DNA of 64,000 nucleotides from Neptunitalea lumnitzerae (GTDB taxonomy: Bacteria; Bacteroidota; Bacteroidia; Flavobacteriales; Flavobacteriaceae): assembly GCF_027924185.1 (NCBI RefSeq), contig NZ_BRVO01000001.1:930001-994000 (forward strand), read 5' to 3'. Positions 1-64,000 of this stretch are shown here, in pieces. The translations under genes and the position numbers were made by a program. Under the pieces are notes generated by a model. The model was given only the letters and a program-made list of their open reading frames with translations, was not told where the DNA came from and did not search any database. Each line of letters starts with the position of its first letter. Positions within the stretch are counted from its first letter, which is position 1.

Positions 1-117
1 CTTTTTAAAACCAAGGTAATTAAAAAGCAGATTTAGCTGAGCTAAACTGTATGAAAATATTAGTAATAAAGACACACAGTAAATAGCAATAATAATGTAG
101 GAAATAGCTAAATTCAT
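1..117 (-). CDS. Glycosyltransferase (cellulose-synthase-like family 2), N-terminal fragment cut by the window edge
   Basis: An open frame of 39 codons starts at an ATG at 117-115 and runs off the left edge without a stop. The visible peptide has a strongly hydrophobic stretch (about residues 4-24) followed by an AQLNLLFNYLGFKK-like tail. This resembles the first membrane segment of flavobacterial processive family 2 glycosyltransferases, which usually run to about 490-500 residues. Only the N-terminus is visible, so the family is inferred from this short segment and no catalytic motif can be checked. The gene points away from the histidine kinase at 657, and the two share the long intergenic region. 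Confidence 0.5.
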   Translation of the reverse strand, partial: MNLAISYIIIAIYCVSLLLIFSYSLAQLNLLFNYLGFKK

Positions 118-656
118 TTACTGAAGAGTTATCTGTTATAAATAGGTTTGTTAGTTGCAAATATAGCATCTTTTGCCTATCATAGTAATTTCTGAGGTTA
201 ATTCTTTATAAACAAAATACAATGTCAGCTACTGTTTACGTGAAGTTTATGAGATATCTTTCTTAATATTTTAAGAATATTTTAAGATTTTTAATCTACA
301 AGAATAAATTAGAAGTATAAGGGCATTAATTTTAGTAATAACGTAAAAATAGTATCAATTTCAGAATCTCACTAAATGAGAATTTAACCTTATAAATTTT
401 ATAGAAATTGTAGCCAATTAGTAGTTAAATGTATCTATTTCCATTAAAATGTTTAAACAGTTTAAGGTAAGTAAGATGTTTTTAAGTTATAAATATGTTA
501 GTCTACATAAGTTTACCAGCGTTTTAAATGTCACTTTGTAAGTCCCATGCGTAAAAACAATGGGAAAAGAATAATAGTCAAAAAAAAATGTTTATTTTGG
601 AAATAAATTGAAAGCCCCCTCAATTTTACCCTTGCTAAAATTCTTAACCTAGTTGA
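118..656. other. Long AT-rich intergenic region between divergent genes
   Basis: This 539-base stretch contains no convincing open frame, tRNA or repeat. A TATATTTG element on the minus strand (158-165) is a plausible -7 box for the leftward gene, but no TTG lies at the right distance upstream. The right end carries an A-run (about 581-589) and a C-rich patch before the ATG at 657. Nothing else is recognised. Confidence 0.5.
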
Positions 657-2150
657 ATGGAAAATGAAGAGAAAACTTATAGCTCGTTGGATTTTTCACG
701 GCTTATAGATGGCATTTCTATAGATGCAACAGGCTCACTCATGGGTAGTTGGGATGTTGATTTAGTAGAGCGTAAGCTACTGTGGAGTAAAGAAACACGC
801 GAAATACATGAAGTTTCTGAAAGCTTTAAATGTACCATAGAAGAGGCTTTTCAGTTTTATAAAGACGATCAGTTAGCGTTGCTAAGAGAAAAATTTCATA
901 CGGCTATTTCTAATAATGACAGGTACGATGTGCGGGTAGTATTAACCACCCAATCTGGTAAGCAGAAATGGGTGCGTACTGTTGGTATACCAGTTTTTGA
1001 AAACGGAATTTGTGTTAGAGTTTATGGCCTTATCCAAGATATCTCACAAGAGGTTATATTAGAGAATATTGATAGAAAGCAAAAGGAGTTTTTTAAGAAA
1101 ACTTTTTACGAAGCTTCTACATGTATGGCAATAAGTAATTTACAAGCTCAGTTTGTGCTTGTAAATAATAGTATGATTAATTTATTGGGTTATACGGCTA
1201 ATGAGTTGCTGAAATTTACCTTTAGAGATATTACGCATCCAGATGATTTGGAAACCAGTAATAGTTCGTTTAAAGATTTACTATCAGGAGAACTAAAGCA
1301 CTACAATGTAGAGAAGCGCTATGTAGATAAGGCAGGGACCACTATTTATGCAATGCTTTCTGTTTCGGTAATTAAAGATGAGGTAGGAGAACCATTGTAC
1401 TTCTTAGTTCAAATTACCAATATTAGTAAACGTATAGAGGCTACCCAAAAATTACAGTCGTTATTAAATGTAACCGCAGACCAAAATAAGAGATTGCTAA
1501 ACTTTGCGCATATAGTTTCGCATAATTTAAGATCGCATTCAGGTAACTTATCTATGCTAATGGATTTGATACAACAACAGTATCCTGAAATTTACAGCAA
1601 CGAAATGATGCCATATTTAGGTAAAGCCATTGGGGAGTTATCAGAAACCATAGCTCATTTGCAAGAAGTGGTGTCTGTGCACACTAGTAGTGCCGATAAT
1701 ATAGAAAGTCTTAATTTGAGATTTTATATTGACAAAACTGTTAATGTACTTACAGCCTCTATCTTAGAGACTAAATGTAATGTAGAGGTGGTTGTAAGTG
1801 GAAATGAATATGTGAATTTTATTCCTGCATATTTAGATAGTATTCTTTTGAATCTTTTAAGTAACGCCATAAAGTATAGATCGGATAAGAGACCACCTGA
1901 AATAAAAATATATACAGAGAAAGAAGATGAGTATCTTGTATTGGCAGTTGCCGATAATGGCCTTGGTTTAGATTTAGAAATGCATGGAAAACAATTGTTT
2001 GGAATGTACAAGACTTTTCATAGAAACAAGAACAGTAGAGGGGTAGGATTGTTTTTAACCAAGAATCAGGTAGAAGCAATGCAAGGAAAAATTACGGTTG
2101 AAAGTAAACCTGATAGCGGCGCAACGTTTAAAGTATATTTTAAAATTTAA
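657..2150 (+). CDS. PAS-domain sensor histidine kinase
   Basis: A cytoplasmic two-component kinase of 497 residues with no membrane segment. Two PAS-like domains lie at about residues 22-130 and 145-262, then a HisKA-type dimerisation helix with the phospho-acceptor H289 in an SHNLRSH context. The HATPase domain shows an N box (LLNLLSNAIKY, about 397-407), a G1 box (VADNGLGLD, about 431-439) and a G2 box (RGVGLFLTKN, about 461-470), so it looks catalytically complete. The stop codon overlaps the start of the next gene, a receiver-only regulator, by one base. The pair is presumably co-translated and forms a phosphorelay. The signal sensed by the PAS domains is unknown. Confidence 0.9.
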   Translation: MENEEKTYSSLDFSRLIDGISIDATGSLMGSWDVDLVERKLLWSKETREIHEVSESFKCTIEEAFQFYKDDQLALLREKFHTAISNNDRYDVRVVLTTQSGKQKWVRTVGIPVFENGICVRVYGLIQDISQEVILENIDRKQKEFFKKTFYEASTCMAISNLQAQFVLVNNSMINLLGYTANELLKFTFRDITHPDDLETSNSSFKDLLSGELKHYNVEKRYVDKAGTTIYAMLSVSVIKDEVGEPLYFLVQITNISKRIEATQKLQSLLNVTADQNKRLLNFAHIVSHNLRSHSGNLSMLMDLIQQQYPEIYSNEMMPYLGKAIGELSETIAHLQEVVSVHTSSADNIESLNLRFYIDKTVNVLTASILETKCNVEVVVSGNEYVNFIPAYLDSILLNLLSNAIKYRSDKRPPEIKIYTEKEDEYLVLAVADNGLGLDLEMHGKQLFGMYKTFHRNKNSRGVGLFLTKNQVEAMQGKITVESKPDSGATFKVYFKI

Positions 2151-2551
2151 TGAAAAAAATTAATCTGGCATGTATCATAGATGACGATCCGATTTTTGTT
2201 TTCGGAACGAAAAGGCTTATGGAGTTGGTTGGCTTTTGTGATGATGTAGTGGTTTATCATAATGGGCAGGAGGCTATTGATGGGTTTGCAAAACGGATTA
2301 ACGATGGGTTGGCAATACCTGAAATAATTATGTTGGATTTGAATATGCCTATATTAGATGGTTGGTGCTTTTTAGATAGATTGAACAATTTAGAATTGCC
2401 TAAGTTTATTACTATTTACTTGGTATCGTCTTCTATTGACCCTGCTGATATGAAACGGTCTGAAAACTACTCGATGATAACTAATTACATTGTTAAGCCT
2501 ATAACCACCGATAAATTAATGGAGCTTTTAGAAGCGTTTCAGGGAGGTTAA
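2150..2551 (+). CDS. Single-domain response regulator (receiver only)
   Basis: This 133-residue CheY-like receiver has no output domain. The acidic pocket is D11-D12, the phospho-acceptor is D63 (MLDLNMP), the switch serine lies in VSSS (about 93-95), and the conserved lysine is K116 in the VKP motif. It starts inside the stop codon of the PAS kinase, so the two are almost certainly partners. Without a DNA-binding domain it must pass the signal by protein contact or further phosphotransfer. No histidine phosphotransfer protein is visible next to it. Confidence 0.9.
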   Translation: MKKINLACIIDDDPIFVFGTKRLMELVGFCDDVVVYHNGQEAIDGFAKRINDGLAIPEIIMLDLNMPILDGWCFLDRLNNLELPKFITIYLVSSSIDPADMKRSENYSMITNYIVKPITTDKLMELLEAFQGG

Positions 2552-2673
2552 ATTTTATAGTGAATAAAATTGAGGTTTTAGTAGGATTTAAAGTGTAAAA
2601 ATTATAAATTGCCAATTATAAGAAAGATTATTGAGAAATTATAAACCCCTAGTGGTTTTAATTGTTTGAAGAT

Positions 2674-3168
2674 ATGAGAAGTTTTCTATTATTATTTTTA
2701 GTGTCGTTTGTTACATTTGGACAAGAAGTTGTAGATAAAGATGCAATGTTTAGTCCGGAACGAAAACGTTTTACTGAAACTTGTGTGAATTTCGCAAACG
2801 ATATAGTGAGTGCAGATAGCACTACAGATTTTAATAAATATTTTACCAATGGCGTTTCTGGGGCTTATGCTACAGATTTAGCTAAGATTAAAAATCAAAT
2901 TACTTCATTTGATACTGTAAATTATAAAGTGACAGCCGATTTAAACAACGCTAATGTATATGTAGTAGTGTTTGAATTAGGGGAGAATGCAGCGAGTCTT
3001 AAAAAATTATTTTTGCTGTTTGATGATAACGATAACCTTGTAGATGATTACATGGTAATTGCTGAGGGGTTAGAGCAAAATACAAAAGAAGAAGTAGTAC
3101 CGTATTCTGGAAATGAATTGGAAATACCTACTACAACGATTACGGTAAGAATTGCCGATGCAAATTAG
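2674..3168 (+). CDS. Small exported protein of unknown function
   Basis: I chose the ATG at 2674 (164 residues) over an in-frame TTG at 2662, because a clean signal peptide then begins at residue 1 (MRSFLLLFLVSFVTFGQ) with likely cleavage near FG-Q. The mature part is acidic with alternating strands and no cysteine pair, metal site or lipobox. I do not recognise the family; the fold could be a small NTF2-like or beta-sandwich domain, but that is a guess. It stands alone, followed by a hairpin with a T-run near 3204-3280. Confidence 0.7.
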   Translation: MRSFLLLFLVSFVTFGQEVVDKDAMFSPERKRFTETCVNFANDIVSADSTTDFNKYFTNGVSGAYATDLAKIKNQITSFDTVNYKVTADLNNANVYVVVFELGENAASLKKLFLLFDDNDNLVDDYMVIAEGLEQNTKEEVVPYSGNELEIPTTTITVRIADAN

Positions 3169-3501
3169 TACTTGAGGATTATATTATAAATAGTTTAGTT
3201 ATTAGAATTTCCGGGAATCTACAGCCTTAACTTATGAGTAACTTACATGTGTTAGAGGTTTCTGGAAATTCTTTTTTTTTGTTTTTTCATTTCATAAAAT
3301 CATTTCCGCGATTTTAATTTTGTTCTGAGCAATTGTGTATTTGTAAATAGCTTATAAACAGTTACGTATAACGTTTTTGTCTATGTTTCACCTTGTAGAG
3401 AATCATTTTATATTTGTTAAAACAAAGGTTAATAAACGTTAAGAACTGTGTAAGTGCTTAATTTTCTTAGTATTCTAGCATCAAATAAAATTTGAATTGC
3501 T
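3169..3501. other. Intergenic region with terminator and candidate regulator site
   Basis: These 333 bases hold no gene. The left part carries a terminator-like hairpin (3204-3280). Near the right end, GTTAA occurs at 3428 and 3438, exactly 10 bp apart, followed by an imperfect third copy. The arrangement resembles the triple repeats near the GLPGLI genes at 31.8 and 32.7 kb. No good TAnnTTTG box was found before 3502. Confidence 0.5.
3204..3280 (+). terminator. Probable rho-independent terminator after the gene at 2674
   Basis: The arms AGAATTTCCGG (from 3204) and CTGGAAATTCT (to 3272) pair over about 11 bp with one G-U pair. They enclose a long loop of about 45 bases and are followed by a run of nine T. 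The long loop makes this weaker than the other terminators in the window. Confidence 0.55.
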
Positions 3502-4290
3502 ATGAAAAGAATAAAATTATTTGCGCTTTTAATTGCTGGTGTGTGCACCTTGGGGTCATGTAGTGATAATGACGATGATAGAGTAGAAAGTGGAACTGCC
3601 AAAATGAGTGTTAAAATGGTAGATGCACCTGGAGATTATGACGCAGTATTTGTTGAAGTTGAGGGAGTAGTAGTAAAGTATGCAGGAGATACTGAGGTTG
3701 CATTAAATGTAAATAGTAATATTTATAATTTATTGGAACTTACCGGTGGTACAAACGCTCAATTAGCGTTAGACGATGAGATACCAGCGGGTACAATAAA
3801 CCAAATTAGATTGGTTTTAGGAGACGATAATACGGTGGTGATTGATGGGCAAACATATGAGTTGGCTACACCAAGTGCACAGCAGTCTGGATTAAAGTTA
3901 AACTTAAATGAAACTTTAGAGGCTGGTTATGAGTATGAGTATATTCTTGATTTTGATGTAGACGAGTCTATTGTAGAGCAAGGTAATGGAGGCTATTCTC
4001 TAAAGCCAGTAATAAGAGCTACTGCTACAGCAGAAAGTGGTATTATAATGGGTAGTATTGTAGCACCATCAAGTTTCCCGGTATTAGTAACGGCAACAAA
4101 TGGAACTACGGTAGTTTCTAGCTATGTTGATGCAAACGGAAATTATGCGCTTTACGGTGTGCCTGAAGGAACCTATACAGTAACTTTTACACCAGAATTA
4201 GGTTTAGGATTTGATATTATGATAGTAGATGATATAGTAGTTGTAAATGGAGAAACATCAACGGTGAGTGATGTTACCTTTGAGCTATAA
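3502..4290 (+). CDS. DUF4382-type lipoprotein with C-terminal carboxypeptidase-like repeat
   Basis: A 262-residue exported lipoprotein. The signal peptide ends in the lipobox TLGSC with C20 as the lipidated residue, followed by an acidic DNDDD stretch of the kind seen on surface-exposed Bacteroidota lipoproteins. Residues about 32-175 match the DUF4382 pattern (KMSVKMVDAPGDYDAVFVEV, IPAGTINQIRLVLG). The remainder (about 178-262) looks like a small Ig-like carboxypeptidase regulatory fold (GNYALYGVPEGTYTVTF). The gene is monocistronic, closed by a strong terminator at 4321-4354. GTTAA repeats about 60-75 bp upstream may be a regulator site. The molecular role is unknown. Confidence 0.85.
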   Translation: MKRIKLFALLIAGVCTLGSCSDNDDDRVESGTAKMSVKMVDAPGDYDAVFVEVEGVVVKYAGDTEVALNVNSNIYNLLELTGGTNAQLALDDEIPAGTINQIRLVLGDDNTVVIDGQTYELATPSAQQSGLKLNLNETLEAGYEYEYILDFDVDESIVEQGNGGYSLKPVIRATATAESGIIMGSIVAPSSFPVLVTATNGTTVVSSYVDANGNYALYGVPEGTYTVTFTPELGLGFDIMIVDDIVVVNGETSTVSDVTFEL

Positions 4291-4320
4291 AGATTTAGTA
4301 TAGTTTAGTTGAGTTTTTAA

Positions 4321-4354
4321 AAGCCCTATCTCTTCAAGGAGATAGGGCTTTTTT
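4321..4354 (+). terminator. Rho-independent terminator after the DUF4382 lipoprotein
   Basis: A perfect 12-bp stem (4321-4332 with 4339-4350, arm AAGCCCTATCTC) with a 6-base loop (TTCAAG) is followed by a T-run ending at 4354. Confidence 0.92.
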
Positions 4355-4486
4355 GATTGATAATTAATCGAGATTTAATGTTTTGTGGGGTTACTCTTAA
4401 GCTGGGTTCTATTTTAAAATCTTGTTAAAACCTGTATTTGGTATGTACGTATATGCTCATACGTTTATCTTAGTAAGAAAAAACCA

Positions 4487-5659
4487 ATGTACAATAAACT
4501 AGTTCTCTTACTTGCTTTTTTTATAAGCACTTTAGTGTTTTCTCAAGACACAAATTTTATTCCTTTGTTAACTATAAATCCTGCTGAGACTAATTTTTCT
4601 GACCTTAAGAAATTAGATGTCTATTTAAAAGATAAAACAATTATAGGCGTTGGAGAGGCTACCCATGGAACAAGCGAATTTACTACAATGCGCCATCGTT
4701 TTTTTAAGTATCTGGTAACAACACATGGCTTTAATACATTTATTTTAGAAGCAGATTATGGTGGTTGCATGCGCATTAATAACTATATACACGGGGCAGA
4801 TGATGTGGTAACCCAAGCGCTCAATGAGGTGCGTTTATACCCTTGGCTAACCCAAGAAATGGTAGCTCTTATAAATTGGATGAAAGCTTATAATGAGGAG
4901 CATCCAGAGCATCAATTAAACTTTGTAGGGGCAGATATGCAAATGGCAGATGTAAATATTAAGCAGTTGTATAGGCTTATACCAGATGGAGGTCTTAAAG
5001 CCGAATTACAACCCTATACAGAAGGATTTAGAATTGTATATGAAAAGCAAGCTGAAATTGTTCCTATTGTTAAAGAGATACAGAAAGCATATACTGGTAA
5101 TGAAATACAGATATTAGCAAAAGCTACGTTGCAAAATTTGGAAGTAGACTTTAGAAATGGCAAGGCAAGAAAAATGGTTGTGTATAGAGATGAGTGTATG
5201 GCTAATAACATCCTTTTTTATAAGCAATTATATCCGGAAACAAAGGCTATGTTTTTTGCACATAATACGCATGTTTCTTATGAGAATGATGGTAGTAAAG
5301 GAAGTGCTGGATATCATTTAAAAAAGGCTTTAGGAGATGCTTATTATACTGTTGGAATGGAGTTTCATACCGGAACGTTTCAAGCTGTTAAAATAACAGG
5401 TAAAGACAAAGGGCAAATTGGGGTATGTACAATACCAGATTCTAAACATAATTATTTGGGTAAGTATTTGGCTGCTTACGGAGACCTATTGTTTGTATTA
5501 CAAAATCAGTTGCCAGACGAAATAAATAAGATGCACGCTATAGGAGCTTCGGTGAATGAAAGGTTAGATAATATTAGAGGAGAAACCAAATGGTTCGATG
5601 CCTTTATTTTTGTAAAAAATAGCACGGCAACATCCTACCATACACCAAAAAGTAAATAG
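4487..5659 (+). CDS. Exported erythromycin-esterase-family hydrolase
   Basis: A 390-residue protein with a signal peptide (residues 1-20, cleavage near VFSQ). The body matches the erythromycin esterase/succinoglycan-biosynthesis fold: GVGEATHGTSEF with E57 and H60, ILEADYG near residue 87, and FFAHNTHVS near 257-264, which supplies the second histidine region. In this family a histidine-activated water is thought to open ester or lactone bonds. The wider family is large and mostly not involved in macrolide resistance, so no resistance claim is made. It heads a co-directional set of four exported proteins (4487-8415) with short gaps, possibly one operon. Confidence 0.85.
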   Translation: MYNKLVLLLAFFISTLVFSQDTNFIPLLTINPAETNFSDLKKLDVYLKDKTIIGVGEATHGTSEFTTMRHRFFKYLVTTHGFNTFILEADYGGCMRINNYIHGADDVVTQALNEVRLYPWLTQEMVALINWMKAYNEEHPEHQLNFVGADMQMADVNIKQLYRLIPDGGLKAELQPYTEGFRIVYEKQAEIVPIVKEIQKAYTGNEIQILAKATLQNLEVDFRNGKARKMVVYRDECMANNILFYKQLYPETKAMFFAHNTHVSYENDGSKGSAGYHLKKALGDAYYTVGMEFHTGTFQAVKITGKDKGQIGVCTIPDSKHNYLGKYLAAYGDLLFVLQNQLPDEINKMHAIGASVNERLDNIRGETKWFDAFIFVKNSTATSYHTPKSK

Positions 5660-5716
5660 AAAGATAAGAGAGATGAAAATAAATTAGTAATTTTTCCCGT
5701 TTAAAAATAAAGACAA

Positions 5717-6715
5717 ATGAAATTTCTAAAGCCCTATCTTTTTTTACTTATTACTAGTACTGTTTTTTTGGTTTCATGCACCAATGGTAAAAATGAAGTA
5801 ACACAGCAAAAGCAAATACCAGAAGAGCTAACTGCTACCATTCAAAAGTTAGATAATAAGGTTATGGGAAGTTTGTTATCTGGTGAAAAAGGGTTGTTAA
5901 ACCCAATTGTAGCGGCTGATTATAAAGATATACAAAATGGAATCATAGATACGCTTATAAGAGGAGTGCAATATGCAGGTTTACAAGATGATTTTAAGGT
6001 GTTTGATAGATTTTATATTTCTAATAAAGAGCTTGATACGCTAGTAATTAAAGCCCAAAGTGGTGTTAATGCCTTTACATTAAAAAATACGAACGCTTAC
6101 AAAGAACAAGTGATTTCTTTATTGCTGGTTACCAATGATAAAGATGAGTACTTGGTTGCTAATGAGTATGCTAAGGTAGCAGGAGAATGGAAGCTTACAA
6201 GGTTACGTTTTGGACAATATACGGTAGCAGGTAAAACCGCAACCCAGTGGTATGAAGAGGCAAAGAAGAATAGAGAGAAAGGTTATTTGGTAGATGCGGT
6301 AAACAATTTGTTACTGAGTTCAGATGTTGCCTATCCAATTGCTGGAGGTACTTGGGAGTACACCTTAGCTCCCGAAATAAAAAAATTCTATACCAGTACC
6401 TTGAGAGAGGCAGCAAAAAAGTATAGGTTACCAATGGAGTTAAGTACTATTGAGAGTAAGCCTAAAATTATTAATATTAGTCAGAAGCGAGTTTATGAAG
6501 GATATTTTCCGGTGATAAAATACATCACTACTATTGATTTAGAAGACACCGAACAGGCACGTTTAGAGAACGATAAAATACATGCGCAAATAGATTCTAT
6601 ATGCAAAGGTATTACAGCAGATAAAAAGTATTTGTTCTATACTGCTATTAACAGATCTCAAGGAAATTTAAAGCCACGTAAATCGCATCAATTTGTTAAA
6701 GAGCTAACAAACTAA
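5717..6715 (+). CDS. Lipoprotein of unknown function
   Basis: A 332-residue protein with signal peptide and lipobox FLVSC (C21 lipidated). The mature protein alternates helical and beta segments, including a GEWKLTRLRFGQYTVAGKTA region around residues 158-176 that resembles the strand end of an NTF2-like domain. I do not recognise a named family. It lies 57 bases after the esterase-fold gene and 49 bases before another exported protein, so co-transcription is likely. Confidence 0.7.
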   Translation: MKFLKPYLFLLITSTVFLVSCTNGKNEVTQQKQIPEELTATIQKLDNKVMGSLLSGEKGLLNPIVAADYKDIQNGIIDTLIRGVQYAGLQDDFKVFDRFYISNKELDTLVIKAQSGVNAFTLKNTNAYKEQVISLLLVTNDKDEYLVANEYAKVAGEWKLTRLRFGQYTVAGKTATQWYEEAKKNREKGYLVDAVNNLLLSSDVAYPIAGGTWEYTLAPEIKKFYTSTLREAAKKYRLPMELSTIESKPKIINISQKRVYEGYFPVIKYITTIDLEDTEQARLENDKIHAQIDSICKGITADKKYLFYTAINRSQGNLKPRKSHQFVKELTN

Positions 6716-6764
6716 AAGTTAGATTTTTAAATTTAGTTACATTAGCAATTAAAATACATAGTTC

Positions 6765-7397
6765 ATGAAGTTAAGTTTCACATATTTTTTGGTAGGGTTT
6801 TTGTTTTTAACCCAAATAGGAGTTGCTCAAGAAAAAGAAAAAAAGAATTATAAAGATATTGTTAAGGAGGGTTTTATAGCGTATGATAGTATTGTAGTAA
6901 GTGGAGACTATGAGAAGGCAAAAGCAAGTATAACACCAGCGTTCTTTGAGTATATTTCGGAAGAGTTATATGTTGATAAGATGAATGAAATATATAACAA
7001 TGAAGATTTTCCTATTACTACGTATAAAGCAGAGAATGTTGTGGTAGGTGATACTATTAATGTAGAGGGTAAGTATTATACTATTATTACGTATGATACA
7101 CATCAGGATATTCCTTATGTACCTAAAGAAGGGGAATCTAAAGAGAAAAGTCAGGCTAAATTTGGCTCTATTAGAACCTTTTTTAAAAAGCAATATGGAG
7201 CAGATAAAGTAGAGTTTAATAAGAAAACCCAAAACTTTGAGGTGAAATTGTCTAAAGAGGCATATGCCATTTCAGATAACTTAGCAGAGTGGAAGTTTTT
7301 GGCAATAAACATTGATGGTATGGAGGGTGTTTATAGAAGAATTTTACCAGAAGATGTGCTACCAAAGACAGAAGAAGAAGTAGAGGTTGAAAAATAA
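6765..7397 (+). CDS. Exported protein of unknown function
   Basis: A 210-residue protein with a signal peptide ending near GVAQ (about residue 22). The N-terminal half of the mature protein (KDIVKEGFIAYDSIVVSGDY...) is helical, and the second half has several strands. There is no cysteine pair or recognisable catalytic motif, and the C-terminus is rich in glutamate. It sits third in the row of exported proteins and ends 25 bases before the next start. The function is unknown. Confidence 0.68.
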   Translation: MKLSFTYFLVGFLFLTQIGVAQEKEKKNYKDIVKEGFIAYDSIVVSGDYEKAKASITPAFFEYISEELYVDKMNEIYNNEDFPITTYKAENVVVGDTINVEGKYYTIITYDTHQDIPYVPKEGESKEKSQAKFGSIRTFFKKQYGADKVEFNKKTQNFEVKLSKEAYAISDNLAEWKFLAINIDGMEGVYRRILPEDVLPKTEEEVEVEK

Positions 7398-7422
7398 ACC
7401 TTATAAAACAAAAGGTATTTAC

Positions 7423-8415
7423 ATGATAAGATTAGTAGTAGTATTTTGTTTGTGTTTTGTAATGCAAAGCTTTGCACAAACTACCTATAAAGAAACCATA
7501 ACCTTATTAGCTAATGAAGAAAAAGTATATGAGGTGCCTGGTGCTGATGGAGATGCTATACAGATAGAATTAGAAAGAGAAAAAGGAAGCAAAATAGATA
7601 TGGAAGTAACCATATATCCGCAAAAGCCTTTTTTTCATGAGGATAATTTTAAAAAGACCAAACGTATTATAACTGTTACAAGACGTGGGGTATATGTAAT
7701 AAAATTAAAAAACCCTAACGATAAGGAAGCTGTATTTAATGTGAATATTTTTTCTCAGAATTTTACGGGGTTCCCCGTTACGTTAGAACATACCCTAGTA
7801 AGGGATACTACCTATGCTTATTCCACTAATCAAATGAAGCGTATAGATAAACTAGATGCGCAAACCGTTCAAACCGAAAAGTTTTATTTGAATAGTAGAA
7901 GTAACGCATATTTAAAAGGGGGAAAAAATAAGGTTTTAGTGCCTATTATTTTGCCAGACAATACACAAGAGTGGTATTATGTTTTTACAGCCAGTAGAGA
8001 AGAAAATGAAGTGAAACAAACTTTAAATAGTTTCAATTTTGTAGCAGCTTTAAGTGGTTATATTAAAGAAGATAAAGATTTAAAATCGTCTATAGCAAGT
8101 ATGGCAGCCCCTCCTGGTGCAGAAATTTGTGATATTTATCTGTTAGATGAAAGCAATGCAAAATTGTTTTCTAAGGATGAAGATTATACGTACGACATGG
8201 ATGCTTCCAGAGAGAATTATAAATCGGGGGTAGTAACCGTAAGGGATGTAGAGGCTAAGAAACAGTATCTAGTAATTAGTAACCCGGATAATTTACATGG
8301 TATACATATAGCTTTAGAAGTAGTAGCCATTGTAAAAACAGAAGAAACAATGTTGCAAAGGGTTAATGTACCCGTAATTACAAGCCAAATAATACCAGTG
8401 GTTAAAGATCTTTAA
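7423..8415 (+). CDS. Exported protein of unknown function
   Basis: I place the start at the ATG at 7423 (330 residues) rather than the in-frame TTG at 7387, because the signal peptide (MIRLVVVFCLCFVMQSFAQ) then begins at residue 1 and the overlap with the upstream gene disappears. The mature part is beta-rich, with a segment around residues 30-115 resembling a lectin-like or C2-like sandwich. No catalytic motif is seen. It is the last gene of the row of exported proteins; the next gene is convergent, and no clear terminator lies between them. Confidence 0.7.
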   Translation: MIRLVVVFCLCFVMQSFAQTTYKETITLLANEEKVYEVPGADGDAIQIELEREKGSKIDMEVTIYPQKPFFHEDNFKKTKRIITVTRRGVYVIKLKNPNDKEAVFNVNIFSQNFTGFPVTLEHTLVRDTTYAYSTNQMKRIDKLDAQTVQTEKFYLNSRSNAYLKGGKNKVLVPIILPDNTQEWYYVFTASREENEVKQTLNSFNFVAALSGYIKEDKDLKSSIASMAAPPGAEICDIYLLDESNAKLFSKDEDYTYDMDASRENYKSGVVTVRDVEAKKQYLVISNPDNLHGIHIALEVVAIVKTEETMLQRVNVPVITSQIIPVVKDL

Positions 8416-8468
8416 GGGGGGAATTCAAAATAAAATGCTTCGTGGTTTAGTAACGAAGTGATTTACCT

Positions 8469-8951
8469 TTATTCTTTTACAGTATTAATAATAATAGGTA
8501 GCTTGCATTTAGAAGCTACTTTAATACCTGTTTTCTGCGCAGGGTAAACGGTTGGCAGTGTAGCTGTTTTTGCTTTTAGCAAACTATCTAGTTGAGGAAA
8601 CATAGTATTGATTTGAGTACTCTTAGCAGCTTTTTGAAATTGTATGTTACCTGTATTATCTATAATAAAATATACATAAATGGTATCTGTAATATCTTCT
8701 GTAACTGTTACTTCTGATGTATTAAATATTTCTGAAAAGTAAGTAGCTAAATGGGCTTCAAAACAATTTTTTTGTGCGGTTTTAGTACTTGTTTCATCAC
8801 AACCCTGAAATAGCGGATATACATCAACATCGTTCATGTTAATCTCTGCCATTTTTTTCTTTACCAATTCGCTCTCAGAGATAGGCTCTTTTTTTGACCA
8901 CTGGCAAGAAATGCATGTTAAAACTAATAGTATGACACTAAGAAACTTCAT
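8469..8951 (-). CDS. Lipoprotein with a TonB-C-related paired-cysteine segment
   Basis: A 160-residue lipoprotein (lipobox TCISC, C16). After the acidic linker it has a PLFQGC...NCFEAHL segment followed by a strand-rich part (TIYVYFIIDNTGNIQF) and a conserved-looking C-terminus. The arrangement follows the TonB C-terminal-like modules in the proteins at 10220 and 11945, which carry PMFADC...CL and PMFKEC...CF at the equivalent place. The sequence has diverged and lacks the usual HYPxxA helix. It is the last gene of the leftward BlaI/M56 array. Confidence 0.65.
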   Translation of the reverse strand: MKFLSVILLVLTCISCQWSKKEPISESELVKKKMAEINMNDVDVYPLFQGCDETSTKTAQKNCFEAHLATYFSEIFNTSEVTVTEDITDTIYVYFIIDNTGNIQFQKAAKSTQINTMFPQLDSLLKAKTATLPTVYPAQKTGIKVASKCKLPIIINTVKE

Positions 8952-8995
8952 CCAAATCCTTCAATAGTGTCGAAAATACGATTTTTTTGATTAAA

Positions 8996-10123
8996 CTAAT
9001 TACTTGTAGTAGCTATTTGCTCATTAAGTTCTTTAATTCTTTTATCTATACCGTTTAAAAAATAAGGAATATCTACATGTTCCTTGGCTTTTTCATAGTA
9101 GGTAAGCACTTTTTTAGGGTTGGTATAAAGCTTGTCTGCATTAACAGCAATTTTATAATACATAAAGGTATTTTCCGGGTTTTCTTTTAAAACAAGTTCA
9201 TAGTACTTAATAGCCTCTTTATATTTTTCTTGTTGCTGGTAAGCAAACGCTAGGGAGTTGTATTCTTCTGTAAAAGTTACCGATTTTAGTGTAATGGCTT
9301 CTAGCAGTTGCTCTTCTGCTTTTTCATATTCATTAAGTTTTAAATAGCACTTTCCTATTTGAAATGGAATGTCTGGGTTATAAGGTTCAAAGTATTTTTG
9401 ATTAGTGAATGCGTCAATAGCCTTTTCAATTTCAATAGCTTTGTAATAGCAAATGCCCAATCGTCTATAAATCGTAGCAGAGGTTTGGTTGTGGTCTATG
9501 AGCTTTTCAAAATAAGGAATGGCTCTGTAGTAGTCAGATTCATTATAATAATACACCGCCATAAGATTTATAAAATCTAAATTATTAGGGTTTGTGGCTA
9601 AACCTTCCTTTATAAGTTTCAAGCAATAATCGTACTGATGATTTAATAACGCTGCTGCAGCAAGTTTATAGCTAGCTTTTAAATAGTTTGTATCTAGTCT
9701 ATAGGCATTTTTATAGTACGTATATGCTAAAGGTTTTTGATTTGTGTTTTCATAGACTAAGCCAAGGTTGTAATGTAATGTAGGGTTTAGTGAATCTTTT
9801 ATTATTAGTTTATTGTAAAGATTTATGGCCTTCGTATAATCACTTGTTTTGTAATATAATTTAGCTAGTTCAAACTGCTGGAAGCTACTGGTGCTATCAA
9901 TCTTAATTGCCATTTCATAATGTTCTTTGGCTTTCTCATAATTTTCTAAATTATGATATGCTTTGGCTATCATTTGTTGGTTATATGCTTTGGTGCTATC
10001 TATGCTATAGGCTTCAATAGCTTTTGAATAGTTCCCCATTTGGTAAAGCGTATCTGCCTTTTTAGTTTGTGCTTGCAACTGAAAAAATAGCAGCAGAAAG
10101 AGTGTGTTATAAAGTGCTTTCAT
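8996..10123 (-). CDS. Exported tetratricopeptide-repeat protein
   Basis: A 375-residue protein with a signal peptide (about residues 1-19, cleavage near LQAQ), then about nine TPR units from residue 22 to 355. Typical units read NYSKAIEAY, NYEKAKEHYEMAIKID and DYTKAINLYNKLI. No other domain is visible. TPR arrays form a protein-binding solenoid, here on the periplasmic side or at the outer membrane. Its place between the TonB-C-like proteins downstream of the BlaI/M56 pair suggests an adaptor in the same envelope process, but that is inference. Confidence 0.88.
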   Translation of the reverse strand: MKALYNTLFLLLFFQLQAQTKKADTLYQMGNYSKAIEAYSIDSTKAYNQQMIAKAYHNLENYEKAKEHYEMAIKIDSTSSFQQFELAKLYYKTSDYTKAINLYNKLIIKDSLNPTLHYNLGLVYENTNQKPLAYTYYKNAYRLDTNYLKASYKLAAAALLNHQYDYCLKLIKEGLATNPNNLDFINLMAVYYYNESDYYRAIPYFEKLIDHNQTSATIYRRLGICYYKAIEIEKAIDAFTNQKYFEPYNPDIPFQIGKCYLKLNEYEKAEEQLLEAITLKSVTFTEEYNSLAFAYQQQEKYKEAIKYYELVLKENPENTFMYYKIAVNADKLYTNPKKVLTYYEKAKEHVDIPYFLNGIDKRIKELNEQIATTSN

Positions 10124-10219
10124 GGTGATTGATGATGGTAGGTATTTATAAAATTATGTGTATAGCAATGGTACCCTTGTTTTATAAGAGACGTGTTATA
10201 TATGTAATATGAGTATATA

Positions 10220-10678
10220 TTAGTGTAACCTATATACAATAGGATAATCTAGTACAACATCTATGGGGTTGCCATCTTTATCTTCTGCAGGTTGAACATC
10301 CGGAAGATTTTCAAAAATGGCTCTGGTATTATCTTCTAAAATTTTAAGATTATTAGATGCACCTAAAGCTTTAACGGCTTTGATTACTATCTTACCCTCT
10401 TTAGTAAAAAGTAGGGTAGTAACAATTCTACCTTGTATACCATTATCTCTTGCTTCTGCAGGGTATTTGAAATTTTTAATAGTATGTTCATCAAGTTGCT
10501 TTCTTAAACAGGCCTTGGCATCTTTAGCTTTTTTGCAGTCAGCAAACATGGGTAATTTATAAGCTTGCTCTAATTGCACTGGTGCTATAGTAGCGTTTTC
10601 TTGTGCATTTCCCTTTGTTACTATACCAGATAGCATACATAAAAAACAAACAAAGAAAGTATTTTTCATATAGTTCAT
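10220..10678 (-). CDS. Exported TonB C-terminal-like protein
   Basis: A 152-residue protein with a signal peptide (cleavage near KGNAQ) and a single TonB-C-like module: PMFADC...ACLRKQL, then IKNFKYPAEARDNGIQGRIVTTLLFTKEGKIVIKAVKALG and a closing FENLPDVQPAEDKDGNPIDVVLDYPIVYRL. It lacks the N-terminal anchor and proline-rich spacer of a true TonB, so it is unlikely to energise receptors itself. The same module is fused to the M56 peptidase at 11945. A second ATG lies three codons inside and would serve equally well as start. Confidence 0.82.
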   Translation of the reverse strand: MNYMKNTFFVCFLCMLSGIVTKGNAQENATIAPVQLEQAYKLPMFADCKKAKDAKACLRKQLDEHTIKNFKYPAEARDNGIQGRIVTTLLFTKEGKIVIKAVKALGASNNLKILEDNTRAIFENLPDVQPAEDKDGNPIDVVLDYPIVYRLH

Positions 10679-10769
10679 TGTAATAATTTTCTTTAAATAT
10701 AAATATTTTATAGTAATCAGAGGAGCTTCCAGTTGTAATTCTTAACATTTAATCTACTAACTGTTCTCC

Positions 10770-11924
10770 TTAAAAATCTTCGTTTTTTCTGCTTAAGTAG
10801 ACTTCGTAAGTGGTATTGTTTATCTTATTTAATAAACTGTCTTTGGTGTCACTATCTTTAAAATTTTTTATAGTTTCTTGAAAAAGTAATTGTAGCTCGT
10901 AAAATTCTTCTTTGCTTAGTTTTCTTTCTTCATTTTCAGTAAACTGATGTTCTAACACGAGCTCCACTGGCGATTTTCCTAAGGCTAACTTCTCTTTCAT
11001 ATTATTTTGAGCTTTAGCTTTTATTTGCTCATCTGTTAGGGTGTTGCCAAGCTGTAAAGTATCTTCTGAATTAGAAGTACAAGCTATGTTTATTAGTGCG
11101 CAAATTATTAGTAATGGTATAATACTTAGGTACTTGTAGAGCACTACTTTTTTTGATTTGGATTTTTGTAACATGTCTATTCGTTTTTTGATGAGTGATT
11201 GATTATAAAATTGATTGATGATGGAGATGTTTGATGTTTGAAAAACTTCAAGTAGCATGGTATTGTATTGTGCTGTACTGTGAGTATTAGTACAGCTGCT
11301 ATCTGCTATAAATTCATGAAGCTCTGAAATACGCTTTTGATATATATACACTAAGGGATTAAACCAAAATAGTATGCGTTGTATTTCAAAATACAGTAGG
11401 TCATAGGTGTGTTTTTGTTTTATATGAACCAATTCATGACTTATTATATATTGGCGCTCTTGCTTTGTTATTTCATTACCTATAAAAAGATAGTTAAAGA
11501 AAGAAAAGGCTATACGTGAGTTGTTTACTGTAATAAGTGTATACGTTTCATTTTTGTTTAAATATCCTTTACGTTTTAAGTTATAGATTTTAATTATTTT
11601 AACTGCAAATAGTAACGTACTGATGAGTACTCCTGTTATGATAATGTACTTAACAACTAATAAATTGTCAGTTTGAGTTGCCACCACTTTATTTGATATT
11701 TCAGAGTTAGACGTAAAGAGGTCTAATCTCTGAAATATCAACATTGATGTGTTGGATTTTAGGAACCAAGTGCCTTTTATAAAAGGAATAAGATAAGCAC
11801 ATATAGGAGTTAGTAGCAAGTACCATCTGTTGTATTTAAAAAAAGTGAGTTTTTTTAATAATACATCATATACTAGTACTAATAAAAACTGAAATACTGC
11901 TGCTAAAAATAGGTGCTTAGCCAT
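10770..11924 (-). CDS. M56 (BlaR1-like) membrane metallopeptidase
   Basis: A 384-residue integral membrane peptidase. Hydrophobic helices lie at about 5-22, 35-50, 90-110 and 265-282. Between the last two is the gluzincin site HELVH (163-167) with the downstream glutamate in ELHEFIAD (201-208). The roughly 100-residue C-terminal part after the last helix is acidic and lacks both the penicillin-binding sensor of true BlaR1 and the TonB-C module of its neighbour. It begins 20 bases after the preceding M56 gene and looks like a diverged tandem duplicate. By analogy with BlaR1/BlaI it may cleave or inactivate the repressor at 13409 after an envelope signal. Confidence 0.87.
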   Translation of the reverse strand: MAKHLFLAAVFQFLLVLVYDVLLKKLTFFKYNRWYLLLTPICAYLIPFIKGTWFLKSNTSMLIFQRLDLFTSNSEISNKVVATQTDNLLVVKYIIITGVLISTLLFAVKIIKIYNLKRKGYLNKNETYTLITVNNSRIAFSFFNYLFIGNEITKQERQYIISHELVHIKQKHTYDLLYFEIQRILFWFNPLVYIYQKRISELHEFIADSSCTNTHSTAQYNTMLLEVFQTSNISIINQFYNQSLIKKRIDMLQKSKSKKVVLYKYLSIIPLLIICALINIACTSNSEDTLQLGNTLTDEQIKAKAQNNMKEKLALGKSPVELVLEHQFTENEERKLSKEEFYELQLLFQETIKNFKDSDTKDSLLNKINNTTYEVYLSRKNEDF

Positions 11925-11944
11925 ATCTTTTATGAGTTATTGTT

Positions 11945-13402
11945 TTAAGAAAGTTTAAAAACTATAGGGTATGCAAATGTTACATTTACAGGATCTCCGT
12001 TTTCATCTTCTGCAGGCATAAATGTAGGTAAGCTTTTTATAATTCTACTAGCCTCAGCCTCTAATGATTTATCAGGGCCTCTTTTACTTAATACTTCTAC
12101 CTTACCCTTGGTATTAATTCTAAATAAGATATAAACTCTTCCTTGTACTTTTTTAGCAAGTGCTTCTTCTGGGTAATGGAAGGTGTTCATCACATGCTTA
12201 TGTAGCATTTCTTTAAAACATTCAGAGGCATCTACAGCACTTTCACATTCTTTAAACATTGGTTTTTTATAGACTACCGTAAAAGGAACATCTGGTTCGT
12301 TTGTGCTTACGCCACTATCTTCTAGTTCTAGTACCGTTCTTGCACTAAAGTCATCAATGAGTGTTAATGTAGTGTAACCATCTTCAGAAAGTGAGTTTAT
12401 GAGCTTTTGTTGGGTAGCTTTTTCTTCATCAGTTAAGTTTTTAAGGTCACCCACATGGTAGTCAATATTAGTGCCGTAATACTCAATCTTTGCATTTGTG
12501 ATAGGTGTTTCTAATGAGGATGACTCATATTGGTTACAGGAAGAAACATAGACAGTGATAAAAATTAATAAGGGCACAACGGTTAAATACTTTAGTAAAG
12601 CCGTTTTTCTCGATTTTGATTTTTGTAACATAATAATTCGTTTTTTGATTAATGAATGATTGAAGAACTGATTAACAAAGGCAATGTTTTCTGTTTGAAA
12701 AGCCTCTGCTAAGAGCAGTTGGTATTGTTGTTTTTTGCCATTGGTAGATGATTTTTCATCGGCAATATATTCGTGTAACTCTGTGATTCGTTTTTGATAG
12801 ATATAGATAAATGGGTTGAACCATAAGACAATTTTTAAAAGCTCAAAGTACACTAGGTCCCAACTATGCTTTTGCTGTATATGTACCATTTCATGCAGAA
12901 GAATGTGGCTATGTTGTTTTTCCTTTAGCTGATCTCCTAGAAACATAAGATTAAAGAAAGAAAAGGCAACTGTAGAGTTGGGTACAATTACTTCTATGTA
13001 ATTGCCATGTAGTATGTGCTTTCCTCTATTTCTTATAGATTCTATTTTGTATAGTTTTATGAGAAATAGTATAAAACTGATTGCTGAACCTGTAACAAAT
13101 AGCCAAAATGACCAATGAAATTGCTCGTACCAAGCAGTGTTTGTATGGGCAGTAACGGTTACTGCTTCTAAATTAATTAAAGTATCTGTGTTGTAAATGG
13201 AAATTCTGGGTATGGTATATTGTTTAGGTATCAGTTTCTCAAAGGTAGGTACACGTAAAAGAGGCAACAGTAACGATACTAGGGATGAAAGTAATACATA
13301 TGCTCTGTTATAATTAAAGAAGGTAGCCTTCTTTAAAAACACATCATAAATAGCTAAGAATAAAGCCTGACAGGTTACTGCAAGTATGAGATACTGTACC
13401 AT
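11945..13402 (-). CDS. M56 (BlaR1-like) metallopeptidase fused to a TonB C-terminal-like domain
   Basis: A 485-residue membrane peptidase. N-terminal helices at about 4-22, 33-50 and 95-117 precede the HEMVH zinc site (170-174) and the ELHEYIAD motif (208-215), and another helix follows at 267-286. The periplasmic C-terminus (about 380-485) is a TonB-C-like module with the PMFKEC...ECF cysteine segment and FHYPEEALAKKVQGRVYILFRI. This module occupies the position of the beta-lactam sensor of BlaR1, so it is the likely sensing or protein-contact part. The gene follows the BlaI repressor by six bases and is translationally coupled or nearly so. Confidence 0.9.
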   Translation of the reverse strand: MVQYLILAVTCQALFLAIYDVFLKKATFFNYNRAYVLLSSLVSLLLPLLRVPTFEKLIPKQYTIPRISIYNTDTLINLEAVTVTAHTNTAWYEQFHWSFWLFVTGSAISFILFLIKLYKIESIRNRGKHILHGNYIEVIVPNSTVAFSFFNLMFLGDQLKEKQHSHILLHEMVHIQQKHSWDLVYFELLKIVLWFNPFIYIYQKRITELHEYIADEKSSTNGKKQQYQLLLAEAFQTENIAFVNQFFNHSLIKKRIIMLQKSKSRKTALLKYLTVVPLLIFITVYVSSCNQYESSSLETPITNAKIEYYGTNIDYHVGDLKNLTDEEKATQQKLINSLSEDGYTTLTLIDDFSARTVLELEDSGVSTNEPDVPFTVVYKKPMFKECESAVDASECFKEMLHKHVMNTFHYPEEALAKKVQGRVYILFRINTKGKVEVLSKRGPDKSLEAEASRIIKSLPTFMPAEDENGDPVNVTFAYPIVFKLS

Positions 13403-13408
13403 AGTGTA

Positions 13409-13783
13409 TTATTTTTGTGAGTCTTCTTTTTGGTCTTCTATATTTTTTAAAATCTCTTCCATTTCTTGTAGGCTTATATCGTTTTTCTTCATAAAGAAAG
13501 AAACCATGCTTTTAAAAGAACCCTGGAAGTAGTTATCTAATATCTTAGTAAGGCTCTGGTTGCTATAATCAGTCTTTTTAATAATAGGGAAGTATTTATA
13601 ACCTTTACCTATTTGTTCATGATCTACAAAGTCTTTGCTCTCTAAAATTCTAATAATTGTAGATACGGTGTTGTATTTGGGTTTGGGGTTTGGCAGTTGT
13701 TCAATAACCTCGTTTACGGTAGCTTTTTCTAACTGCCATAATACGTGCATTATTTCTTCTTCTGCTTTGGTGAGTTGCTTCAT
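13409..13783 (-). CDS. BlaI/MecI-family transcriptional repressor
   Basis: A 124-residue regulator starting at the ATG at 13783; the longer frame begins at a TTG overlapping the operator and is rejected. The N-terminal winged helix (LTKAEEEIMHVLWQLEKATVNEVIEQL...YNTVSTIIRILESKDFV) is typical of BlaI/MecI, followed by a dimerisation tail (about 75-124). Family members bind DNA as dimers and are inactivated through cleavage triggered by the cognate M56 sensor, here the next gene. Three copies of one palindrome cover its promoter, so autorepression is very likely. The controlled set probably extends to 8469. Confidence 0.93.
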   Translation of the reverse strand: MKQLTKAEEEIMHVLWQLEKATVNEVIEQLPNPKPKYNTVSTIIRILESKDFVDHEQIGKGYKYFPIIKKTDYSNQSLTKILDNYFQGSFKSMVSFFMKKNDISLQEMEEILKNIEDQKEDSQK

Positions 13784-13790
13784 CTTTATC

Positions 13791-13853
13791 AACTAATTTT
13801 TTAGTTACAAGACAAATATAACTAAATTTTTAGTTTAAACTAATTTTTTAGTT
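13791..13853. promoter_or_regulatory. Three BlaI-type operator palindromes over the promoter of the BlaI/M56 array
   Basis: The 16-bp palindrome AACTAATTTTTTAGTT occurs at 13791-13806 and 13838-13853. A copy with one changed central base (AACTAAATTTTTAGTT) lies at 13820-13835. Centre spacings are 29 and 18 bp. A TATATTTG -7 element on the minus strand (13813-13820) sits between the first and second copies, so a bound repressor would cover the promoter core and the start site. The first copy ends eight bases before the BlaI start codon. The arms match the short dyad type used by BlaI/MecI repressors. Confidence 0.85.
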
Positions 13854-13896
13854 GAAAAATTAACTGATGGAGAGTAGGTTAGCAGAGGTGCCAACA

Positions 13897-13921
13897 AAAA
13901 AGCCCCGCTATTAGCGGGGCT
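13897..13921 (-). terminator. Rho-independent terminator after the DUF5689 lipoprotein
   Basis: A 9-bp GC-rich stem (AGCCCCGCT, 13901-13909, with 13913-13921) and a 3-base loop are followed on the minus strand by a run of T (plus-strand A-run to 13896). It ends the leftward receptor/lipoprotein unit before the BlaI promoter. Confidence 0.92.
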
Positions 13922-13943
13922 TTGGGTGTATTTTGGTTTCTAA

Positions 13944-15899
13944 TTATTGTGCATTCACAACTACATTGTCAATTTCAATAGTAGTAGAAGCACTTGTAGT
14001 AGAAGTATATTTAAACGCTACATAAAGTGTACCACCTGCAGCAGCAGAAACATCTATGTCTCCAGAGTTAACCCAAGTGTTAAAGCTTGTAGTATCTGTA
14101 TCTAAATTAGCAGATAACTGAGTCCAAGTACCACTTGTGTTAGGGTTTCCACCAGCATAGTCAGTAGACATATAAACCTCAATAGCATTACCAGCATATC
14201 TTCTTACGTTATCAAAACTAAATGTAGCAGAAGTGAAGCCTGTAAGGTCAATAGCATTACTAATTAACCAATCTTCGTTTGCAACATTGCTAGAAGAGTT
14301 ACTATCATAACCAGACATAGCTGCACTATCGTTAGGGTTTCCGTAAGTAGTATAATACCAAGCTTGTGCACCTGCAACACTGTAAGCAGTCCAGTTAGCT
14401 AAAGTACCAGAAGCAAAATCGTCAGAGAAAACAGCACCTGTTCCTCCACCTCCGCCGGTTCCACCGCCAGAAGTTGATTCACCAATAAATACATTGTCAA
14501 TTTGGTAAGTAGATGTTACACCACTATTTCCACCAACATATCTAAACCCTACATAAATAGTTTGACCAGCATATGCTGATAAATCATAATCACCAGAGTT
14601 GATAAAGTTAGCACCATAGCTAGAGGTGTTGTTAGCAGAAAGTGTTACGTCACTTGTAATTTCTGTCCAAGTAGTAGAAGTTAAGTCTCCGTTAAAATCT
14701 GTAGAAATGTAAACAGTTAAAGCAGCACCTGTATAATATCCGTCTTTAGTATCAAAGTTTAATACCGGAGCAGTAGCAGAACCATCTACAATAACTCCAG
14801 GAGTTACTAACCAAGAATCTACTGTGTTTTCACCAGAGTTGTAAGCAGAAATTTGTGCGTAGTTATTACCGCTAAAGCTTCTAACTTCATATAAAGTAGA
14901 ACCGTCTACAGCGCTAATGTTTGCCCATCCTTCCATGTTTACAAACTCATCGTATCCAGCAGTTTCACCTTCATAATCTTCAAAGAAGTCCATTGTAAAT
15001 GCATCAGCAGGGTTGTAGAAACCACTTGGACATCTTGCATTGTCAAAAGAAACATCATCTGTATCTCTTATGAATAATTGACTGTCTGAATTATAAACGC
15101 TATATACAGCTACAATAGAACCACTACCCGTTGGGAATAATTGTGATTTGAAAGAAGAATATCCACTATTTCTTAGAATAATAGTTGATTGGTCTTCACA
15201 AGAAACAAGGTTTCTGTTAACGGTATAAGTATCATCAGCATTTGCATAAGGAGAACCTACTTCAGCTCCACTTAATTGCATGTTATCAAGCTGTACTAAT
15301 GTATTAATGTGGTCTTCGCTTAAATCAGAAAGACTTACTACAGTAGGCACTATTTCAGCTACTTCTGTAGATCTTTTAATGTAGTATAAGTACTCAGTAG
15401 CAGGAATTCTTGCAACAGAGTTACCATCTATATAACCAATATGAAGTGCTCCGTTTTGGTTTTCCATACCTAAAGCTGGTAGTAAATTACCATTTTCATC
15501 AGTTGCACCATATAAGTAAATATATACTTTTTGTCCTGGCTTATAATAATCATAAAGCGCAGCATCATCAATATCAATTTGAATACCAGCAGTTGGGTTT
15601 TCAGGGCTATCCTGAATCACTACAGTTTTATAGTAGTTACCTGCTTCATCGTTAGAAATCACATATCCTTCAAGTACATATGTTTCGTTAATAGCATCGT
15701 TCACTGCTGTGGTGAAGTCATATACACCACCATTGTCCATTGTCTTTACTGTGCTAATATTTGTGTTAACGTCAACGTCTGGCTCGTGCAAGCTAATGTT
15801 TGGAGAATCGTAGTCTCCATCCTGTGTACAAGCGGCAATAGTCATTGCAACCACTACTGCCGAAAGTAATACTTTTAAAAATTTTGTTGCTTTCATCAT
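13944..15899 (-). CDS. DUF5689 lipoprotein with two choice-of-anchor-J-like domains
   Basis: A 651-residue lipoprotein (lipobox TIAAC, C24) with an acidic post-lipobox stretch that suggests export to the cell surface. Residues about 50-290 match DUF5689, an OB-fold-like region (YVLEGYVISNDEAGNYYKTVVIQD, GQKVYIYLYG). Two similar beta-sandwich domains follow (about 305-475 and 494-651), joined by a glycine-rich linker near 480-490. Both contain DWLI/SWLVTP-type motifs and end in strands of an anchor-J or carbohydrate-binding sandwich. It lies 25 bases behind the TonB-dependent receptor and is probably its surface partner, analogous to a SusD protein but unrelated in sequence. Confidence 0.85.
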   Translation of the reverse strand: MMKATKFLKVLLSAVVVAMTIAACTQDGDYDSPNISLHEPDVDVNTNISTVKTMDNGGVYDFTTAVNDAINETYVLEGYVISNDEAGNYYKTVVIQDSPENPTAGIQIDIDDAALYDYYKPGQKVYIYLYGATDENGNLLPALGMENQNGALHIGYIDGNSVARIPATEYLYYIKRSTEVAEIVPTVVSLSDLSEDHINTLVQLDNMQLSGAEVGSPYANADDTYTVNRNLVSCEDQSTIILRNSGYSSFKSQLFPTGSGSIVAVYSVYNSDSQLFIRDTDDVSFDNARCPSGFYNPADAFTMDFFEDYEGETAGYDEFVNMEGWANISAVDGSTLYEVRSFSGNNYAQISAYNSGENTVDSWLVTPGVIVDGSATAPVLNFDTKDGYYTGAALTVYISTDFNGDLTSTTWTEITSDVTLSANNTSSYGANFINSGDYDLSAYAGQTIYVGFRYVGGNSGVTSTYQIDNVFIGESTSGGGTGGGGGTGAVFSDDFASGTLANWTAYSVAGAQAWYYTTYGNPNDSAAMSGYDSNSSSNVANEDWLISNAIDLTGFTSATFSFDNVRRYAGNAIEVYMSTDYAGGNPNTSGTWTQLSANLDTDTTSFNTWVNSGDIDVSAAAGGTLYVAFKYTSTTSASTTIEIDNVVVNAQ

Positions 15900-15924
15900 T
15901 TGTATAAATTATTTTTTTTGAGTT

Positions 15925-18735
15925 TTAGAATCTAAAATAAACGTTCATGAAATAGGTAGTACCGTATCCGTACCAGTATTTAGAACCGAAGATAGGGGTT
16001 TGTCTTGCCTTGTCTTCTTTTAAGCTTCTATAGTTAGCATTTCTACCTTGCTCAAAACCACCAGTTTTGTATTTTTCGTTTAATACGTTGTTAATGCTAG
16101 CAAAGAAACCAATGTAATATTTACGGTTTATTCTCCATGATTTACCACCTATTAGGTTTACGGTCATGTAAGAATTAAATTTCTCTTGTTTTAATAGCTC
16201 TTTAGCCACTTCAGCATCGTAGTCATTATATATTTGACCATCGTTGTTTGTGTAGAAACTAGAAGTTCTTGTAAGCGGACTCACATCTATATAAGCATTA
16301 GAGAAAAAGTTAGATGTAGCACCTATCCACCAGTAATCTGGGTCTCTATATTCAAAACCTACAGATAATGCACGTTGTGGTCCTGTAGCAACTTTATAGT
16401 TCTTTAAGTAAGAAGTATAAGTCTGAGATCTGTTACCAGCATCATCTGTTAAATATAAGTCTGGGTTGTTGTTATAGATGCTTTCCATAATAGACCCAGC
16501 AGCTTTTAATTTAATAGTTGGTGTTACTTGAGCTTCAATACCAAATTCTCCACCAATGTTTCTAGTGTCTATACCTGTTAAGATTTCTTGAATAAAAGCA
16601 TTAGGGTCTGCTTGTACACCACCTGTAGAGAAAGAAACCCCTTCTGCATAGTAGAAAGAAATTTCGTTAGCATCTTCTATAGTGTTATAAAAACCACTAA
16701 TTCTACCTTTTACTTTTGGTAATCTTAAAATATAACTTGCATCAACAGAAGTAATTACTTCTTCTTTAATACCGTCTACTATATTATGGTTTTCTCTAGC
16801 GTTAGAGAAGGTGTTTCTAATAGTAGGTGCTTTGGTCATGTATGCAGCATTTACATCTAATAAATGACGACCAGATATTTTATACGTCAATCCTGCTTTA
16901 CCAGAAACTCCTGTAAAGTTTAATTTTTCTCCTTTACCATAAGAGTCTGTAGGGAAAGTACCTGATTGGTAAATACCATCTCTTTGGTAAGAAGTTTGTG
17001 TTACACGTCCAGCAACATAAAAATCAACTTTGTTGTATTTAAATTGTGCTTGTGCAAAACCTTCAACTACATCAGAGTAAATATTGTAGTTATACTTAAA
17101 TTTATCTCCTTCACCTACAATACGGTTAGGATTCATTAAGTTGTTTTGAACAACGTCTGGTGTACCTTGTTCAATATCTCCAGATTCAGCAAAATTATCT
17201 ACATCTAAAAAGCCATTACCTCCTAATAAGTCAATAATTTCAGCAAAGTTAGAAGAGTTCAAGTGCTTGTAAGTAGCAGATGCATTAAAGATAATATTTT
17301 CAGAAATGTCAGCCTTTAAAATTGTGTTTGCGTTAAAAAGCTTGTCATCGGTTCTGTCTTCATATAAAACATACGTAGAGTAACCACCAACATTAGCAAA
17401 GTTGTGTTGGTACATTTCATTCCAGTTAATTTGTCCGTTAGAAACAAATTCTTGTTGTGCTAAGTATGCATTTGTATAGTTAGGTCCTTCATCTAATCCT
17501 AACCAAAAACTAGGTAATTTTTGGTAGTAAGTAGGGCTAGGGTTAGAGCCCCCACCAACAGGTATCCCATCTTCATTTAAACGACTTCCGTTAAATTCAA
17601 TACGGCTGTTCCCCATTTTACCAAATTGGTAAGCAACGTTTGTGTTTAAGCTTACGTTATCGCTAATATCCCAATAATGGTTTAACATAAATATAGGCTC
17701 TTCAACATCTTTAACTCTAGAGTTACGTTTTTCACCATCTTGGTAACCCCAGTACTCGTTATAACTGGTTCCTTTAAGGTCAAAAACTTCTTGTGTGTTA
17801 GGAGAAGATTTACCTCTTCTATTAGGAGCATACATAGCTGTAAAGTTTAAGCTATGCTTGTCGTTAAATTTATATTCTAAAGCAGTAAAGAAAGAGTTGG
17901 CGTTGTAAAAAGTACCATCGTTAAAACCTTCTTCACCCCATCTTCTAGTAGCAGCAACTGTAAATGCCCAACCGCTTTCTAATAAACCGGTAGAGTAGGT
18001 TGCCATAGCTCTGTTAGCATAACTTCTGTTAGAGTTAGAGTAAGCTACACGAACTCCTGGTCTGTATTTAGAAGCTCTTACATTAATATTGGTAGTACCA
18101 ATTAAACCACCAAAATTATAGTTAGAAGGTGCTAACCCATTAGTAAACTCTTGGTCTCTTGTTACATCGTTTAAACCACCCCAGTTACCCCATTGTGGTC
18201 TTCCGTTGTACAATTTGTTCATTTCAATACCATTAAGCATTACCTTACCTCTGTCGGTATTTAACCCTCTTACTCTGTAAAAAGAAGGGCTAAAATCAAA
18301 AGCAGCAGCATTTAAATAGGTATCTCTAGATGCTTGTAAAATACCAGAAGTTACATCGGCACCGTTACCTTCATCTGTTAAGTTGCTTTCGGTTAAAGCA
18401 ATAAGGTTGGTAGCCTGCTCTTCTGTTAAATCTTTTTCTAGAAATATCATACCTAGGTCTAAACCTTCAGCTGGTACTTCTACTGGTAATGAATTAATCA
18501 AGTAACCTTCAGCAATAATTGTTAAACTTTGCAGTCCTGTTGGTACTTCGTTAATCGTAAAGACTCCGTCTTGATTGGTGTGAACCATCAGTGTGGTGCC
18601 TTCTACAGTAACCTCTACATTAGATAGTGGTTCTTTTCCCTGAGTATCTACCACAGTACCCGTAACTGTTACGTTTTGGGCAAAAGCAAATGTGGTAAAA
18701 ATGCTTAAGAGAAAAAATGCTAGTCTTTTCTTCAT
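15925..18735 (-). CDS. TonB-dependent outer-membrane receptor
   Basis: A 936-residue receptor. The signal peptide (cleavage near FAFAQ, about residue 19) is followed by a carboxypeptidase-regulatory-like domain (about 22-105; VTGTVVDTQGKEPLSNVEVTVEGT), a plug (about 120-245, with FYRVRGLNTDRGKVMLNGIEMN) and a 22-strand-type barrel ending in the aromatic terminus VYFRF. It forms a unit with the DUF5689 lipoprotein and is divergent from an exported nuclease/phosphatase. A TACATTTG element (minus, 18793-18800) can serve as its -7 box. The substrate cannot be read from the sequence; the neighbours suggest a nucleic-acid or phosphate-containing ligand. Confidence 0.93.
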   Translation of the reverse strand: MKKRLAFFLLSIFTTFAFAQNVTVTGTVVDTQGKEPLSNVEVTVEGTTLMVHTNQDGVFTINEVPTGLQSLTIIAEGYLINSLPVEVPAEGLDLGMIFLEKDLTEEQATNLIALTESNLTDEGNGADVTSGILQASRDTYLNAAAFDFSPSFYRVRGLNTDRGKVMLNGIEMNKLYNGRPQWGNWGGLNDVTRDQEFTNGLAPSNYNFGGLIGTTNINVRASKYRPGVRVAYSNSNRSYANRAMATYSTGLLESGWAFTVAATRRWGEEGFNDGTFYNANSFFTALEYKFNDKHSLNFTAMYAPNRRGKSSPNTQEVFDLKGTSYNEYWGYQDGEKRNSRVKDVEEPIFMLNHYWDISDNVSLNTNVAYQFGKMGNSRIEFNGSRLNEDGIPVGGGSNPSPTYYQKLPSFWLGLDEGPNYTNAYLAQQEFVSNGQINWNEMYQHNFANVGGYSTYVLYEDRTDDKLFNANTILKADISENIIFNASATYKHLNSSNFAEIIDLLGGNGFLDVDNFAESGDIEQGTPDVVQNNLMNPNRIVGEGDKFKYNYNIYSDVVEGFAQAQFKYNKVDFYVAGRVTQTSYQRDGIYQSGTFPTDSYGKGEKLNFTGVSGKAGLTYKISGRHLLDVNAAYMTKAPTIRNTFSNARENHNIVDGIKEEVITSVDASYILRLPKVKGRISGFYNTIEDANEISFYYAEGVSFSTGGVQADPNAFIQEILTGIDTRNIGGEFGIEAQVTPTIKLKAAGSIMESIYNNNPDLYLTDDAGNRSQTYTSYLKNYKVATGPQRALSVGFEYRDPDYWWIGATSNFFSNAYIDVSPLTRTSSFYTNNDGQIYNDYDAEVAKELLKQEKFNSYMTVNLIGGKSWRINRKYYIGFFASINNVLNEKYKTGGFEQGRNANYRSLKEDKARQTPIFGSKYWYGYGTTYFMNVYFRF

Positions 18736-18792
18736 AAAAAAATTAATTAAAAAAATCGTCTTTTGTTAAATCATAAAAATATGTTAACGCGG

Positions 18793-18828
18793 CAAATGTA
18801 GTAAAATTCACAGAATTATTTACTTTTG
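18793..18828. promoter_or_regulatory. Back-to-back -7 elements of the divergent receptor and nuclease promoters
   Basis: TACATTTG on the minus strand (18793-18800) and TACTTTTG on the plus strand (18821-18828) match the Bacteroidota -7 consensus TAnnTTTG. They face outward in the 128-bp gap between the receptor (start 18735) and the nuclease (start 18864). No good TTG box was found for either, which may indicate dependence on an activator. Confidence 0.5.
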
Positions 18829-18863
18829 CTCTGTTTTATAACACTTAGATAACACATTGAAGA

Positions 18864-19916
18864 ATGAATAGATTAAGAGTATTGTTGTTTGCCTTTTGTG
18901 CAGTGGTATGGTCATTAAAGATAAATGCACAAGAGAAGAAAACCTTTAGGGTTAGAACGGTTGCCTTTTACAACGTGGAAAACCTGTTTGATATATATGA
19001 TGACCCTAAGAAGTTTGATGATGATAGAACCCCTGAAGGTAAAGACCATTGGACAGAGGAAATCTATAAAGACAAAATTAAAAACACTGCAAAAGTAATT
19101 GCTGATATAGGTAAGGAAGTTACTGGGTCGGCTCCTGATATTATTGGAGTTGCAGAAATTGAGAATGAGCGTGTATTGAATGATTTGATAAATGACCCTC
19201 AGTTAAAAAAGTTTAATTATGGGTTTGTTCATTTTGATTCTCCTGACGAACGTGGAATTGATGTTGCATTATTGTATAAGAAAAATGTATTTACTCCACT
19301 AAGTTTTGATCATATACCTTTAATGTTACGTGATGCTGATGGTGATAGAGATTATACCAGAGATCAGTTATTGGTTACTGGTATTTTAGATAACGAAGAA
19401 ATACATTTTATTGTAAACCACTGGCCATCTAGAAGTGGGGGAGAAGCTAAAAGTAGATCTAAAAGAGAAGCTGCTGCTGCCTTAAATAAGAAGATTATAG
19501 ATTCTCTTCAAAACTTAAACCCTGATAGTAAAATTATTTCGATGGGAGATTTGAATGACGACCCTACTAATTCTAGTATGAAAAATATACTTAAAACTAA
19601 AGGTAAAATAAGTAAGGTAAAAGGGAAAGATTTATATAACCCAATGGAAAGTATGTTGAAAAAAGGATTAGGTTCTTTGGCATACAGAGATTCTTGGAAT
19701 TTGTTTGATCAAATTTTCTTTACTGCTGAATTACTAAAAGAGGATAAAAGCTCTTTCCGTTTTTACCAAGCACATATTTATAATAAGCGTTATTTAATAC
19801 AAGCAGAAGGTAAGTATAAGGGGTATCCTTTTAGAAGTTATTCTAACGGAAATTATACTGGTGGGTATAGTGACCACTTTCCTGTTTACATTTATTTGAT
19901 TAAGGAATCTAAATAA
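18864..19916 (+). CDS. Exported endonuclease/exonuclease/phosphatase-family protein
   Basis: A 350-residue protein with a signal peptide (cleavage near KINAQ, about residue 22). The DNase I-like fold motifs are in order: VAFYNVENLFD (metal-binding N), IIGVAEIENERVL (catalytic E), HFIVNHWPSRSGG (catalytic H), ISMGDLNDDPTN (D and N), and the closing GGYSDHFPVYIYL (D-H pair). All key residues are present, so it should be an active metal-dependent phosphodiesterase or nuclease outside the cytoplasm. Its divergent pairing with the receptor and OB-fold lipoprotein suggests that it supplies their substrate by cutting extracellular nucleic acid or organophosphate. Confidence 0.9.
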   Translation: MNRLRVLLFAFCAVVWSLKINAQEKKTFRVRTVAFYNVENLFDIYDDPKKFDDDRTPEGKDHWTEEIYKDKIKNTAKVIADIGKEVTGSAPDIIGVAEIENERVLNDLINDPQLKKFNYGFVHFDSPDERGIDVALLYKKNVFTPLSFDHIPLMLRDADGDRDYTRDQLLVTGILDNEEIHFIVNHWPSRSGGEAKSRSKREAAAALNKKIIDSLQNLNPDSKIISMGDLNDDPTNSSMKNILKTKGKISKVKGKDLYNPMESMLKKGLGSLAYRDSWNLFDQIFFTAELLKEDKSSFRFYQAHIYNKRYLIQAEGKYKGYPFRSYSNGNYTGGYSDHFPVYIYLIKESK

Positions 19917-19942
19917 AGTATTAAAAAACAACTACATAAGTT

Positions 19943-19974
19943 AAAGCCGTTCTAAATTAGAGCGGCTTTTTATA
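19943..19974 (+). terminator. Rho-independent terminator after the exported nuclease
   Basis: The arms AAAGCCG (19943-19949) and CGGCTTT (from 19963) pair, with further pairing of TCTAA and TTAGA inside, and are followed by a T-rich tail. It lies 27 bases after the stop codon. Confidence 0.8.
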
Positions 19975-20050
19975 TTTTTAATGTAATATTATGCTTATTG
20001 GTTTATTTTTATCTTATAAAAAAGAAAAAACTTGTTTGTCCCCGCTATTT

Positions 20051-21175
20051 ATGAAACGAGAAGAAGAGCGTTTACAGAAGCTTATTAATTATAGGTTATC
20101 GCATGATCCGTCAGAGGAAATTTTAAATTCTTTGACAGAGTTTGTTTCTACATTATTTGATACCCCCATTAGTTTAATCACCTTTATAGATGGAGATACC
20201 TTGTTATTTACTAATTGTAAAGGTTTAGAAGATAATGAGGTTGCTTACAATGACTCCTTTTGTAAGTATACGGTTTTAAACCCCGATGAGGTTTTTGTAA
20301 TTGAGAATGCTAGAACACATGAACAGTTTAAAACTAACCCACACGTGGCAGGGAATAAACGTTTCCAATTTTATATGGGAGCAGCACTAAAGTCAACAGC
20401 TGGTGAGGTATATGGAACGCTTTGTATTTTAGATAAAGAACCTAAGAAAATTTCCGAAAGAGAAAAGAAAACCTTTAAGCTAGTAGCTGAAAAGGTGATG
20501 GATTATCTGAATATGAAAAAGCGTTTGGAAGATAATAAAAAGGAAATAGCAGAAAGTGCCGAAAGCCTTATTAAACTTACTTCTAACGTACCTTTAACTA
20601 TATTTCAGTTACGTAGAAAACGGGATGGTACTTATAGGTATGATTTTATTAGTTTGGGAGATTATGATAACGGTTTTGGAAGTCAATTAGAAGAGTTGAG
20701 GGAGCGCCCTGAAATTGGATTAAGTGTTGTGTTTGAAGAACATGTGGATGAGTTTAGAAATTCTTTAGAAAAGTCTTACCAAGAATTAATAGAGTGGTGT
20801 TGTGAGTTTAAAGTGCATCTAACTAACGGGTATGCTTGGTATAAAACAAAAGCAACTCCAGAAAAACTTAAGAATGGCGATGTGGTATGGTATGGTTATT
20901 TCGAGGAAATTACCAATCAGGTAATCTACGAAGAGGCCATGGAGCGTATTGCTTTTGATATATCACACGTGTTGCGAAAACCAGTAGCAAATTTGATGGT
21001 GCTTTCAGAGCTTATTTTGCAAGAGAAAAATTTAAAGGAAGATCAGTTAAAAGAGTATACTGTGTTTATTCGGGAAATTTCTAATGAATTGAATAAATTT
21101 ACACACGAGTTAAATTCTGTTTATGAAAAGAAATGGAATGCTTTGGTTAACGGTAATGATACTTGCGAAGAGTAA
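20051..21175 (+). CDS. GAF-domain protein with a histidine-kinase dimerisation helix but no ATPase domain
   Basis: I take the ATG at 20051 (374 residues) as start; an upstream ATG at 19991 would add 20 residues without a known domain. A GAF domain occupies about residues 20-160 (ISLITFIDGDTLLFTNCKGL, GAALKSTAGEVYGTLCILD), followed by a coiled segment and a PAS-like region (about 175-290). The end is a HisKA-like helix pair with H306 in DISHVLRKPVANLMVLSEL. The chain stops about 68 residues after this histidine, so N, G1 and G2 boxes are absent. It may be a phosphotransfer or regulatory partner of another kinase, or a truncated kinase. The DUF423 gene begins 11 bases later. Confidence 0.8.
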   Translation: MKREEERLQKLINYRLSHDPSEEILNSLTEFVSTLFDTPISLITFIDGDTLLFTNCKGLEDNEVAYNDSFCKYTVLNPDEVFVIENARTHEQFKTNPHVAGNKRFQFYMGAALKSTAGEVYGTLCILDKEPKKISEREKKTFKLVAEKVMDYLNMKKRLEDNKKEIAESAESLIKLTSNVPLTIFQLRRKRDGTYRYDFISLGDYDNGFGSQLEELRERPEIGLSVVFEEHVDEFRNSLEKSYQELIEWCCEFKVHLTNGYAWYKTKATPEKLKNGDVVWYGYFEEITNQVIYEEAMERIAFDISHVLRKPVANLMVLSELILQEKNLKEDQLKEYTVFIREISNELNKFTHELNSVYEKKWNALVNGNDTCEE

Positions 21176-21186
21176 AATAGTATAAT

Positions 21187-21567
21187 ATGATTATAGCACA
21201 AATAGCAGGCGCTTTATTTGGTTTGCTTTCAGTAGTTTTAGGGGCATTTGGAGCGCATGCTTTGAAAGGTAAGTTTACCGAACAGCAACTAGTAAGTTAT
21301 GAAACAGGGGTAAAATACCAAATGTACCACGCTATAGTTTTGTTGATATTAGGGTATCTGCCGTTAGGTCAAGTAAAAGCGCTTACAGTTTGGTTTTTTA
21401 TTTTTGGAACCCTATTGTTTTCTGGTAGTATTTATTTACTGTGTTACACAGGCTATAAAGGAAACAAATGGAAGTTTTTAGGACCTGTAACTCCTTTAGG
21501 AGGCTTACTTTTAGTAGTAGGTTGGGCACTGCTGTTATACAATGCCCTAGTACCTATTTTTGTTTAA
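21187..21567 (+). CDS. DUF423 small membrane protein
   Basis: A 126-residue integral membrane protein with four hydrophobic segments. It carries the family signature LGAFGAHALKGKFTEQQLVSYETGVKYQMYHAI near residues 17-50 and GPVTPLGGLLLVVGWALL near 98-116. The function of this widespread family is not established. It probably shares a transcript with the GAF protein 11 bases upstream. A second, diverged copy lies at 43886-44269 on the other strand. Confidence 0.9.
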   Translation: MIIAQIAGALFGLLSVVLGAFGAHALKGKFTEQQLVSYETGVKYQMYHAIVLLILGYLPLGQVKALTVWFFIFGTLLFSGSIYLLCYTGYKGNKWKFLGPVTPLGGLLLVVGWALLLYNALVPIFV

Positions 21568-21578
21568 TGTGGTAGTTC

Positions 21579-21713
21579 TTAGTGGCAACCACAATCATCT
21601 TTACCACATCCTGAGTTTCGGTTAATTTTTTGTCTTTTAGGCATGTTGTATTTGTAAAATAAATACAAAAGGGCGCCTAGTACACTTGCGTAAACTAAAA
21701 TTTCTTGCATCAT
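21579..21713 (-). CDS. FeoB-associated Cys-rich membrane microprotein
   Basis: A 44-codon gene (starts ATG-ATG at 21713/21710, stop at 21581-21579). The peptide has one membrane helix (EILVYASVLGALLYLFYKY), a basic stretch (KRQKINR) and a cysteine-rich end, SGCGKDDCGCH. This matches the small FeoB-associated Cys-rich proteins found directly behind feoB, thought to act in iron handling or as a FeoC-like accessory. It starts nine bases after the feoB stop with a purine-rich ribosome-binding stretch (AAGAAAAGAAG) just before the first ATG. Confidence 0.88.
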   Translation of the reverse strand: MMQEILVYASVLGALLYLFYKYNMPKRQKINRNSGCGKDDCGCH

Positions 21714-21722
21714 CTTCTTTTC

Positions 21723-23819
21723 TTATTTTAAAATTTGAAAGGCTATCAAGGCAACTATATACGCAAATCCTGTCATACTAACTAGTTGTATTGAAGGCCA
21801 TTTCCAACTATTGGTTTCTCTTTTAACAACGGCTAAAGTACTCATACATTGCATTGCAAACGCATAAAATAGCAATAAAGATACTCCTGAGGCTAAGTTA
21901 AAAACTTTAAATCCGTCAGGTCTAATTTCAGAAGCCATTCTGTTTTTAATAGTGTTTTCATCATCAGAGCCTACACTATAAATAGTAGCTAAGGTACCTA
22001 CAAACACCTCTCTTGCTGCAAAAGAACTCACAATTGCTATGCCAATTTTCCAGTCGTACCCAAGAGGTTCTATTACAGGTTCAATGGCTTTACCAACAAT
22101 CCCTATATAAGAGTTTTCTAATTGGTAAGAGCTTATATGTTTGTTTAATTCTTCTTTGCTAATATTTTGGTCTTGGTATTGAGCGGTTATAATACTTTCT
22201 GCATTTTCAAACTTTTCAGAAGGTCCGTTAGTAGCTAAAAACCATAAAATAATGGAAAGGGCTAATATTATTTTACCAGCACCTAGCACAAAGCTTTTAG
22301 TTTTTTCAAAAACAGTAATACCAATATTTTTTAATAGTGGAATTTTGTAATTAGGCATTTCTACCACAAAGAAAGAACGTGTTCTAAATTTTAAAATTTT
22401 GTGTAAAATGTAAGCAGATATAATAGCCATTAAAAACCCTAAAATGTATAAACTCATCAAGGCAAGTGCTTGGTAGCTTAATCCTAGTAAGGAGCCTTCT
22501 GGTATTACTAACGATATGATAATAAGGTATACAGGCAGTCTTGCAGAACAAGTAGTAAACGGAGTTACTAAAATGGTAATAAGGCGTTCTTTCCAGTTTT
22601 CAATATTTCTAGTAGCCATTACTGCTGGTATAGCACAGGCAGTACCAGAAATTAACGGAACCACACTTTTACCACTAAGTCCAAAGCGTTTCATTATGTT
22701 ATCCATTAAAAAAACAACCCTGCTCATATAGCCTGTCTCTTCTAGTATGGAAATAAATAAAAATAAAAAGGCTATTTGTGGAATAAAAATAACAATACCT
22801 CCAATACCTGGTATGATACCTTCGGCAATAAGATTGGTAAAGGCTCCGGAAGGTAAATTTGTTTTGGTCCATTCTCCTATAAAAGAGAAAGAATCATCTA
22901 TGAGGTTCATAGGAACTTCGCTCCAACTGTATATAGCCTGAAATATAAGAAGCAGTATTAAAAAGAAAATAGCAAAACCCCATACTTTATGCATTAAAAC
23001 CCTATCTAAAACAGATCTAAGATCTTTAGCGGCATTAATGTCTTTTCTGAAGGTTTCTTTAAGTACTCCATTGATAAACTGATAGCGTACAATGGTTTCC
23101 TTTTGCTGCATTCGCTTTAAATCAGAGCGTGATTTTGTAGAGAAATTAGAAGTATCTTTAACTAAATTTCTATCTAACTTTACAAAATTCACATCTTGTG
23201 TTATAACCAACCAAAGCTTGTAAATAGATTGATTAGGAAAAGCCTTTTTAAGTCCGCCAAAATACTCTTGGTCTATTACTGAAGAATTAACACATGGTTC
23301 AGCAGATATATTCTTGTAATCTAAAATTAGGTCTTTCAGTGTATCAATACCGGTACCTTTTCTTGTGCTTACCAGAACTACTTTGGTATTTAAGCGTTTT
23401 TCTAAAAGTTCAAAATCTACAGAAATTCCTTTACGCTCCATTCTGTCGGCCATATTCACCACCAAAATACAAGGTATTTCTAAATCTTTTATTTGGGTAA
23501 ATAAAAGTAAATTTCGCTTTAGATTTTCTACATCTGCTACAATAACAGCTACATCTGGGTAGTCTTTATCGTTTTTGTTAAGGAGTAGTTCAATAACAAC
23601 ATTTTCGTCTAATGAAGTTGCATTTAAACTATAGGTTCCTGGTAAGTCTAGTATATGTGCTTTAACGCCTCTAGGTAGCTTACAAACACCTTCTTTTTTT
23701 TCTACGGTAATACCAGGATAGTTACCCACTTTTTGGTTAAGTCCGGTTAAGGCATTAAAAACGGATGTTTTACCTGTGTTCGGATTCCCTATGAGGGCAA
23801 CTTTAATTTGCTTGCTCAT
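21723..23819 (-). CDS. feoB: Ferrous iron transport protein B
   Basis: A 698-residue inner-membrane Fe(II) transporter. The N-terminal G domain has the P-loop GNPNTGKTS (11-19), the G3 motif DLPGTYSL (about 58-65) and the G4 motif VNMAD (about 121-125), followed by a helical GDI-like region. The membrane part contains two nucleoside-recognition gates, including GIIPGIGGIVIFIPQIAFLF and the cysteine in SGTACAIPAVMATRN. The length is normal for the family. The start overlaps the end of feoA by four bases (ATGA), and a Cys-rich microprotein follows, giving a feoA-feoB-microprotein operon. Confidence 0.97.
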   Translation of the reverse strand: MSKQIKVALIGNPNTGKTSVFNALTGLNQKVGNYPGITVEKKEGVCKLPRGVKAHILDLPGTYSLNATSLDENVVIELLLNKNDKDYPDVAVIVADVENLKRNLLLFTQIKDLEIPCILVVNMADRMERKGISVDFELLEKRLNTKVVLVSTRKGTGIDTLKDLILDYKNISAEPCVNSSVIDQEYFGGLKKAFPNQSIYKLWLVITQDVNFVKLDRNLVKDTSNFSTKSRSDLKRMQQKETIVRYQFINGVLKETFRKDINAAKDLRSVLDRVLMHKVWGFAIFFLILLLIFQAIYSWSEVPMNLIDDSFSFIGEWTKTNLPSGAFTNLIAEGIIPGIGGIVIFIPQIAFLFLFISILEETGYMSRVVFLMDNIMKRFGLSGKSVVPLISGTACAIPAVMATRNIENWKERLITILVTPFTTCSARLPVYLIIISLVIPEGSLLGLSYQALALMSLYILGFLMAIISAYILHKILKFRTRSFFVVEMPNYKIPLLKNIGITVFEKTKSFVLGAGKIILALSIILWFLATNGPSEKFENAESIITAQYQDQNISKEELNKHISSYQLENSYIGIVGKAIEPVIEPLGYDWKIGIAIVSSFAAREVFVGTLATIYSVGSDDENTIKNRMASEIRPDGFKVFNLASGVSLLLFYAFAMQCMSTLAVVKRETNSWKWPSIQLVSMTGFAYIVALIAFQILK

Positions 23820-24061
23820 AGTGTAGGGGTATTTTCTATTTTCTCAATTTCAATCAATTGTGCAGTTTGTCTTCTAATGGCAAGAAAAGATCCATTTATG
23901 TTTAAGTACATGGGGTCTTTAAATGGAGCAAATTGAATTAATTCTACTTCATTTCCGGGAAGGCATCCCATCTCATATAATTTTAAAGGTATTTCTTGGT
24001 GAGATATATCTTTAATAATTCCTTTTTCTCCTCGCTTCAAATCTGAAATAGTACGTTTCAA
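23816..24061 (-). CDS. feoA: Ferrous iron transport protein A
   Basis: An 81-residue SH3-like cytoplasmic protein that supports FeoB. It has the typical line LKRGEKGIIKDI...IPLKLYEMGCLPGNEVELIQFAPFKDPMYLNING and ends with an EIEKIE tail. The start codon is TTG at 24061-24059; no ATG lies near it. It is the first gene of the feo operon, 30 bases downstream of a near-perfect promoter (24091-24121). Confidence 0.93.
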   Translation of the reverse strand: MKRTISDLKRGEKGIIKDISHQEIPLKLYEMGCLPGNEVELIQFAPFKDPMYLNINGSFLAIRRQTAQLIEIEKIENTPTL

Positions 24062-24090
24062 TTTTCTTATTTAGATTGATTTTAATTAAG

Positions 24091-24121
24091 CAAAAGTACT
24101 ATAAATAATGCAGTTAACAAA
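24091..24121 (-). promoter_or_regulatory. Promoter of the feo operon
   Basis: Read on the minus strand, TTTG (24121-24118), a 19-base spacer and TACTTTTG (24098-24091) fit the Bacteroidota consensus TTTG-N19-TAnnTTTG exactly. It lies 30 bases before the TTG start of feoA. No convincing Fur box was identified by eye. Confidence 0.78.
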
Positions 24122-24171
24122 AAAGTTTAGTATTAATAAGCTATACATGGGTAAAGCGATGTTTATTTAGG

Positions 24172-24870
24172 TTACTCAAACTCTTCTTTTTCAAGTTTTT
24201 TAATGTCAATTAAGAGTTTTTGGATGTCTTCTTTTTTAGTGCCATCGTAAAAACCACGTATTCTTTTTTTAGTGTCAACCAAAACAAAATTTTCGGTATG
24301 TACCATGTCGTAGGGGCCACCATCTCCATCACTTTCTGCGGCTAAGTAACTTTTACGGGCTAATGCATAAATTTGCTTTTTATCGCCGGTAACTAAATTC
24401 CACTTACTGTCATTAACGCCTTTTTCAATAGCATATTTTTTTAGTTGTGGTACCGAGTCTTGCACCGGGGTCACACTATGTGAAAGTAGCATTACATGGT
24501 TGTTGTTTAAAATTTCTTTTTGAATATCTGCCATGTTAGCGGTCATAATAGGGCATATTCCAGGGCAGGTTGTAAAAAAGAAATCGGCTACATAAATTTT
24601 CCCATCGTAATTTTTTTGCGTAATCGTATCTCCGTTTTGGTTTACTAATTTAAAATTGGCAATGGTGTGGTATTTTTTGATGTATTGTACGGTGCTGTCT
24701 ACCAATTTTTCATTTACGTCTGTAGGCTGAAAAATAGGAAGTCGTTCTGCGGCTTCTCTCCCTGGTTTACTTAAAAAGTAATATATAGCTAAAAATGTAA
24801 TAACCAGTAGGATGCTTAAAAATGAAATAAGCGCTATTAAAGAGGTGCTTTTTTTTGCTTTTAGAGTCAT
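24172..24870 (-). CDS. SCO1/SenC-family copper chaperone or thioredoxin-like protein
   Basis: A 232-residue membrane-anchored protein (helix at about 10-33). The thioredoxin fold carries the copper-binding motif CPGIC (C102, C106) after VADFFFTT and the distal histidine H191 in YDMVHTENFVLVD, which together form the Cys-Cys-His copper site. Family members deliver copper to the CuA centre of cytochrome oxidase or act as thiol reductases. The neighbouring feo genes are in the same direction but have their own promoter. A TAAATTTG element (24903-24896, minus) can serve as its -7 box. Confidence 0.93.
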   Translation of the reverse strand: MTLKAKKSTSLIALISFLSILLVITFLAIYYFLSKPGREAAERLPIFQPTDVNEKLVDSTVQYIKKYHTIANFKLVNQNGDTITQKNYDGKIYVADFFFTTCPGICPIMTANMADIQKEILNNNHVMLLSHSVTPVQDSVPQLKKYAIEKGVNDSKWNLVTGDKKQIYALARKSYLAAESDGDGGPYDMVHTENFVLVDTKKRIRGFYDGTKKEDIQKLLIDIKKLEKEEFE

Positions 24871-25202
24871 GTTTTTTAATGCGTAAAACGATGGGCAAAT
24901 TTACAGATTTATGATGGTTTGGTTTGTTAAAGTGTTGAAATATTGATGGCATACTTAAAACCAAGTTTCTTTTTCTTACGTATATATATCAAAAATACAT
25001 GACCATTAAAGTAACAAATGTTACATGATTGAATTTTGGAATGTTAGATTGTTTATTAAAAATTAGGTTTTGTGTTGCATTTATAAAAAATGCACTAAAT
25101 GTGTGAATTTTCGACAAAACATCAGTGAGAATTATGGTTTGATGTTTTTTATCGAATAAAAATTATATATTTACAATACCCAAATTTACTATTGCTTAAA
25201 AT
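24871..25202. other. Divergent intergenic region
   Basis: These 332 bases separate the SCO1 gene from the M1 peptidase. They contain the -7 candidate for the SCO1 gene (24896-24903) and a 14-bp dyad GTAACAAATGTTAC (25013-25026), which could be an operator. A TATATTTA element near 25167 may belong to the peptidase promoter. No gene is seen. Confidence 0.45.
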
Positions 25203-27125
25203 ATGATTAAAAGATTACTTTTTATAACGTTAATGTTATGTGGTTCTTCTATTCTATTTGCGCAAACCCTTGAAGAGTTTAAGCAAATTGTTAATAGTGA
25301 AATGAATAGAGCCGAGGGCAAAATGCAAGCCCCCGTGAATGTTAATACCGAAAACTACGATTTAAAATATACGCGCCTAGAGTTTGATCTTGATCCTGCG
25401 GTGAATTATATAGACGGTGTTGTAACTACTTATTTTGAGGCAAAAGAAGACTTAACATCTATTACTTTTGATTTTAGCAATGCACTTCCTGTAAGCTCTG
25501 TAACCAGAAATGGTGTTTCGCTTACCTATTCTCAAAATGCTAATGATGAGTTAGTGGTTAATTTTCCTCAAATTATTACAACAGGTTCGCTAGACTCGCT
25601 GACTGTAAGTTATGCGGGTACACCTTCAGCAACACAAGCCGCCTTTACAGCATCATCACACAATGGTGTGCCTATAATATATACATTGTCAGAGCCTTAT
25701 GGTTCTAAAGATTGGTGGCCTTGTAAGCAAGATTTGAATGATAAGATAGATAGTATTCAAGTAAAAATAACAGCACCTTCTCAGTATGTTTCTGTATCTA
25801 ATGGGTTAGAAACTAATGTTGTAGATGATGGTTCTTTAAAAACAACCACTTTTGAACATAAGCACCCAATACCAGCATATTTAGTGGCTATTGCCATCAC
25901 TAATTATCAGGTGTATTCTCATACGGTAGGTTCGGGCGCTGATAGTTTTGATATTATCAACTATGTATATCCTGAAACTTTAGCAACCGCACAAGCATCT
26001 ACTCCTGCAACCGTAGATATTATGAACTTATTCCAAAATTTGTTTGAAGTATATCCGTATCATGATGAAAAATATGGTCATGCCCAATTTGGTTGGGGTG
26101 GTGGTATGGAGCATACTACCGTTTCGTTTATGGGAGGTTTTAGTCGTGGATTAATAGCTCATGAGTTAGCACACCAATGGTTTGGAGATAAGGTTACTTG
26201 TGGTAGTTGGAGAGATATATGGTTGAATGAAGGTTTTGCAACGTATTTGGCTGGTTTGGTTGAAGAGCATTTAGATGGTCCTTCTGATTTTCTAAACTGG
26301 AAACAAGCAAAAATTTCAAATATCACTTCTAATGTTGGTGGTTATGTGTATTTACAACCTAGTGATACTGTTAATGTGAGTAGAATTTTTAGTGCTCGCT
26401 TGTCTTACAATAAGGCTTCTATGGTGCTGCATATGCTACGTAAGAAAGTAGGAGATGCCGATTTCTATCAAGGATTACAAAATTATTTAGCTGATCCGAA
26501 TTTATCTTATGACTATGCTCATACCCCAGATTTTATCTCGCACATGGAAAATCAGAGTGGTATGGCTCTACAAGAATTTTTTGATGATTGGATTTACGGG
26601 GAAGGATATCCTATGTATGATATTAATTGGACGCAAAATACGGGTGCAATAGATGTAGTGGTAAACCAAACGACTTCTATGCCAAGCTCTGTAGACTTTT
26701 TTGAAATGAATATTCCAATTCGTTTAATTGGTGATTCTGGGCAGGTGCTAGATGTTACGCTTGATAATACCACCAACGGGCAATCGTTTAACGTGCCGGT
26801 AAGCTTTCCTGTAGTTAGTGTTGAGTTTGACCCAGAATATGACCTTATTTCAAAATTTAATACAGTAACTTTAAGTTCTGATAAGATTAATATTTCAGAG
26901 GTAGATATTAATATATTCCCAAACCCTGGAGAAAATAAATTTTCAATTGAGAAACCAGAGAATGTTTCTATAAGTCATGTAAAGATTTATGACACTGCTG
27001 GTAAGCTAGTATCGGTAACAGATGGTATGGCTGTTATAGATGTTTCTTTGTTAGCATCTGGCGTACACAAGGTATTAATTGAAACCAATAGAGGTACAGT
27101 GCAAAAAAGTTTCGTAAAAAATTAA
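25203..27125 (+). CDS. Secreted M1-family aminopeptidase with type IX secretion signal
   Basis: A 640-residue exported peptidase. It has a signal peptide (cleavage near LFAQ, about residue 20), an N-terminal beta domain, the substrate-binding GGMEH motif (300-304) and the zinc site HELAHQWFGD (H320, E321, H324) with the third ligand in LNEGFATY (E343). The C-terminal 75 residues (NIFPNPGENKFSIEK...VHKVLIETNRGTVQKSFVKN) are a T9SS type A sorting domain, so it is exported through the gliding/secretion machinery and probably attached to the surface. It removes N-terminal residues from peptides and serves nutrient scavenging. Confidence 0.94.
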   Translation: MIKRLLFITLMLCGSSILFAQTLEEFKQIVNSEMNRAEGKMQAPVNVNTENYDLKYTRLEFDLDPAVNYIDGVVTTYFEAKEDLTSITFDFSNALPVSSVTRNGVSLTYSQNANDELVVNFPQIITTGSLDSLTVSYAGTPSATQAAFTASSHNGVPIIYTLSEPYGSKDWWPCKQDLNDKIDSIQVKITAPSQYVSVSNGLETNVVDDGSLKTTTFEHKHPIPAYLVAIAITNYQVYSHTVGSGADSFDIINYVYPETLATAQASTPATVDIMNLFQNLFEVYPYHDEKYGHAQFGWGGGMEHTTVSFMGGFSRGLIAHELAHQWFGDKVTCGSWRDIWLNEGFATYLAGLVEEHLDGPSDFLNWKQAKISNITSNVGGYVYLQPSDTVNVSRIFSARLSYNKASMVLHMLRKKVGDADFYQGLQNYLADPNLSYDYAHTPDFISHMENQSGMALQEFFDDWIYGEGYPMYDINWTQNTGAIDVVVNQTTSMPSSVDFFEMNIPIRLIGDSGQVLDVTLDNTTNGQSFNVPVSFPVVSVEFDPEYDLISKFNTVTLSSDKINISEVDINIFPNPGENKFSIEKPENVSISHVKIYDTAGKLVSVTDGMAVIDVSLLASGVHKVLIETNRGTVQKSFVKN

Positions 27126-27161
27126 CGAAAATTTTAAAGTAAATAAAGCGTTTAAATTTTT

Positions 27162-27189
27162 AAAGTAAGGTGAAAACCTTACTTTTGTG
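27162..27189 (+). terminator. Terminator hairpin of the aminopeptidase gene overlapping the next promoter
   Basis: A perfect 10-bp stem AAAGTAAGGT / ACCTTACTTT (27162-27171 with 27176-27185) has a GAAA loop and a short T-run. The right arm and tail also spell TACTTTTG (27180-27187), a consensus -7 box 29 bases before the rseP start, so the two functions appear to overlap. Confidence 0.7.
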
Positions 27190-27215
27190 CGTTTTACACG
27201 TAGAGAAAGAATTAT

Positions 27216-28529
27216 ATGAATCCGATTTTAGTCAAGACATTACAGCTATTACTTAGCTTATCAATATTAATTGTACTTCATGAGTTAGGGCATTTTATCC
27301 CTGCTAAATTATTTAAAACCAGAGTAGAGAAATTCTTTTTGTTTTTTGATGTAAAGTTTGCGCTTTTCAAGAAAAAGATTGGAGATACTGTTTATGGTAT
27401 AGGTTGGTTGCCTTTAGGTGGTTATGTGAAAATTGCTGGAATGATTGATGAAAGCATGGATACCGACCAAATGCAAGGGCCAGCACAACCTTGGGAGTTT
27501 AGAAGTAAACCGGCATGGCAGCGTTTAATTATTATGATTGGTGGGGTAACCGTTAACCTTATTGTAGGTTTTGTTATTTATACCATGCTTATTTATAACT
27601 CTGGTACTATTGAAATAAAACCAGACCAAATGCCGCAAGGCTTTATGGTAAACGACATTATGAAGCCTTATGGTTTTCAGGATGGGGATAAGATATTGAG
27701 TATTAATGGTAAGGAGCTAGAAAACCAATTAGATATTAATAGATACTTATTGGTAAGAGATGTATCAAATGTAGAAGTACAACACCAGAGCGGTGTTACA
27801 GAGGTGCTACATTTACCAGATACCATAGGTATGCATATTTTTAGACAAAATGTAATGATGCCATTTGCTACCTATAGCAATACGGTTATAGATACAGTGG
27901 TTACCGATATGCCTGCTTATAAAGCTGGTATAATGAAGGGAGATAAGGTACTTAGTGTTAACGGAACGGAGGTTACTTATTTTAATGATATCTCACCGCT
28001 TATACAGCCTAACTCGCCTACCAATGTGATTGTTGATAGAAATGGGGCACAAGAGACTATAGAAGTTACTGCAGATGCTAACGGTAAGTTGGGTATTAGT
28101 AGTAATGAGTTGATAGATTATAGCCATAAAGAATATAGTTTTGGAGAAGCTATTAGTGAAGGAGCTTCTTATGGATATTGGACATTGCATGATTATGTAG
28201 TGCAGATGAAATTTATTTTCACCAAACAAGGAGCATCGCAAGTTGGTGGTTTTGGAAGTATAGGTAATATGTTTCCACCGGAATGGGACTGGACAGCTTT
28301 CTGGGAGAAAACGGCTCTTATTTCTATCATCCTTGCTTTTATGAATATTTTACCGATTCCTGCATTAGATGGAGGACACGTATTATTCTTGTTGTATGAA
28401 ATGATTACCGGTAGAAAACCAAGTGATAAATTTTTAGAGTATGCGCAAATGGTTGGTTTCTTTATAGTTATTGCATTGGTGTTATATGCAAACGGAAACG
28501 ACTTATATCGACTTATTTTTAAAGGCTAA
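27216..28529 (+). CDS. rseP: RIP metalloprotease RseP (site-2 protease family)
   Basis: A 437-residue M50 intramembrane protease. The first helix holds HELGH (22-26), and the LDG motif is near the C-terminus (MNILPIPALDGGHVLF). Two PDZ domains lie between them (about 135-205 and 225-290), including IMKGDKVLSVNG. It cleaves anti-sigma factors and leftover signal peptides inside the inner membrane, releasing envelope-stress sigma factors. No anti-sigma gene is next to it. Confidence 0.95.
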   Translation: MNPILVKTLQLLLSLSILIVLHELGHFIPAKLFKTRVEKFFLFFDVKFALFKKKIGDTVYGIGWLPLGGYVKIAGMIDESMDTDQMQGPAQPWEFRSKPAWQRLIIMIGGVTVNLIVGFVIYTMLIYNSGTIEIKPDQMPQGFMVNDIMKPYGFQDGDKILSINGKELENQLDINRYLLVRDVSNVEVQHQSGVTEVLHLPDTIGMHIFRQNVMMPFATYSNTVIDTVVTDMPAYKAGIMKGDKVLSVNGTEVTYFNDISPLIQPNSPTNVIVDRNGAQETIEVTADANGKLGISSNELIDYSHKEYSFGEAISEGASYGYWTLHDYVVQMKFIFTKQGASQVGGFGSIGNMFPPEWDWTAFWEKTALISIILAFMNILPIPALDGGHVLFLLYEMITGRKPSDKFLEYAQMVGFFIVIALVLYANGNDLYRLIFKG

Positions 28530-28546
28530 AAAAAATTAAAAAAATG

Positions 28547-28577
28547 TTTGGAGTGAATTAAAAAACTCCTATATTTG
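28547..28577 (+). promoter_or_regulatory. Promoter of the first tRNA-Asn gene
   Basis: TTTG (28547-28550), a 19-base spacer and TATATTTG (28570-28577) match the Bacteroidota promoter consensus perfectly, 25 bases before the tRNA. The same -7 box and the following CCACCGCTAAAA are repeated before the second copy. Confidence 0.9.
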
Positions 28578-28602
28578 CCACCGCTAAAATAGAGAAGCAC
28601 AT

Positions 28603-28676
28603 TCCTCCTTAGCTCAGTTGGTTAGAGCATCTGACTGTTAATCAGAGGGTCCTTGGTTCGAGCCCAAGAGGGGGAG
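28603..28676 (+). tRNA. tRNA-Asn (anticodon GTT), first copy
   Basis: A 74-base cloverleaf. The acceptor arms TCCTCCT (28603-28609) and AGGGGGA (28669-28675) pair with one G-U. The D arm GCTCAGTTGGTTAGAGC, the anticodon arm CTGACTGTTAATCAG with GTT, and the T arm with GGTTCGAGCC are complete. CCA is not encoded. It is followed by a terminator hairpin at about 28690-28716. Confidence 0.97.
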
Positions 28677-28688
28677 CTTTAAAAAGCA

Positions 28689-28721
28689 AAAGCAGTAGCA
28701 TGAAAATGTTGCTGCTTTTTT
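28689..28721 (+). terminator. Terminator of the first tRNA-Asn
   Basis: The arms AAAGCAGTAGC and GTTGCTGCTTT pair with two G-U pairs around an ATGAAAAT loop and are followed by a T-run. It is a slightly decayed copy of the perfect hairpin behind the second tRNA. Confidence 0.85.
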
Positions 28722-28838
28722 GTTTTAACTACAATGTATACGTTGATTTAGGTTAGCTACTTCGAGTACTTTACCCTAAAGATAGTTACTCCCTAAAAAT
28801 GTTAAACTTTATTTTAAGAGATTATTGTTGCTTATCTA

Positions 28839-28869
28839 TTGGGAGAAATACTAAAAAAATGTATATTTG
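28839..28869 (+). promoter_or_regulatory. Promoter of the second tRNA-Asn gene
   Basis: TTG (28839-28841), a 20-base spacer and TATATTTG (28862-28869) match the same consensus as the first copy. The -7 box and discriminator region are identical between copies, while the -33 region differs. Confidence 0.85.
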
Positions 28870-28894
28870 CCACCGCTAAAAAGGCAAAGTAAAT

Positions 28895-28968
28895 TCCTCC
28901 TTAGCTCAGTTGGTTAGAGCATCTGACTGTTAATCAGAGGGTCCTTGGTTCGAGCCCAAGAGGGGGAG
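28895..28968 (+). tRNA. tRNA-Asn (anticodon GTT), second copy
   Basis: Its 74 bases are identical to the copy at 28603-28676 and lie 292 bases downstream. It has its own promoter (28839-28869) and its own terminator (28981-29014), so it is an independent transcription unit. CCA is not encoded. Confidence 0.97.
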
Positions 28969-28980
28969 CTTCAAAAAATA

Positions 28981-29014
28981 AAAGCAGTAACATGAAAATG
29001 TTACTGCTTTTTTG
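28981..29014 (+). terminator. Terminator of the second tRNA-Asn
   Basis: A perfect 13-bp stem (AAAGCAGTAACAT, 28981-28993, with 28998-29010) with a GAAA loop is followed by a T-run. The convergent hydrolase gene ends 47 bases later. Confidence 0.93.
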
Positions 29015-29060
29015 TTTACTCAAGAATCAAGATTAAGAGTTTTGTGTGTGTCTAGAAAGA

Positions 29061-30551
29061 TTACTCTATCTTTTTGTATTCTAGAGAGCCTGTATGCAGT
29101 GTATTGTTTTCTACATTAAAATTTCTTTTAAGTACTCCTGTTGAGCTAGTGAAGCCTCCAGATGGGTTATTATATATCTTACCTTTTAATGTACCCCATG
29201 TAAAATAATAACATCTATCTTCTTTGGTAATTGTAATATTGGGCCAATTCTTAGTACTCTTATAAGTACCAATTAACCTGTCGTTTTCTTTGTTGTCTTT
29301 AGCAAGATCACTTTGTGATGGGTATGCAATATTGTTTTCTTTTGTGTAGCTTTTATTAAAATCTACTACTTCAGTGTTAAAAATACTATCTGCATCTTTT
29401 GTGTTTAAAAGATTATAAGCATAATTAGCTATAAGATGAGGTAGTAAATAGGCCCTGTTGTCATTAGAAAAGGCTATGATGCCAATTTTTCTATCTGGCA
29501 TGAATGAGCTATGAAAGGTAATGCCTCCTAAGTTTCCAAATCGGGTTAGTATCTTCTCGTTTTGATAATTTGCAATATCCCATCCTAAACTGTATCCGGT
29601 TCGCTTATAGGTAAAGTAAGTTCTATCTTGTTCCGTGGTGGGTTCATGAAGGTCTTTCCAGTTTTCTTGGGTTAAAAGAAGTGAGTCTTGGCGAATGTTA
29701 GCAGACATCCATTTTGCCATATCATTCATGGTAGAGATAATACCTCCAGCTGCATGCATAGTAAAATCGGTTTTGTCAAAACTTTTAAGAATAATGCTGT
29801 CGTTGCTACATAATAGGGAAGGTCTAATGGTTTCGAATTTAAAATCGCTAACATTTGCGCTGGTGTTCGACATTTTTAATGGATCGAAAATTTTGGTCTC
29901 CATTTGAGATTTCCAGGTTTTGTTTGTGTTATAATCTACCACTAACCCGGCAATAATAGGACCTATGTTGGAGTAACGAAATTTACCAGATGGATCATAG
30001 AGAAAATCTGTGTTGAGGTCTGAGATTAACTCTTCATTATTACCACTATATCCTAAGTAAGCAGTTTTCCAGGCCATGGAAGTACTGAAAGTTCCATGTG
30101 TATGGTTTAAAAGGTTTTTAAGACTAATAGCCTCTGTATCTATTTCATTCTGATAGGTAAGTTGAGGTAGGTTTTTATGGAGTGATGAGTTGAGATCTAA
30201 AGTACCTTCTTCTTCTAGTATTTTTAATAGGGTTCCTGTAAAAGATTTTGTGGATGAAGCTATGTATATAGGCGAATCTAAGTTGAGGTCTGTAGGTGTA
30301 CCGTTTAATAGCTCTCTGTTGAGTGTAAAGGAATAGGCAATTCCTTGTTCATTTACAATGGCAAATAAGATATCTCCGTGTAAATTTTTGTCTTTATAGA
30401 TGTTTGATACTTTATCTTCAAATTTCGTTGCAAATTCAGGGTGTTGTTGTTTAAATGTATCTTGAGGAGTGGGTTTATTAGGTGAAGTGCAAGAAGTTAT
30501 TAAAAAAACTGAAAGGAGTAAAACAAGAGTTGTTTTTTGAATGAATTTCAT
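29061..30551 (-). CDS. Beta-lactamase-fold serine hydrolase lipoprotein
   Basis: A 496-residue lipoprotein (lipobox LITSC, C21). The class C/DD-peptidase fold shows the nucleophile motif S99-S-T-K102 and the second motif Y193-S-N195 (FRYSNIGP). A third KTG-like motif is not obvious by eye; HSSFMP (about residue 350) lies in that region. The last about 80 residues form a separate beta domain (RLIGTYKSTKNWPNITITKED). Such proteins act as D-aminopeptidases, esterases or peptidoglycan-related hydrolases; the substrate cannot be predicted. The gene is single and convergent to the tRNA units. Confidence 0.88.
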   Translation of the reverse strand: MKFIQKTTLVLLLSVFLITSCTSPNKPTPQDTFKQQHPEFATKFEDKVSNIYKDKNLHGDILFAIVNEQGIAYSFTLNRELLNGTPTDLNLDSPIYIASSTKSFTGTLLKILEEEGTLDLNSSLHKNLPQLTYQNEIDTEAISLKNLLNHTHGTFSTSMAWKTAYLGYSGNNEELISDLNTDFLYDPSGKFRYSNIGPIIAGLVVDYNTNKTWKSQMETKIFDPLKMSNTSANVSDFKFETIRPSLLCSNDSIILKSFDKTDFTMHAAGGIISTMNDMAKWMSANIRQDSLLLTQENWKDLHEPTTEQDRTYFTYKRTGYSLGWDIANYQNEKILTRFGNLGGITFHSSFMPDRKIGIIAFSNDNRAYLLPHLIANYAYNLLNTKDADSIFNTEVVDFNKSYTKENNIAYPSQSDLAKDNKENDRLIGTYKSTKNWPNITITKEDRCYYFTWGTLKGKIYNNPSGGFTSSTGVLKRNFNVENNTLHTGSLEYKKIE

Positions 30552-30621
30552 GATGGGTATTTTGATTATTTTATAGAATAAGGATACTCAAAAGTGGCAG
30601 TTGTTACAGTTTTGTAATAAA

Positions 30622-30789
30622 ATGGGGTGTAGAGTATCCTCTAGTCCAAATGTGAAACCTTTACTAGATACGCTTGAGTGTTTAGTAAAGCCGGCGGAAG
30701 ATATGACCCATTTATTTGTGATACCCAATACAGAAATGGGAGGTTCTAAATGGTTTGATGCAGTAAGTAAGGAAACTTTTGAGAATTAA
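30622..30789 (+). pseudogene. Possible remnant of a small protein gene
   Basis: A short open frame (55 codons from the ATG at 30622; it is also open from a TTG at 30601) encodes GCRVSSSPNVKPLLDTLECL...DDM-like text, including THLFVIPNTEMGGSKWFDAVSK. The composition looks like real protein rather than random translation of AT-rich DNA, but it is too short for a domain, begins without a clear ribosome-binding site and ends abruptly. I do not recognise the family. It may be a fragment of a decayed gene or a small real protein. Confidence 0.3.
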
Positions 30790-30813
30790 AGTATACGGTT
30801 AGTAATTATTAAT

Positions 30814-30844
30814 GAAAAAAAGGGTAACTAATTAGTTACCCTTT
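30814..30844 (-). terminator. Terminator after the first GLPGLI gene
   Basis: Bases 30819-30844 form a perfect 26-bp palindrome (left arm AAAGGGTAACTA). On the minus strand the right side continues into a run of T, as expected for the end of the leftward gene at 30899. The symmetric arms could also stop transcription from the left. Confidence 0.8.
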
Positions 30845-30898
30845 CTGATTTCAAATGAATAAAAAAATTGATGAGAATGAACCCTTTAAAGTTTACTG

Positions 30899-31720
30899 TT
30901 ATTTAGATATTTCAATGGTAATTTCATTTCCATTGCGTGTTTTTTTGGTGTGCTGTTCTACCCATTGTTTCATCTTCTTATCGCTAATTTCATCAAATTC
31001 TGTTTGCGTTACTTCTTTGCCTTTGGTAGGAGCCTCAATTTCAATATCTTTTTTGTTGCTAAGTGTTACCTTGTTACAAACTAATGTTTTACTACCATCG
31101 TGTATTTCTAGTATAAGCCCTGGTAATCCTTGATAATTTTCAGGTCCGTTGCTAATGGCTATTTCCGGAGTATACCAGGCAGTAATAGTTATGGTTTCTG
31201 TGGTGTGTTCGGTAAGTTCTTTTGTGTTGCTAAAGTTTATTTTTTGATGCTCCTGTGTATAGGTAGCTGTGGCTTTATAACAGGTATAATTACCTATGGT
31301 TTTAGTTTCGGTACCCAATTGCCATTGGCGGGTACTAAGTGTATCTTTAATTAGAAATACTTTTCCCATTAGCTCAGTTTGATTGGCAAAAGAGTGCGTT
31401 TGTAGGTTTTTATAGAGGATGTCGCTTCCGCCAGCAGTCATTACAAATACACCTCCGTTTTGGGCTGCTGGGTTAGGTGTATTTAATTTTGCTTCTTGTT
31501 TGTAAACAGACTCTTTTGTGTTAAATACAAGGGTATATTCCTTTTGCATTTGGCTTTGAATTTGTGCACGTATTTTATCTTTCATTGCATCATTCATTTG
31601 AGCGTTGGATGAAGAGTCTAATTGAAACTGCATTTGTACATGTTCAAAATACGTAGCTTCCCCTTGTTGAGAAAAGCAACACTGCACTAATAACACAAAT
31701 AATAAGCATATAAATTTCAT
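30899..31720 (-). CDS. GLPGLI-family exported protein
   Basis: I use the ATG at 31720 (273 residues), which starts a clean signal peptide (MKFICLLFVLLVQCCFSQQ); the longer frame adds 26 residues of intergenic translation. The family signature is NGPENYQGLPGLILEIHDG near residue 200, preceded by WQLGTETKTIGNYTCYKA and followed by a conserved LVCNKVTL strand. GLPGLI proteins are restricted largely to Bacteroidota and have no established function. A paralogue lies directly upstream (31863), and a two-component system lies beyond it. A triple GTTAA repeat 106-130 bases upstream of the start suggests control by that system. Confidence 0.9.
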   Translation of the reverse strand: MKFICLLFVLLVQCCFSQQGEATYFEHVQMQFQLDSSSNAQMNDAMKDKIRAQIQSQMQKEYTLVFNTKESVYKQEAKLNTPNPAAQNGGVFVMTAGGSDILYKNLQTHSFANQTELMGKVFLIKDTLSTRQWQLGTETKTIGNYTCYKATATYTQEHQKINFSNTKELTEHTTETITITAWYTPEIAISNGPENYQGLPGLILEIHDGSKTLVCNKVTLSNKKDIEIEAPTKGKEVTQTEFDEISDKKMKQWVEQHTKKTRNGNEITIEISK

Positions 31721-31825
31721 AATGGTATGTTTTAAGATTGATGATGAAAATTTTTCAAGTAAAGCTTTCATAAGAAACCACCTCGAATGATGATTCAAAT
31801 ATCGTAATTGTAATTTTTGAAATAC

Positions 31826-31850
31826 GTTAATAAGGGTTAACTAGTGTTAA
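31826..31850. promoter_or_regulatory. Triple GTTAA direct repeat upstream of a GLPGLI gene
   Basis: GTTAA occurs at 31826, 31836 and 31846, exactly 10 bp apart, so all three face the same side of the helix. The core (GGGTTAACTAGTGTTAA) closely matches the repeat at 32710-32734. OmpR-family regulators typically bind such direct repeats, and one is encoded at 34266. Confidence 0.7.
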
Positions 31851-31862
31851 ACCAGGGCATGT

Positions 31863-32654
31863 TTATTTAGTAATATGTAATCCTCCTTTTCCGTCTGAGT
31901 AACGTTCGACAAATTCTCTTAGCTTTTGTGTTTTTAAGGCATCAAAGTCGGCTTGGTTGATTTCTTTACCTCTTTTCGGAATTTTAATTTCTATAGTTTC
32001 TTTATTTGATAAGGTTATTTTATTACATAGAAAGATCTTGTTATCATCATGAACTTCTAAAATTAAACCAGGTAAACCGCTGTAGTTTTCGGGACCGTTG
32101 CTTATGGGTATTTCGGGGGTGTACCAGGCAGTTACTTCAATAGTATCAATATTAGGTTCGTTGTAGGTTCTGCCGGGTATTTTTACTTCGTCTCTGTCTA
32201 CAGTGTAACTTCTGGTAGCCTTGTAGCAGGTGTAATTACCAATTGTTTTTGTTTCACTATTTAATGTCCATTTTGTAGTGGGTAAGCTATCTTTTATTAA
32301 AAAAAGTTTCCCCATAAGGTCTATTTTATACAAATAAGTTTTGGTAGTCATGTTTTTATATAAGACATCACCAGGGTTATATGAAGTAGGGAAACGATTG
32401 CTTTTTGCAGGAGTATCTAGCTGAGCATTTTGTTTGTAAACTGATTCTTTGGTGGTAAAAACAAGCGTATATTCTTTTTGGTTCCGCTTCATGGCAGCTT
32501 CTAAAATTTTGTTCTGTTCTTGTTTGCTTATTTTATTGTCAGGAGAAAAACTAATACCTGTGCTTATACGCATAAAGTAAGTTGCTTCTCCTTGTTGAGC
32601 AAAGCTTAAGCTAAGGGTTATTGTCCAAAGAGTTGCAGCTAATAAATATTTCAT
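31863..32654 (-). CDS. GLPGLI-family exported protein (paralogue)
   Basis: A 263-residue protein with a signal peptide (cleavage near SFAQ, about residue 19). It shares the layout of the gene at 30899: KEYTLVFTTKESVYKQNAQLDTP, WTLNSETKTIGNYTCYKA, and the signature NGPENYSGLPGLILEVHDDNK, followed by FLCNKITL. The two differ in the middle loop and in the C-terminus. The gene is divergent from the two-component kinase at 32774, and the 119-base gap between them holds the triple GTTAA repeat. The function is unknown; being encoded with a sensor kinase suggests an envelope role. Confidence 0.9.
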   Translation of the reverse strand: MKYLLAATLWTITLSLSFAQQGEATYFMRISTGISFSPDNKISKQEQNKILEAAMKRNQKEYTLVFTTKESVYKQNAQLDTPAKSNRFPTSYNPGDVLYKNMTTKTYLYKIDLMGKLFLIKDSLPTTKWTLNSETKTIGNYTCYKATRSYTVDRDEVKIPGRTYNEPNIDTIEVTAWYTPEIPISNGPENYSGLPGLILEVHDDNKIFLCNKITLSNKETIEIKIPKRGKEINQADFDALKTQKLREFVERYSDGKGGLHITK

Positions 32655-32709
32655 AACAAGGTTTGTTTAATTGTTGAGTTAAAATTCGGGTTTAATTGTG
32701 TTGGAATAG

Positions 32710-32734
32710 GTTAACTACTGTTAACGAGTGTTAA
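32710..32734. promoter_or_regulatory. Triple GTTAA direct repeat in the GLPGLI/kinase divergent promoter
   Basis: GTTAAC occurs at 32710, 32720 and 32730 with an exact 10-bp period. On the minus strand the block reads TTAACACTCGTTAACAGT followed by a third copy, close to the block at 31826-31850. It lies 56 bases before the GLPGLI start (32654) and 40 bases before the kinase start (32774), a good place to control both. Confidence 0.75.
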
Positions 32735-32761
32735 CCGGTGATTTTATGATTTTAAAAAACT

Positions 32762-32769
32762 TACTTTTG
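32762..32769 (+). promoter_or_regulatory. -7 element almost touching the kinase start codon
   Basis: TACTTTTG (32762-32769) matches the TAnnTTTG consensus and ends four bases before the ATG at 32774. If used, transcription would begin at or next to the start codon, giving a leaderless message. No TTG box is seen 17-23 bases upstream; the GTTAA repeats occupy that area instead. Confidence 0.5.
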
Positions 32770-32773
32770 AGGT

Positions 32774-34273
32774 ATGAATAACCGTAAGTATCAATATATT
32801 CTGTATATTATTATTAGTACCATTGTGCTCACTTTGGCAGTACAGATGTATTGGAACTATAAAAGTTACGTACTTAATAAAGAGCAGTTTAAGAAAGATG
32901 TTCAGTTGGTGTTAGATAATGCTTTAGAAAAGTATTATGTAGACTTGGCTTCTAATTCTAGTGTAACCTTATTTTCAAAAGCTCAGGTAGCTTCTGAAAA
33001 AAGTAACGGACTCCCTACTATAGACAAGTTAGCGGAACGCTTGAATGATAGTATGTTGGTGCAATGGAATAGAGGTGTTAAAAATGATAGCTTTATTCAT
33101 GTAGGAAAAGATGGGGGGATAACCAATCAAGGTGCCAGAATAGGAAGTTATCTAGAAGATAGTTTGGCTATAACGCCAGATAAAATTAAGAGCATTCATG
33201 TGTATAAGAATGACACTGTTGCTAATAATTTGCAACAAAGAGTTACTTCTATATTTATTTCTATTCAGGAAGATGAGATAGATTTTAATCGTTTAGATTC
33301 ATTGATAACTATAGGGTTACAAGAAAAATCATTTGATTTTCCGTATGCTTTAACACAGTATGAAAACGATTCTTTAGTGAATACTTTTTCTGGAGCAGTG
33401 ATGCAGCCCACTTTCTTAAAAATGGAATCGGTATCTAATTACTTAAAAGAAGACGAATCATTACAAATACATTTCCCAAACAAAACCAGTATTATTTTAA
33501 AATATAGTTTGGTAGGTATCAGTATATCGGTGGTGTTGGCAATTATTATTATAGGATGTTTGGTGTATCTGCTCTACATTATTAAACAACAAAAAGAGTT
33601 GTCTGAAATTAAAGATGACTTTTTAGGGAATATAACGCATGAGTTTAAAACCCCTATAGCTACTATTTATGCTGCTCTAGAGGGTATGGATAACTTTAAT
33701 GCATTAGAAGATAAGGCAAAGGCTAAACGGTACGTACAGCGTTCTAGGCAGCAATTGGATAAGCTTAGTGGTATGGTAGAGAAAATATTAGAGACCGCCA
33801 GTTTAGAGAGTTCTCGTATTCATTTAGAAAAAGCACCTGTAGTAGTACAGCAACTTTTAGAAAGTTTAGTGCTAACCTATAAGATGTCGGTAGTAAATAA
33901 ACGCATTAGGTTAAAAGTAACGGCTACTAAAACTATGGTTAATGCAGATGTATTTCATTTAGAAAATGCATTGAATAATGTATTAGATAATGCTGTTAAG
34001 TATGGGGGTGATAATATTGATGTTACTGTGCAGGATGGTGTAGAAGAGGTATTCATAAACATTTCAGATAATGGAGGTTCATTAACCACACAGCAAGCAG
34101 AGCGAATATTTGAGAAGTTTTACAGGGTACCAAAAGGAAATGTGCATGATGTTAAAGGGTATGGCATTGGGCTTTATTATACCAAAAATATTATAGAAAA
34201 ACATGGAGGAACTATACAGGTGTTTGTAGGTTCTGGTAAAACAACTTTCGAAATTAAATTGCCTTATGAGTGA
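32774..34273 (+). CDS. Two-component sensor histidine kinase (membrane-bound)
   Basis: A 499-residue kinase with membrane helices at about 8-26 and 246-270 enclosing a periplasmic sensor of about 220 residues. Then follow a HisKA domain with H289 (GNITHEFKTPIATIYA), an N box (LNNVLDNAVKYGG), a G1 box (ISDNGG, with a shortened following loop) and a G2 box (GYGIGLYYTKNIIEKHGG). It overlaps the response regulator by eight bases, so the pair is translationally coupled. The sensor domain is not recognised. The adjacent divergent GLPGLI genes and shared repeats suggest that it reports on the envelope. Confidence 0.93.
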   Translation: MNNRKYQYILYIIISTIVLTLAVQMYWNYKSYVLNKEQFKKDVQLVLDNALEKYYVDLASNSSVTLFSKAQVASEKSNGLPTIDKLAERLNDSMLVQWNRGVKNDSFIHVGKDGGITNQGARIGSYLEDSLAITPDKIKSIHVYKNDTVANNLQQRVTSIFISIQEDEIDFNRLDSLITIGLQEKSFDFPYALTQYENDSLVNTFSGAVMQPTFLKMESVSNYLKEDESLQIHFPNKTSIILKYSLVGISISVVLAIIIIGCLVYLLYIIKQQKELSEIKDDFLGNITHEFKTPIATIYAALEGMDNFNALEDKAKAKRYVQRSRQQLDKLSGMVEKILETASLESSRIHLEKAPVVVQQLLESLVLTYKMSVVNKRIRLKVTATKTMVNADVFHLENALNNVLDNAVKYGGDNIDVTVQDGVEEVFINISDNGGSLTTQQAERIFEKFYRVPKGNVHDVKGYGIGLYYTKNIIEKHGGTIQVFVGSGKTTFEIKLPYE

Positions 34274-34952
34274 AAAAATAACCATTCTGTTGGCAGAAGA
34301 TGAAGAGGTGCTGGCAGAGATTGTAAAGGAGAGTTTAGAAACTCGGAATTTTAATGTGATTCACTGTGCTAATGGTAGTGAAGTGCTTTCTGCTTATCAG
34401 GAGTATATGCCAGCGTTATTAGTGTTAGATGTAATGATGCCTATTAAGGATGGTTTTACTGTGGCACATGAGATACGAAATATTGATGCTGAAATACCTA
34501 TTATATTTTTAACGGCCAAATCACAAATTAAAGATGTGGTAAAAGGGTTTAATGTTGGTGGAAATGATTACCTAAAGAAACCTTTTAGTATGGAAGAACT
34601 TATTGTGAGAATACACAATTTGTTGCGTTACAATATAAAAGAAGAAAAGGAATCTACGGGGATTGTTATAGGAGATTATATTTTAGATGTAGATAAGCAA
34701 ACATTACAGTATAAGGAAGAGGGAGGTGTAGTGTTAACGCATAAAGAAGCGCAACTTTTATTTCATTTAGCTAGTGTGAAAAACCAGTTGTTAGAGCGAA
34801 CGTATATTTTGAACGAGCTTTGGGACACGGATGATTTTTTTACTGCTAGGAGTATGGATGTTTACATTACCAAATTGCGCAAAAAGCTAAAGAAAGATGA
34901 ACGTGTTAGTATTATTAATGTGAGGGGCTTAGGGTATAAACTTATTTGTTAA
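34266..34952 (+). CDS. OmpR/PhoB-family response regulator
   Basis: A 228-residue regulator. The receiver has E11-D12, the phospho-acceptor D55 (LVLDVMMP), T83 and K105. The C-terminal winged helix (about 135-228) has LTHKEAQLLFHLASVKNQLLERTYILNELWDTDDFFTARSMDVYITKLRKKL and ends VRGLGYKLIC. It is the partner of the upstream kinase and the best candidate to bind the 10-bp-spaced GTTAA repeats at 32710 and 31826. Confidence 0.95.
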   Translation: MSEKITILLAEDEEVLAEIVKESLETRNFNVIHCANGSEVLSAYQEYMPALLVLDVMMPIKDGFTVAHEIRNIDAEIPIIFLTAKSQIKDVVKGFNVGGNDYLKKPFSMEELIVRIHNLLRYNIKEEKESTGIVIGDYILDVDKQTLQYKEEGGVVLTHKEAQLLFHLASVKNQLLERTYILNELWDTDDFFTARSMDVYITKLRKKLKKDERVSIINVRGLGYKLIC

Positions 34953-35093
34953 GTGTAAAATAATTGATTTTCAATATTTTAAGATGATTCTTGAAGGAAT
35001 ATTGAAACTTATAAACATTCATTTATATTTTTTTAACTTTTGTTTGAAAATTTGTTGTATTTCCTGAATTTTGCGCCTTAACAAGACAACGTC

Positions 35094-36191
35094 ATGAAAA
35101 TAGGAATTCCAAAGGAAATTAAAAACAACGAGAACCGAGTAGGTATGACACCTGCTGGGGTTTTTGAACTCATTAAAAACAATCATACGGTATATGTACA
35201 GTCAACCGCGGGCGAAGGCAGCGGTTTTTTTGATGCTGATTATGAAAATGTAGGAGCTACCATTTTGCCTACTATTCAAGATGTGTATGCACAGAGCGAT
35301 ATGATTGTAAAGGTAAAAGAGCCTATTGAAGAAGAGTATCCGCTTGTAAAAGAAAATCAGGTGGTGTTTACCTATTTTCACTTTGCATCTAGCGAAGCTT
35401 TAACACTGGCTATGCTTAAGAGTAATGCAGTATGTATAGCTTACGAAACCGTAGAGGATGATGAAGGTACACTACCGCTTTTAACGCCAATGTCTGAGGT
35501 GGCTGGTAGAATGGCTATACAGCAAGGAGCAAAGTATTTAGAAAAACCAATTAAGGGTAAAGGAATTCTTTTAGGAGGTGTACCAGGAGTGCCTCCAGGA
35601 AAAGTACTAATTTTAGGTGCTGGAGTAGTAGGTATTCAAGCGGCTAAAATGGCAGCAGGTTTAGGTGCGCACGTAACTATTTTAGATGTGAACATGAAAC
35701 GTTTACGTTACGTAAACGACATTATGCCTAACCACGTAGTAACAGAATTTTCTAGTGAGTTTAATATTCGTAAGCATATTAAAACACATGATTTGGTAAT
35801 TGGAGGGGTATTATTAAAAGGTGCTAAGGCGCCAAAGCTTATTACCAGAGATATGTTGAAAGAAATGCATCCTGGAGCTGTAATAGTTGACGTGGCAGTA
35901 GACCAAGGTGGTTGTATAGAAACCACTAAAGCAACTACCCATGAAGACCCTACTTTTATTATAGATGATGTAGTACACTATTGTGTGGCTAATATGCCAG
36001 GTGCGGTGCCTTATACTTCTACCGTAGCTTTAACCAATGTAACCTTACCTTATATTTTAAAACTTGCCAACAAAGGTTGGGAGGTTGCTTGTAAAGAAGA
36101 TGAAGGTTTAGAAAAAGGATTGAACATAGTACACGGTAAATGTGTATATGATGAAATAGCAGAGGCATTTGGCTGGAATGTTACTTGTTAA
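35094..36191 (+). CDS. ald: Alanine dehydrogenase
   Basis: A 365-residue cytoplasmic enzyme catalysing NAD-dependent oxidative deamination of L-alanine to pyruvate and ammonia, or the reverse. The N-terminal part has IPKEIKNNENRVGMTPAGV (substrate arginine), KVKEP (catalytic lysine near 75) and FTYFHFASSEALT (catalytic histidine near 96). The Rossmann part has VLILGAGVVGIQAAKMAAGLGA (about 168-189) with D198 after it binding the ribose. The C-terminus VVHYCVANMPGAVPYTSTVALTN is typical. The length is normal for the family. It stands alone, and a structured intergenic region follows. Confidence 0.96.
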   Translation: MKIGIPKEIKNNENRVGMTPAGVFELIKNNHTVYVQSTAGEGSGFFDADYENVGATILPTIQDVYAQSDMIVKVKEPIEEEYPLVKENQVVFTYFHFASSEALTLAMLKSNAVCIAYETVEDDEGTLPLLTPMSEVAGRMAIQQGAKYLEKPIKGKGILLGGVPGVPPGKVLILGAGVVGIQAAKMAAGLGAHVTILDVNMKRLRYVNDIMPNHVVTEFSSEFNIRKHIKTHDLVIGGVLLKGAKAPKLITRDMLKEMHPGAVIVDVAVDQGGCIETTKATTHEDPTFIIDDVVHYCVANMPGAVPYTSTVALTNVTLPYILKLANKGWEVACKEDEGLEKGLNIVHGKCVYDEIAEAFGWNVTC

Positions 36192-36224
36192 CATTTTTTA
36201 ACTGTCAAATTTGCCGTTTTCATA

Positions 36225-36322
36225 TTTGGCTTGTTTTTTGATTTCTTCCAAATGATTTATCTTTTAGAAAATTAGGAAGAAGATGATTAATCTCGCTTAG
36301 GCGAGTCAAAAAACAAGCTAGA
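36225..36322 (+). ncRNA. Candidate structured RNA (three-way junction) in the leader of the Zn metallopeptidase gene
   Basis: The sequence can fold into three helices. P1 pairs GCTTGTTTTTTGA (36229-36241) with its exact complement at 36306-36318, and four outer pairs including G-U extend it to 36225/36322. P2 pairs TTCTTCC (36243-36249) with GGAAGAA (36275-36281). P3 is a CTCGC-TTAG-GCGAG hairpin (36292-36305) stacked directly on P1. The start codon ATG at 36325 follows within three to seven bases, so P1 would cover the ribosome-binding region. It could be a regulatory leader, a translation-blocking structure or an unusual terminator of ald. This is judged from pairing only, without covariation. 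Confidence 0.45.
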
Positions 36323-36324
36323 AT

Positions 36325-37029
36325 ATGGGAATTTACGGATATTACATTTTAATAGGAATCATTGCCTTAGTAAGTATGGCAGTGAGCTCTAAGTTAAAAA
36401 GCAAATTTAATTATTACAGTCAGGTTCGGTTAAGAAACGGAATGAGCGGTGCTGAAATTGCACAGAAAATGCTGGCAGATCATGGTATTTTTGATGTTAA
36501 AGTAATCAGTACACCAGGTATGCTTACCGACCATTACAACCCGGCTAATAAGACTGTGAATCTTTCAGAGTCTGTTTATAATCAGCGTAACGCGGCAGCC
36601 GCAGCAGTAGCCGCTCATGAATGCGGACACGCAGTGCAACACGCAAAAGCTTATCAATGGTTAGGATTACGATCTAAATTGGTGCCTTTGGTTAGTGTAA
36701 CTTCAGGAATGTCTCAATGGATGGTTATTGGTGGTTTAATATTAGGGGCTGCTGCACATATAGGTTTTGGGTTTTATATTGCCGTAGCAGGACTTATTTT
36801 TATGGCATTGGCAACTGTTTTTAGTTTTGTTACCTTGCCTGTAGAGTATGATGCCAGTAACAGAGCGTTGGCTTGGTTAAAAAATAAGAACATGGTTACG
36901 CAGCAAGAATATGAGGGCGCAGAAGATTCTTTAAAATGGGCTGCAAGAACCTACTTAGTTGCTGCTATTGGTTCGTTAGCACAGTTACTGTACTGGGCGT
37001 TACAAGTTTTTGGAGGACGAAGAGATTAA
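36325..37029 (+). CDS. Neutral zinc metallopeptidase, membrane-bound
   Basis: A 234-residue protein of the YugP-like Zn-peptidase family. An N-terminal helix (3-21) is followed by the metal site AAHECGHAVQHAK (H98, E99, H102) after a stretch of alanines (90-97). Two or three hydrophobic segments follow (about 125-170 and 205-225), and a conserved EYDASNRAL segment (about 173-181) provides the third ligand. The family is poorly characterised; a role in membrane-protein or envelope processing is assumed. The 5' leader is predicted to be structured (36225-36322). A terminator follows at 37050-37074. Confidence 0.9.
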   Translation: MGIYGYYILIGIIALVSMAVSSKLKSKFNYYSQVRLRNGMSGAEIAQKMLADHGIFDVKVISTPGMLTDHYNPANKTVNLSESVYNQRNAAAAAVAAHECGHAVQHAKAYQWLGLRSKLVPLVSVTSGMSQWMVIGGLILGAAAHIGFGFYIAVAGLIFMALATVFSFVTLPVEYDASNRALAWLKNKNMVTQQEYEGAEDSLKWAARTYLVAAIGSLAQLLYWALQVFGGRRD

Positions 37030-37049
37030 ATAATAGAGTATATAGTTTT

Positions 37050-37074
37050 AAAGTGACCTAATGGTCACTTTTTT
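37050..37074 (+). terminator. Rho-independent terminator after the Zn metallopeptidase
   Basis: A 9-bp stem AAAGTGACC / GGTCACTTT (37050-37058 with 37063-37071) has a TAAT loop and a T-run to 37074. Confidence 0.9.
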
Positions 37075-37130
37075 GTTTCTATAGCTAAAACAGCTTGTTA
37101 AGAAACGTTTAGTTTGTGTATTTTTACCTT

Positions 37131-38114
37131 ATGATTTTAGTTACTGGTGCAACAGGAATGGTAGGTGCTCATTTAGTACTGAGTTTGCTTAAAGAAGGGA
37201 AAGCTGTTAGAGCTTTGTATCGTTCTGAGGAACGACGTATGGAATTGGCTGAAAGTAGCTTGTTTAAGTCGTGTCCTGAGCATTTTGATGCCATAGAATG
37301 GGTGTGTGCAGATGTTAGAGATGTGCCAGCACTAGCAGAAGCCTTTGTAAATGTAAAAGAGGTGTACCATTGTGCTGGGTATATATCTTTTAACCCAAAA
37401 GATTACAGACAATTAAGAACCGTTAATATTGAAGGAACGGCTAATGTGGTAAACTTATCTATTTCTGAAGGGGTAGAGAAATTATGTTTTATCAGTTCTA
37501 TAGCTACCTTAGGTAATCCTAAGAATGGTGTTATTTCAGAAGGTTGTTTTTACAATCAGGAAGAAGACCATAACGTATATGCTATTACCAAATATGGTGC
37601 AGAAATGGAAGTTTGGAGAGCTTCTCAAGAAGGGGTAAAGGTGGTTATTGTAAATCCGGGGGTTATTTTTGGTACGGGTGTGCAAAGTAAAAGTATGGAT
37701 GTTTTTACCCGTGTTATAAAAGGATTGTCATATTATACCGAGGGAGGAAGTGGTTTTGTTGGAGTGGCTGATGTTGTGAAAGCGTGCAGGTTTCTTATGA
37801 ATGGTAATTATGTGAACCAGCGTTATGTGTTGGTATCTGAAAATTTACCCTATAAAACAATGCTAACTTGGGTGGCAACTGCATTGGCAGTGTCGACGCC
37901 TTCAAAAAAAATAACTAAAGGAACACTGAAGTTAATACAGTTTTTAGATGCTATTAAAGGTGTATTTACCTTTGGTAACAGGCATTTTACAAAGTTTACG
38001 GTAGCCTCATTAGATGAAGTGACTAACTATTCAAACGAGAAAATAAAGGAAACAGGTTTTCAGTTTCAACCAATGAAAGAAGTTATAGAAACCTGTGCTG
38101 TAGCTTATAAATAG
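37131..38114 (+). CDS. NAD-dependent epimerase/dehydratase (extended SDR)
   Basis: A 328-residue enzyme from the ATG at 37131; a GTG 15 bases upstream is rejected because the Rossmann motif MILVTGATGMVGAHL must lie at the N-terminus. The catalytic YxxxK is YAITK (about 147-151), and the active-site serine pair is in FISSIATLG (about 124-132). The substrate is not predictable; similar flavobacterial proteins are annotated as 3-beta-hydroxysteroid-like or nucleotide-sugar enzymes. It is convergent with the DUF4296 gene, with only four bases between the stops. Confidence 0.9.
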   Translation: MILVTGATGMVGAHLVLSLLKEGKAVRALYRSEERRMELAESSLFKSCPEHFDAIEWVCADVRDVPALAEAFVNVKEVYHCAGYISFNPKDYRQLRTVNIEGTANVVNLSISEGVEKLCFISSIATLGNPKNGVISEGCFYNQEEDHNVYAITKYGAEMEVWRASQEGVKVVIVNPGVIFGTGVQSKSMDVFTRVIKGLSYYTEGGSGFVGVADVVKACRFLMNGNYVNQRYVLVSENLPYKTMLTWVATALAVSTPSKKITKGTLKLIQFLDAIKGVFTFGNRHFTKFTVASLDEVTNYSNEKIKETGFQFQPMKEVIETCAVAYK

Positions 38115-38118
38115 GTTC

Positions 38119-38517
38119 TTATTTTTTCTCGTTTTTGTCTGTCTTTATATTTTGTTTTCTTCTAGCTAAATCTATTGAATCTTTTACAATATCAAGTTGC
38201 TTTTCAATTCGGAATTTAACGCGTTCGTACATTTTTCCGTATTCTTCAGGGTTTTTAGAAGCGTAGTAAACACTGCTGTTGGCAAACTGAAGACTATCTA
38301 TTTTATATTTTTCAAAAAGATATTGCTGTGCGTCTATGTTATTTTTCTCTAACACATCGCTCTCTACTGCTTTTAAGGCATTTAACATGCTTAAATCATA
38401 GATGATTTTTTCCATGGTATTAGCAGGAATCAAATCATCTGGCTCATCTACAAGGTTTTGCTTACAACTCACAAAACCTATCCCGCAACATACTAAAAGC
38501 AATAAAATCTTTTTCAT
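38119..38517 (-). CDS. DUF4296 lipoprotein
   Basis: A 132-residue lipoprotein (lipobox FVSC, C18). The mature part is the all-helical DUF4296 domain: LIPANTMEKIIYDLSMLNALKAVE, then QQYLFEKYKIDSLQFANSSVYYASKNPEEYGKMYERVK. The function is unknown. Its start overlaps the dihydroorotase stop by one base, and it forms the end of the three-gene unit glycosyltransferase, dihydroorotase, DUF4296, an arrangement I believe recurs in Flavobacteriaceae. Confidence 0.9.
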   Translation of the reverse strand: MKKILLLLVCCGIGFVSCKQNLVDEPDDLIPANTMEKIIYDLSMLNALKAVESDVLEKNNIDAQQYLFEKYKIDSLQFANSSVYYASKNPEEYGKMYERVKFRIEKQLDIVKDSIDLARRKQNIKTDKNEKK

Positions 38518-39848
38518 TATCTATTAAAAGTTAAGCGTTTTGCATTTTTAGTCTCAGAAATCGTACCATTTTCATATGCTAAGTGACCATTCACAAAAGT
38601 ATGGGTTACTGCAGAGGAGAATTCAGTACCTTCAAACGGAGACCATTTACAAGCGTATTCAATATTATCAGTACTAACTGTCCATGGAGCTTTAGGGTCG
38701 ATTAAAACCAAATCGGCATAATATCCTTCTCTAATATATCCTCGTTCTTTTATATCAAATAAAATAGCTGGGTTGTGACACATCTTCTGGACCATTTTTT
38801 CAATAGGAAGTTTACCATTATTTACGGCTTCCATCCATGCAACTAGTGCATGTTGTACCAGTGGTCCGCCAGAAGGGGCGCTTGTATAAACCTGCTTTTT
38901 CTCTTCCAAAGTGTGAGGGGCATGGTCTGTTGCTATAATGTCTACACGGTCATCTAGCAATGCTTTCCATAAACCATCTTTATCTTTTTGTGTTTTTACT
39001 GCGGGGTTCCATTTGATAAAAGTTCCCTTAGTATCATAATCTGCATCGGTAAACCATAAGTGGTGTAAACAAACTTCAGCTGTAATTTTCTTTTCAGCTA
39101 GTGGAATATCGTTTCTAAACAAGTTTGTTTCTTTCTCTGTAGAAACGTGAAAAACATGTAGTCTAGCACCTGTTTTTTCTGCTAAGGCAATAGCTTTAGA
39201 AGAAGATAAATAGCATGCTTCTTCACTTCTAATAATTGGGTGATATTTTATAGGAATATCATCACCAAATTTTTCTTTATATAGGGCAAGGTTTCTTCTA
39301 ATGGTACCTTCATCTTCACAATGTGCAGCAATCACCATGTCGGTATTAGAAAAAATGGTTTCAATTACTTGCTCATTATCTACCAACATATTTCCTGTAG
39401 AAGAGCCTAAAAATAGTTTTACTCCTGCACAAGAGGTTTTGTCTAGCCTTTTTAATTCTTCAAGGTTATCATTAGTACCACCAAAAAAGAAAGAATAGTT
39501 AGCGTAAGAACTTGCCTTGGCAATAGAAAACTTACCTTCTAATTTTTCTATGGTAGTGGTTTGTGGGTTGGTATTAGGTTGCTCCATAAATGTAGTAATA
39601 CCACCTGCAACAGCAGCTCTACTTTCAGAGGCAATGTTACCTTTATGTGTTAAGCCTGGCTCTCTAAAGTGTACCTGATCATCAATAACACCTGGAATCA
39701 AATAGTGTCCGTTGGCATCAATTACCGCTGCTGAGCTGTCGGTAATATCTGTTGCAATTTTTTCTATTCGTTCGTTGTTAATTAAAACATCGGTAGTTTT
39801 TACAATTCCCTCATTTACCATTCGGGCATTTTTAATCAGATACTTCAT
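38517..39848 (-). CDS. pyrC: Dihydroorotase, class with QxH in place of HxH
   Basis: A 443-residue amidohydrolase that closes carbamoyl-aspartate to dihydroorotate in pyrimidine synthesis. Visible elements are DDQVHFREPG (57-66), K144 in AGVKLFLGSS (the candidate carboxylated lysine), H176 in AAHCED, H231/H234 in HVFHVST, and D308 in ATDHAPH. The first metal histidine of the usual HxH pair is glutamine (Q58), while H60 is kept. The remaining ligands and the substrate arginine in HFREPG argue for a working enzyme. It overlaps the upstream glycosyltransferase by four bases. Confidence 0.92.
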   Translation of the reverse strand: MKYLIKNARMVNEGIVKTTDVLINNERIEKIATDITDSSAAVIDANGHYLIPGVIDDQVHFREPGLTHKGNIASESRAAVAGGITTFMEQPNTNPQTTTIEKLEGKFSIAKASSYANYSFFFGGTNDNLEELKRLDKTSCAGVKLFLGSSTGNMLVDNEQVIETIFSNTDMVIAAHCEDEGTIRRNLALYKEKFGDDIPIKYHPIIRSEEACYLSSSKAIALAEKTGARLHVFHVSTEKETNLFRNDIPLAEKKITAEVCLHHLWFTDADYDTKGTFIKWNPAVKTQKDKDGLWKALLDDRVDIIATDHAPHTLEEKKQVYTSAPSGGPLVQHALVAWMEAVNNGKLPIEKMVQKMCHNPAILFDIKERGYIREGYYADLVLIDPKAPWTVSTDNIEYACKWSPFEGTEFSSAVTHTFVNGHLAYENGTISETKNAKRLTFNR

Positions 39849-40567
39849 TTTTGAAAAAGACTTTTAATTTTCATTGAAATTACGCCAAACACAGCTTCAT
39901 AAATAATAGAACCTGTCATTTTTGAAATTCCTTTTACTCTGTCTGTAAAAATAACAGGAATTTCTATGATAGTAAACTTTTTAAGGTATGCTTTAAATTT
40001 CATTTCTATCTGAAATGCATATCCTACAAAGTGAATTTTAGATAAATCTATGCTTTCTAGTACTTTACGTTGGTAACAGATAAATCCTGCTGTGGAATCG
40101 TTTACACTCATTCCTGTAATTAATTTCACATACTTAGAAGCTCCGTATGACAGTAAAATACGATTTAAAGGCCAATTGACTACTGTAATACCTTTTACAT
40201 ATCTAGAGCCAATAGCTACATCTGCCCCTTTGTTTTTGCAAGCCTCTAGTAATAACTCTAAATCATCTGGTTTATGAGAAAAATCGGCATCCATTTCAAA
40301 AATGTACTCATAGTGTCTTTCTAATGCCCAATGAAACCCGTGAATGTATGCAGTTCCGAGTCCCGATTTTTTAGTTCTTACCTCCAAATGAATCCTATTT
40401 GGATATTCCTTAGCTGTTTTTAAAACTAATTCGGCGGTACCGTCAGGTGAGTTATCGTCTACCACTAATACATCAAATAAAGAGGGTTGCAACATAACTG
40501 CTTTTAATATAGCCTCTATGTTTTCCTTCTCGTTGTATGTTGGTATTATTACAAGGCTTTGTGCCAT
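39845..40567 (-). CDS. Polyprenol-phosphate mannosyltransferase-like glycosyltransferase (family 2)
   Basis: A 240-residue GT-A enzyme related to dolichol-phosphate mannose synthase. It has the IIPTYNEKENI start, VVDDNSPDGTAE, FEMDADFSHKP (the DAD metal motif near 93-95) and IGSRYVKG. The C-terminal FTDRVKGISKMTG segment contacts the lipid phosphate. There is no C-terminal membrane pair, so it is a soluble or peripheral form. It would charge undecaprenyl-type phosphate with a sugar for envelope glycan or protein glycosylation. It is the first gene of the unit with pyrC and DUF4296; a TATTTTTG box (40591-40584) lies before it. Confidence 0.9.
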   Translation of the reverse strand: MAQSLVIIPTYNEKENIEAILKAVMLQPSLFDVLVVDDNSPDGTAELVLKTAKEYPNRIHLEVRTKKSGLGTAYIHGFHWALERHYEYIFEMDADFSHKPDDLELLLEACKNKGADVAIGSRYVKGITVVNWPLNRILLSYGASKYVKLITGMSVNDSTAGFICYQRKVLESIDLSKIHFVGYAFQIEMKFKAYLKKFTIIEIPVIFTDRVKGISKMTGSIIYEAVFGVISMKIKSLFQK

Positions 40568-40676
40568 GGCGTAAAAATTTTAGCAAAAATAAACTTTTCT
40601 TAAAATTTGTTAGGGAGCAAGCTTTCTTTATCTTTTATTTAACAGAAAAATGTAATTTTAGCGTTTTTAAAAAGAG

Positions 40677-41336
40677 TTGGAGGCAATAGAGAAAACCATA
40701 GTGAATAATGATGTAATTACGTACACCTTTTTAGGGGTAATAGTGATTATGTGGTTTGTAAGAGCTAGATATACTAGAAGTTTGGCTGAGTTTTTACAAT
40801 TGCCTTTTAGTAATAAATACTTTTCTTCTGCATTAAAAGAGAAAAATCCAGAACGTTCATTTACTATTATAATGCTTAGTGTACAAATAGTAAGTGTTAG
40901 TATTTTACTTTGGTATTTGTTAAAACACCAGTATTTCAGTTTTTACTATTTACAAGAAGTAAACTTTTTTATAGTACTTGGGTTGGTAGCGCTATTTGTT
41001 ATATTTAAAATGTTACTGCAAATGCTGGTTTCTGTTATTTTAGGTATTAATAAGCTGTTTTATCAGTATTTATACACTAAAATTAGCTATTTAAACTATA
41101 GTTCTTTGTTTTTGTTAATTGGGTTGGCATTCACTATTTATAATAAAAAAGTATCAATAATTATATTGTTGGTGTCTATTTTTGTGTTTCTCATAGTTAA
41201 CATATTTGGTTTTTTAATGATGTTGAAAAATTATCAAAAATTAATCCTCAATCGTTTCTTTTATATTATTTTGTATCTTTGCGCTTTCGAAATAGCACCT
41301 ATTTTAATTTTAGGGGCTTATATAACAATTTATTAG
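40677..41336 (+). CDS. DUF4271 integral membrane protein
   Basis: A 219-residue membrane protein with six or so hydrophobic helices, separated by short loops containing SNKYFSSA and LGINKLFYQYLY. The likely start is the TTG at 40677; a GTG eight codons inside is an alternative, and no ATG lies in a suitable place. The function is unknown. It is followed after 21 bases by uroporphyrinogen-III synthase, a pairing I recall from other Bacteroidota. Confidence 0.82.
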   Translation: MEAIEKTIVNNDVITYTFLGVIVIMWFVRARYTRSLAEFLQLPFSNKYFSSALKEKNPERSFTIIMLSVQIVSVSILLWYLLKHQYFSFYYLQEVNFFIVLGLVALFVIFKMLLQMLVSVILGINKLFYQYLYTKISYLNYSSLFLLIGLAFTIYNKKVSIIILLVSIFVFLIVNIFGFLMMLKNYQKLILNRFFYIILYLCAFEIAPILILGAYITIY

Positions 41337-41357
41337 CGACAATAAATAAAGGTATAG

Positions 41358-42107
41358 ATGAAAGTGAAAACAATTTTGGTTTCTCAGCCGGAACCTAAAG
41401 TAGAGCACTCACCATATTCTCAATTAGAAGAGAAGCAAAAAGTAAAAATTGATTTCAGACCTTTTATTCACGTCGAAGGAGTAGACGCCAAAGACGTAAG
41501 ACATCAGAAAATTGATTTGGCTAACTTTACTGCTATAATACTTACCAGTAGAAATTCTGTAGATCACTTTTTTAGAGTTGCAGAAGAAATGAGATTCAAG
41601 GTGCCTGATAGCATGAAGTATTTTTGTCAATCGGAAGCAGTGGCTTATTATTTACAAAAATACGTGGTGTACCGTAAGAGAAAAATTTATGTAGGGAAAA
41701 GAAACTTTACAGAATTAGCTCCATTAATTAAAAAGTATAAAGACGAGAAGTTTTTATTACCTTCTTCAGACATACTTAAGTCTGATGTTCCTGATACGTT
41801 AGATAGTTTAAAGGTAAACTGGACACGCGGAGTTTTTTATAAAACTGTGGTAAGTGACTTATCTGACTTAAAAGATGTGTATTATGATATACTTGCATTT
41901 TTTAGTCCATCAGGTATTGAATCTTTATTTAAGAATTTCCCTGATTTTCAGCAAAACAATACACGTATAGCGGTATTTGGTAATACTACACAAAAAGCTG
42001 CCGAAGAAGCAGGTTTGCGTATAGATATTTTAGCACCAACACCAGATACACCATCTATGACAATGGCTTTAGAGAAGTATATTGTTGAGGTGAACGGTAA
42101 AAAATAA
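41358..42107 (+). CDS. hemD: Uroporphyrinogen-III synthase
   Basis: A 249-residue enzyme that cyclises hydroxymethylbilane with D-ring inversion in tetrapyrrole synthesis. Sequence conservation is low in this family, but the two-lobed pattern is clear: ILVSQPEP at the start, FTAIILTSRNSVDHFF (about 56-71), and ILAFFSPSGIESLFKNF (about 180-196) followed by IAVFGNTTQKAAEEAGL and APTPDTPSM. Co-transcribed with DUF4271. A hairpin at 42121-42150 separates it from the convergent pckA. Confidence 0.9.
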   Translation: MKVKTILVSQPEPKVEHSPYSQLEEKQKVKIDFRPFIHVEGVDAKDVRHQKIDLANFTAIILTSRNSVDHFFRVAEEMRFKVPDSMKYFCQSEAVAYYLQKYVVYRKRKIYVGKRNFTELAPLIKKYKDEKFLLPSSDILKSDVPDTLDSLKVNWTRGVFYKTVVSDLSDLKDVYYDILAFFSPSGIESLFKNFPDFQQNNTRIAVFGNTTQKAAEEAGLRIDILAPTPDTPSMTMALEKYIVEVNGKK

Positions 42108-42120
42108 TTTTATATAGGTA

Positions 42121-42150
42121 TTCAAAAGGGCTAACGAAAGCCCTTTTGAA
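42121..42150. terminator. Hairpin between convergent hemD and pckA
   Basis: A perfect 12-bp stem (TTCAAAAGGGCT, 42121-42132, with 42139-42150) has an AACGAA loop. It has T/A-rich flanks on both sides but no long T-run, and may act in both directions. Confidence 0.7.
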
Positions 42151-42188
42151 TTAACCTTACTAACTAACTACGGTAAATAAAACTAAAA

Positions 42189-43793
42189 TTATCTTGGTGC
42201 TCCTGCTAATATTTCGTTATTAGCATAGTCTTCAAATTTCTTGAAATTTTCTTTAAAGGCATCAGCCAATTGATGTGCCTTCTTGTAATACCCTTCATCA
42301 TTGTTCCAGGTTTGTCTTGGGCTTAATACCTCGTCTGGTACATTAGGACAAGAATTAGGTAGTGCTACCCCAAATACAGAATGTATACGGTAATCTCTAT
42401 CGTTAATATCTCCTAAGTCTCCATTCATTGCCGCAGTGATCATGGCACGGGTATATTTAAGTTTCATACGGTGTCCTACTCCGTAAGGTCCACCTGTCCA
42501 ACCTGTGTTTACTAGCCAAACATTAACGCCTGTTTCTTTCATTTTAGCAATTAACATTTCTGCGTATACGGTTGGGTGTAAGGGCATAAATGGTGCTCCA
42601 AAACAAGCAGAAAAGCTTGGTACAGGTTCATTAATACCTTCTTCTGTTCCTGCAACTTTAGCAGTGTACCCAGATATAAAGTGGTATGCTGCCTGTCCTG
42701 GTGTTAGTTTAGAAATAGGAGGTAACACACCAAAAGCATCTGCTGTTAAGAAAAAGATGTTCTTTGGGTTTTCTCCAATAGAAGGAATTTGAATATTTTC
42801 AATATGTTCAATTGGGTAGCTTACACGTGTGTTTTGTGTAATAGAAGTATCTTCAAAATCTACGGAACCGTCAGATTTTAAAATTACATTCTCTAGGATA
42901 GCGCCTTTTTTTATAGCGTGGAATATTTCGGGCTCTTTTTCTTCCGATAGGTCAATTACCTTAGCGTAACAGCCACCTTCAAAATTAAACACGGTATTTT
43001 CTGGTGTCCAACCATGCTCATCATCTCCAATAAGTTTTCTGTCTGGGTCGGCAGATAGCGTAGTTTTACCTGTACCAGAAAGTCCAAAGAAAATAGCGGT
43101 GTCACCTTCTTTACCAACATTAGCACTACAGTGCATAGGGAAGGTTTCTTTTTCTACGGGTAGTATAAAGTTTAAGGCAGAGAAAATACCTTTTTTAATT
43201 TCCCCAGTGTACCCCGTGCCACCAATTAATGCAATCTTTTTAGTAAAGTTAAGAATAGCAAAATTATGTTGTCTAGTACCATCTACGGCTGGGTCTGCTT
43301 TAAATTCAGGAGCGTTGATTACAGTCCAATCTGCCTCAAAACTTTCAAGCTCTTCATTGGTAGGTCTTAAAAACATATTATAAGCAAACATATTACTCCA
43401 AGGGTAATCTGTTATAACTCTAATATTCATTTTGTAACTAGGGTCTGCACAAGCGTAGGCATCTCTAACGTAAACTTCTTTTTCAGAAAGGTATGCGGTT
43501 ACTTTATCGTATAATTTGTCAAAGGCATCACTTTCAAAAGGAATATTAATGGAACCCCACCATACCTTATCTTTAGTAACATCATCTTTTACAATAAAAC
43601 GATCTTTAGGTGATCTACCGGTAAATTCTCCAGTGTTAATTGCTAGGGTACCATTGTTTGTTTCTACTCCCAAACCTTTTTCAATGGTAATCGCTTGCAG
43701 TTCTTCAGGACTTAATTGATACTGTGCTTTAGCCTTGTTAATTCCTAAATATTCTAAGGAAATAACAGAGGGCATACTGCTTGTGTTTGCCAT
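42189..43793 (-). CDS. pckA: Phosphoenolpyruvate carboxykinase (ATP)
   Basis: A 534-residue enzyme from the ATG at 43793 (the longer frame adds 15 leader residues). It converts oxaloacetate and ATP to phosphoenolpyruvate, the entry step of gluconeogenesis. Motifs seen are the kinase-1a P-loop GLSGTGKTTLSADP (about 234-247), NTGEFTGRSPKDRF near the N-terminus (oxaloacetate arginine), FPMHCSANVG (metal histidine), and the adenine-binding NTRVSYPIEHI. A promoter (43827-43854) precedes it. Confidence 0.97.
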   Translation of the reverse strand: MANTSSMPSVISLEYLGINKAKAQYQLSPEELQAITIEKGLGVETNNGTLAINTGEFTGRSPKDRFIVKDDVTKDKVWWGSINIPFESDAFDKLYDKVTAYLSEKEVYVRDAYACADPSYKMNIRVITDYPWSNMFAYNMFLRPTNEELESFEADWTVINAPEFKADPAVDGTRQHNFAILNFTKKIALIGGTGYTGEIKKGIFSALNFILPVEKETFPMHCSANVGKEGDTAIFFGLSGTGKTTLSADPDRKLIGDDEHGWTPENTVFNFEGGCYAKVIDLSEEKEPEIFHAIKKGAILENVILKSDGSVDFEDTSITQNTRVSYPIEHIENIQIPSIGENPKNIFFLTADAFGVLPPISKLTPGQAAYHFISGYTAKVAGTEEGINEPVPSFSACFGAPFMPLHPTVYAEMLIAKMKETGVNVWLVNTGWTGGPYGVGHRMKLKYTRAMITAAMNGDLGDINDRDYRIHSVFGVALPNSCPNVPDEVLSPRQTWNNDEGYYKKAHQLADAFKENFKKFEDYANNEILAGAPR

Positions 43794-43826
43794 AATATAC
43801 TTGTTTGTTGTGTTTATGTTGTTAAA

Positions 43827-43854
43827 CAAATTTAGCAATAAAACATAACTACAA
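43827..43854 (-). promoter_or_regulatory. Promoter of pckA
   Basis: On the minus strand, TTG (43854-43852), a 17-base spacer and TAAATTTG (43834-43827) fit the flavobacterial consensus. The box lies 34 bases before the ATG at 43793. Confidence 0.65.
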
Positions 43855-43885
43855 CGTTTTAAATTGGCATTTTCCTGCTATTTTG

Positions 43886-44269
43886 CTATCTATAGTCTTT
43901 AAAACTGAGTGCAAATAAGCCCCAACCAACAATCATGGCCACACCACCTAAAGGGGTTATAGGACCTATAAAACTAATATTAAATGGTATAAAGTTTTTA
44001 AAAGTTAATAGGTATATAGATCCTGAAAAAAGTAGCACACCTGTAAGCATGAAAATGAAAATTTTCTTCTGTTTGCTTGCAGGTATCTTAGCTAAACCTA
44101 CAGCTAAAAGTGCTAATGCATGATACATTTGGTAGGTAACTCCGGTTTTAAAACTCTCTACTTGTTCAGGGGTTACTAATTTTTTCAATCCGTGGGCACC
44201 AAAAGCACCAAGTACAACAGCGATTAGGCCTAAAAATGCTGCGGTGGCTAATATTTTTCCAGTTTTCAT
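43886..44269 (-). CDS. DUF423 small membrane protein (second copy)
   Basis: A 127-residue membrane protein with four hydrophobic segments and the same signatures as the gene at 21187: VVLGAFGAHGLKKLVTPEQVESFKTGVTYQMYHALALL and GPITPLGGVAMIVGWGLF. The two copies are clearly paralogous but diverged in the middle. The function is unknown. Confidence 0.9.
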   Translation of the reverse strand: MKTGKILATAAFLGLIAVVLGAFGAHGLKKLVTPEQVESFKTGVTYQMYHALALLAVGLAKIPASKQKKIFIFMLTGVLLFSGSIYLLTFKNFIPFNISFIGPITPLGGVAMIVGWGLFALSFKDYR

Positions 44270-44359
44270 ATTTTAGAAATATAACAATTCATTAAATTTA
44301 AAGATACTTTTATAACAATTAGTAGCTTACCGTGCTAAGTTACATAAGATTACTTATTT

Positions 44360-45733
44360 ATGATGAGATCAGTTTTAGTTTTTGGAGCGGGCAAATCAAC
44401 CACGTATTTATTTAAATACCTTGTAGGTAAAGCTTTAGAGGAAGATTTACAGATTTGCATTGCCGATAAAAATTTTGAAAATATTTTACCAGAAATAAAA
44501 AGTAGTGAATATGTAGTACTAAAAACACTAGATATTCAAGACGAAGCTAAAGTGGAAGCCTTGGTACAAGAGGCGTCTATAGTTATTTCAATGCTACCCG
44601 CTTTTCTTCATATTATAGTAGCCAAATGCTGTTTAGCGTACGGGAAAGATTTAGTAACAGCCTCTTACATAAGTGATGAAATGAAACAACTGGAGGGGAG
44701 TGTAAAAGAAAAAGGTTTAACCTTTTTAAATGAGGTTGGTCTAGACCCCGGGATAGACCATATGAGTGCTATGGAGATAGTAGACGATATTCAAAAGCAA
44801 GGAGGAGAGGTGCTGTTATTTGAATCTTTTTGTGGTGGTTTATTAGCGCCTGAAAGTGATACCAACCTTTGGAATTATAAATTTACGTGGAACCCTAGAA
44901 ATGTGGTGTTAGCAGGGCAAGGAGGTGCAGCTAAATTTATACAAGAAGGTACCTATAAGTATATACCTTACCATAAATTATTTAGAAGAACGGAGTTTTT
45001 AGAAATTGAAGGCTTTGGTAGTTTTGAGGCTTATGCAAATAGAGATTCTTTAAAATATAGATCGGTTTACGGGTTAGATAATATTTTAACCTTTTACCGA
45101 GGTACCATACGTAGAGTTGGTTTTTCAAGGGCTTGGAATTTGTTTGTGCAATTGGGTATGACAGATGATAGTTATACAATAGAAAACTCTGAACATATGA
45201 GTTATAGAGATTTTCTTAATTTGTTTTTAGCCTATTCACCTACAGATTCTGTAGAGCTTAAATTAAGACATTATTTAAAGATAGATCAAGACGATGTGGT
45301 TTGGCAAAAATTGGTTGAGTTAGATGTGTTTAGTACTTTTAAAAAGATAGGAATTAAAAATGCTACACCTGCCCAAGCATTACAAAGTATCTTACAAGAT
45401 AGTTGGAAATTAAGTCCGGATGATAAAGATATGATAGTGATGTATCACAAAATAGGCTACGAAATTTACGGAGAACGTAAGCAAATCGATGCCCATATGG
45501 TGGTAACGGGTACAGATGCTGCCTATACTGCAATGGCTAAAACGGTTGGGTTACCATTGGGTATTTCTGCTTTGTTGGTGTTAAATAAGAAGATTACAGA
45601 AACTGGTGTTTTACTACCTATAAATAGAAATATATACGAGCCTGTTTTAAAAGAATTGAAAGCACAAGGCATTTCATTTACGCATAAAGAGGTGGCTTAC
45701 ATGGGATATAATCCTAACAACGTTTTTGGATAA
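44360..45733 (+). CDS. Saccharopine dehydrogenase-family protein
   Basis: A 457-residue enzyme with an N-terminal Rossmann fold (VLVFGAGKSTTYLFKYL, about 5-21), VISMLPAFLHIIVAKCCL near 75-95, LNEVGLDPGIDHMSAMEIVDDI near 122-143, and FESFCGGLLAPESDTNLWNYKFTWNPRNVVLAGQGGA, the substrate-binding segment of saccharopine reductases. It is therefore a candidate for lysine catabolism through saccharopine (glutamate-forming type). The Lrp-family regulator 133 bases downstream may control it. The match is closest to the LYS9-like branch, but the reaction direction is inferred. Confidence 0.88.
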   Translation: MMRSVLVFGAGKSTTYLFKYLVGKALEEDLQICIADKNFENILPEIKSSEYVVLKTLDIQDEAKVEALVQEASIVISMLPAFLHIIVAKCCLAYGKDLVTASYISDEMKQLEGSVKEKGLTFLNEVGLDPGIDHMSAMEIVDDIQKQGGEVLLFESFCGGLLAPESDTNLWNYKFTWNPRNVVLAGQGGAAKFIQEGTYKYIPYHKLFRRTEFLEIEGFGSFEAYANRDSLKYRSVYGLDNILTFYRGTIRRVGFSRAWNLFVQLGMTDDSYTIENSEHMSYRDFLNLFLAYSPTDSVELKLRHYLKIDQDDVVWQKLVELDVFSTFKKIGIKNATPAQALQSILQDSWKLSPDDKDMIVMYHKIGYEIYGERKQIDAHMVVTGTDAAYTAMAKTVGLPLGISALLVLNKKITETGVLLPINRNIYEPVLKELKAQGISFTHKEVAYMGYNPNNVFG

Positions 45734-45866
45734 TTATAATTTGTACTAGCCTGAAATGCATTTTATTAGAAAAAGGGTGGCTTAAAATACTATTTTCTTA
45801 ATTATTCTTAAAGGTGTTTCATTATTAAATTAAATATGTATTTTTGGTTTCAAATGAGAATACAAA

Positions 45867-46337
45867 ATGAAGTCTGAAAAAAATACTGTAACCATTGACG
45901 GGATTGATAAAAAGATTCTGAGATATTTAATGGACGATGCTAGAAAGCCTATTTTAGAAATAGCCAGAAAAATTGGTATATCGGGTGCGGCAATACACCA
46001 AAGACTTCGAAAGTTAGAGCAAAGTGGCTTGCTAGCCGGTTCTAAGTTTGTTATTAATCCAAGAGTTTTAGGGTATTCTACCATGGCCTTTGTGGGTATT
46101 TATTTAGATAAAGCTATGAGAAACCCAGAGGCGGTGAAAGTGCTTAAAGATATTCCAGAGGTTCTAGAATGTCATTATACAACAGGTAATTGGAGTATTC
46201 TTATAAAACTACTATGCAAAGATAATGAGCACCTAATGAATGTGCTTAATCATAAAATACAAAGTATAGACGGAGTTTCGCGTACAGAAACTTTTATTTC
46301 CTTAAATCAGCAAATAGATAGGCAAATAGGTATTTAA
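45867..46337 (+). CDS. Lrp/AsnC-family transcriptional regulator
   Basis: A 156-residue regulator. The N-terminal helix-turn-helix (about 8-60; IDKKILRYLMDDARKPILEIARKIGISGAAIHQRLRKLEQSGLL) is followed by a RAM ligand domain (about 72-152) with the usual GRY-like turn and ECHYTTGNWSILIKLLCKDNEHL. It probably responds to an amino acid; the saccharopine dehydrogenase gene upstream makes lysine a candidate. A TATTTTTG element (45839-45846) lies 20 bases before the ATG. Confidence 0.93.
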   Translation: MKSEKNTVTIDGIDKKILRYLMDDARKPILEIARKIGISGAAIHQRLRKLEQSGLLAGSKFVINPRVLGYSTMAFVGIYLDKAMRNPEAVKVLKDIPEVLECHYTTGNWSILIKLLCKDNEHLMNVLNHKIQSIDGVSRTETFISLNQQIDRQIGI

Positions 46338-46341
46338 TCAC

Positions 46342-46372
46342 TTGAAAGAACACGCCAAATCCATTATATTTG
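46342..46372 (+). promoter_or_regulatory. Promoter of tyrS
   Basis: TTG (46342-46344), a 20-base spacer and TATATTTG (46365-46372) fit the Bacteroidota consensus. The tyrS ATG is at 46394, giving a leader of about 15 bases. Confidence 0.75.
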
Positions 46373-46393
46373 CTGCTTCTTAAACACAGTATA

Positions 46394-47689
46394 ATGGCTA
46401 AAAATTTTGTTGAAGAACTTACATGGCGCGGAATGATTCATGATGCCATGCCGGGTACCGAAGAACATTTAATGGAGGGTATGAGAGCTGCTTACGTTGG
46501 TATAGACCCAACAGCTGACTCTTTACATATAGGACACCTAGTAGGGGTTATGATGTTAAAACATTTTCAGGAGTGTGGACACAAACCGTATGCTTTGGTG
46601 GGTGGTGCTACCGGTATGATTGGTGATCCATCTGGGAAATCTAACGAACGTAATTTGTTAGACGAAGAAACACTACGTCATAATCAGGATGCAATTAGAG
46701 AGCAACTTTCAAGATTTTTAGATTTTGATTCGGACGCACCAAATGCTGCTAAGCTGGTAAATAATTATGACTGGATGAAGAACTTCTCATTCTTGTCTTT
46801 TATTAGAGATGTAGGGAAGCATATTACCGTAAACTATATGATGTCTAAAGATTCTGTAAAAAAACGTTTGTCTTCTGAATCTGCAGAAGGGATGAGTTTT
46901 ACAGAGTTTACCTACCAGTTAGTACAAGGGTACGACTTTTTACATTTGTACAGAGATGCTGATTGTACTTTACAAATGGGAGGTAGTGACCAATGGGGTA
47001 ATATTACTACCGGTACCGAGCTTATTAGAAGAATTGGTGGTGGTAAGGCATATGCAATGACCTGCCCATTAATTACCAAAGCAGATGGTACTAAATTTGG
47101 TAAAACTGCAGGAGGTAATATTTGGTTAGATGCAGAGCGTACTTCACCTTATAAATTTTATCAATATTGGTTAAATACATCTGATGAAGATGCTGAGAAG
47201 TATATTAAAATTTTCACTTTCTTAGGGAAGGAAGAAATTGAAGCTTTAATAGCTGAACATAAAGAAGCGCCGCATATGCGTGCTTTACAGAAAAAATTAG
47301 CAGAAGAGGTAACTACTATGGTACACTCTGCTGATGAGTTAAGTAAGGCTCAAAAAGCATCTGATATTTTATTTGGTAAATCTACTTCTGAAGATTTAAA
47401 AGGGTTAGATGAAAAAACCTTTTTAGATGTTTTTGAAGGAGTACCACAAGCCGAGGTTGACATGGCTGATATTGAAGCTGGATTGGATATGATTGGTGCC
47501 TTAGCAGCTAAAACTGGCTTTTTAGATAGTAACGGAGCTGCAAGACGTGAGTTGAAGCAGAACGCTATTTCTGTAAATAAAGAGAAAGTAAAAGAAGAAT
47601 ATACCATTACAAAAGAAGATCTTATTAATAATAAGTTTGTGCTTTTGCAACGTGGTAAGAAAAACTATTATGTGTTAGTGGTAAAATAA
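46394..47689 (+). CDS. tyrS: Tyrosine--tRNA ligase
   Basis: A 431-residue class I synthetase, started at the ATG at 46394 (an upstream in-frame start overlaps the promoter and is rejected). Visible motifs are HIGHL (near 46), the tyrosine pocket with QGYDFLHLY and [11 protein letters not shown], and the KMSKS-like loop KFGKT. The C-terminal S4 RNA-binding domain (about 365-431) ends [27 protein letters not shown]. Essential for translation. Confidence 0.97.
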
Positions 47690-47796
47690 GTTCGCTAACT
47701 TATAGCTGTTTTAGAATAAGTTTGTAAAGCATTTAATTCTTTTATAGCGTAAAATAAATAGCAGAGTCTTGTGTTTATACGCAAGACTTTGTTGTT

Positions 47797-48774
47797 TTAT
47801 AAAACCATTAGATTACAACCTCTGATATCTGAATTATCAAAACGGCCAATTACTTCAAAAGAACCATTAGGGTATACTTTTCCTAAGTCTTGTGTGGCTA
47901 TAAAAGAGCACGAATTAATATTGGCAAGGTCTATTACGTTAATACCTCCGTTTTTCCCATTCGGTAATATAGTTAAAGCGTCTTCAGTATCTCGGGTTAA
48001 AATTTTCATCCAGGGAGGGCATTCAAATATACCATCTCCTTTAGAGTAGCCTTGAGCAAGTAATTCTGTCATACCATATTCTGAGTGGATGTGCTTTACG
48101 CCAAATCCGTTGCTTAGTACTTCATGTAGCTCTTTTCTAATCATTTCTTTGCGTTTTCCTTTCATGCCTCCGGTTTCCATGATAATGGTATTTTTCAATT
48201 CAAAATCATAGCTTTCAATAAGGTCTAGTAATGCAAAGGAAACTCCTATTAGTAACACTTTTTGCCCGCTGTTGTCTAAAGCAATTAGCTTGTCTTTAAG
48301 TTCTTTTAAATTATGTAAATAAAAGCCGCTATTAGGGTTGTTACTTTGTTTTATAAGATCATCTACCATGTAGATAAGAGAAGAGCCTGTACGCTCTAAA
48401 TATGACGGTAATAAGGCAAGTACGGCGTACTCTTCAATGGCACCATAGAAGTAATGAAACCCTTTTCTAAAACTTTCTTCGTAAACGCTTACATCAGTAA
48501 CCATGTGTTTGCTAGTAGTACTGCCTGTAGTTCCGCTACTGGTAAATGTTATCTCTACTGGGTTTATGGAGGCTAATACCGCATGCGATTTAAAAAATTG
48601 GATAGGTAAAAAAGGTATTTTTTCTACACTATCAATACTTACAGGGTTGGTGTTTAAAAGATTACAAAACAACCTATATACTTTGTTGTGTGTATACTGG
48701 TGGTTAAAAACCTTTAGTGCAGCAACTTTAAAATCAGTTTCATTTTTTATATCAAATATAAAATCGGTATTCAT
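47797..48774 (-). CDS. LuxE/PaaK-type acyl-activating enzyme
   Basis: A 325-residue protein of the LuxE acyl-protein synthetase branch of adenylate-forming enzymes. It shows the P-loop-like TFTSSGTTGSTTSKHMV (about 79-95), KNTIIMETGGMKGKRKEMIRKEL (about 192-214), the aromatic HSEYGMTELLAQGY motif (about 226-239) and a short C-terminus ending IGRFDNSDIRGCNLMVL. It activates a carboxylic acid with ATP and passes it to a carrier or protein. No lux reductase or fatty-acid operon is next to it, so the substrate is open. The GRFDNSDIRGC end resembles proteins found near flavobacterial lipid or pigment genes. Confidence 0.88.
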   Translation of the reverse strand: MNTDFIFDIKNETDFKVAALKVFNHQYTHNKVYRLFCNLLNTNPVSIDSVEKIPFLPIQFFKSHAVLASINPVEITFTSSGTTGSTTSKHMVTDVSVYEESFRKGFHYFYGAIEEYAVLALLPSYLERTGSSLIYMVDDLIKQSNNPNSGFYLHNLKELKDKLIALDNSGQKVLLIGVSFALLDLIESYDFELKNTIIMETGGMKGKRKEMIRKELHEVLSNGFGVKHIHSEYGMTELLAQGYSKGDGIFECPPWMKILTRDTEDALTILPNGKNGGINVIDLANINSCSFIATQDLGKVYPNGSFEVIGRFDNSDIRGCNLMVL

Positions 48775-48811
48775 GTATTGTCAACTTAGAAAAATCAAAA
48801 TTACATAAAAT

Positions 48812-48842
48812 AAAAAAGCTCTCTGTAATAGAGAGCTTTTTT
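48812..48842 (-). terminator. Terminator between the T9SS protein and the LuxE-like gene
   Basis: A perfect 13-bp stem (AAAAAAGCTCTCT, 48812-48824, with 48830-48842) has a GTAAT loop. The A-run side gives a U-run in both directions. It ends the leftward gene at 48861. Confidence 0.9.
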
Positions 48843-48860
48843 GTTATAAGGTAGGGTGAC

Positions 48861-50495
48861 TTACTTAATAACTAATTTTTGAGTAGTAGAAGCAGCACCT
48901 TGAGTAATCTGTAAAATGTAAACACCTCTTTGTAAAGCAGAAACATTAACAGTATTGTTAGTAACTGTTTTGTTTACAACTTGTTTTCCTAAAAGGTCAT
49001 AAATTTGAACATTCATATCTGTTGCAACAGTACTAGAAATGTGTAAAGTACCGTTAGTAACAGGGTTAGGATATACTTTAAAAGTTACATTGTTGAATGT
49101 ATCATTAGCTAACATAAAGTCAGATAAGCTACGAGCATAAACTTGAGGAGATCCATTATATTCTGAAACTAAAACTTGTAAGTTATTAGCAGTGTAAGGA
49201 ATTACTTCACCAATATAATCAGCTTCAGAGAAGTTAGTTCTGAAAGTAATAGCAGATCCATCATTAATAGTATAGTTGCTAGAAGAAGCAAATGTAGCAG
49301 ATCCGTCAGCATCAGTAAAAGTCACATTACTAATAGAAACTAGCATAGACTCGTACATATCCCAATCAGTTAATAATGTAGCAATATCTATAGAGGTAGG
49401 AGTTATAGGAGTTCCTGCAGTTGTGCTAGGATCTTCAGTAGGGATAAGTTCTAATACTCCGTTATAGTCTAAAAGTGTACCTGTTAAATCTGAAACTACA
49501 TCACCTTCAATCATTGTAGAAAGTACAGAACTACCAGCATCCCAAATTAAAATACCACCAGTAGTATCTTCAAGGTATATTTGAGTACCAGCCGAAATAA
49601 CTCTACTATAAGTAACAACAGGAGTACTTTGTAATTCGTAAATAGTAGTAGTACTGTTGTCATTTGCAAAAGCAGCTTTTAAAGCAGCAATGTCAGCTAT
49701 TTGAGTAGCACCAGTTGTAACAGTGAAACTAACAGAAGCAGTAACAGCAGGGCTTAATGGGTTATGGTTATTATCTACTAATTCCATATCAACTGTATGA
49801 GAACCATCCGTTAATCCTGTAAGCGCAATAGAGTTTAAATCGTACTGCATAACAGTAGCGCCACCGTCTATTGTGTAGTGAATGTGTCCGTCGCCAGATC
49901 CGTTAGCTACAGCAAAGTTAGCTACTGTAAATTCGATAGTAACGTCACCAGAAGTTATTAAATCTCCGTCAGTAGGGTTTGTTATAGCTAAAGATGGAGT
50001 AGACTGTGCTATTACAGTGTAATTGTCAACAATAATGTTAGAGCTAGTTGTAAAAGTATCAGTGTCGTAAAATCTAAGACCTACTTCAATTGATGCATCA
50101 GCCGTAGCTGTAAATTCATGGGTAATGGTTTGCCAAGTACCTACTAAAGCAGGGTCTGAGTAAGAATAATAACCATCAACATAAAGTCTTGCTCTAGAAT
50201 CTGCGTCTACTTGATAAATATCAACAGATACTACATAAGTAGTACCAGCTACAATGTCAACTGTTTGTCTAAAGTCGGTATTACCTTGCGTAGCTGTAGT
50301 AACTTCAAAGTTAGCAGCATAAGTACCCTGACTTACAGTACTAGTTTCTTGAGTGATTGTTGTACCAGACTCAGATGTCCAAGTGTCTAGAACTCCACCT
50401 GTCCAACTTTCGAAATCGCCATTAACAGCAATATCCTGAGCGAAAGAAACAGTAGTTACTAATAATAATAAAAATAATGAGTAGATTTTTTTCAT
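48861..50495 (-). CDS. Secreted multi-domain protein with a type IX secretion sorting domain
   Basis: A 544-residue protein. It has a signal peptide (cleavage near SFAQ, about residue 19), then a jelly-roll carbohydrate-binding-like domain (about 22-160; VNGDFESWTGG...IIVDNYTV), an Ig-like segment (about 165-260), a DUF5689/OB-fold-like region (about 265-465; QIYLEDTTGGILIWDAGS) and a T9SS type A C-terminal domain (about 470-544; VYPNPVTNGTLHISS...QKLVIK). No catalytic site was recognised. The OB-fold part resembles the DUF5689 lipoprotein at 13944, hinting at a nucleic-acid- or polysaccharide-binding role. A TACTTTTG box lies upstream (50534-50527). Confidence 0.88.
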   Translation of the reverse strand: MKKIYSLFLLLLVTTVSFAQDIAVNGDFESWTGGVLDTWTSESGTTITQETSTVSQGTYAANFEVTTATQGNTDFRQTVDIVAGTTYVVSVDIYQVDADSRARLYVDGYYSYSDPALVGTWQTITHEFTATADASIEVGLRFYDTDTFTTSSNIIVDNYTVIAQSTPSLAITNPTDGDLITSGDVTIEFTVANFAVANGSGDGHIHYTIDGGATVMQYDLNSIALTGLTDGSHTVDMELVDNNHNPLSPAVTASVSFTVTTGATQIADIAALKAAFANDNSTTTIYELQSTPVVTYSRVISAGTQIYLEDTTGGILIWDAGSSVLSTMIEGDVVSDLTGTLLDYNGVLELIPTEDPSTTAGTPITPTSIDIATLLTDWDMYESMLVSISNVTFTDADGSATFASSSNYTINDGSAITFRTNFSEADYIGEVIPYTANNLQVLVSEYNGSPQVYARSLSDFMLANDTFNNVTFKVYPNPVTNGTLHISSTVATDMNVQIYDLLGKQVVNKTVTNNTVNVSALQRGVYILQITQGAASTTQKLVIK

Positions 50496-50753
50496 AGTAT
50501 AATGAAATTTTAAAAATTTTTGTATTCAAAAGTACTAAAATGTAACATGATACCTTTTATATGCCGTGCGTTTTAACGATTTGATAACAATATTTGTAGG
50601 TTTCAACTTATCTGCTTTCAAATTGTTATTCAGATAGGCGAGTTTTGCAAGTTTAATTTAATGTTGTCTTTCTAAAAAGAAATAGTTAACCCAAGTTAAA
50701 TTTTAATATTATATTTACTTTTGGTCAACTTTTATAATAGAAAGAGCAACATT

Positions 50754-51443
50754 ATGAAAAAAAAGGACGTTAAAATCTTATTAGTTGATGATGAACCGGA
50801 TATTTTAGAAATCGTAGGTTACAATCTATCTCTTGAAGGATATCAAATAAGTACAGCAGCAAATGGTATTGAAGCGGTATCAAAAGCAAAAAAAGAAAAA
50901 CCACATTTAGTGATAATGGATGTGATGATGCCTGAGATGGATGGAATTGAAGCTTGTGAGCAAATTAGAAAGATCCCGGATTTAGCAGATACTATAATTA
51001 CCTTTTTAACGGCTAGAGGTGAAGATTATTCTCAAATGGCTGGTTTTGATGCTGGTGCAGATGATTATATTACAAAGCCTATTAAACCAAAAGTGTTAGT
51101 TAGTAAAGTAAAAGCACTTTTAAGAAGATTAAAAGATAGTAATGAAGATGTGACTGACGATATTGTAAAAGTTGGTGATATTGTAATTAACAGGGTAGAG
51201 TATAAAATTATTCAAAAAGGGAATGAAATTATACTGCCTAGAAAAGAGTTTGAATTACTTTCTTTATTAGCTTCTAGACCTGGTAAAGTATTTAAAAGAG
51301 AGGAAATACTAGATAAGGTGTGGGGTAATGAAGTTATTGTTGGTGGTAGAACTATTGATGTTCATATTAGAAAGCTTCGTGAAAAAATTGGAGACGATCA
51401 TTTTAAAACCATCAAAGGAGTAGGATATAAATTTGTATTGTAA
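50754..51443 (+). CDS. PhoB/OmpR-family response regulator
   Basis: A 229-residue regulator starting at the ATG at 50754. The receiver has D12-D13, the phospho-acceptor D56 (VIMDVMMPEMDG), T84 and the KP pair near 107. The winged helix (about 130-229) includes LPRKEFELLSLLASRPGKVFKREEILDKVW and ends IKGVGYKFVL. It is followed after eight bases by its kinase. The close fit to the PhoB type suggests phosphate control, but no pho genes are in the window. A TACTTTTG box (50716-50723) and a GTTAA-N5-GTTAA pair (50685, 50695) lie before it. Confidence 0.93.
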   Translation: MKKKDVKILLVDDEPDILEIVGYNLSLEGYQISTAANGIEAVSKAKKEKPHLVIMDVMMPEMDGIEACEQIRKIPDLADTIITFLTARGEDYSQMAGFDAGADDYITKPIKPKVLVSKVKALLRRLKDSNEDVTDDIVKVGDIVINRVEYKIIQKGNEIILPRKEFELLSLLASRPGKVFKREEILDKVWGNEVIVGGRTIDVHIRKLREKIGDDHFKTIKGVGYKFVL

Positions 51444-51451
51444 TTTATTGA

Positions 51452-52540
51452 ATGAGTAAAAAGCTTAAGACGTCTTATAAGTTTGCATTAAAATCTTCTT
51501 TGTTTATAACCCTTTGTTCTTCTGCATTGCTATCTATTATGGTATTATATATAGAAGACTTTGCTTGGTGGCTTATAGTGCCGTATGCTATAGCTATTTT
51601 TGCATTTTCATTTTTGGTAATTCAATATAGAGCAGAACGCTTTATTTACAGAAGAGTGAAAAAGGTGTACGACGATGTTTCTTTGTTAGAATCTACTAGT
51701 TTTAACGAGCATCCTATTACTACCGATATGTCTACACTTACCAAGGAAATTGAAAAATTTGCAAAGGATAAGAAGTTAGAGATTGAAACCTTGAAGGTAC
51801 GAGAAGAATACCGTAAAGAGTTTATGGGAAACGTTTCACATGAGCTTAAAACACCCCTATTTACAATTCAAGGGTATTTACTAACGCTCTTAGATGGGGC
51901 TATGGAAGATAAGAATATTAGGAAAAAATATTTGCAACGTGCCGCTAAGGGGGTAGATAGGCTTATTTATATAGTAAAGGACTTAGATATGATTTCTAAG
52001 TTAGAAGTAGGAAATCTTATTCTTGAAGAAGAGACTTTTGATATTGTAGAGTTAATTCAAGGGGTTTTTGAGATGTATGAAATGAAAGCAGCTAAGAAGA
52101 ACATTATGCTTACGTTTGATATACCTTATGAACCTATTTATGTGTACGCAGATAAAGAGCGCATACAACAATGTGTTGCTAATTTGGTAGTGAATAGTAT
52201 TAAGTATGGTAAAACTGATGGTACTACTGAAATTAGTATAGAGAATTTAGTAAAGAATAAAATAATAATTAGGGTTACCGATAATGGTGAAGGAATTGAA
52301 GCTCCTAACCTAAGACGCCTCTTTGAGCGTTTTTATAGAGTAGATAAGTCGGGTAACCGTAAAGAAGGTGGTTCTGGTTTAGGACTTTCTATTGTGAAAC
52401 ACATTATAGAAGCACATAAAGAAAAAATTTATGTGGAGAGTGTGTTTGGGGTTGGTTCTGAATTTTCGTTTACCCTTGAAAAATCTACCAAAGAGGCAAT
52501 GGAAGCTAATGCGGTAGATGATGAGGATGACTATATCTAA
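51452..52540 (+). CDS. PhoR-type sensor histidine kinase
   Basis: A 362-residue kinase with two N-terminal membrane helices (about 14-32 and 37-57) and almost no periplasmic loop. The HisKA helix carries H130 (FMGNVSHELKTPLFTIQGY), then come the N box (CVANLVVNSIKYGK), G1 box (VTDNGEGIEAPNLRRLFERFYRV) and G2 box (GGSGLGLSIVKHIIEAH). The missing sensor loop fits PhoR-like kinases that sense through other membrane proteins. The acidic C-terminal tail (ANAVDDEDDYI) is unusual. It forms a two-gene unit with the regulator upstream. Confidence 0.92.
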   Translation: MSKKLKTSYKFALKSSLFITLCSSALLSIMVLYIEDFAWWLIVPYAIAIFAFSFLVIQYRAERFIYRRVKKVYDDVSLLESTSFNEHPITTDMSTLTKEIEKFAKDKKLEIETLKVREEYRKEFMGNVSHELKTPLFTIQGYLLTLLDGAMEDKNIRKKYLQRAAKGVDRLIYIVKDLDMISKLEVGNLILEEETFDIVELIQGVFEMYEMKAAKKNIMLTFDIPYEPIYVYADKERIQQCVANLVVNSIKYGKTDGTTEISIENLVKNKIIIRVTDNGEGIEAPNLRRLFERFYRVDKSGNRKEGGSGLGLSIVKHIIEAHKEKIYVESVFGVGSEFSFTLEKSTKEAMEANAVDDEDDYI

Positions 52541-52544
52541 GAAA

Positions 52545-53576
52545 TTATTTACTTGTTGATTCTCTTATGATTAAATCTGTATTTAGAGTAATGGTTTTAC
52601 AGACCCGTTTTCCTGCATTTCTCATGGATTCCATTTCTTCTTTTAATAGTAAAAATGCTTGTGCTCCCATTTTAAAACCGGGTTGGTCTATAGTGCTTAG
52701 TTTAGGAGAGATAACGCTAGACATAAACCAATTACTAAAACCTATTACAGCAACCTGATTAGGTATTTTAATTTGCTGATCATTTAAATAAGTAAGTGCA
52801 CCAACGGCAACTAAATCGGTAATTGCAAAAATACCATCTACATCAGGGTGATCATTCATTAATTGTTTAGTGAAATCATAGCCTTCTTCATAGCAAACCC
52901 GCTTACAAGGATATACTAAAGAGGAGTCAAAAGGTATGTTATGATGGTCTAAAGCAGTTTTATATCCTAAAAATCGGTCGATAGAATTTTGTGGGTTTAA
53001 GGGGCCTCTAATATGTGCAATCTTTTTACAGCCTATATTAATTAAATGGTTAACGGCATCAAATGCAGCTTTCTTATCATCAATAATAACCTTAGAACAG
53101 TCTATTAGTTTCGAAATCTTATCGATAAGGACCAAAGGAATGTTTCGGTCGATAATTTTTTTTAAGTAGTCTTCGTCGTTAGACTGGTTAGATAACGACA
53201 TAATAATACCATCTACACGTTTACTTATTAAAAGCTCTACTTGCTTTTTCTCCATTTCTTTATTCTCATTAGACTGAAGAATAATTACAAAGTAGTTTTG
53301 TCTTTCTGCTTCTTCTATAACCCCGTTAATAATACTAGAAAAAAAATGATGTACCACCTCGGGAATAATAATGCCAATAGTTTTAGATTGCTTAGTTCTA
53401 AAATTTACAGCTATTGAGTTAGGAGTATAATTTAACTCCTCTGCTATATCTAACACTTTTTGGCGGGTAACAGGACTTACATCTGAATAGCCTTTGAGTG
53501 CTTTAGATACAGTAGTTACAGAAATGTTTAGTTTTTCTGCAATAGACTTTAATGTGGGTACTTTAGATTCTTTCAT
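52545..53576 (-). CDS. LacI-family transcriptional regulator of the sugar locus
   Basis: A 343-residue regulator. The DNA-binding helix-turn-helix is at about 8-30 (TLKSIAEKLNISVTTVSKALKGY) with the hinge helix NSIAVNFRTKQS to about residue 66. The ligand domain (about 68-340) is periplasmic-binding-protein-like, with ISKRVDGIIMSLS and DGIFAITDLVAVGALTYL. It is divergent from the TonB receptor at 53744. Two identical LacI-type operators lie in the 167-base gap (53619-53653). It presumably represses the sugar operon until the inducer binds. It is convergent with the PhoR-type kinase, with only four bases between the stops. Confidence 0.95.
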   Translation of the reverse strand: MKESKVPTLKSIAEKLNISVTTVSKALKGYSDVSPVTRQKVLDIAEELNYTPNSIAVNFRTKQSKTIGIIIPEVVHHFFSSIINGVIEEAERQNYFVIILQSNENKEMEKKQVELLISKRVDGIIMSLSNQSNDEDYLKKIIDRNIPLVLIDKISKLIDCSKVIIDDKKAAFDAVNHLINIGCKKIAHIRGPLNPQNSIDRFLGYKTALDHHNIPFDSSLVYPCKRVCYEEGYDFTKQLMNDHPDVDGIFAITDLVAVGALTYLNDQQIKIPNQVAVIGFSNWFMSSVISPKLSTIDQPGFKMGAQAFLLLKEEMESMRNAGKRVCKTITLNTDLIIRESTSK

Positions 53577-53614
53577 TTCTATAAATATAGCATAAATGTA
53601 ATAGAGAAAAAATT

Positions 53615-53653
53615 ATTTCGAAATCGTTTTCGGTGATTTCGAAATCGTTTTCG
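53615..53653. promoter_or_regulatory. Tandem LacI-type operators in the sugar-locus divergent promoter
   Basis: The 18-base unit ATTTCGAAATCGTTTTCG occurs twice without a change, at 53615-53632 and 53636-53653, a period of 21 bp or two helical turns. Each holds the dyad CGAAA-TCGT-TTTCG (53619-53632 and 53640-53653) with the central CG typical of LacI/GalR operators. Placed 39-57 bases from the regulator start, they can control both directions. Confidence 0.88.
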
Positions 53654-53743
53654 ATTATGAATTTCTCTTTTTTTGTTGACTTCAAATATATATTTACCAA
53701 AAACCAAGTGATTCAATTAGTAAATATTTAAAAACAGGCAAAT

Positions 53744-56380
53744 ATGAGATTGACATTTATGAATTTTAAAATTACAGCTTTCCTTGTTATACTTACTGCT
53801 TTTTATAGTAATGCACAAGAAGGCAGTTTATACGGAAATGTGAAAGATGAAAATGGCGAACCTTTACTTGGTGTAAATGTAACTATTGAGAATACCAATA
53901 AAGGATCTTCTACAGATTTTGATGGTAATTATAAAATCACCGATTTAGAAAATGGAGAAACCACTGTAATTGTAACTTATATAGGGTTTGTTACGCAGAA
54001 AAAAGTGGTAACAGTTGATGGAGAAACAGCTCTTAATTTTGTTTTACAAGAAGACGCTACTCAATTAACTGATGTAGTGGTAACTGGAGTTTTAAACCCT
54101 AAATCTAAATTACAGTCTAGTGTATCTGTAAGTACAGTGGGGCCGGCAAAAGTTAATGAAGCAGCACCAAGGGTTACCGCTGAGGTGTTTAGATCGGTTC
54201 CTGGTATTAAATCTGAGTCTACCGGTGGCGAAGGGAATGCTAATATAACGGTTCGTGGTATACCTGTAGCATCTGGAGGTGGAAAGTTTTTACAATTGCA
54301 TGAAGACGGTTTGCCGGTAATGCAATTTGGTGATGTGGCTTTTGGTAATTCAGATATCTTTTTAAGATATGACCAAACTGTAGCTAGGATAGAGGCTATT
54401 AGAGGTGGGTCTGCATCTACACTGGCTAGTAACTCTCCGGCAGGTATTATTAACTTTATTAGTAAAAATGGTAAGGTAGAAGGTGGATCTATCACGCACT
54501 CATTAGGTGTAGACTATAAGAATAGCAGAACAGATTTTGAATATGGTGCTCCTATTAATGAAACTTTAAATTTTCATTTAGGTGGTTTTTATCGTCAGGG
54601 AGAAGGGCCTAGAAACACGGGGTATACAGCCAATATAGGAGGGCAATTTAAAGCCAACTTAACCAAATCATTTGAAAAAGGATATGTACGCTTATATTTG
54701 AAATATTTGAATGATAAAGCAGTTGGATATTTGCCAATGCCTGTACAGGTTTCTGGTACCAATGCTAATCCTGAATGGTCTTCGCTTTCTAATTTTGATA
54801 TTTTACATGATACTCCGCACAGTGCTTTATTTTTAGATAACTTAAGTGTTGGAGCAGATGGACAACCAAGACGTAGCAATATTGCCGATGGAATGCGACC
54901 AGTGGCTACTTCTTTCGGAAGTGAAATTTCATTCGATTTAGGAAGTGGATGGAAATTAGAAGAACGTTTTAGATTAAATTTCAACAAAGGACGTTTTGTC
55001 TCACCATTTCCGGCAGATGTACAAACCGCTGGTAACTATGCTACAGAATTTGGGGTGTCTAACTTAACGTATGCGAACGGTGTTAATGCAGGTGAAAATT
55101 TTGACAATAATGCATTAGCAATGCGAGTGCATTTGTTTGATGTTGAAATTAACAACTTCAATAATTTTACCAATGATATTAAGCTGTCTAAAAGTTTTGG
55201 AGATATAGATGTATCTGCAGGATATTATAGAGCTATTCAAAACATATCAATGTCATGGTTATGGAATTCTTACTTATTAGAAGTTCAAGGAGAAAATGCA
55301 GCTTTACTAAATGCAGGAGGTGCTTCTACTAATGGATTATATGCATATGGCGTTCCTGCGTGGGGTAATTGTTGTACTAGAAATTATGATGCAGTATATG
55401 ATATTTCTGCACCGTATGTTGGAGCTGAGTATGAAGTAACCGATAAGCTGAATATAGATGCTAGTATACGTTTTGATTTTGGTACTGCAAGAGGTACGTA
55501 TGCTGGGGCAATACAAGCACAAAATTTAGATGTGAATAACGATGGTGTAATTCAAACAAATGAACAAAGTGTATCGGTAGTTGATAATGCCAACCGATTA
55601 CCTATTAATTATGATTTTGACTATGTGTCTTACTCTTTTGGAGCTAATTATTTATTAACCGATTATCAATCTGTTTTTGCAAGACATAGTAAAGGGGGTA
55701 GAGCAAATGCCGACCGTTTGTTATTTGGCTCAGCCGTATTGCCAAGCGGACAAGCTATTAATGGTTTAAGTGCAGATAAAGTAACACAAACAGAAGTAGG
55801 GTTTAAACACAGAAAAGGTGATGTTACTCTATATACTACTGGTTTTCTTGCTAATACTTCTGAACAAAACTGGGATTTTGCAGGAGGTTCACCAAGAGAA
55901 ATACAAAGAGAATACCAAGCGTATGGTATAGAGTTAGAAGCGTATTATACTAGAAGCAAGTTTGATATTGGTGGTAGTGTTACATGGACAGATGCTGAGA
56001 TAAAAGAAGATTTTTTTAATCCTGATTTTGAAGGAAACACACCAAGACGTCAAGCAGATTTTATCTATAATGCAAATGTAGTGTACAGATTAGGAGAAGC
56101 TAATAAACATGCCTTAGGGTTTAGTGTAATTGGTACTACAAAGTCATATGCACAAGATAGTAACGAATTGGTAATGCCGGGCTATGCGTACGTGAATCCG
56201 TTTGTTAGATTTCAATTAATAGAAGGGTTAACAGCTTCGGTAAATGTAAATAATGTTTTTGATACCATTGGTATCACTGAAGTTGAAGAGGGTAGCATAA
56301 CAGAAAATACAAATAATATTGTTAGAGCAAGAGCCATTAATGGTAGAACAACTTCTTTAACCTTATCATATAAGTTTTAG
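53744..56380 (+). CDS. TonB-dependent receptor of the sugar locus
   Basis: An 878-residue outer-membrane receptor (a start five codons later at 53759 is also possible). After the signal peptide (cleavage near SNAQ) comes a carboxypeptidase-like domain (about 26-110; GSLYGNVKDENGEPLLGVNVTIENTNKG), a plug (about 115-235) with ANITVRGIPVASGG and IRGGSASTLASNSPAGIINF, and a barrel ending TSLTLSYKF. No SusD partner follows, so it belongs to the receptor-only type seen in sucrose uptake loci. It is presumably induced through the LacI-type operators upstream. Confidence 0.94.
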   Translation: MRLTFMNFKITAFLVILTAFYSNAQEGSLYGNVKDENGEPLLGVNVTIENTNKGSSTDFDGNYKITDLENGETTVIVTYIGFVTQKKVVTVDGETALNFVLQEDATQLTDVVVTGVLNPKSKLQSSVSVSTVGPAKVNEAAPRVTAEVFRSVPGIKSESTGGEGNANITVRGIPVASGGGKFLQLHEDGLPVMQFGDVAFGNSDIFLRYDQTVARIEAIRGGSASTLASNSPAGIINFISKNGKVEGGSITHSLGVDYKNSRTDFEYGAPINETLNFHLGGFYRQGEGPRNTGYTANIGGQFKANLTKSFEKGYVRLYLKYLNDKAVGYLPMPVQVSGTNANPEWSSLSNFDILHDTPHSALFLDNLSVGADGQPRRSNIADGMRPVATSFGSEISFDLGSGWKLEERFRLNFNKGRFVSPFPADVQTAGNYATEFGVSNLTYANGVNAGENFDNNALAMRVHLFDVEINNFNNFTNDIKLSKSFGDIDVSAGYYRAIQNISMSWLWNSYLLEVQGENAALLNAGGASTNGLYAYGVPAWGNCCTRNYDAVYDISAPYVGAEYEVTDKLNIDASIRFDFGTARGTYAGAIQAQNLDVNNDGVIQTNEQSVSVVDNANRLPINYDFDYVSYSFGANYLLTDYQSVFARHSKGGRANADRLLFGSAVLPSGQAINGLSADKVTQTEVGFKHRKGDVTLYTTGFLANTSEQNWDFAGGSPREIQREYQAYGIELEAYYTRSKFDIGGSVTWTDAEIKEDFFNPDFEGNTPRRQADFIYNANVVYRLGEANKHALGFSVIGTTKSYAQDSNELVMPGYAYVNPFVRFQLIEGLTASVNVNNVFDTIGITEVEEGSITENTNNIVRARAINGRTTSLTLSYKF

Positions 56381-56429
56381 CATAGGTAGTATTTAGAGTT
56401 ATTTGATGTAGATTGATGAAGAATGGAAT

Positions 56430-56462
56430 GGTAAGTTCTTGATTAATAATCAAGAACTTACC
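56430..56462 (+). other. 15-bp hairpin without T-run between the receptor and glutaredoxin-like genes
   Basis: A perfect stem (GGTAAGTTCTTGATT, 56430-56444, with 56448-56462) has an AAT loop, 49 bases after the receptor stop. The following sequence (CTAAATTAAAA) lacks a T-run, so it may stabilise the receptor message or reduce read-through rather than terminate. Confidence 0.6.
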
Positions 56463-56479
56463 TAAATTAAAATAAGAAA

Positions 56480-56824
56480 ATGAAGGCACTTTATAAATTA
56501 ATAGGAATTGTATGCGTATTTTTTTGTTTGCAAACAGGCATGGCTCAAACGGTTGATGCTACTAAGAATACGCAACCTATAATTGTATATGGTAGTAACA
56601 ACTGTCATTACTGTACAGATACCAAAGATTATTTAGAGCGTCATCAAATAGCATATATATTTTATGATGTAGATACGGATACAGAAGCATTGCAAACAAT
56701 GCTTAAAAAGTTAAAGCAAGCAGGTATAAGTTTGTCTAATGTAGCTATTCCGGTAATAGATAAAAACGGAGCTATATTTATGAATACAGGAGAATTTGAA
56801 GTGTTTCTTGAAAAATTAAAGTAA
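56480..56824 (+). CDS. Exported glutaredoxin-like protein
   Basis: A 114-residue protein with a signal peptide (cleavage near GMAQ, about residue 23) and a thioredoxin fold. The redox motif is C42-H-Y-C45 in IIVYGSNNCHYC, and the cis-proline lies in VAIPVIDKNG. Its closest type is glutaredoxin, but it is exported, where glutathione is absent. It is separated from the MFS gene by a single base, so it belongs to the sugar operon. The link between a periplasmic thiol protein and sugar uptake is unexplained. Confidence 0.85.
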   Translation: MKALYKLIGIVCVFFCLQTGMAQTVDATKNTQPIIVYGSNNCHYCTDTKDYLERHQIAYIFYDVDTDTEALQTMLKKLKQAGISLSNVAIPVIDKNGAIFMNTGEFEVFLEKLK

Positions 56825-56825
56825 T

Positions 56826-58133
56826 ATGCTAGGTAAGGTAAAATTAAGCTTTTGGCAAATTGTAAATATGAATGTTGGTTTCTTCGGAATTCAATATAGC
56901 TTTGGTTTGCAACAAAGTGCTATAAATCCTATTTACGATTTTTTAGGAGCCGAACCCCATGAAATACCCTTTTTAAATTTAGCGGGACCCGTTACTGGCT
57001 TACTTGTGCAACCTATTATAGGTGCTATGAGTGATAGTACTTGGCATCCTAAATTTGGAAGGAGAAAACCTTACTTTTTTATAGGAGCCATAGTGTGTAG
57101 TATTTGTTTGTTTGCGTATCCTTTTAGTAGTTCTTTATGGATGGCAGCAGGTTTATTATGGATTTTGGATGCAGGTAATAATACGGCTATGGAGCCATAT
57201 AGAGCGTTTGTTGCAGATAAATTGATTAAAGAGCAACAACCTATGGGCTTTCAGATGCAAAGTTTTTTTACAGGTTTAGGTCAAACACTTGCAAATGTGT
57301 CGTTATTTATATTTCCCTTATTATTTGTTGGTAAAACAGGATCTTTACCAACGTGGGTGTATGCGTCCTTTTTTTTAGGGGCGGTTTGCTCTATTGGTAC
57401 TATTTGGTGGTCTATGAAAACCACCACAGAGATTCCTCCAACACCTGAAGAAATTGCTAAAATAAAAGCAAATAAGAAAGGATTGAAGCAGTCTGTATTA
57501 GAAATTTTTTCCGCTATTAGAGAAATGCCAAGAGTAATGTGGCAATTGGCTTTGGTGTATTTTTTTCAATGGTATGCGTTGTTTTGCTATTGGCAAAATT
57601 CATCTAAAAGTATTGCTCTTTCTGTTTGGGGCGTTACCCCTCAAAGTAACCCGCAATTGTATGAAAAAGCAGTAAGCTGGACGGGCTTAGTAAACGGATG
57701 GTATAACATAGTTACTTTTTTGGTAGCCCTTGTGCTAGCAGTGTTTGCTCGTAAAATAGGGGCTAAGAAAGTACACTTTGTGTGTTTATTGTTTGCTGCA
57801 ATTGGCTTTTTAGCATTCCCCCAAATCACAAATAAAAATTTATTATTTCTGGCCATTACGGGGTTTGGTATTGGTTGGGCAAGCATTATGGGTATTCCTT
57901 ATTCCATAGTATCGGCAGACATCCCTAAAGCTCGTCGAGGTGTGTATATGGGGATAATTAACATGATGATTGTAATACCTATGATTATTCAAAATCTATC
58001 ATTTGGTTTTGTATTAAAGAATTATTTGAATAATGACCCCCGTAATGCCATATTATTTGGTGGTGTGTTTTTAGTTATTGCAGCGGTATTAACCATGTTT
58101 ATTGGTGTAGGTAAAAAACAAAGAAAGGCGTAG
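56826..58133 (+). CDS. MFS sugar transporter (SLC45/sucrose-carrier type)
   Basis: A 435-residue inner-membrane carrier with 12 predicted helices. It has the sugar-symporter features [23 protein letters not shown] (loop 2-3, RxGRR motif) and [20 protein letters not shown], and the mid-loop is basic. These match the sucrose/maltose SLC45-like branch. It lies one base after the glutaredoxin-like gene and one base before the glycosidase gene, a strongly coupled operon. It would import a disaccharide that the TonB receptor brings into the periplasm. Confidence 0.88.
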
Positions 58134-58134
58134 T

Positions 58135-59304
58135 ATGAAATATTATAGAGAGGCTATTGATTTATTAAAAAAGGCAAGTACCCCAAACGGATTTTTGGCA
58201 AGCGTACAAAATACGGGTAATTACCAACGAGTATGGGCCAGAGATGGTGTTATTTGTGGCTTGGCTGCTTTGGCTTCTCATGATGAAGATTTGATAATTA
58301 CTTTTAAGAATACCTTAGATACCCTTGCTGCGCATCAACATGTAATAGGTACCATACCTTCTAATGTGTTGGTTACCAATACAGGGTCTGATGTTAGCTA
58401 TGGAGGATTGGCTGGTAGAGTTGATGCTGTTACCTGGTTTATTATAGGTGTATGTAACTATGCCATTTTAAAGGATGATACTGCCTTCTTTTTAAAGCAT
58501 AAAAAAGCTATTGAAAAGTGTTTTACTTTATTAGACGCTTGGGAGTTTAACAATAAACATTTAGTGTATGTACCCTTATCTGGTAATTGGGCAGATGAAT
58601 ATGTAACCAATGGCTATGTATTATACGATCAGTTATTGAGAATATGGGCGCTTAAAGGTTATTATTATTTTGAAAATGATAAAAGTACTAAACAGAAAAT
58701 AGAAGCTATTACGGAGCAGGTTGAAGCTAATTTTTTTCCGAACTCTAGAAAGGATAAGTTTCATGAGAAAGCCTATGATAAAGTTTCCATTGGAGAATAT
58801 CTACCCTGTTCTTTTTCGCCTAGTGGTTACAAAACATTTTTTGACTCCTTTGCACATTCTTTACTGATTATGTTAGATATAGGTGATGAAGCCTTGCAAA
58901 ATGCTGTATTGGCATATGCTGATAATTTAAAGAAAGAGAGTGCTTTAAATTTATTGCCCGCGTTTTGGCCTCCTATTTTTGATGGAGACGAACATTGGGG
59001 GTTATTAAAAGATAATTGTAAATACGAGTTCAGAAATTATCCGTATGAGTTTCATAATGGTGGTAGTTGGCCTATGGTTAACGGGTTTTATGCGTTGGCT
59101 TTAATGAAGAAAAATAAACCAGAAAAAGCCATGAATATATTAGAGCATATTAATGCGGCAAATGCCTTAGAAGGGTTTTCTTTTTATGAAAATTTTAATA
59201 GTAAGACAGGAGCACCTAACGGTGTAGCTTATTGTGCATGGAGTGCTGCTGCTACAATTTTGGCACACGAAGCATTATACGATAAATTTAAATTTTTTAT
59301 TTAG
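58135..59304 (+). CDS. Six-hairpin glycosidase, GH100-like invertase candidate
   Basis: A 389-residue cytoplasmic enzyme with an (alpha/alpha)6 barrel. Visible features are RVWARDGVICGLAAL (general acid-like D near 37), GGLAGRVDAVTWFIIGVC (near 108-125), the SGNWADEYVTNGYVLYDQLL segment (near 155-175) and YPYEFHNGGSWPMVNGF (near 303-319). These resemble the neutral/alkaline invertases (GH100), which split sucrose to glucose and fructose, more than the debranching enzymes. No signal peptide is present, so it acts after import. The downstream kinase fits the fructose product. Confidence 0.78.
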   Translation: MKYYREAIDLLKKASTPNGFLASVQNTGNYQRVWARDGVICGLAALASHDEDLIITFKNTLDTLAAHQHVIGTIPSNVLVTNTGSDVSYGGLAGRVDAVTWFIIGVCNYAILKDDTAFFLKHKKAIEKCFTLLDAWEFNNKHLVYVPLSGNWADEYVTNGYVLYDQLLRIWALKGYYYFENDKSTKQKIEAITEQVEANFFPNSRKDKFHEKAYDKVSIGEYLPCSFSPSGYKTFFDSFAHSLLIMLDIGDEALQNAVLAYADNLKKESALNLLPAFWPPIFDGDEHWGLLKDNCKYEFRNYPYEFHNGGSWPMVNGFYALALMKKNKPEKAMNILEHINAANALEGFSFYENFNSKTGAPNGVAYCAWSAAATILAHEALYDKFKFFI

Positions 59305-59305
59305 A

Positions 59306-60238
59306 GTGAAGACTATAGATATCATAAGTATAGGAGAAATATTAATAGACTGCATAGGAAGTGATTTAGGGTTGTCTTTAGAACATACAACTAATTTTCA
59401 ACGTTATTTAGGTGGTTCGCCAACCAATGTAGCCATTAATGCAGCCAGATTAGGATTAAAAGCATCTTTGGTGGCTACTTGCGGAAAAGATGGGTTTGGA
59501 GATTTTATGCTTCACAAACTTCAAGAAGATGGAGTACAGACAGATTATTTAAGACGTAGTGAAGAGTATCCTACCTCTGTTATTTTTGTATCTAAATCGG
59601 TAGCAACTCCTGAGTTTATTCCGTACCGCGAAGCCGATTGTGAAATACGTTCAGAACAATTGTCTGAGGCTTTTATTGCGCAGGCTAAAGTATATCATAC
59701 TACTAGTTTTGCTTTAAGTAAAAACCCTGCACAACAGACTATTTTAGAAGGCGCGAAAATGGCTTTTCAGCAAGGGGTTAAACTAAGTATAGATATTAAT
59801 TTTTCAGAAAAAATATGGCCTAATAAAGAAGAAGCTACCGAAGTTTTAGGTGCTTATTTAGCCATGAATCCGTTGGTTAAAATTAGTGAAGATGATTGTT
59901 ATAGGTTTTTTGGAGAGCATAAAACGGATGCAGCTATTTTTGAATATTTTCATGCTGCTGGCGCAGCTACCATTTGCTATACTAAAGGAAAGAATGGAGT
60001 AGTTATTTCAGATACTACAGAAGGTATTTATACCCAAAAAGCTATGGAGATACCAAAGGTTATAGATGCAACTGGTGCGGGTGATGCCTTTTGGACTGGT
60101 TTTCTATATGGGTATATACATAACAAAACCTTATTAGAAAGTGTTGCTATAGCCCAAAAGTTGGCATCTGTTAAGCTGCAAAACTTGGGGGGCTTACCAA
60201 AACAATTTGATGTTGAATTAATCAAAAATGGCAAATAG
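59306..60238 (+). CDS. PfkB-family sugar kinase (fructokinase candidate)
   Basis: A 310-residue kinase. I use the GTG at 59306, one base after the glycosidase stop; the longer frame overlaps that gene by 70 bases without homology. The ribokinase fold shows GGSPTNVAINAARLGL (about 34-49), ATP-site residues after TICYTKGKNGV, and the anion-hole/catalytic motif DATGAGDAFWTGFLYG (about 253-268, catalytic D). It likely phosphorylates the fructose released by the preceding enzyme. Its 3' end overlaps the convergent glycosyltransferase by 21 bases. Confidence 0.88.
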   Translation: MKTIDIISIGEILIDCIGSDLGLSLEHTTNFQRYLGGSPTNVAINAARLGLKASLVATCGKDGFGDFMLHKLQEDGVQTDYLRRSEEYPTSVIFVSKSVATPEFIPYREADCEIRSEQLSEAFIAQAKVYHTTSFALSKNPAQQTILEGAKMAFQQGVKLSIDINFSEKIWPNKEEATEVLGAYLAMNPLVKISEDDCYRFFGEHKTDAAIFEYFHAAGAATICYTKGKNGVVISDTTEGIYTQKAMEIPKVIDATGAGDAFWTGFLYGYIHNKTLLESVAIAQKLASVKLQNLGGLPKQFDVELIKNGK

Positions 60239-61276
60239 CTCTGCTAGGTTAATTCCGTTTTGAGGAAGTACACTAAATCCGTTGTAAATATCTATACTAT
60301 CTAATTTTTTAACTGAGAAGTCTTCTTGTTTGCAGTAAGGTACCATTCCTTTTTTCTTTAGTCGTTTGGCTAAGTACTCTTGTTCGTATTGTCCGGGGGT
60401 AGGTATAAAGAAGGCTTTTTTCTCAAGTTTAGCCAAATCCATAATAGTGGTATATCCGCTACGGCTAAGTATGGTAGTGCTTTGGTTAAAGGCTTCTTCT
60501 AATTGATTTTTGGTCATATAGTTATAGATAACCATATTGTTTTCAGTAGTATGTGTTTGCTCAGGTTCTATTTTACCTTTTACCAATAAAATGTTACCTG
60601 GGTATGCTTTTAATTCTTCTAGTAAAACCTCTTCAAGCATTGTACGTTGAGGTTCTGGACCCGATATGAGCGCCATTACATCGTACACTTTGGCTGTCTC
60701 TTTCTTTTCTAACCTGCTTAAAGGTCCTATGTACTTAATATTTTTCTTATCCTTTTTTAAATGCCCAAGTTTACCAGACAGGTTGGGTTTGTCTTTAAAA
60801 TCAGGTACCCAACACTCATCATATTTTTTTATAATGTTTTGGTGAATTTTAGAGCTTAACCAAGTAGTGTTACCTGTTAATACATTTAATTGGTGGGTAA
60901 TAAAAACACAAGGAATCCCTTTTGCCTGAATACCTAAACGGTTGTCAGATATAATACCATCTATATTTTTTTCGGCAACCAATTTTTCTACCGCTTTACG
61001 CTCTTTGGTTATTGCAGCAAGCATTTTAGGCGAATCCCAAATCATTTTTAATTTAAAATTCTTTCCTTTTTTAGCGTATTCAATGTCGTAAGACGGAAGC
61101 TGATGAGCTTCTACCTCCGGAAATTCTTTTCTTAATAATTCAAGAGCTATACCGTCTGAGGCTATAACTGGCTCATAATATTCATCTTGCAAGGCATGTA
61201 TAATAGGTATACATCTTGTGGCATGCCCCAACCCCCAATTTAGTGGAGCAACTAAAATGCGCTTCTTTTCACTCAT
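60218..61276 (-). CDS. MurG-like glycosyltransferase of unknown acceptor
   Basis: A 352-residue GT-B glycosyltransferase from the ATG at 61276 (the longer frame starts outside the family pattern). The N-terminus ILVAPLNWGLGHATRCIPIIHAL matches the UDP-sugar glycosyltransferase type related to MurG and to Bacteroidota lipid glycosyltransferases. The sugar-nucleotide site is near the C-terminus (STTILSRSGYTTIMDLAKLEKKAFFIPTPGQYEQEYLAKRL). Its end overlaps the sugar-kinase end by 21 bases. Substrate and acceptor are unknown. Confidence 0.86.
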   Translation of the reverse strand: MSEKKRILVAPLNWGLGHATRCIPIIHALQDEYYEPVIASDGIALELLRKEFPEVEAHQLPSYDIEYAKKGKNFKLKMIWDSPKMLAAITKERKAVEKLVAEKNIDGIISDNRLGIQAKGIPCVFITHQLNVLTGNTTWLSSKIHQNIIKKYDECWVPDFKDKPNLSGKLGHLKKDKKNIKYIGPLSRLEKKETAKVYDVMALISGPEPQRTMLEEVLLEELKAYPGNILLVKGKIEPEQTHTTENNMVIYNYMTKNQLEEAFNQSTTILSRSGYTTIMDLAKLEKKAFFIPTPGQYEQEYLAKRLKKKGMVPYCKQEDFSVKKLDSIDIYNGFSVLPQNGINLAELFAIFD

Positions 61277-61346
61277 AACCACGAAATTAATTAATTTTGA
61301 ACTCTTAAAGATTTCCATAATTTTGCCAAAAAATTAAATAATTGTT

Positions 61347-62021
61347 TTGGGTAGTAAAAACAAGCTAAAAAGGTTCAAGGAAAATGAGACATTTTCCAAC
61401 GTAATTCAGCCAACCAGAGAAGAGGCTGTGAGTGGTGCATTTGACTTAAAGGGAAATTGGAATGCCAATTTTTTTAAGAATGACAACCCTATTGTATTGG
61501 AGTTAGGATGTGGAAAAGGAGAGTACACGGTGAACCTGGCTAAAATGTATCCTGAGAAAAATTTTATTGGGATAGATATTAAGGGAGCTCGTTTTTGGAG
61601 AGGTGCCAAAACAGCAGTAGAAGATGCTATGAACAATGTGGCGTTTTTGAGAACCCAAATTGAATTGATAGAATATTTTTTTGCAGAGAATGAGGTAAGT
61701 GAAATTTGGATTACGTTCCCAGATCCGCAAATTAAATATAAGCGTACCAAGCACCGTATGACTAATACAGAGTTTTTACAGCGCTATAAAAGAGTACTTT
61801 CAGAAGATGGTGTAATGCATTTAAAAACCGATAGTGAGTTTATGCATGGCTATACGTTAGGGTTGTTACATGGTGAGGGCCACGAGGTACTTTACGCCAA
61901 CCATAACATATATAAAAACGAAGGTGCACCAAAAGAGGTAACAGGTATTCAAACTTTTTATGAAAATCAGTATCTTGAGCAAAATAAACCTATCACGTAT
62001 ATTAAATTTAAAATAAAATAG
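61347..62021 (+). CDS. trmB: tRNA (guanine-N7-)-methyltransferase
   Basis: A 224-residue SAM-dependent enzyme that methylates G46 of tRNA. The start is a TTG (61347), placed to begin at GSKNKLKRFKENETF as in relatives. Motif I is VLELGCGKGEYTVNLA (about 50-65). The family segment IWITFPDPQIKYKRTKHRMTNTEF is at about 115-138, and the C-terminal GIQTFYENQYLEQNKPITYIKF closes the fold. It is followed by the LysE-type gene after four bases. Confidence 0.95.
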   Translation: MGSKNKLKRFKENETFSNVIQPTREEAVSGAFDLKGNWNANFFKNDNPIVLELGCGKGEYTVNLAKMYPEKNFIGIDIKGARFWRGAKTAVEDAMNNVAFLRTQIELIEYFFAENEVSEIWITFPDPQIKYKRTKHRMTNTEFLQRYKRVLSEDGVMHLKTDSEFMHGYTLGLLHGEGHEVLYANHNIYKNEGAPKEVTGIQTFYENQYLEQNKPITYIKFKIK

Positions 62022-62025
62022 CGGT

Positions 62026-62655
62026 TTGCATTTAGTTGTCCTTTTTTTTGCTACTTATTTCTCATCATTTGGTGCCTCTGTGTTACCGGGGTTATTAAAT
62101 ATGAACGCCGCTAAAATTAGTGCAGAAAAAGGCAAAAAGTATGCTGTGTATTTTAGTGTAGGGGTATGTATTATAATTGCTTTACAGGCATATATTGCGG
62201 TTAATATATCTAAGTTTCTTTTTAAGAATCCGCATATTATAGATTACTTAATGGAGCTTGCTTTGGTGATTTTTGCATTGCTTGCGGCATATTTCTTTTG
62301 GCATGCTAAAAAGAAACAAGGGAAGGAGAAAAAGGTTAAGTATGTTTCTGTAAGCCGCAGAAATAGCTTCTTTAAGGGGATGTTTCTAGGTGTTTTAAAT
62401 TTACTAACCTTGCCTTTTTATTGTGGTTTAAATGCTACTTGGAAAGTAAGCGGATGGATTACCTATAACTGGCAAGACACCCTTACCTTTGTAGTTTCTG
62501 CAGCTACGGGTACTTTTTCTATACTTTATATCTATATTTTTTATTTTCATAAACTAGAAGTAAAGTCTAGCAAGTTTTCTAAATACTCCGATTACATTTT
62601 AGGGGTATTAATGTTGCTATTAATGGTGCTTACAATTTTTAGACTCTACTCTTAG
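62026..62655 (+). CDS. LysE-type exporter
   Basis: A 209-residue inner-membrane protein with six hydrophobic segments and the N-terminal pattern FGASVLPGLLNMNAAKISAEKGKKYAVYFSVGVCIIIAL, as in the LysE amino-acid or metabolite exporters. The start appears to be a TTG four bases after the trmB stop, and no better ATG is close. The cargo is unknown. Confidence 0.82.
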   Translation: MHLVVLFFATYFSSFGASVLPGLLNMNAAKISAEKGKKYAVYFSVGVCIIIALQAYIAVNISKFLFKNPHIIDYLMELALVIFALLAAYFFWHAKKKQGKEKKVKYVSVSRRNSFFKGMFLGVLNLLTLPFYCGLNATWKVSGWITYNWQDTLTFVVSAATGTFSILYIYIFYFHKLEVKSSKFSKYSDYILGVLMLLLMVLTIFRLYS

Positions 62656-62666
62656 ATGTATAGGTT

Positions 62667-63005
62667 ATGGCGTTAGCTCCTAATTTTTTTGATCGTGTTT
62701 ATGAAGTAGCAAGACTTATTCCTGCTGGTAGCGTTACCTCTTATGGAGCTATTGCTAAATATTTAAGCGCGCCACGTTCAGCAAGAATGGTTGGGTGGGC
62801 TATGAATAACTGTAAAGGTAGAGAAGATGTGCCAGCCCATAGAGTTGTAAACAGAAACGGAATGCTTACTGGTAAATTTCATTTTGAAGGAACCAACCTT
62901 ATGCAACAACTATTGGAAGCTGAAGGGGTTGAGGTAAAAGAAAATCAAGTGGTTAATTTTAAAGAAGTTTTCTGGGATCCATCCATAGAATTGCTTGAAA
63001 AATAG
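62667..63005 (+). CDS. Alkyltransferase-like protein (ATL)
   Basis: A 112-residue homologue of O6-methylguanine-DNA methyltransferase in which the catalytic cysteine of PCHR is replaced: V55-P-A57-H-R. It keeps Y26 (TSYGAIA) and R40 (SARMVG), used for base flipping. Such ATL proteins bind O6-alkylguanine without transferring the group and feed the lesion to nucleotide excision repair. The size is typical. It lies 11 bases after the LysE-type gene and may share its transcript. Confidence 0.93.
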   Translation: MALAPNFFDRVYEVARLIPAGSVTSYGAIAKYLSAPRSARMVGWAMNNCKGREDVPAHRVVNRNGMLTGKFHFEGTNLMQQLLEAEGVEVKENQVVNFKEVFWDPSIELLEK

Positions 63006-63034
63006 TTTACATATTTCAGATTTGCTTTGATAGC

Positions 63035-64000
63035 TTAGTCCATTAGGCAAATAACAAAGTGGGTTGTGTTTTCTTTGTTCTGATACACTAAATATCCACC
63101 ATGAGCCTCAATAATATTTTTAGATAAGGTTAAACCAATACCAGCACCTTCTTTACGAGTGGTGAAAAATGGTAAAAATATTTTGTCTTCAATTTCTTTT
63201 GGTACTCCGGGACCATTATCAATAATACTAATATAAAGGCGGTTGTTGGTTTGTGTGGCTTCAATACGAATCTCTTTATTAGTAAGATGCGCTAATGAAT
63301 ACATACTATTGGTAAGCAGGTTAATGAGGGCTTGTTCCATAAGTAACTTGTCTAGTGCTAACCAATGGTTAAAATCTATATGATTGGTAAGTGTAATTTG
63401 GTGCTCTTTAAGCATTGGACTCATAAAGTTTATACAGCTGTTTATGAGTTCTTGTAACGATGTTTTTTCTCTTTTAGGAGTTGGTAACATGGCTAGCTTA
63501 CGGTAGCTCTCAACAAACTTTTGCAAATGGTTACTGCGTTGCAACATGGTAGCTACACTTTGTTTCATATCTTCTAAATCTTCATCGGTCAAATGGTCTT
63601 GTGCTACCATTTCTTGCAGGTTTTGCGATAGTGAACGTATGGGGGTAAGCGAATTTAATAACTCATGTGATATTACTTTCATTAGATTGCTCCATGCTTC
63701 TTTCTCTTTTCTATCTACTACTTTTTGTATAGAGTCTAACATAATAACATAGTAATTACCATAGAGTGTTTTAGTGTTAGACGTTTGTAGTATAAAGGTT
63801 TGCGTGTTTTCATTATCTACTCTAATCTGCAAGGAGGTTTTTACCTCTTTAAAATTCTGTTCCTCTATCAAAGTGGTTAAGGCAGCTGCATGTTGCTTTA
63901 AGTACGACCATTTGGATACTTTAGGTGTTTTAAAGTGTTTAGAAAAATAGTCGTTCATTAAAAAGATATTCCAATCTTCCGCGGAATATTCTAAAATTAA
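63035..64000 (-). CDS. Sensor histidine kinase (NtrY-like), N-terminus outside the window
   Basis: The gene runs off the right edge. A methionine at 63958 is internal, because the frame stays open to base 64000, with LILEYSAEDWNIFL before it. The visible 321 residues include the end of a PAS-like region, the HisKA helix with SHELLNSLTPIRSLS, an N box (ALINLLTNSMYSL), a G1 box (IIDNGPGVPKEIEDKIFLPFFTTRKEGAG) and a G2 box (IGLTLSKNIIEAHGG). The layout fits NtrY-type kinases that pair with NtrC-type regulators; the partner is not in the window. Confidence 0.9.
   Translation of the reverse strand, partial: LILEYSAEDWNIFLMNDYFSKHFKTPKVSKWSYLKQHAAALTTLIEEQNFKEVKTSLQIRVDNENTQTFILQTSNTKTLYGNYYVIMLDSIQKVVDRKEKEAWSNLMKVISHELLNSLTPIRSLSQNLQEMVAQDHLTDEDLEDMKQSVATMLQRSNHLQKFVESYRKLAMLPTPKREKTSLQELINSCINFMSPMLKEHQITLTNHIDFNHWLALDKLLMEQALINLLTNSMYSLAHLTNKEIRIEATQTNNRLYISIIDNGPGVPKEIEDKIFLPFFTTRKEGAGIGLTLSKNIIEAHGGYLVYQNKENTTHFVICLMD

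Follow-up and report, generated by a model that had tools for sequence, protein, structure and literature searches.

The window analysed here, a 64,000-nucleotide stretch of the Neptunitalea lumnitzerae genome, contains two tandem GLPGLI genes and, divergent from them, a histidine kinase gene followed by the gene of an OmpR/PhoB-type response regulator (Table 1). GLPGLI proteins form a family without known function that is common in Flavobacteriaceae and is known from Porphyromonas and Riemerella. Both window proteins, as well as the product of a third gene elsewhere in the genome, exceed the TIGR01200 cut-off of 50 bits, and the two are 47% identical to each other. An in-frame ATG at 31771 would lengthen the N-terminus of GLPGLI gene 1, and the N-terminus of gene 2 looks, by eye, like a signal peptide. 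Downstream of the pair, on the same strand, lies an ordinary-looking gene for a serine hydrolase of the beta-lactamase family (29061-30551; PF00144).

The regulator gene overlaps the kinase gene by 8 bp, and its product is of the OmpR/PhoB type as judged by matches to PF00072 (92.3 bits) and PF00486 (69 bits). Membership in several named families has been rejected. As an RprY equivalog (NF051850) the regulator scores 249.8 bits, below the cut-off of 370, though this is the best model among those shown. It reaches 96.3 bits as ArcA (cut-off 334) and 109.1 of 341 bits as CpxR, and the kinase reaches 91 of 486 bits as CpxA. The sensor region of the kinase comprises, by eye, about 225 residues between two hydrophobic segments. 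Its predicted model is poor (pLDDT 69.7, with residues ~45-130 mostly below 50) and finds no Foldseek match below 0.001; we therefore refrain from deriving a signal from it.

Table 1. Genes, boxes and predicted promoter elements at the locus, with the third box of the genome
Feature	Position	Strand	Sequence	Remarks
GLPGLI gene 1	30899..31720	-		273 aa from ATG 31720; TIGR01200 194.3 bits (cut-off 50)
Predicted -7 element, GLPGLI gene 1	31796..31803	-	GATATTTG	exactly at the conserved offset from box 1
Box 1, triple GTTAA	31826..31850	+	GTTAATAAGGGTTAACTAGTGTTAA	upstream of GLPGLI gene 1 (the tandem's other copy)
GLPGLI gene 2	31863..32654	-		263 aa; TIGR01200 183.3 bits (cut-off 50); PF09697
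Predicted -7 element, GLPGLI gene 2	32680..32687	-	GAATTTTA	at the conserved offset, degenerate: no AnnTTTG match
Box 2, triple GTTAA	32710..32734	+	GTTAACTACTGTTAACGAGTGTTAA	between GLPGLI gene 2 and the divergent histidine kinase gene
Predicted -7 element, kinase-regulator operon	32762..32769	+	TACTTTTG	
Histidine kinase	32774..34273	+		HisKA, HATPase_c
OmpR/PhoB-type response regulator	34266..34952	+		Response_reg, Trans_reg_C
Third box	G000:C1:1562529-1562554			~110 bp before the start codon (ATG) of the third GLPGLI gene

A pattern search of the window finds GTTAA-N5-GTTAA-N5-GTTAA exactly at both boxes, which have the core GTTAACNAGTGTTAA in common, just as the earlier note had described them (three GTTAA copies at 10-bp spacing with a matching core). 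Pairs of GTTAA at 10 bp number ten on both strands together, against 0.70 expected (sd 0.81), a figure that agrees with the claim of less than one chance pair per window. None of 100 shuffles of the window reaches ten. Four of these pairs lie elsewhere in the window, at 3428, 23736, 36188 and 50685. Triples give three matches (the third is box 2 read on the reverse strand) versus 0.00 expected from 100 shuffles. The conclusion that two triples are not random thus holds for the count, but the independence of the two boxes that it implied has been rejected. In a tree of 93 GLPGLI proteins the two window genes are sister copies (100/89), so their boxes are probably not independent, and one gene duplication probably lies behind both.

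The genome scan for the triple repeat that had been suggested was run on the 3.85-Mb genome of N. lumnitzerae. The exact triple occurs only at box 1 and box 2, and the reversed control gives no match. A 26-bp consensus with up to three mismatches adds one site, so that there is one upstream of each of the three GLPGLI genes and again none in the reversed control. GLPGLI genes are counted here as TIGR01200 matches over the family cut-off; the third gene scores 171.8 bits and a fourth match, at 19.8 bits, falls below it. At all three sites the GTTAA words and the GLPGLI gene are on opposite strands. The third site is not a blind prediction, because it had already been met as one of six triples with one mismatch and the consensus was written after that, from an alignment of 74 sites that includes the window site. 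The bare triple with up to two mismatches has 41 matches in this genome versus 17 for the reversed control, and therefore such loose matches mean little.

Across 249 genomes of the family, the exact triple has been found in 90 and the reversed pattern in 12. Among the 30 exact-triple loci sampled first, 19 have a kinase match, 18 of these with GLPGLI as well, and 11 have neither. The 249 genomes hold 78 kinase orthologues (the window's own and 77 others) above a cut that we chose at 199 bits; the next score is 191.9 bits and apparently belongs to a paralogue group. A divergent GLPGLI gene is present at 73 of the 78 kinase loci. None is in view at L156, L158, L166, L170 and L171; at L156 and L171 a contig end interrupts the locus. 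The box is exact at 70 of the 78 loci and has one mismatch at four more (74/78). At L168, one of the four loci counted as lacking it, the kinase frame is split and an exact box was found later; this locus (also L321, genome G205) has box and GLPGLI gene together with a kinase in two open frames, which is either a broken kinase or a sequencing error. The 74 aligned sites show little or no variation in the three GTTAA words, and conservation extends to the linkers; the consensus is roughly GTTAAC-N-AGT-GTTAACG-W-GT-GTTAAC-CGATT.

The second set consists of the best 80 of 541 kinase relatives and spans Neptunitalea, Pustulibacterium, Winogradskyella, Aquimarina, Polaribacter, Kordia and others. 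It overlaps the 78-locus set, and counts from the two are therefore not independent. GLPGLI and regulator genes are present at all of these best 80 loci and the exact box at 79 (L263 lacks it), with 39-42 bases between box and kinase ATG in 75 of the 79. In a sample of the whole phylum, the extended box has been found in 10 of 247 genomes, six of them from the same family (Flavobacteriaceae). Two genomes from a second family of the class, G433 and G354, have box, GLPGLI gene and kinase, and in G433 box and GLPGLI gene are doubled as in the window. Two more, from a further family, have the GTTAA triple between the gene of a kinase relative and a divergent gene for a secreted-looking protein other than GLPGLI (L335 and L336). 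The protein at L335 has 202 aa and no Pfam match. The divergent box layout may thus extend beyond GLPGLI.

The triples could also have arisen by chance in AT-rich DNA. GTTAA words are common, and both the reversed triple in 12 genomes and the many loose triples of N. lumnitzerae agree with such an origin. On the other hand, no triple is expected in the window by shuffling, the position of the box and its consensus are kept across genera, and for the box beside the kinase a chance origin is already refuted. We consider it extremely improbable.

The box occurs where the kinase does. With up to three mismatches allowed, all of 30 genomes with the kinase, hand-picked from the top of the 78-locus list, contain the extended box, and none of 30 without it, hand-picked among nearly complete genomes, does. 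GLPGLI genes occur in 30 and 21 of these genomes, respectively, which indicates that the box does not go with GLPGLI as such. In 27 of the 30 kinase-bearing genomes there is only one extended-box site.

A position weight matrix gives a similar distribution. A box lies within 500 bp of the first GLPGLI gene in 68 of 73 kinase loci. Scores of at least 15 are reached at 2 of 60 tandem second or third copies and at 1 of 42 distant copies in kinase-bearing genomes (2 of 42 at 14.9 or more, counting the third gene of N. lumnitzerae itself with 14.9). None of the 34 GLPGLI genes in kinase-lacking genomes has a box. The pseudocounts of this matrix are small and its penalties harsh, so that its scores serve to rank sites and the shuffled null (best -10.3) overstates the gap. 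The exact box was seen at 1 of 97 tandem copies in the best 80 of 541 loci; tandem copies can share the promoter of the first copy. As the box is missing from the majority of tandem or distant GLPGLI genes, a general GLPGLI regulon has been rejected. The regulatory context claimed for GLPGLI proteins is supported for the operon beside the kinase, and not for GLPGLI genes in general.

Exact triples also lie away from the system, and some of these are perhaps due to chance or are sites of other regulators. At L312 (box 2682) and L317 (box 2608) the triple has an aspartyl-protease-like gene on one side and, on the other, a gene for a stand-alone winged helix (Trans_reg_C), the domains having been tested in L317 only, and this is possibly a one-component system with a similar box. 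At L323 (box 2622) it precedes a gene for a secreted-looking LTXXQ (Spy/CpxP-type) protein that falls just below the Pfam cut-off.

RprY-like regulators are widespread. A regulator of the same DNA-binding family encoded elsewhere could read the box, in which case its linkage to the kinase would be a by-product of operon inheritance, and the similar boxes that precede other genes in some genomes, such as L312 and L317, would fit this explanation. It is nevertheless very unlikely, given that no kinase-lacking genome of the 30 has even a box with three mismatches, although 21 of them have GLPGLI genes, and that the separate GLPGLI locus of Neptunitalea, a genus with the kinase, bears a box.

The surroundings of the box resemble two divergent promoters. 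The -7 box of flavobacterial sigma-A is given as TAnnTTTG at -12 to -5 (PMC9723704). It has been surveyed in 76 of the best 80 of 541 loci, those with an exact box in the stretch examined. On the kinase side, TAnnTTTG is present at an offset of 27-29 from the box in 74 of the 76 loci. On the GLPGLI side, AnnTTTG is found at one offset, about 22-23 bases from the box, in 72 of the 76, and the sole other matches in the survey are two at offset 16 on this side. In N. lumnitzerae an exact AnnTTTG is present at only one of the three GLPGLI promoters, that of gene 1. The third GLPGLI gene has no exact -7 element, and TTACTTTA stands at the corresponding place in the alignment. From the offsets of the -7 elements, the box would end near -35 for the GLPGLI operon and near -41 for the kinase. 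These positions are a usual place of activators of the OmpR/PhoB type. The predicted start of the kinase transcript falls on the ATG at 32774. The -7 element ends four bases before this ATG, from which a leaderless kinase mRNA is predicted, and most relatives among the best 80 of 541 keep this spacing. For GLPGLI genes 2 and 1, transcripts are predicted to begin near 32675 and 31791, respectively. Leaderless mRNAs make up just 5.5% in F. psychrophilum (PMC9723704).

Based on these observations, the proposal of the earlier note that the repeats tie the GLPGLI genes to the two-component system beside them is supported in several ways: the layout is conserved far beyond N. lumnitzerae, the distances between boxes and -7 elements are fixed on either side, and a box accompanies each of the three GLPGLI genes of N. 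lumnitzerae. The layout, the fixed spacing, the co-occurrence with the kinase and the three-of-three match in the genome are observed. Conservation by itself does not name the binder; its identity, activation rather than repression and a role of phosphorylation are what we infer. With this in mind, the triple repeat is very probably the binding and autoregulatory site of the adjacent OmpR-type regulator, which is predicted from the sequence to activate both divergent operons.

The same regulator could also act through the box by repression, or by turning one side off while the other fires. One box serves two promoters, and in the PhoP deletion mutant of R. anatipestifer two GLPGLI genes are up and three down (PMC9603813). 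A box that ends near -35 and -41 overlaps neither the -7 elements nor the predicted start, which speaks against repression, and we regard this mode of action as unlikely.

In the proposed mechanism, the spacing of about one helical turn between the three GTTAA half-sites would let regulator protomers bind head to tail on the same face of the DNA. From its place just upstream of the -7 elements, the phosphorylated regulator would activate two divergent sigma-A promoters. The outcome would be positive autoregulation of the kinase-regulator operon and expression of the GLPGLI operon as its output. This second operon would comprise a small secreted protein first in many species, then the GLPGLI genes and usually, as the last member, an outer-membrane gene of the CarboxypepD_reg/TonB type.

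Relatives of the outer-membrane gene that follows the third GLPGLI gene have been searched by tblastn, as a strict sequence pattern had found the gene at only 21 of 67 loci and was replaced. Within the best 80 of 541 loci such a relative stands after the last GLPGLI gene in 76 of the 78 that have room for it (two have none). The two without it are Neptunitalea chrysea and Pustulibacterium marinum, which are the best kinase matches. In these two species and in N. lumnitzerae, a GLPGLI gene and this outer-membrane gene are present at a separate locus. In N. lumnitzerae, the only one of the three in which the domains were tested, the outer-membrane protein has a CarboxypepD_reg domain and a weak Plug match, and the pair sits behind the genes of a LytTR-domain regulator and its kinase. 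The separate locus bears a box in N. lumnitzerae and N. chrysea. The distant GLPGLI gene of P. marinum has a decayed box with a matrix score of -9, which is not found with three mismatches. That a separated GLPGLI/outer-membrane pair has its own box speaks for a function of the box.

The gap between box and GLPGLI gene exceeds 200 bp in 20 of 78 loci. In 17 of the 20 it contains a reading frame of 113-162 aa in the same orientation as GLPGLI, most of these frames beginning with what looks like a signal peptide; of the remaining three, one has a 249-aa thioredoxin-like protein and two have nothing clear. The small protein takes the promoter-proximal place at L096, L110, L112, L116, L119, L127, L134, L137, L143, L145, L147 and others. 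Many of these small gap proteins have a motif around VDSAEDI...CNG.MSNGKK...GNSND...KKIRKAAINYYN, and the four that were tested match no Pfam family over its cut-off. At L104 an AhpC/TSA thioredoxin-like protein replaces the small protein, and the boxes of L313 and L315 also adjoin such genes.

The tree of GLPGLI proteins has been built from the proteins of 27 of the 78 kinase loci, those of the window, and distant genes or genes of kinase-lacking genomes above 200 bits. One clade (100/100) holds 25 of 26 first genes, both window genes, the gene of L114 and two genes from kinase-lacking genomes. The L114 gene was counted as a second gene, its "first" being a short fragment. The third GLPGLI gene of N. 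lumnitzerae falls in the other clade, together with the corresponding genes of N. chrysea and P. marinum (100/100). N. chrysea has one GLPGLI copy at the kinase locus.

In N. lumnitzerae the GLPGLI gene would thus have been duplicated together with its box. Box 1 could be a mere by-product of this tandem duplication and functionless by itself. The sister relationship of the two genes, the single copy of N. chrysea and the rarity of boxes at tandem copies elsewhere (the 1 of 97 exact cases above) are in line with this. However, box 1 and GATATTTG have stayed intact at the conserved spacing despite a protein identity of 47%, and G433, from another family, shows the same doubling. A functionless box 1 is therefore unlikely. 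The duplicated boxed gene and the boxed distant pair give a predicted regulon that consists of the two-component system and all three GLPGLI genes.

The predicted GLPGLI model (pLDDT 86.9) gives some indication of what the operon may do. Searched by sequence, solved structures yielded no credible match to GLPGLI. By structure, the model comes closest to the N-terminal part of PNGase F-II (Foldseek 1e-6, Z about 17) and next to an uncharacterised Thermus protein (Z 11.2). Over residues ~19-234, the Z scores are 10.7 for VioE, 10.5 for LolA, 10.3 for EPDR1, 10.1 for RseB and 9.5 for MucB, with an identity of about 10% to LolA-type structures; RseB is absent among the 50 best Foldseek rows. According to PMC6363788, LolA, LolB, VioE, RseB and EPDR1 share the LolA-type fold, in which lipid binding is frequent but not universal. 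The modelled GLPGLI structure is predicted to have this beta-clam fold of the LolA/LolB/RseB superfamily, an assignment that concerns the fold only. MucB and RseB are described as periplasmic regulators that bind lipid signals (PMC7400510). The model is like RseB/MucB and LolA/LolB in its LolA-type fold, whereas the C-terminal domain of RseB and an RseA-like partner have not been seen for GLPGLI. If the model is right, the fold would point to the handling of lipids or lipoproteins at the envelope.

Co-evolution between GLPGLI and the kinase has been measured at 71 loci. GLPGLI-A correlates with the sensor domain, beyond the kinase core and the regulator, with a partial r of 0.19 (3 of 500 permutations as high). 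The values are 0.19 with the kinase core (8 of 500) and 0.17 with the regulator (26 of 500), and that of GLPGLI-B with the sensor domain is 0.07 (61 of 500). The co-evolution of GLPGLI-A and sensor is weak and not specific.

Taken together, the fold, the one-site regulon in 27 of 30 genomes and the divergent secreted partner kept by the kinase suggest a reading that we put forward tentatively and hold to be more doubtful than probable. The GLPGLI proteins of the operon would be periplasmic ligand sensors or chaperones with a LolA/RseB fold, devoted to the neighbouring kinase, induced by it through the box and reporting back to it. What they report would be a lipid, lipoprotein or outer-membrane defect, and they would be a Bacteroidota counterpart of CpxP/RseB assembled from different components. 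Such feedback of GLPGLI on the kinase, like that of CpxP on CpxA or RseB on RseA, would be the most interesting step of the mechanism. In the distant family mentioned above, another secreted partner stands opposite the kinase relative in the place of GLPGLI; secretion of the divergent protein was judged by eye from N-termini. A narrow conserved regulon and a candidate binding site make GLPGLI function tractable, and finding what fires the kinase would tell when GLPGLI is needed.

In the open-access literature, as far as its text was available, the GTTAA triple, the divergent GLPGLI-kinase layout and the GLPGLI fold were not found described. The Pfam name Porph_ging has no match in the open-access full texts, and the term GLPGLI also occurs in PMC5771137. 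However, GLPGLI genes are already listed among the targets of two other two-component regulators. One is the HaeSR system of P. gingivalis (PG0719/PG0720), in which the GLPGLI genes PG1492 and PG1908 are down in the PG0720 mutant (PMC8757827) and the regulator binds its own promoter (PMC3764172). Its gene order is regulator then kinase, unlike that of the window (PMC8757827), and the available text of the two papers yielded no repeat box (PMC8757827, PMC3764172).

The other is PhoPR of R. anatipestifer. Its PhoP motif, from DAP-seq and RNA-seq, is ArcA-like with TTTAACA as the most conserved part, and PhoP also binds in front of its own operon; GLPGLI genes make up 5 of its 50 direct targets (PMC9603813). 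The box would give GLPGLI a regulatory context, as the earlier note had claimed, but in view of these five direct PhoP targets the context is not wholly new (PMC9603813). The PhoP data comprise 583 peaks, compared with one to three box sites here. No R. anatipestifer locus is among the best 80 of 541 kinase relatives. The ArcA box of enterobacteria consists of GTTA direct repeats about one helical turn apart, GTTAATTAAATGTTA (PMC12584642). The triple shares repeats of this type, although the genes of the system are different and the regulator falls below the ArcA cut-off.

In the Cpx system of enterobacteria, the CpxR box is GTAAA-N4-8-GTAAA, phosphorylated CpxR has a footprint between divergent genes, and CpxP restrains CpxA (PMC3158067). 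The system here is like CpxA-CpxR/cpxP in that a two-component operon is divergent from the gene of a secreted protein, with a repeat box between them. By predicted secretion, this layout is found at all of the best 80 of 541 loci, 79 of them with the exact box. The box itself differs, being GTTAA in triple and nearly invariant in 74 sites instead of GTAAA repeats. CpxP is small and helical, and GLPGLI, with about 260 aa and a LolA-type model, is unlike it.
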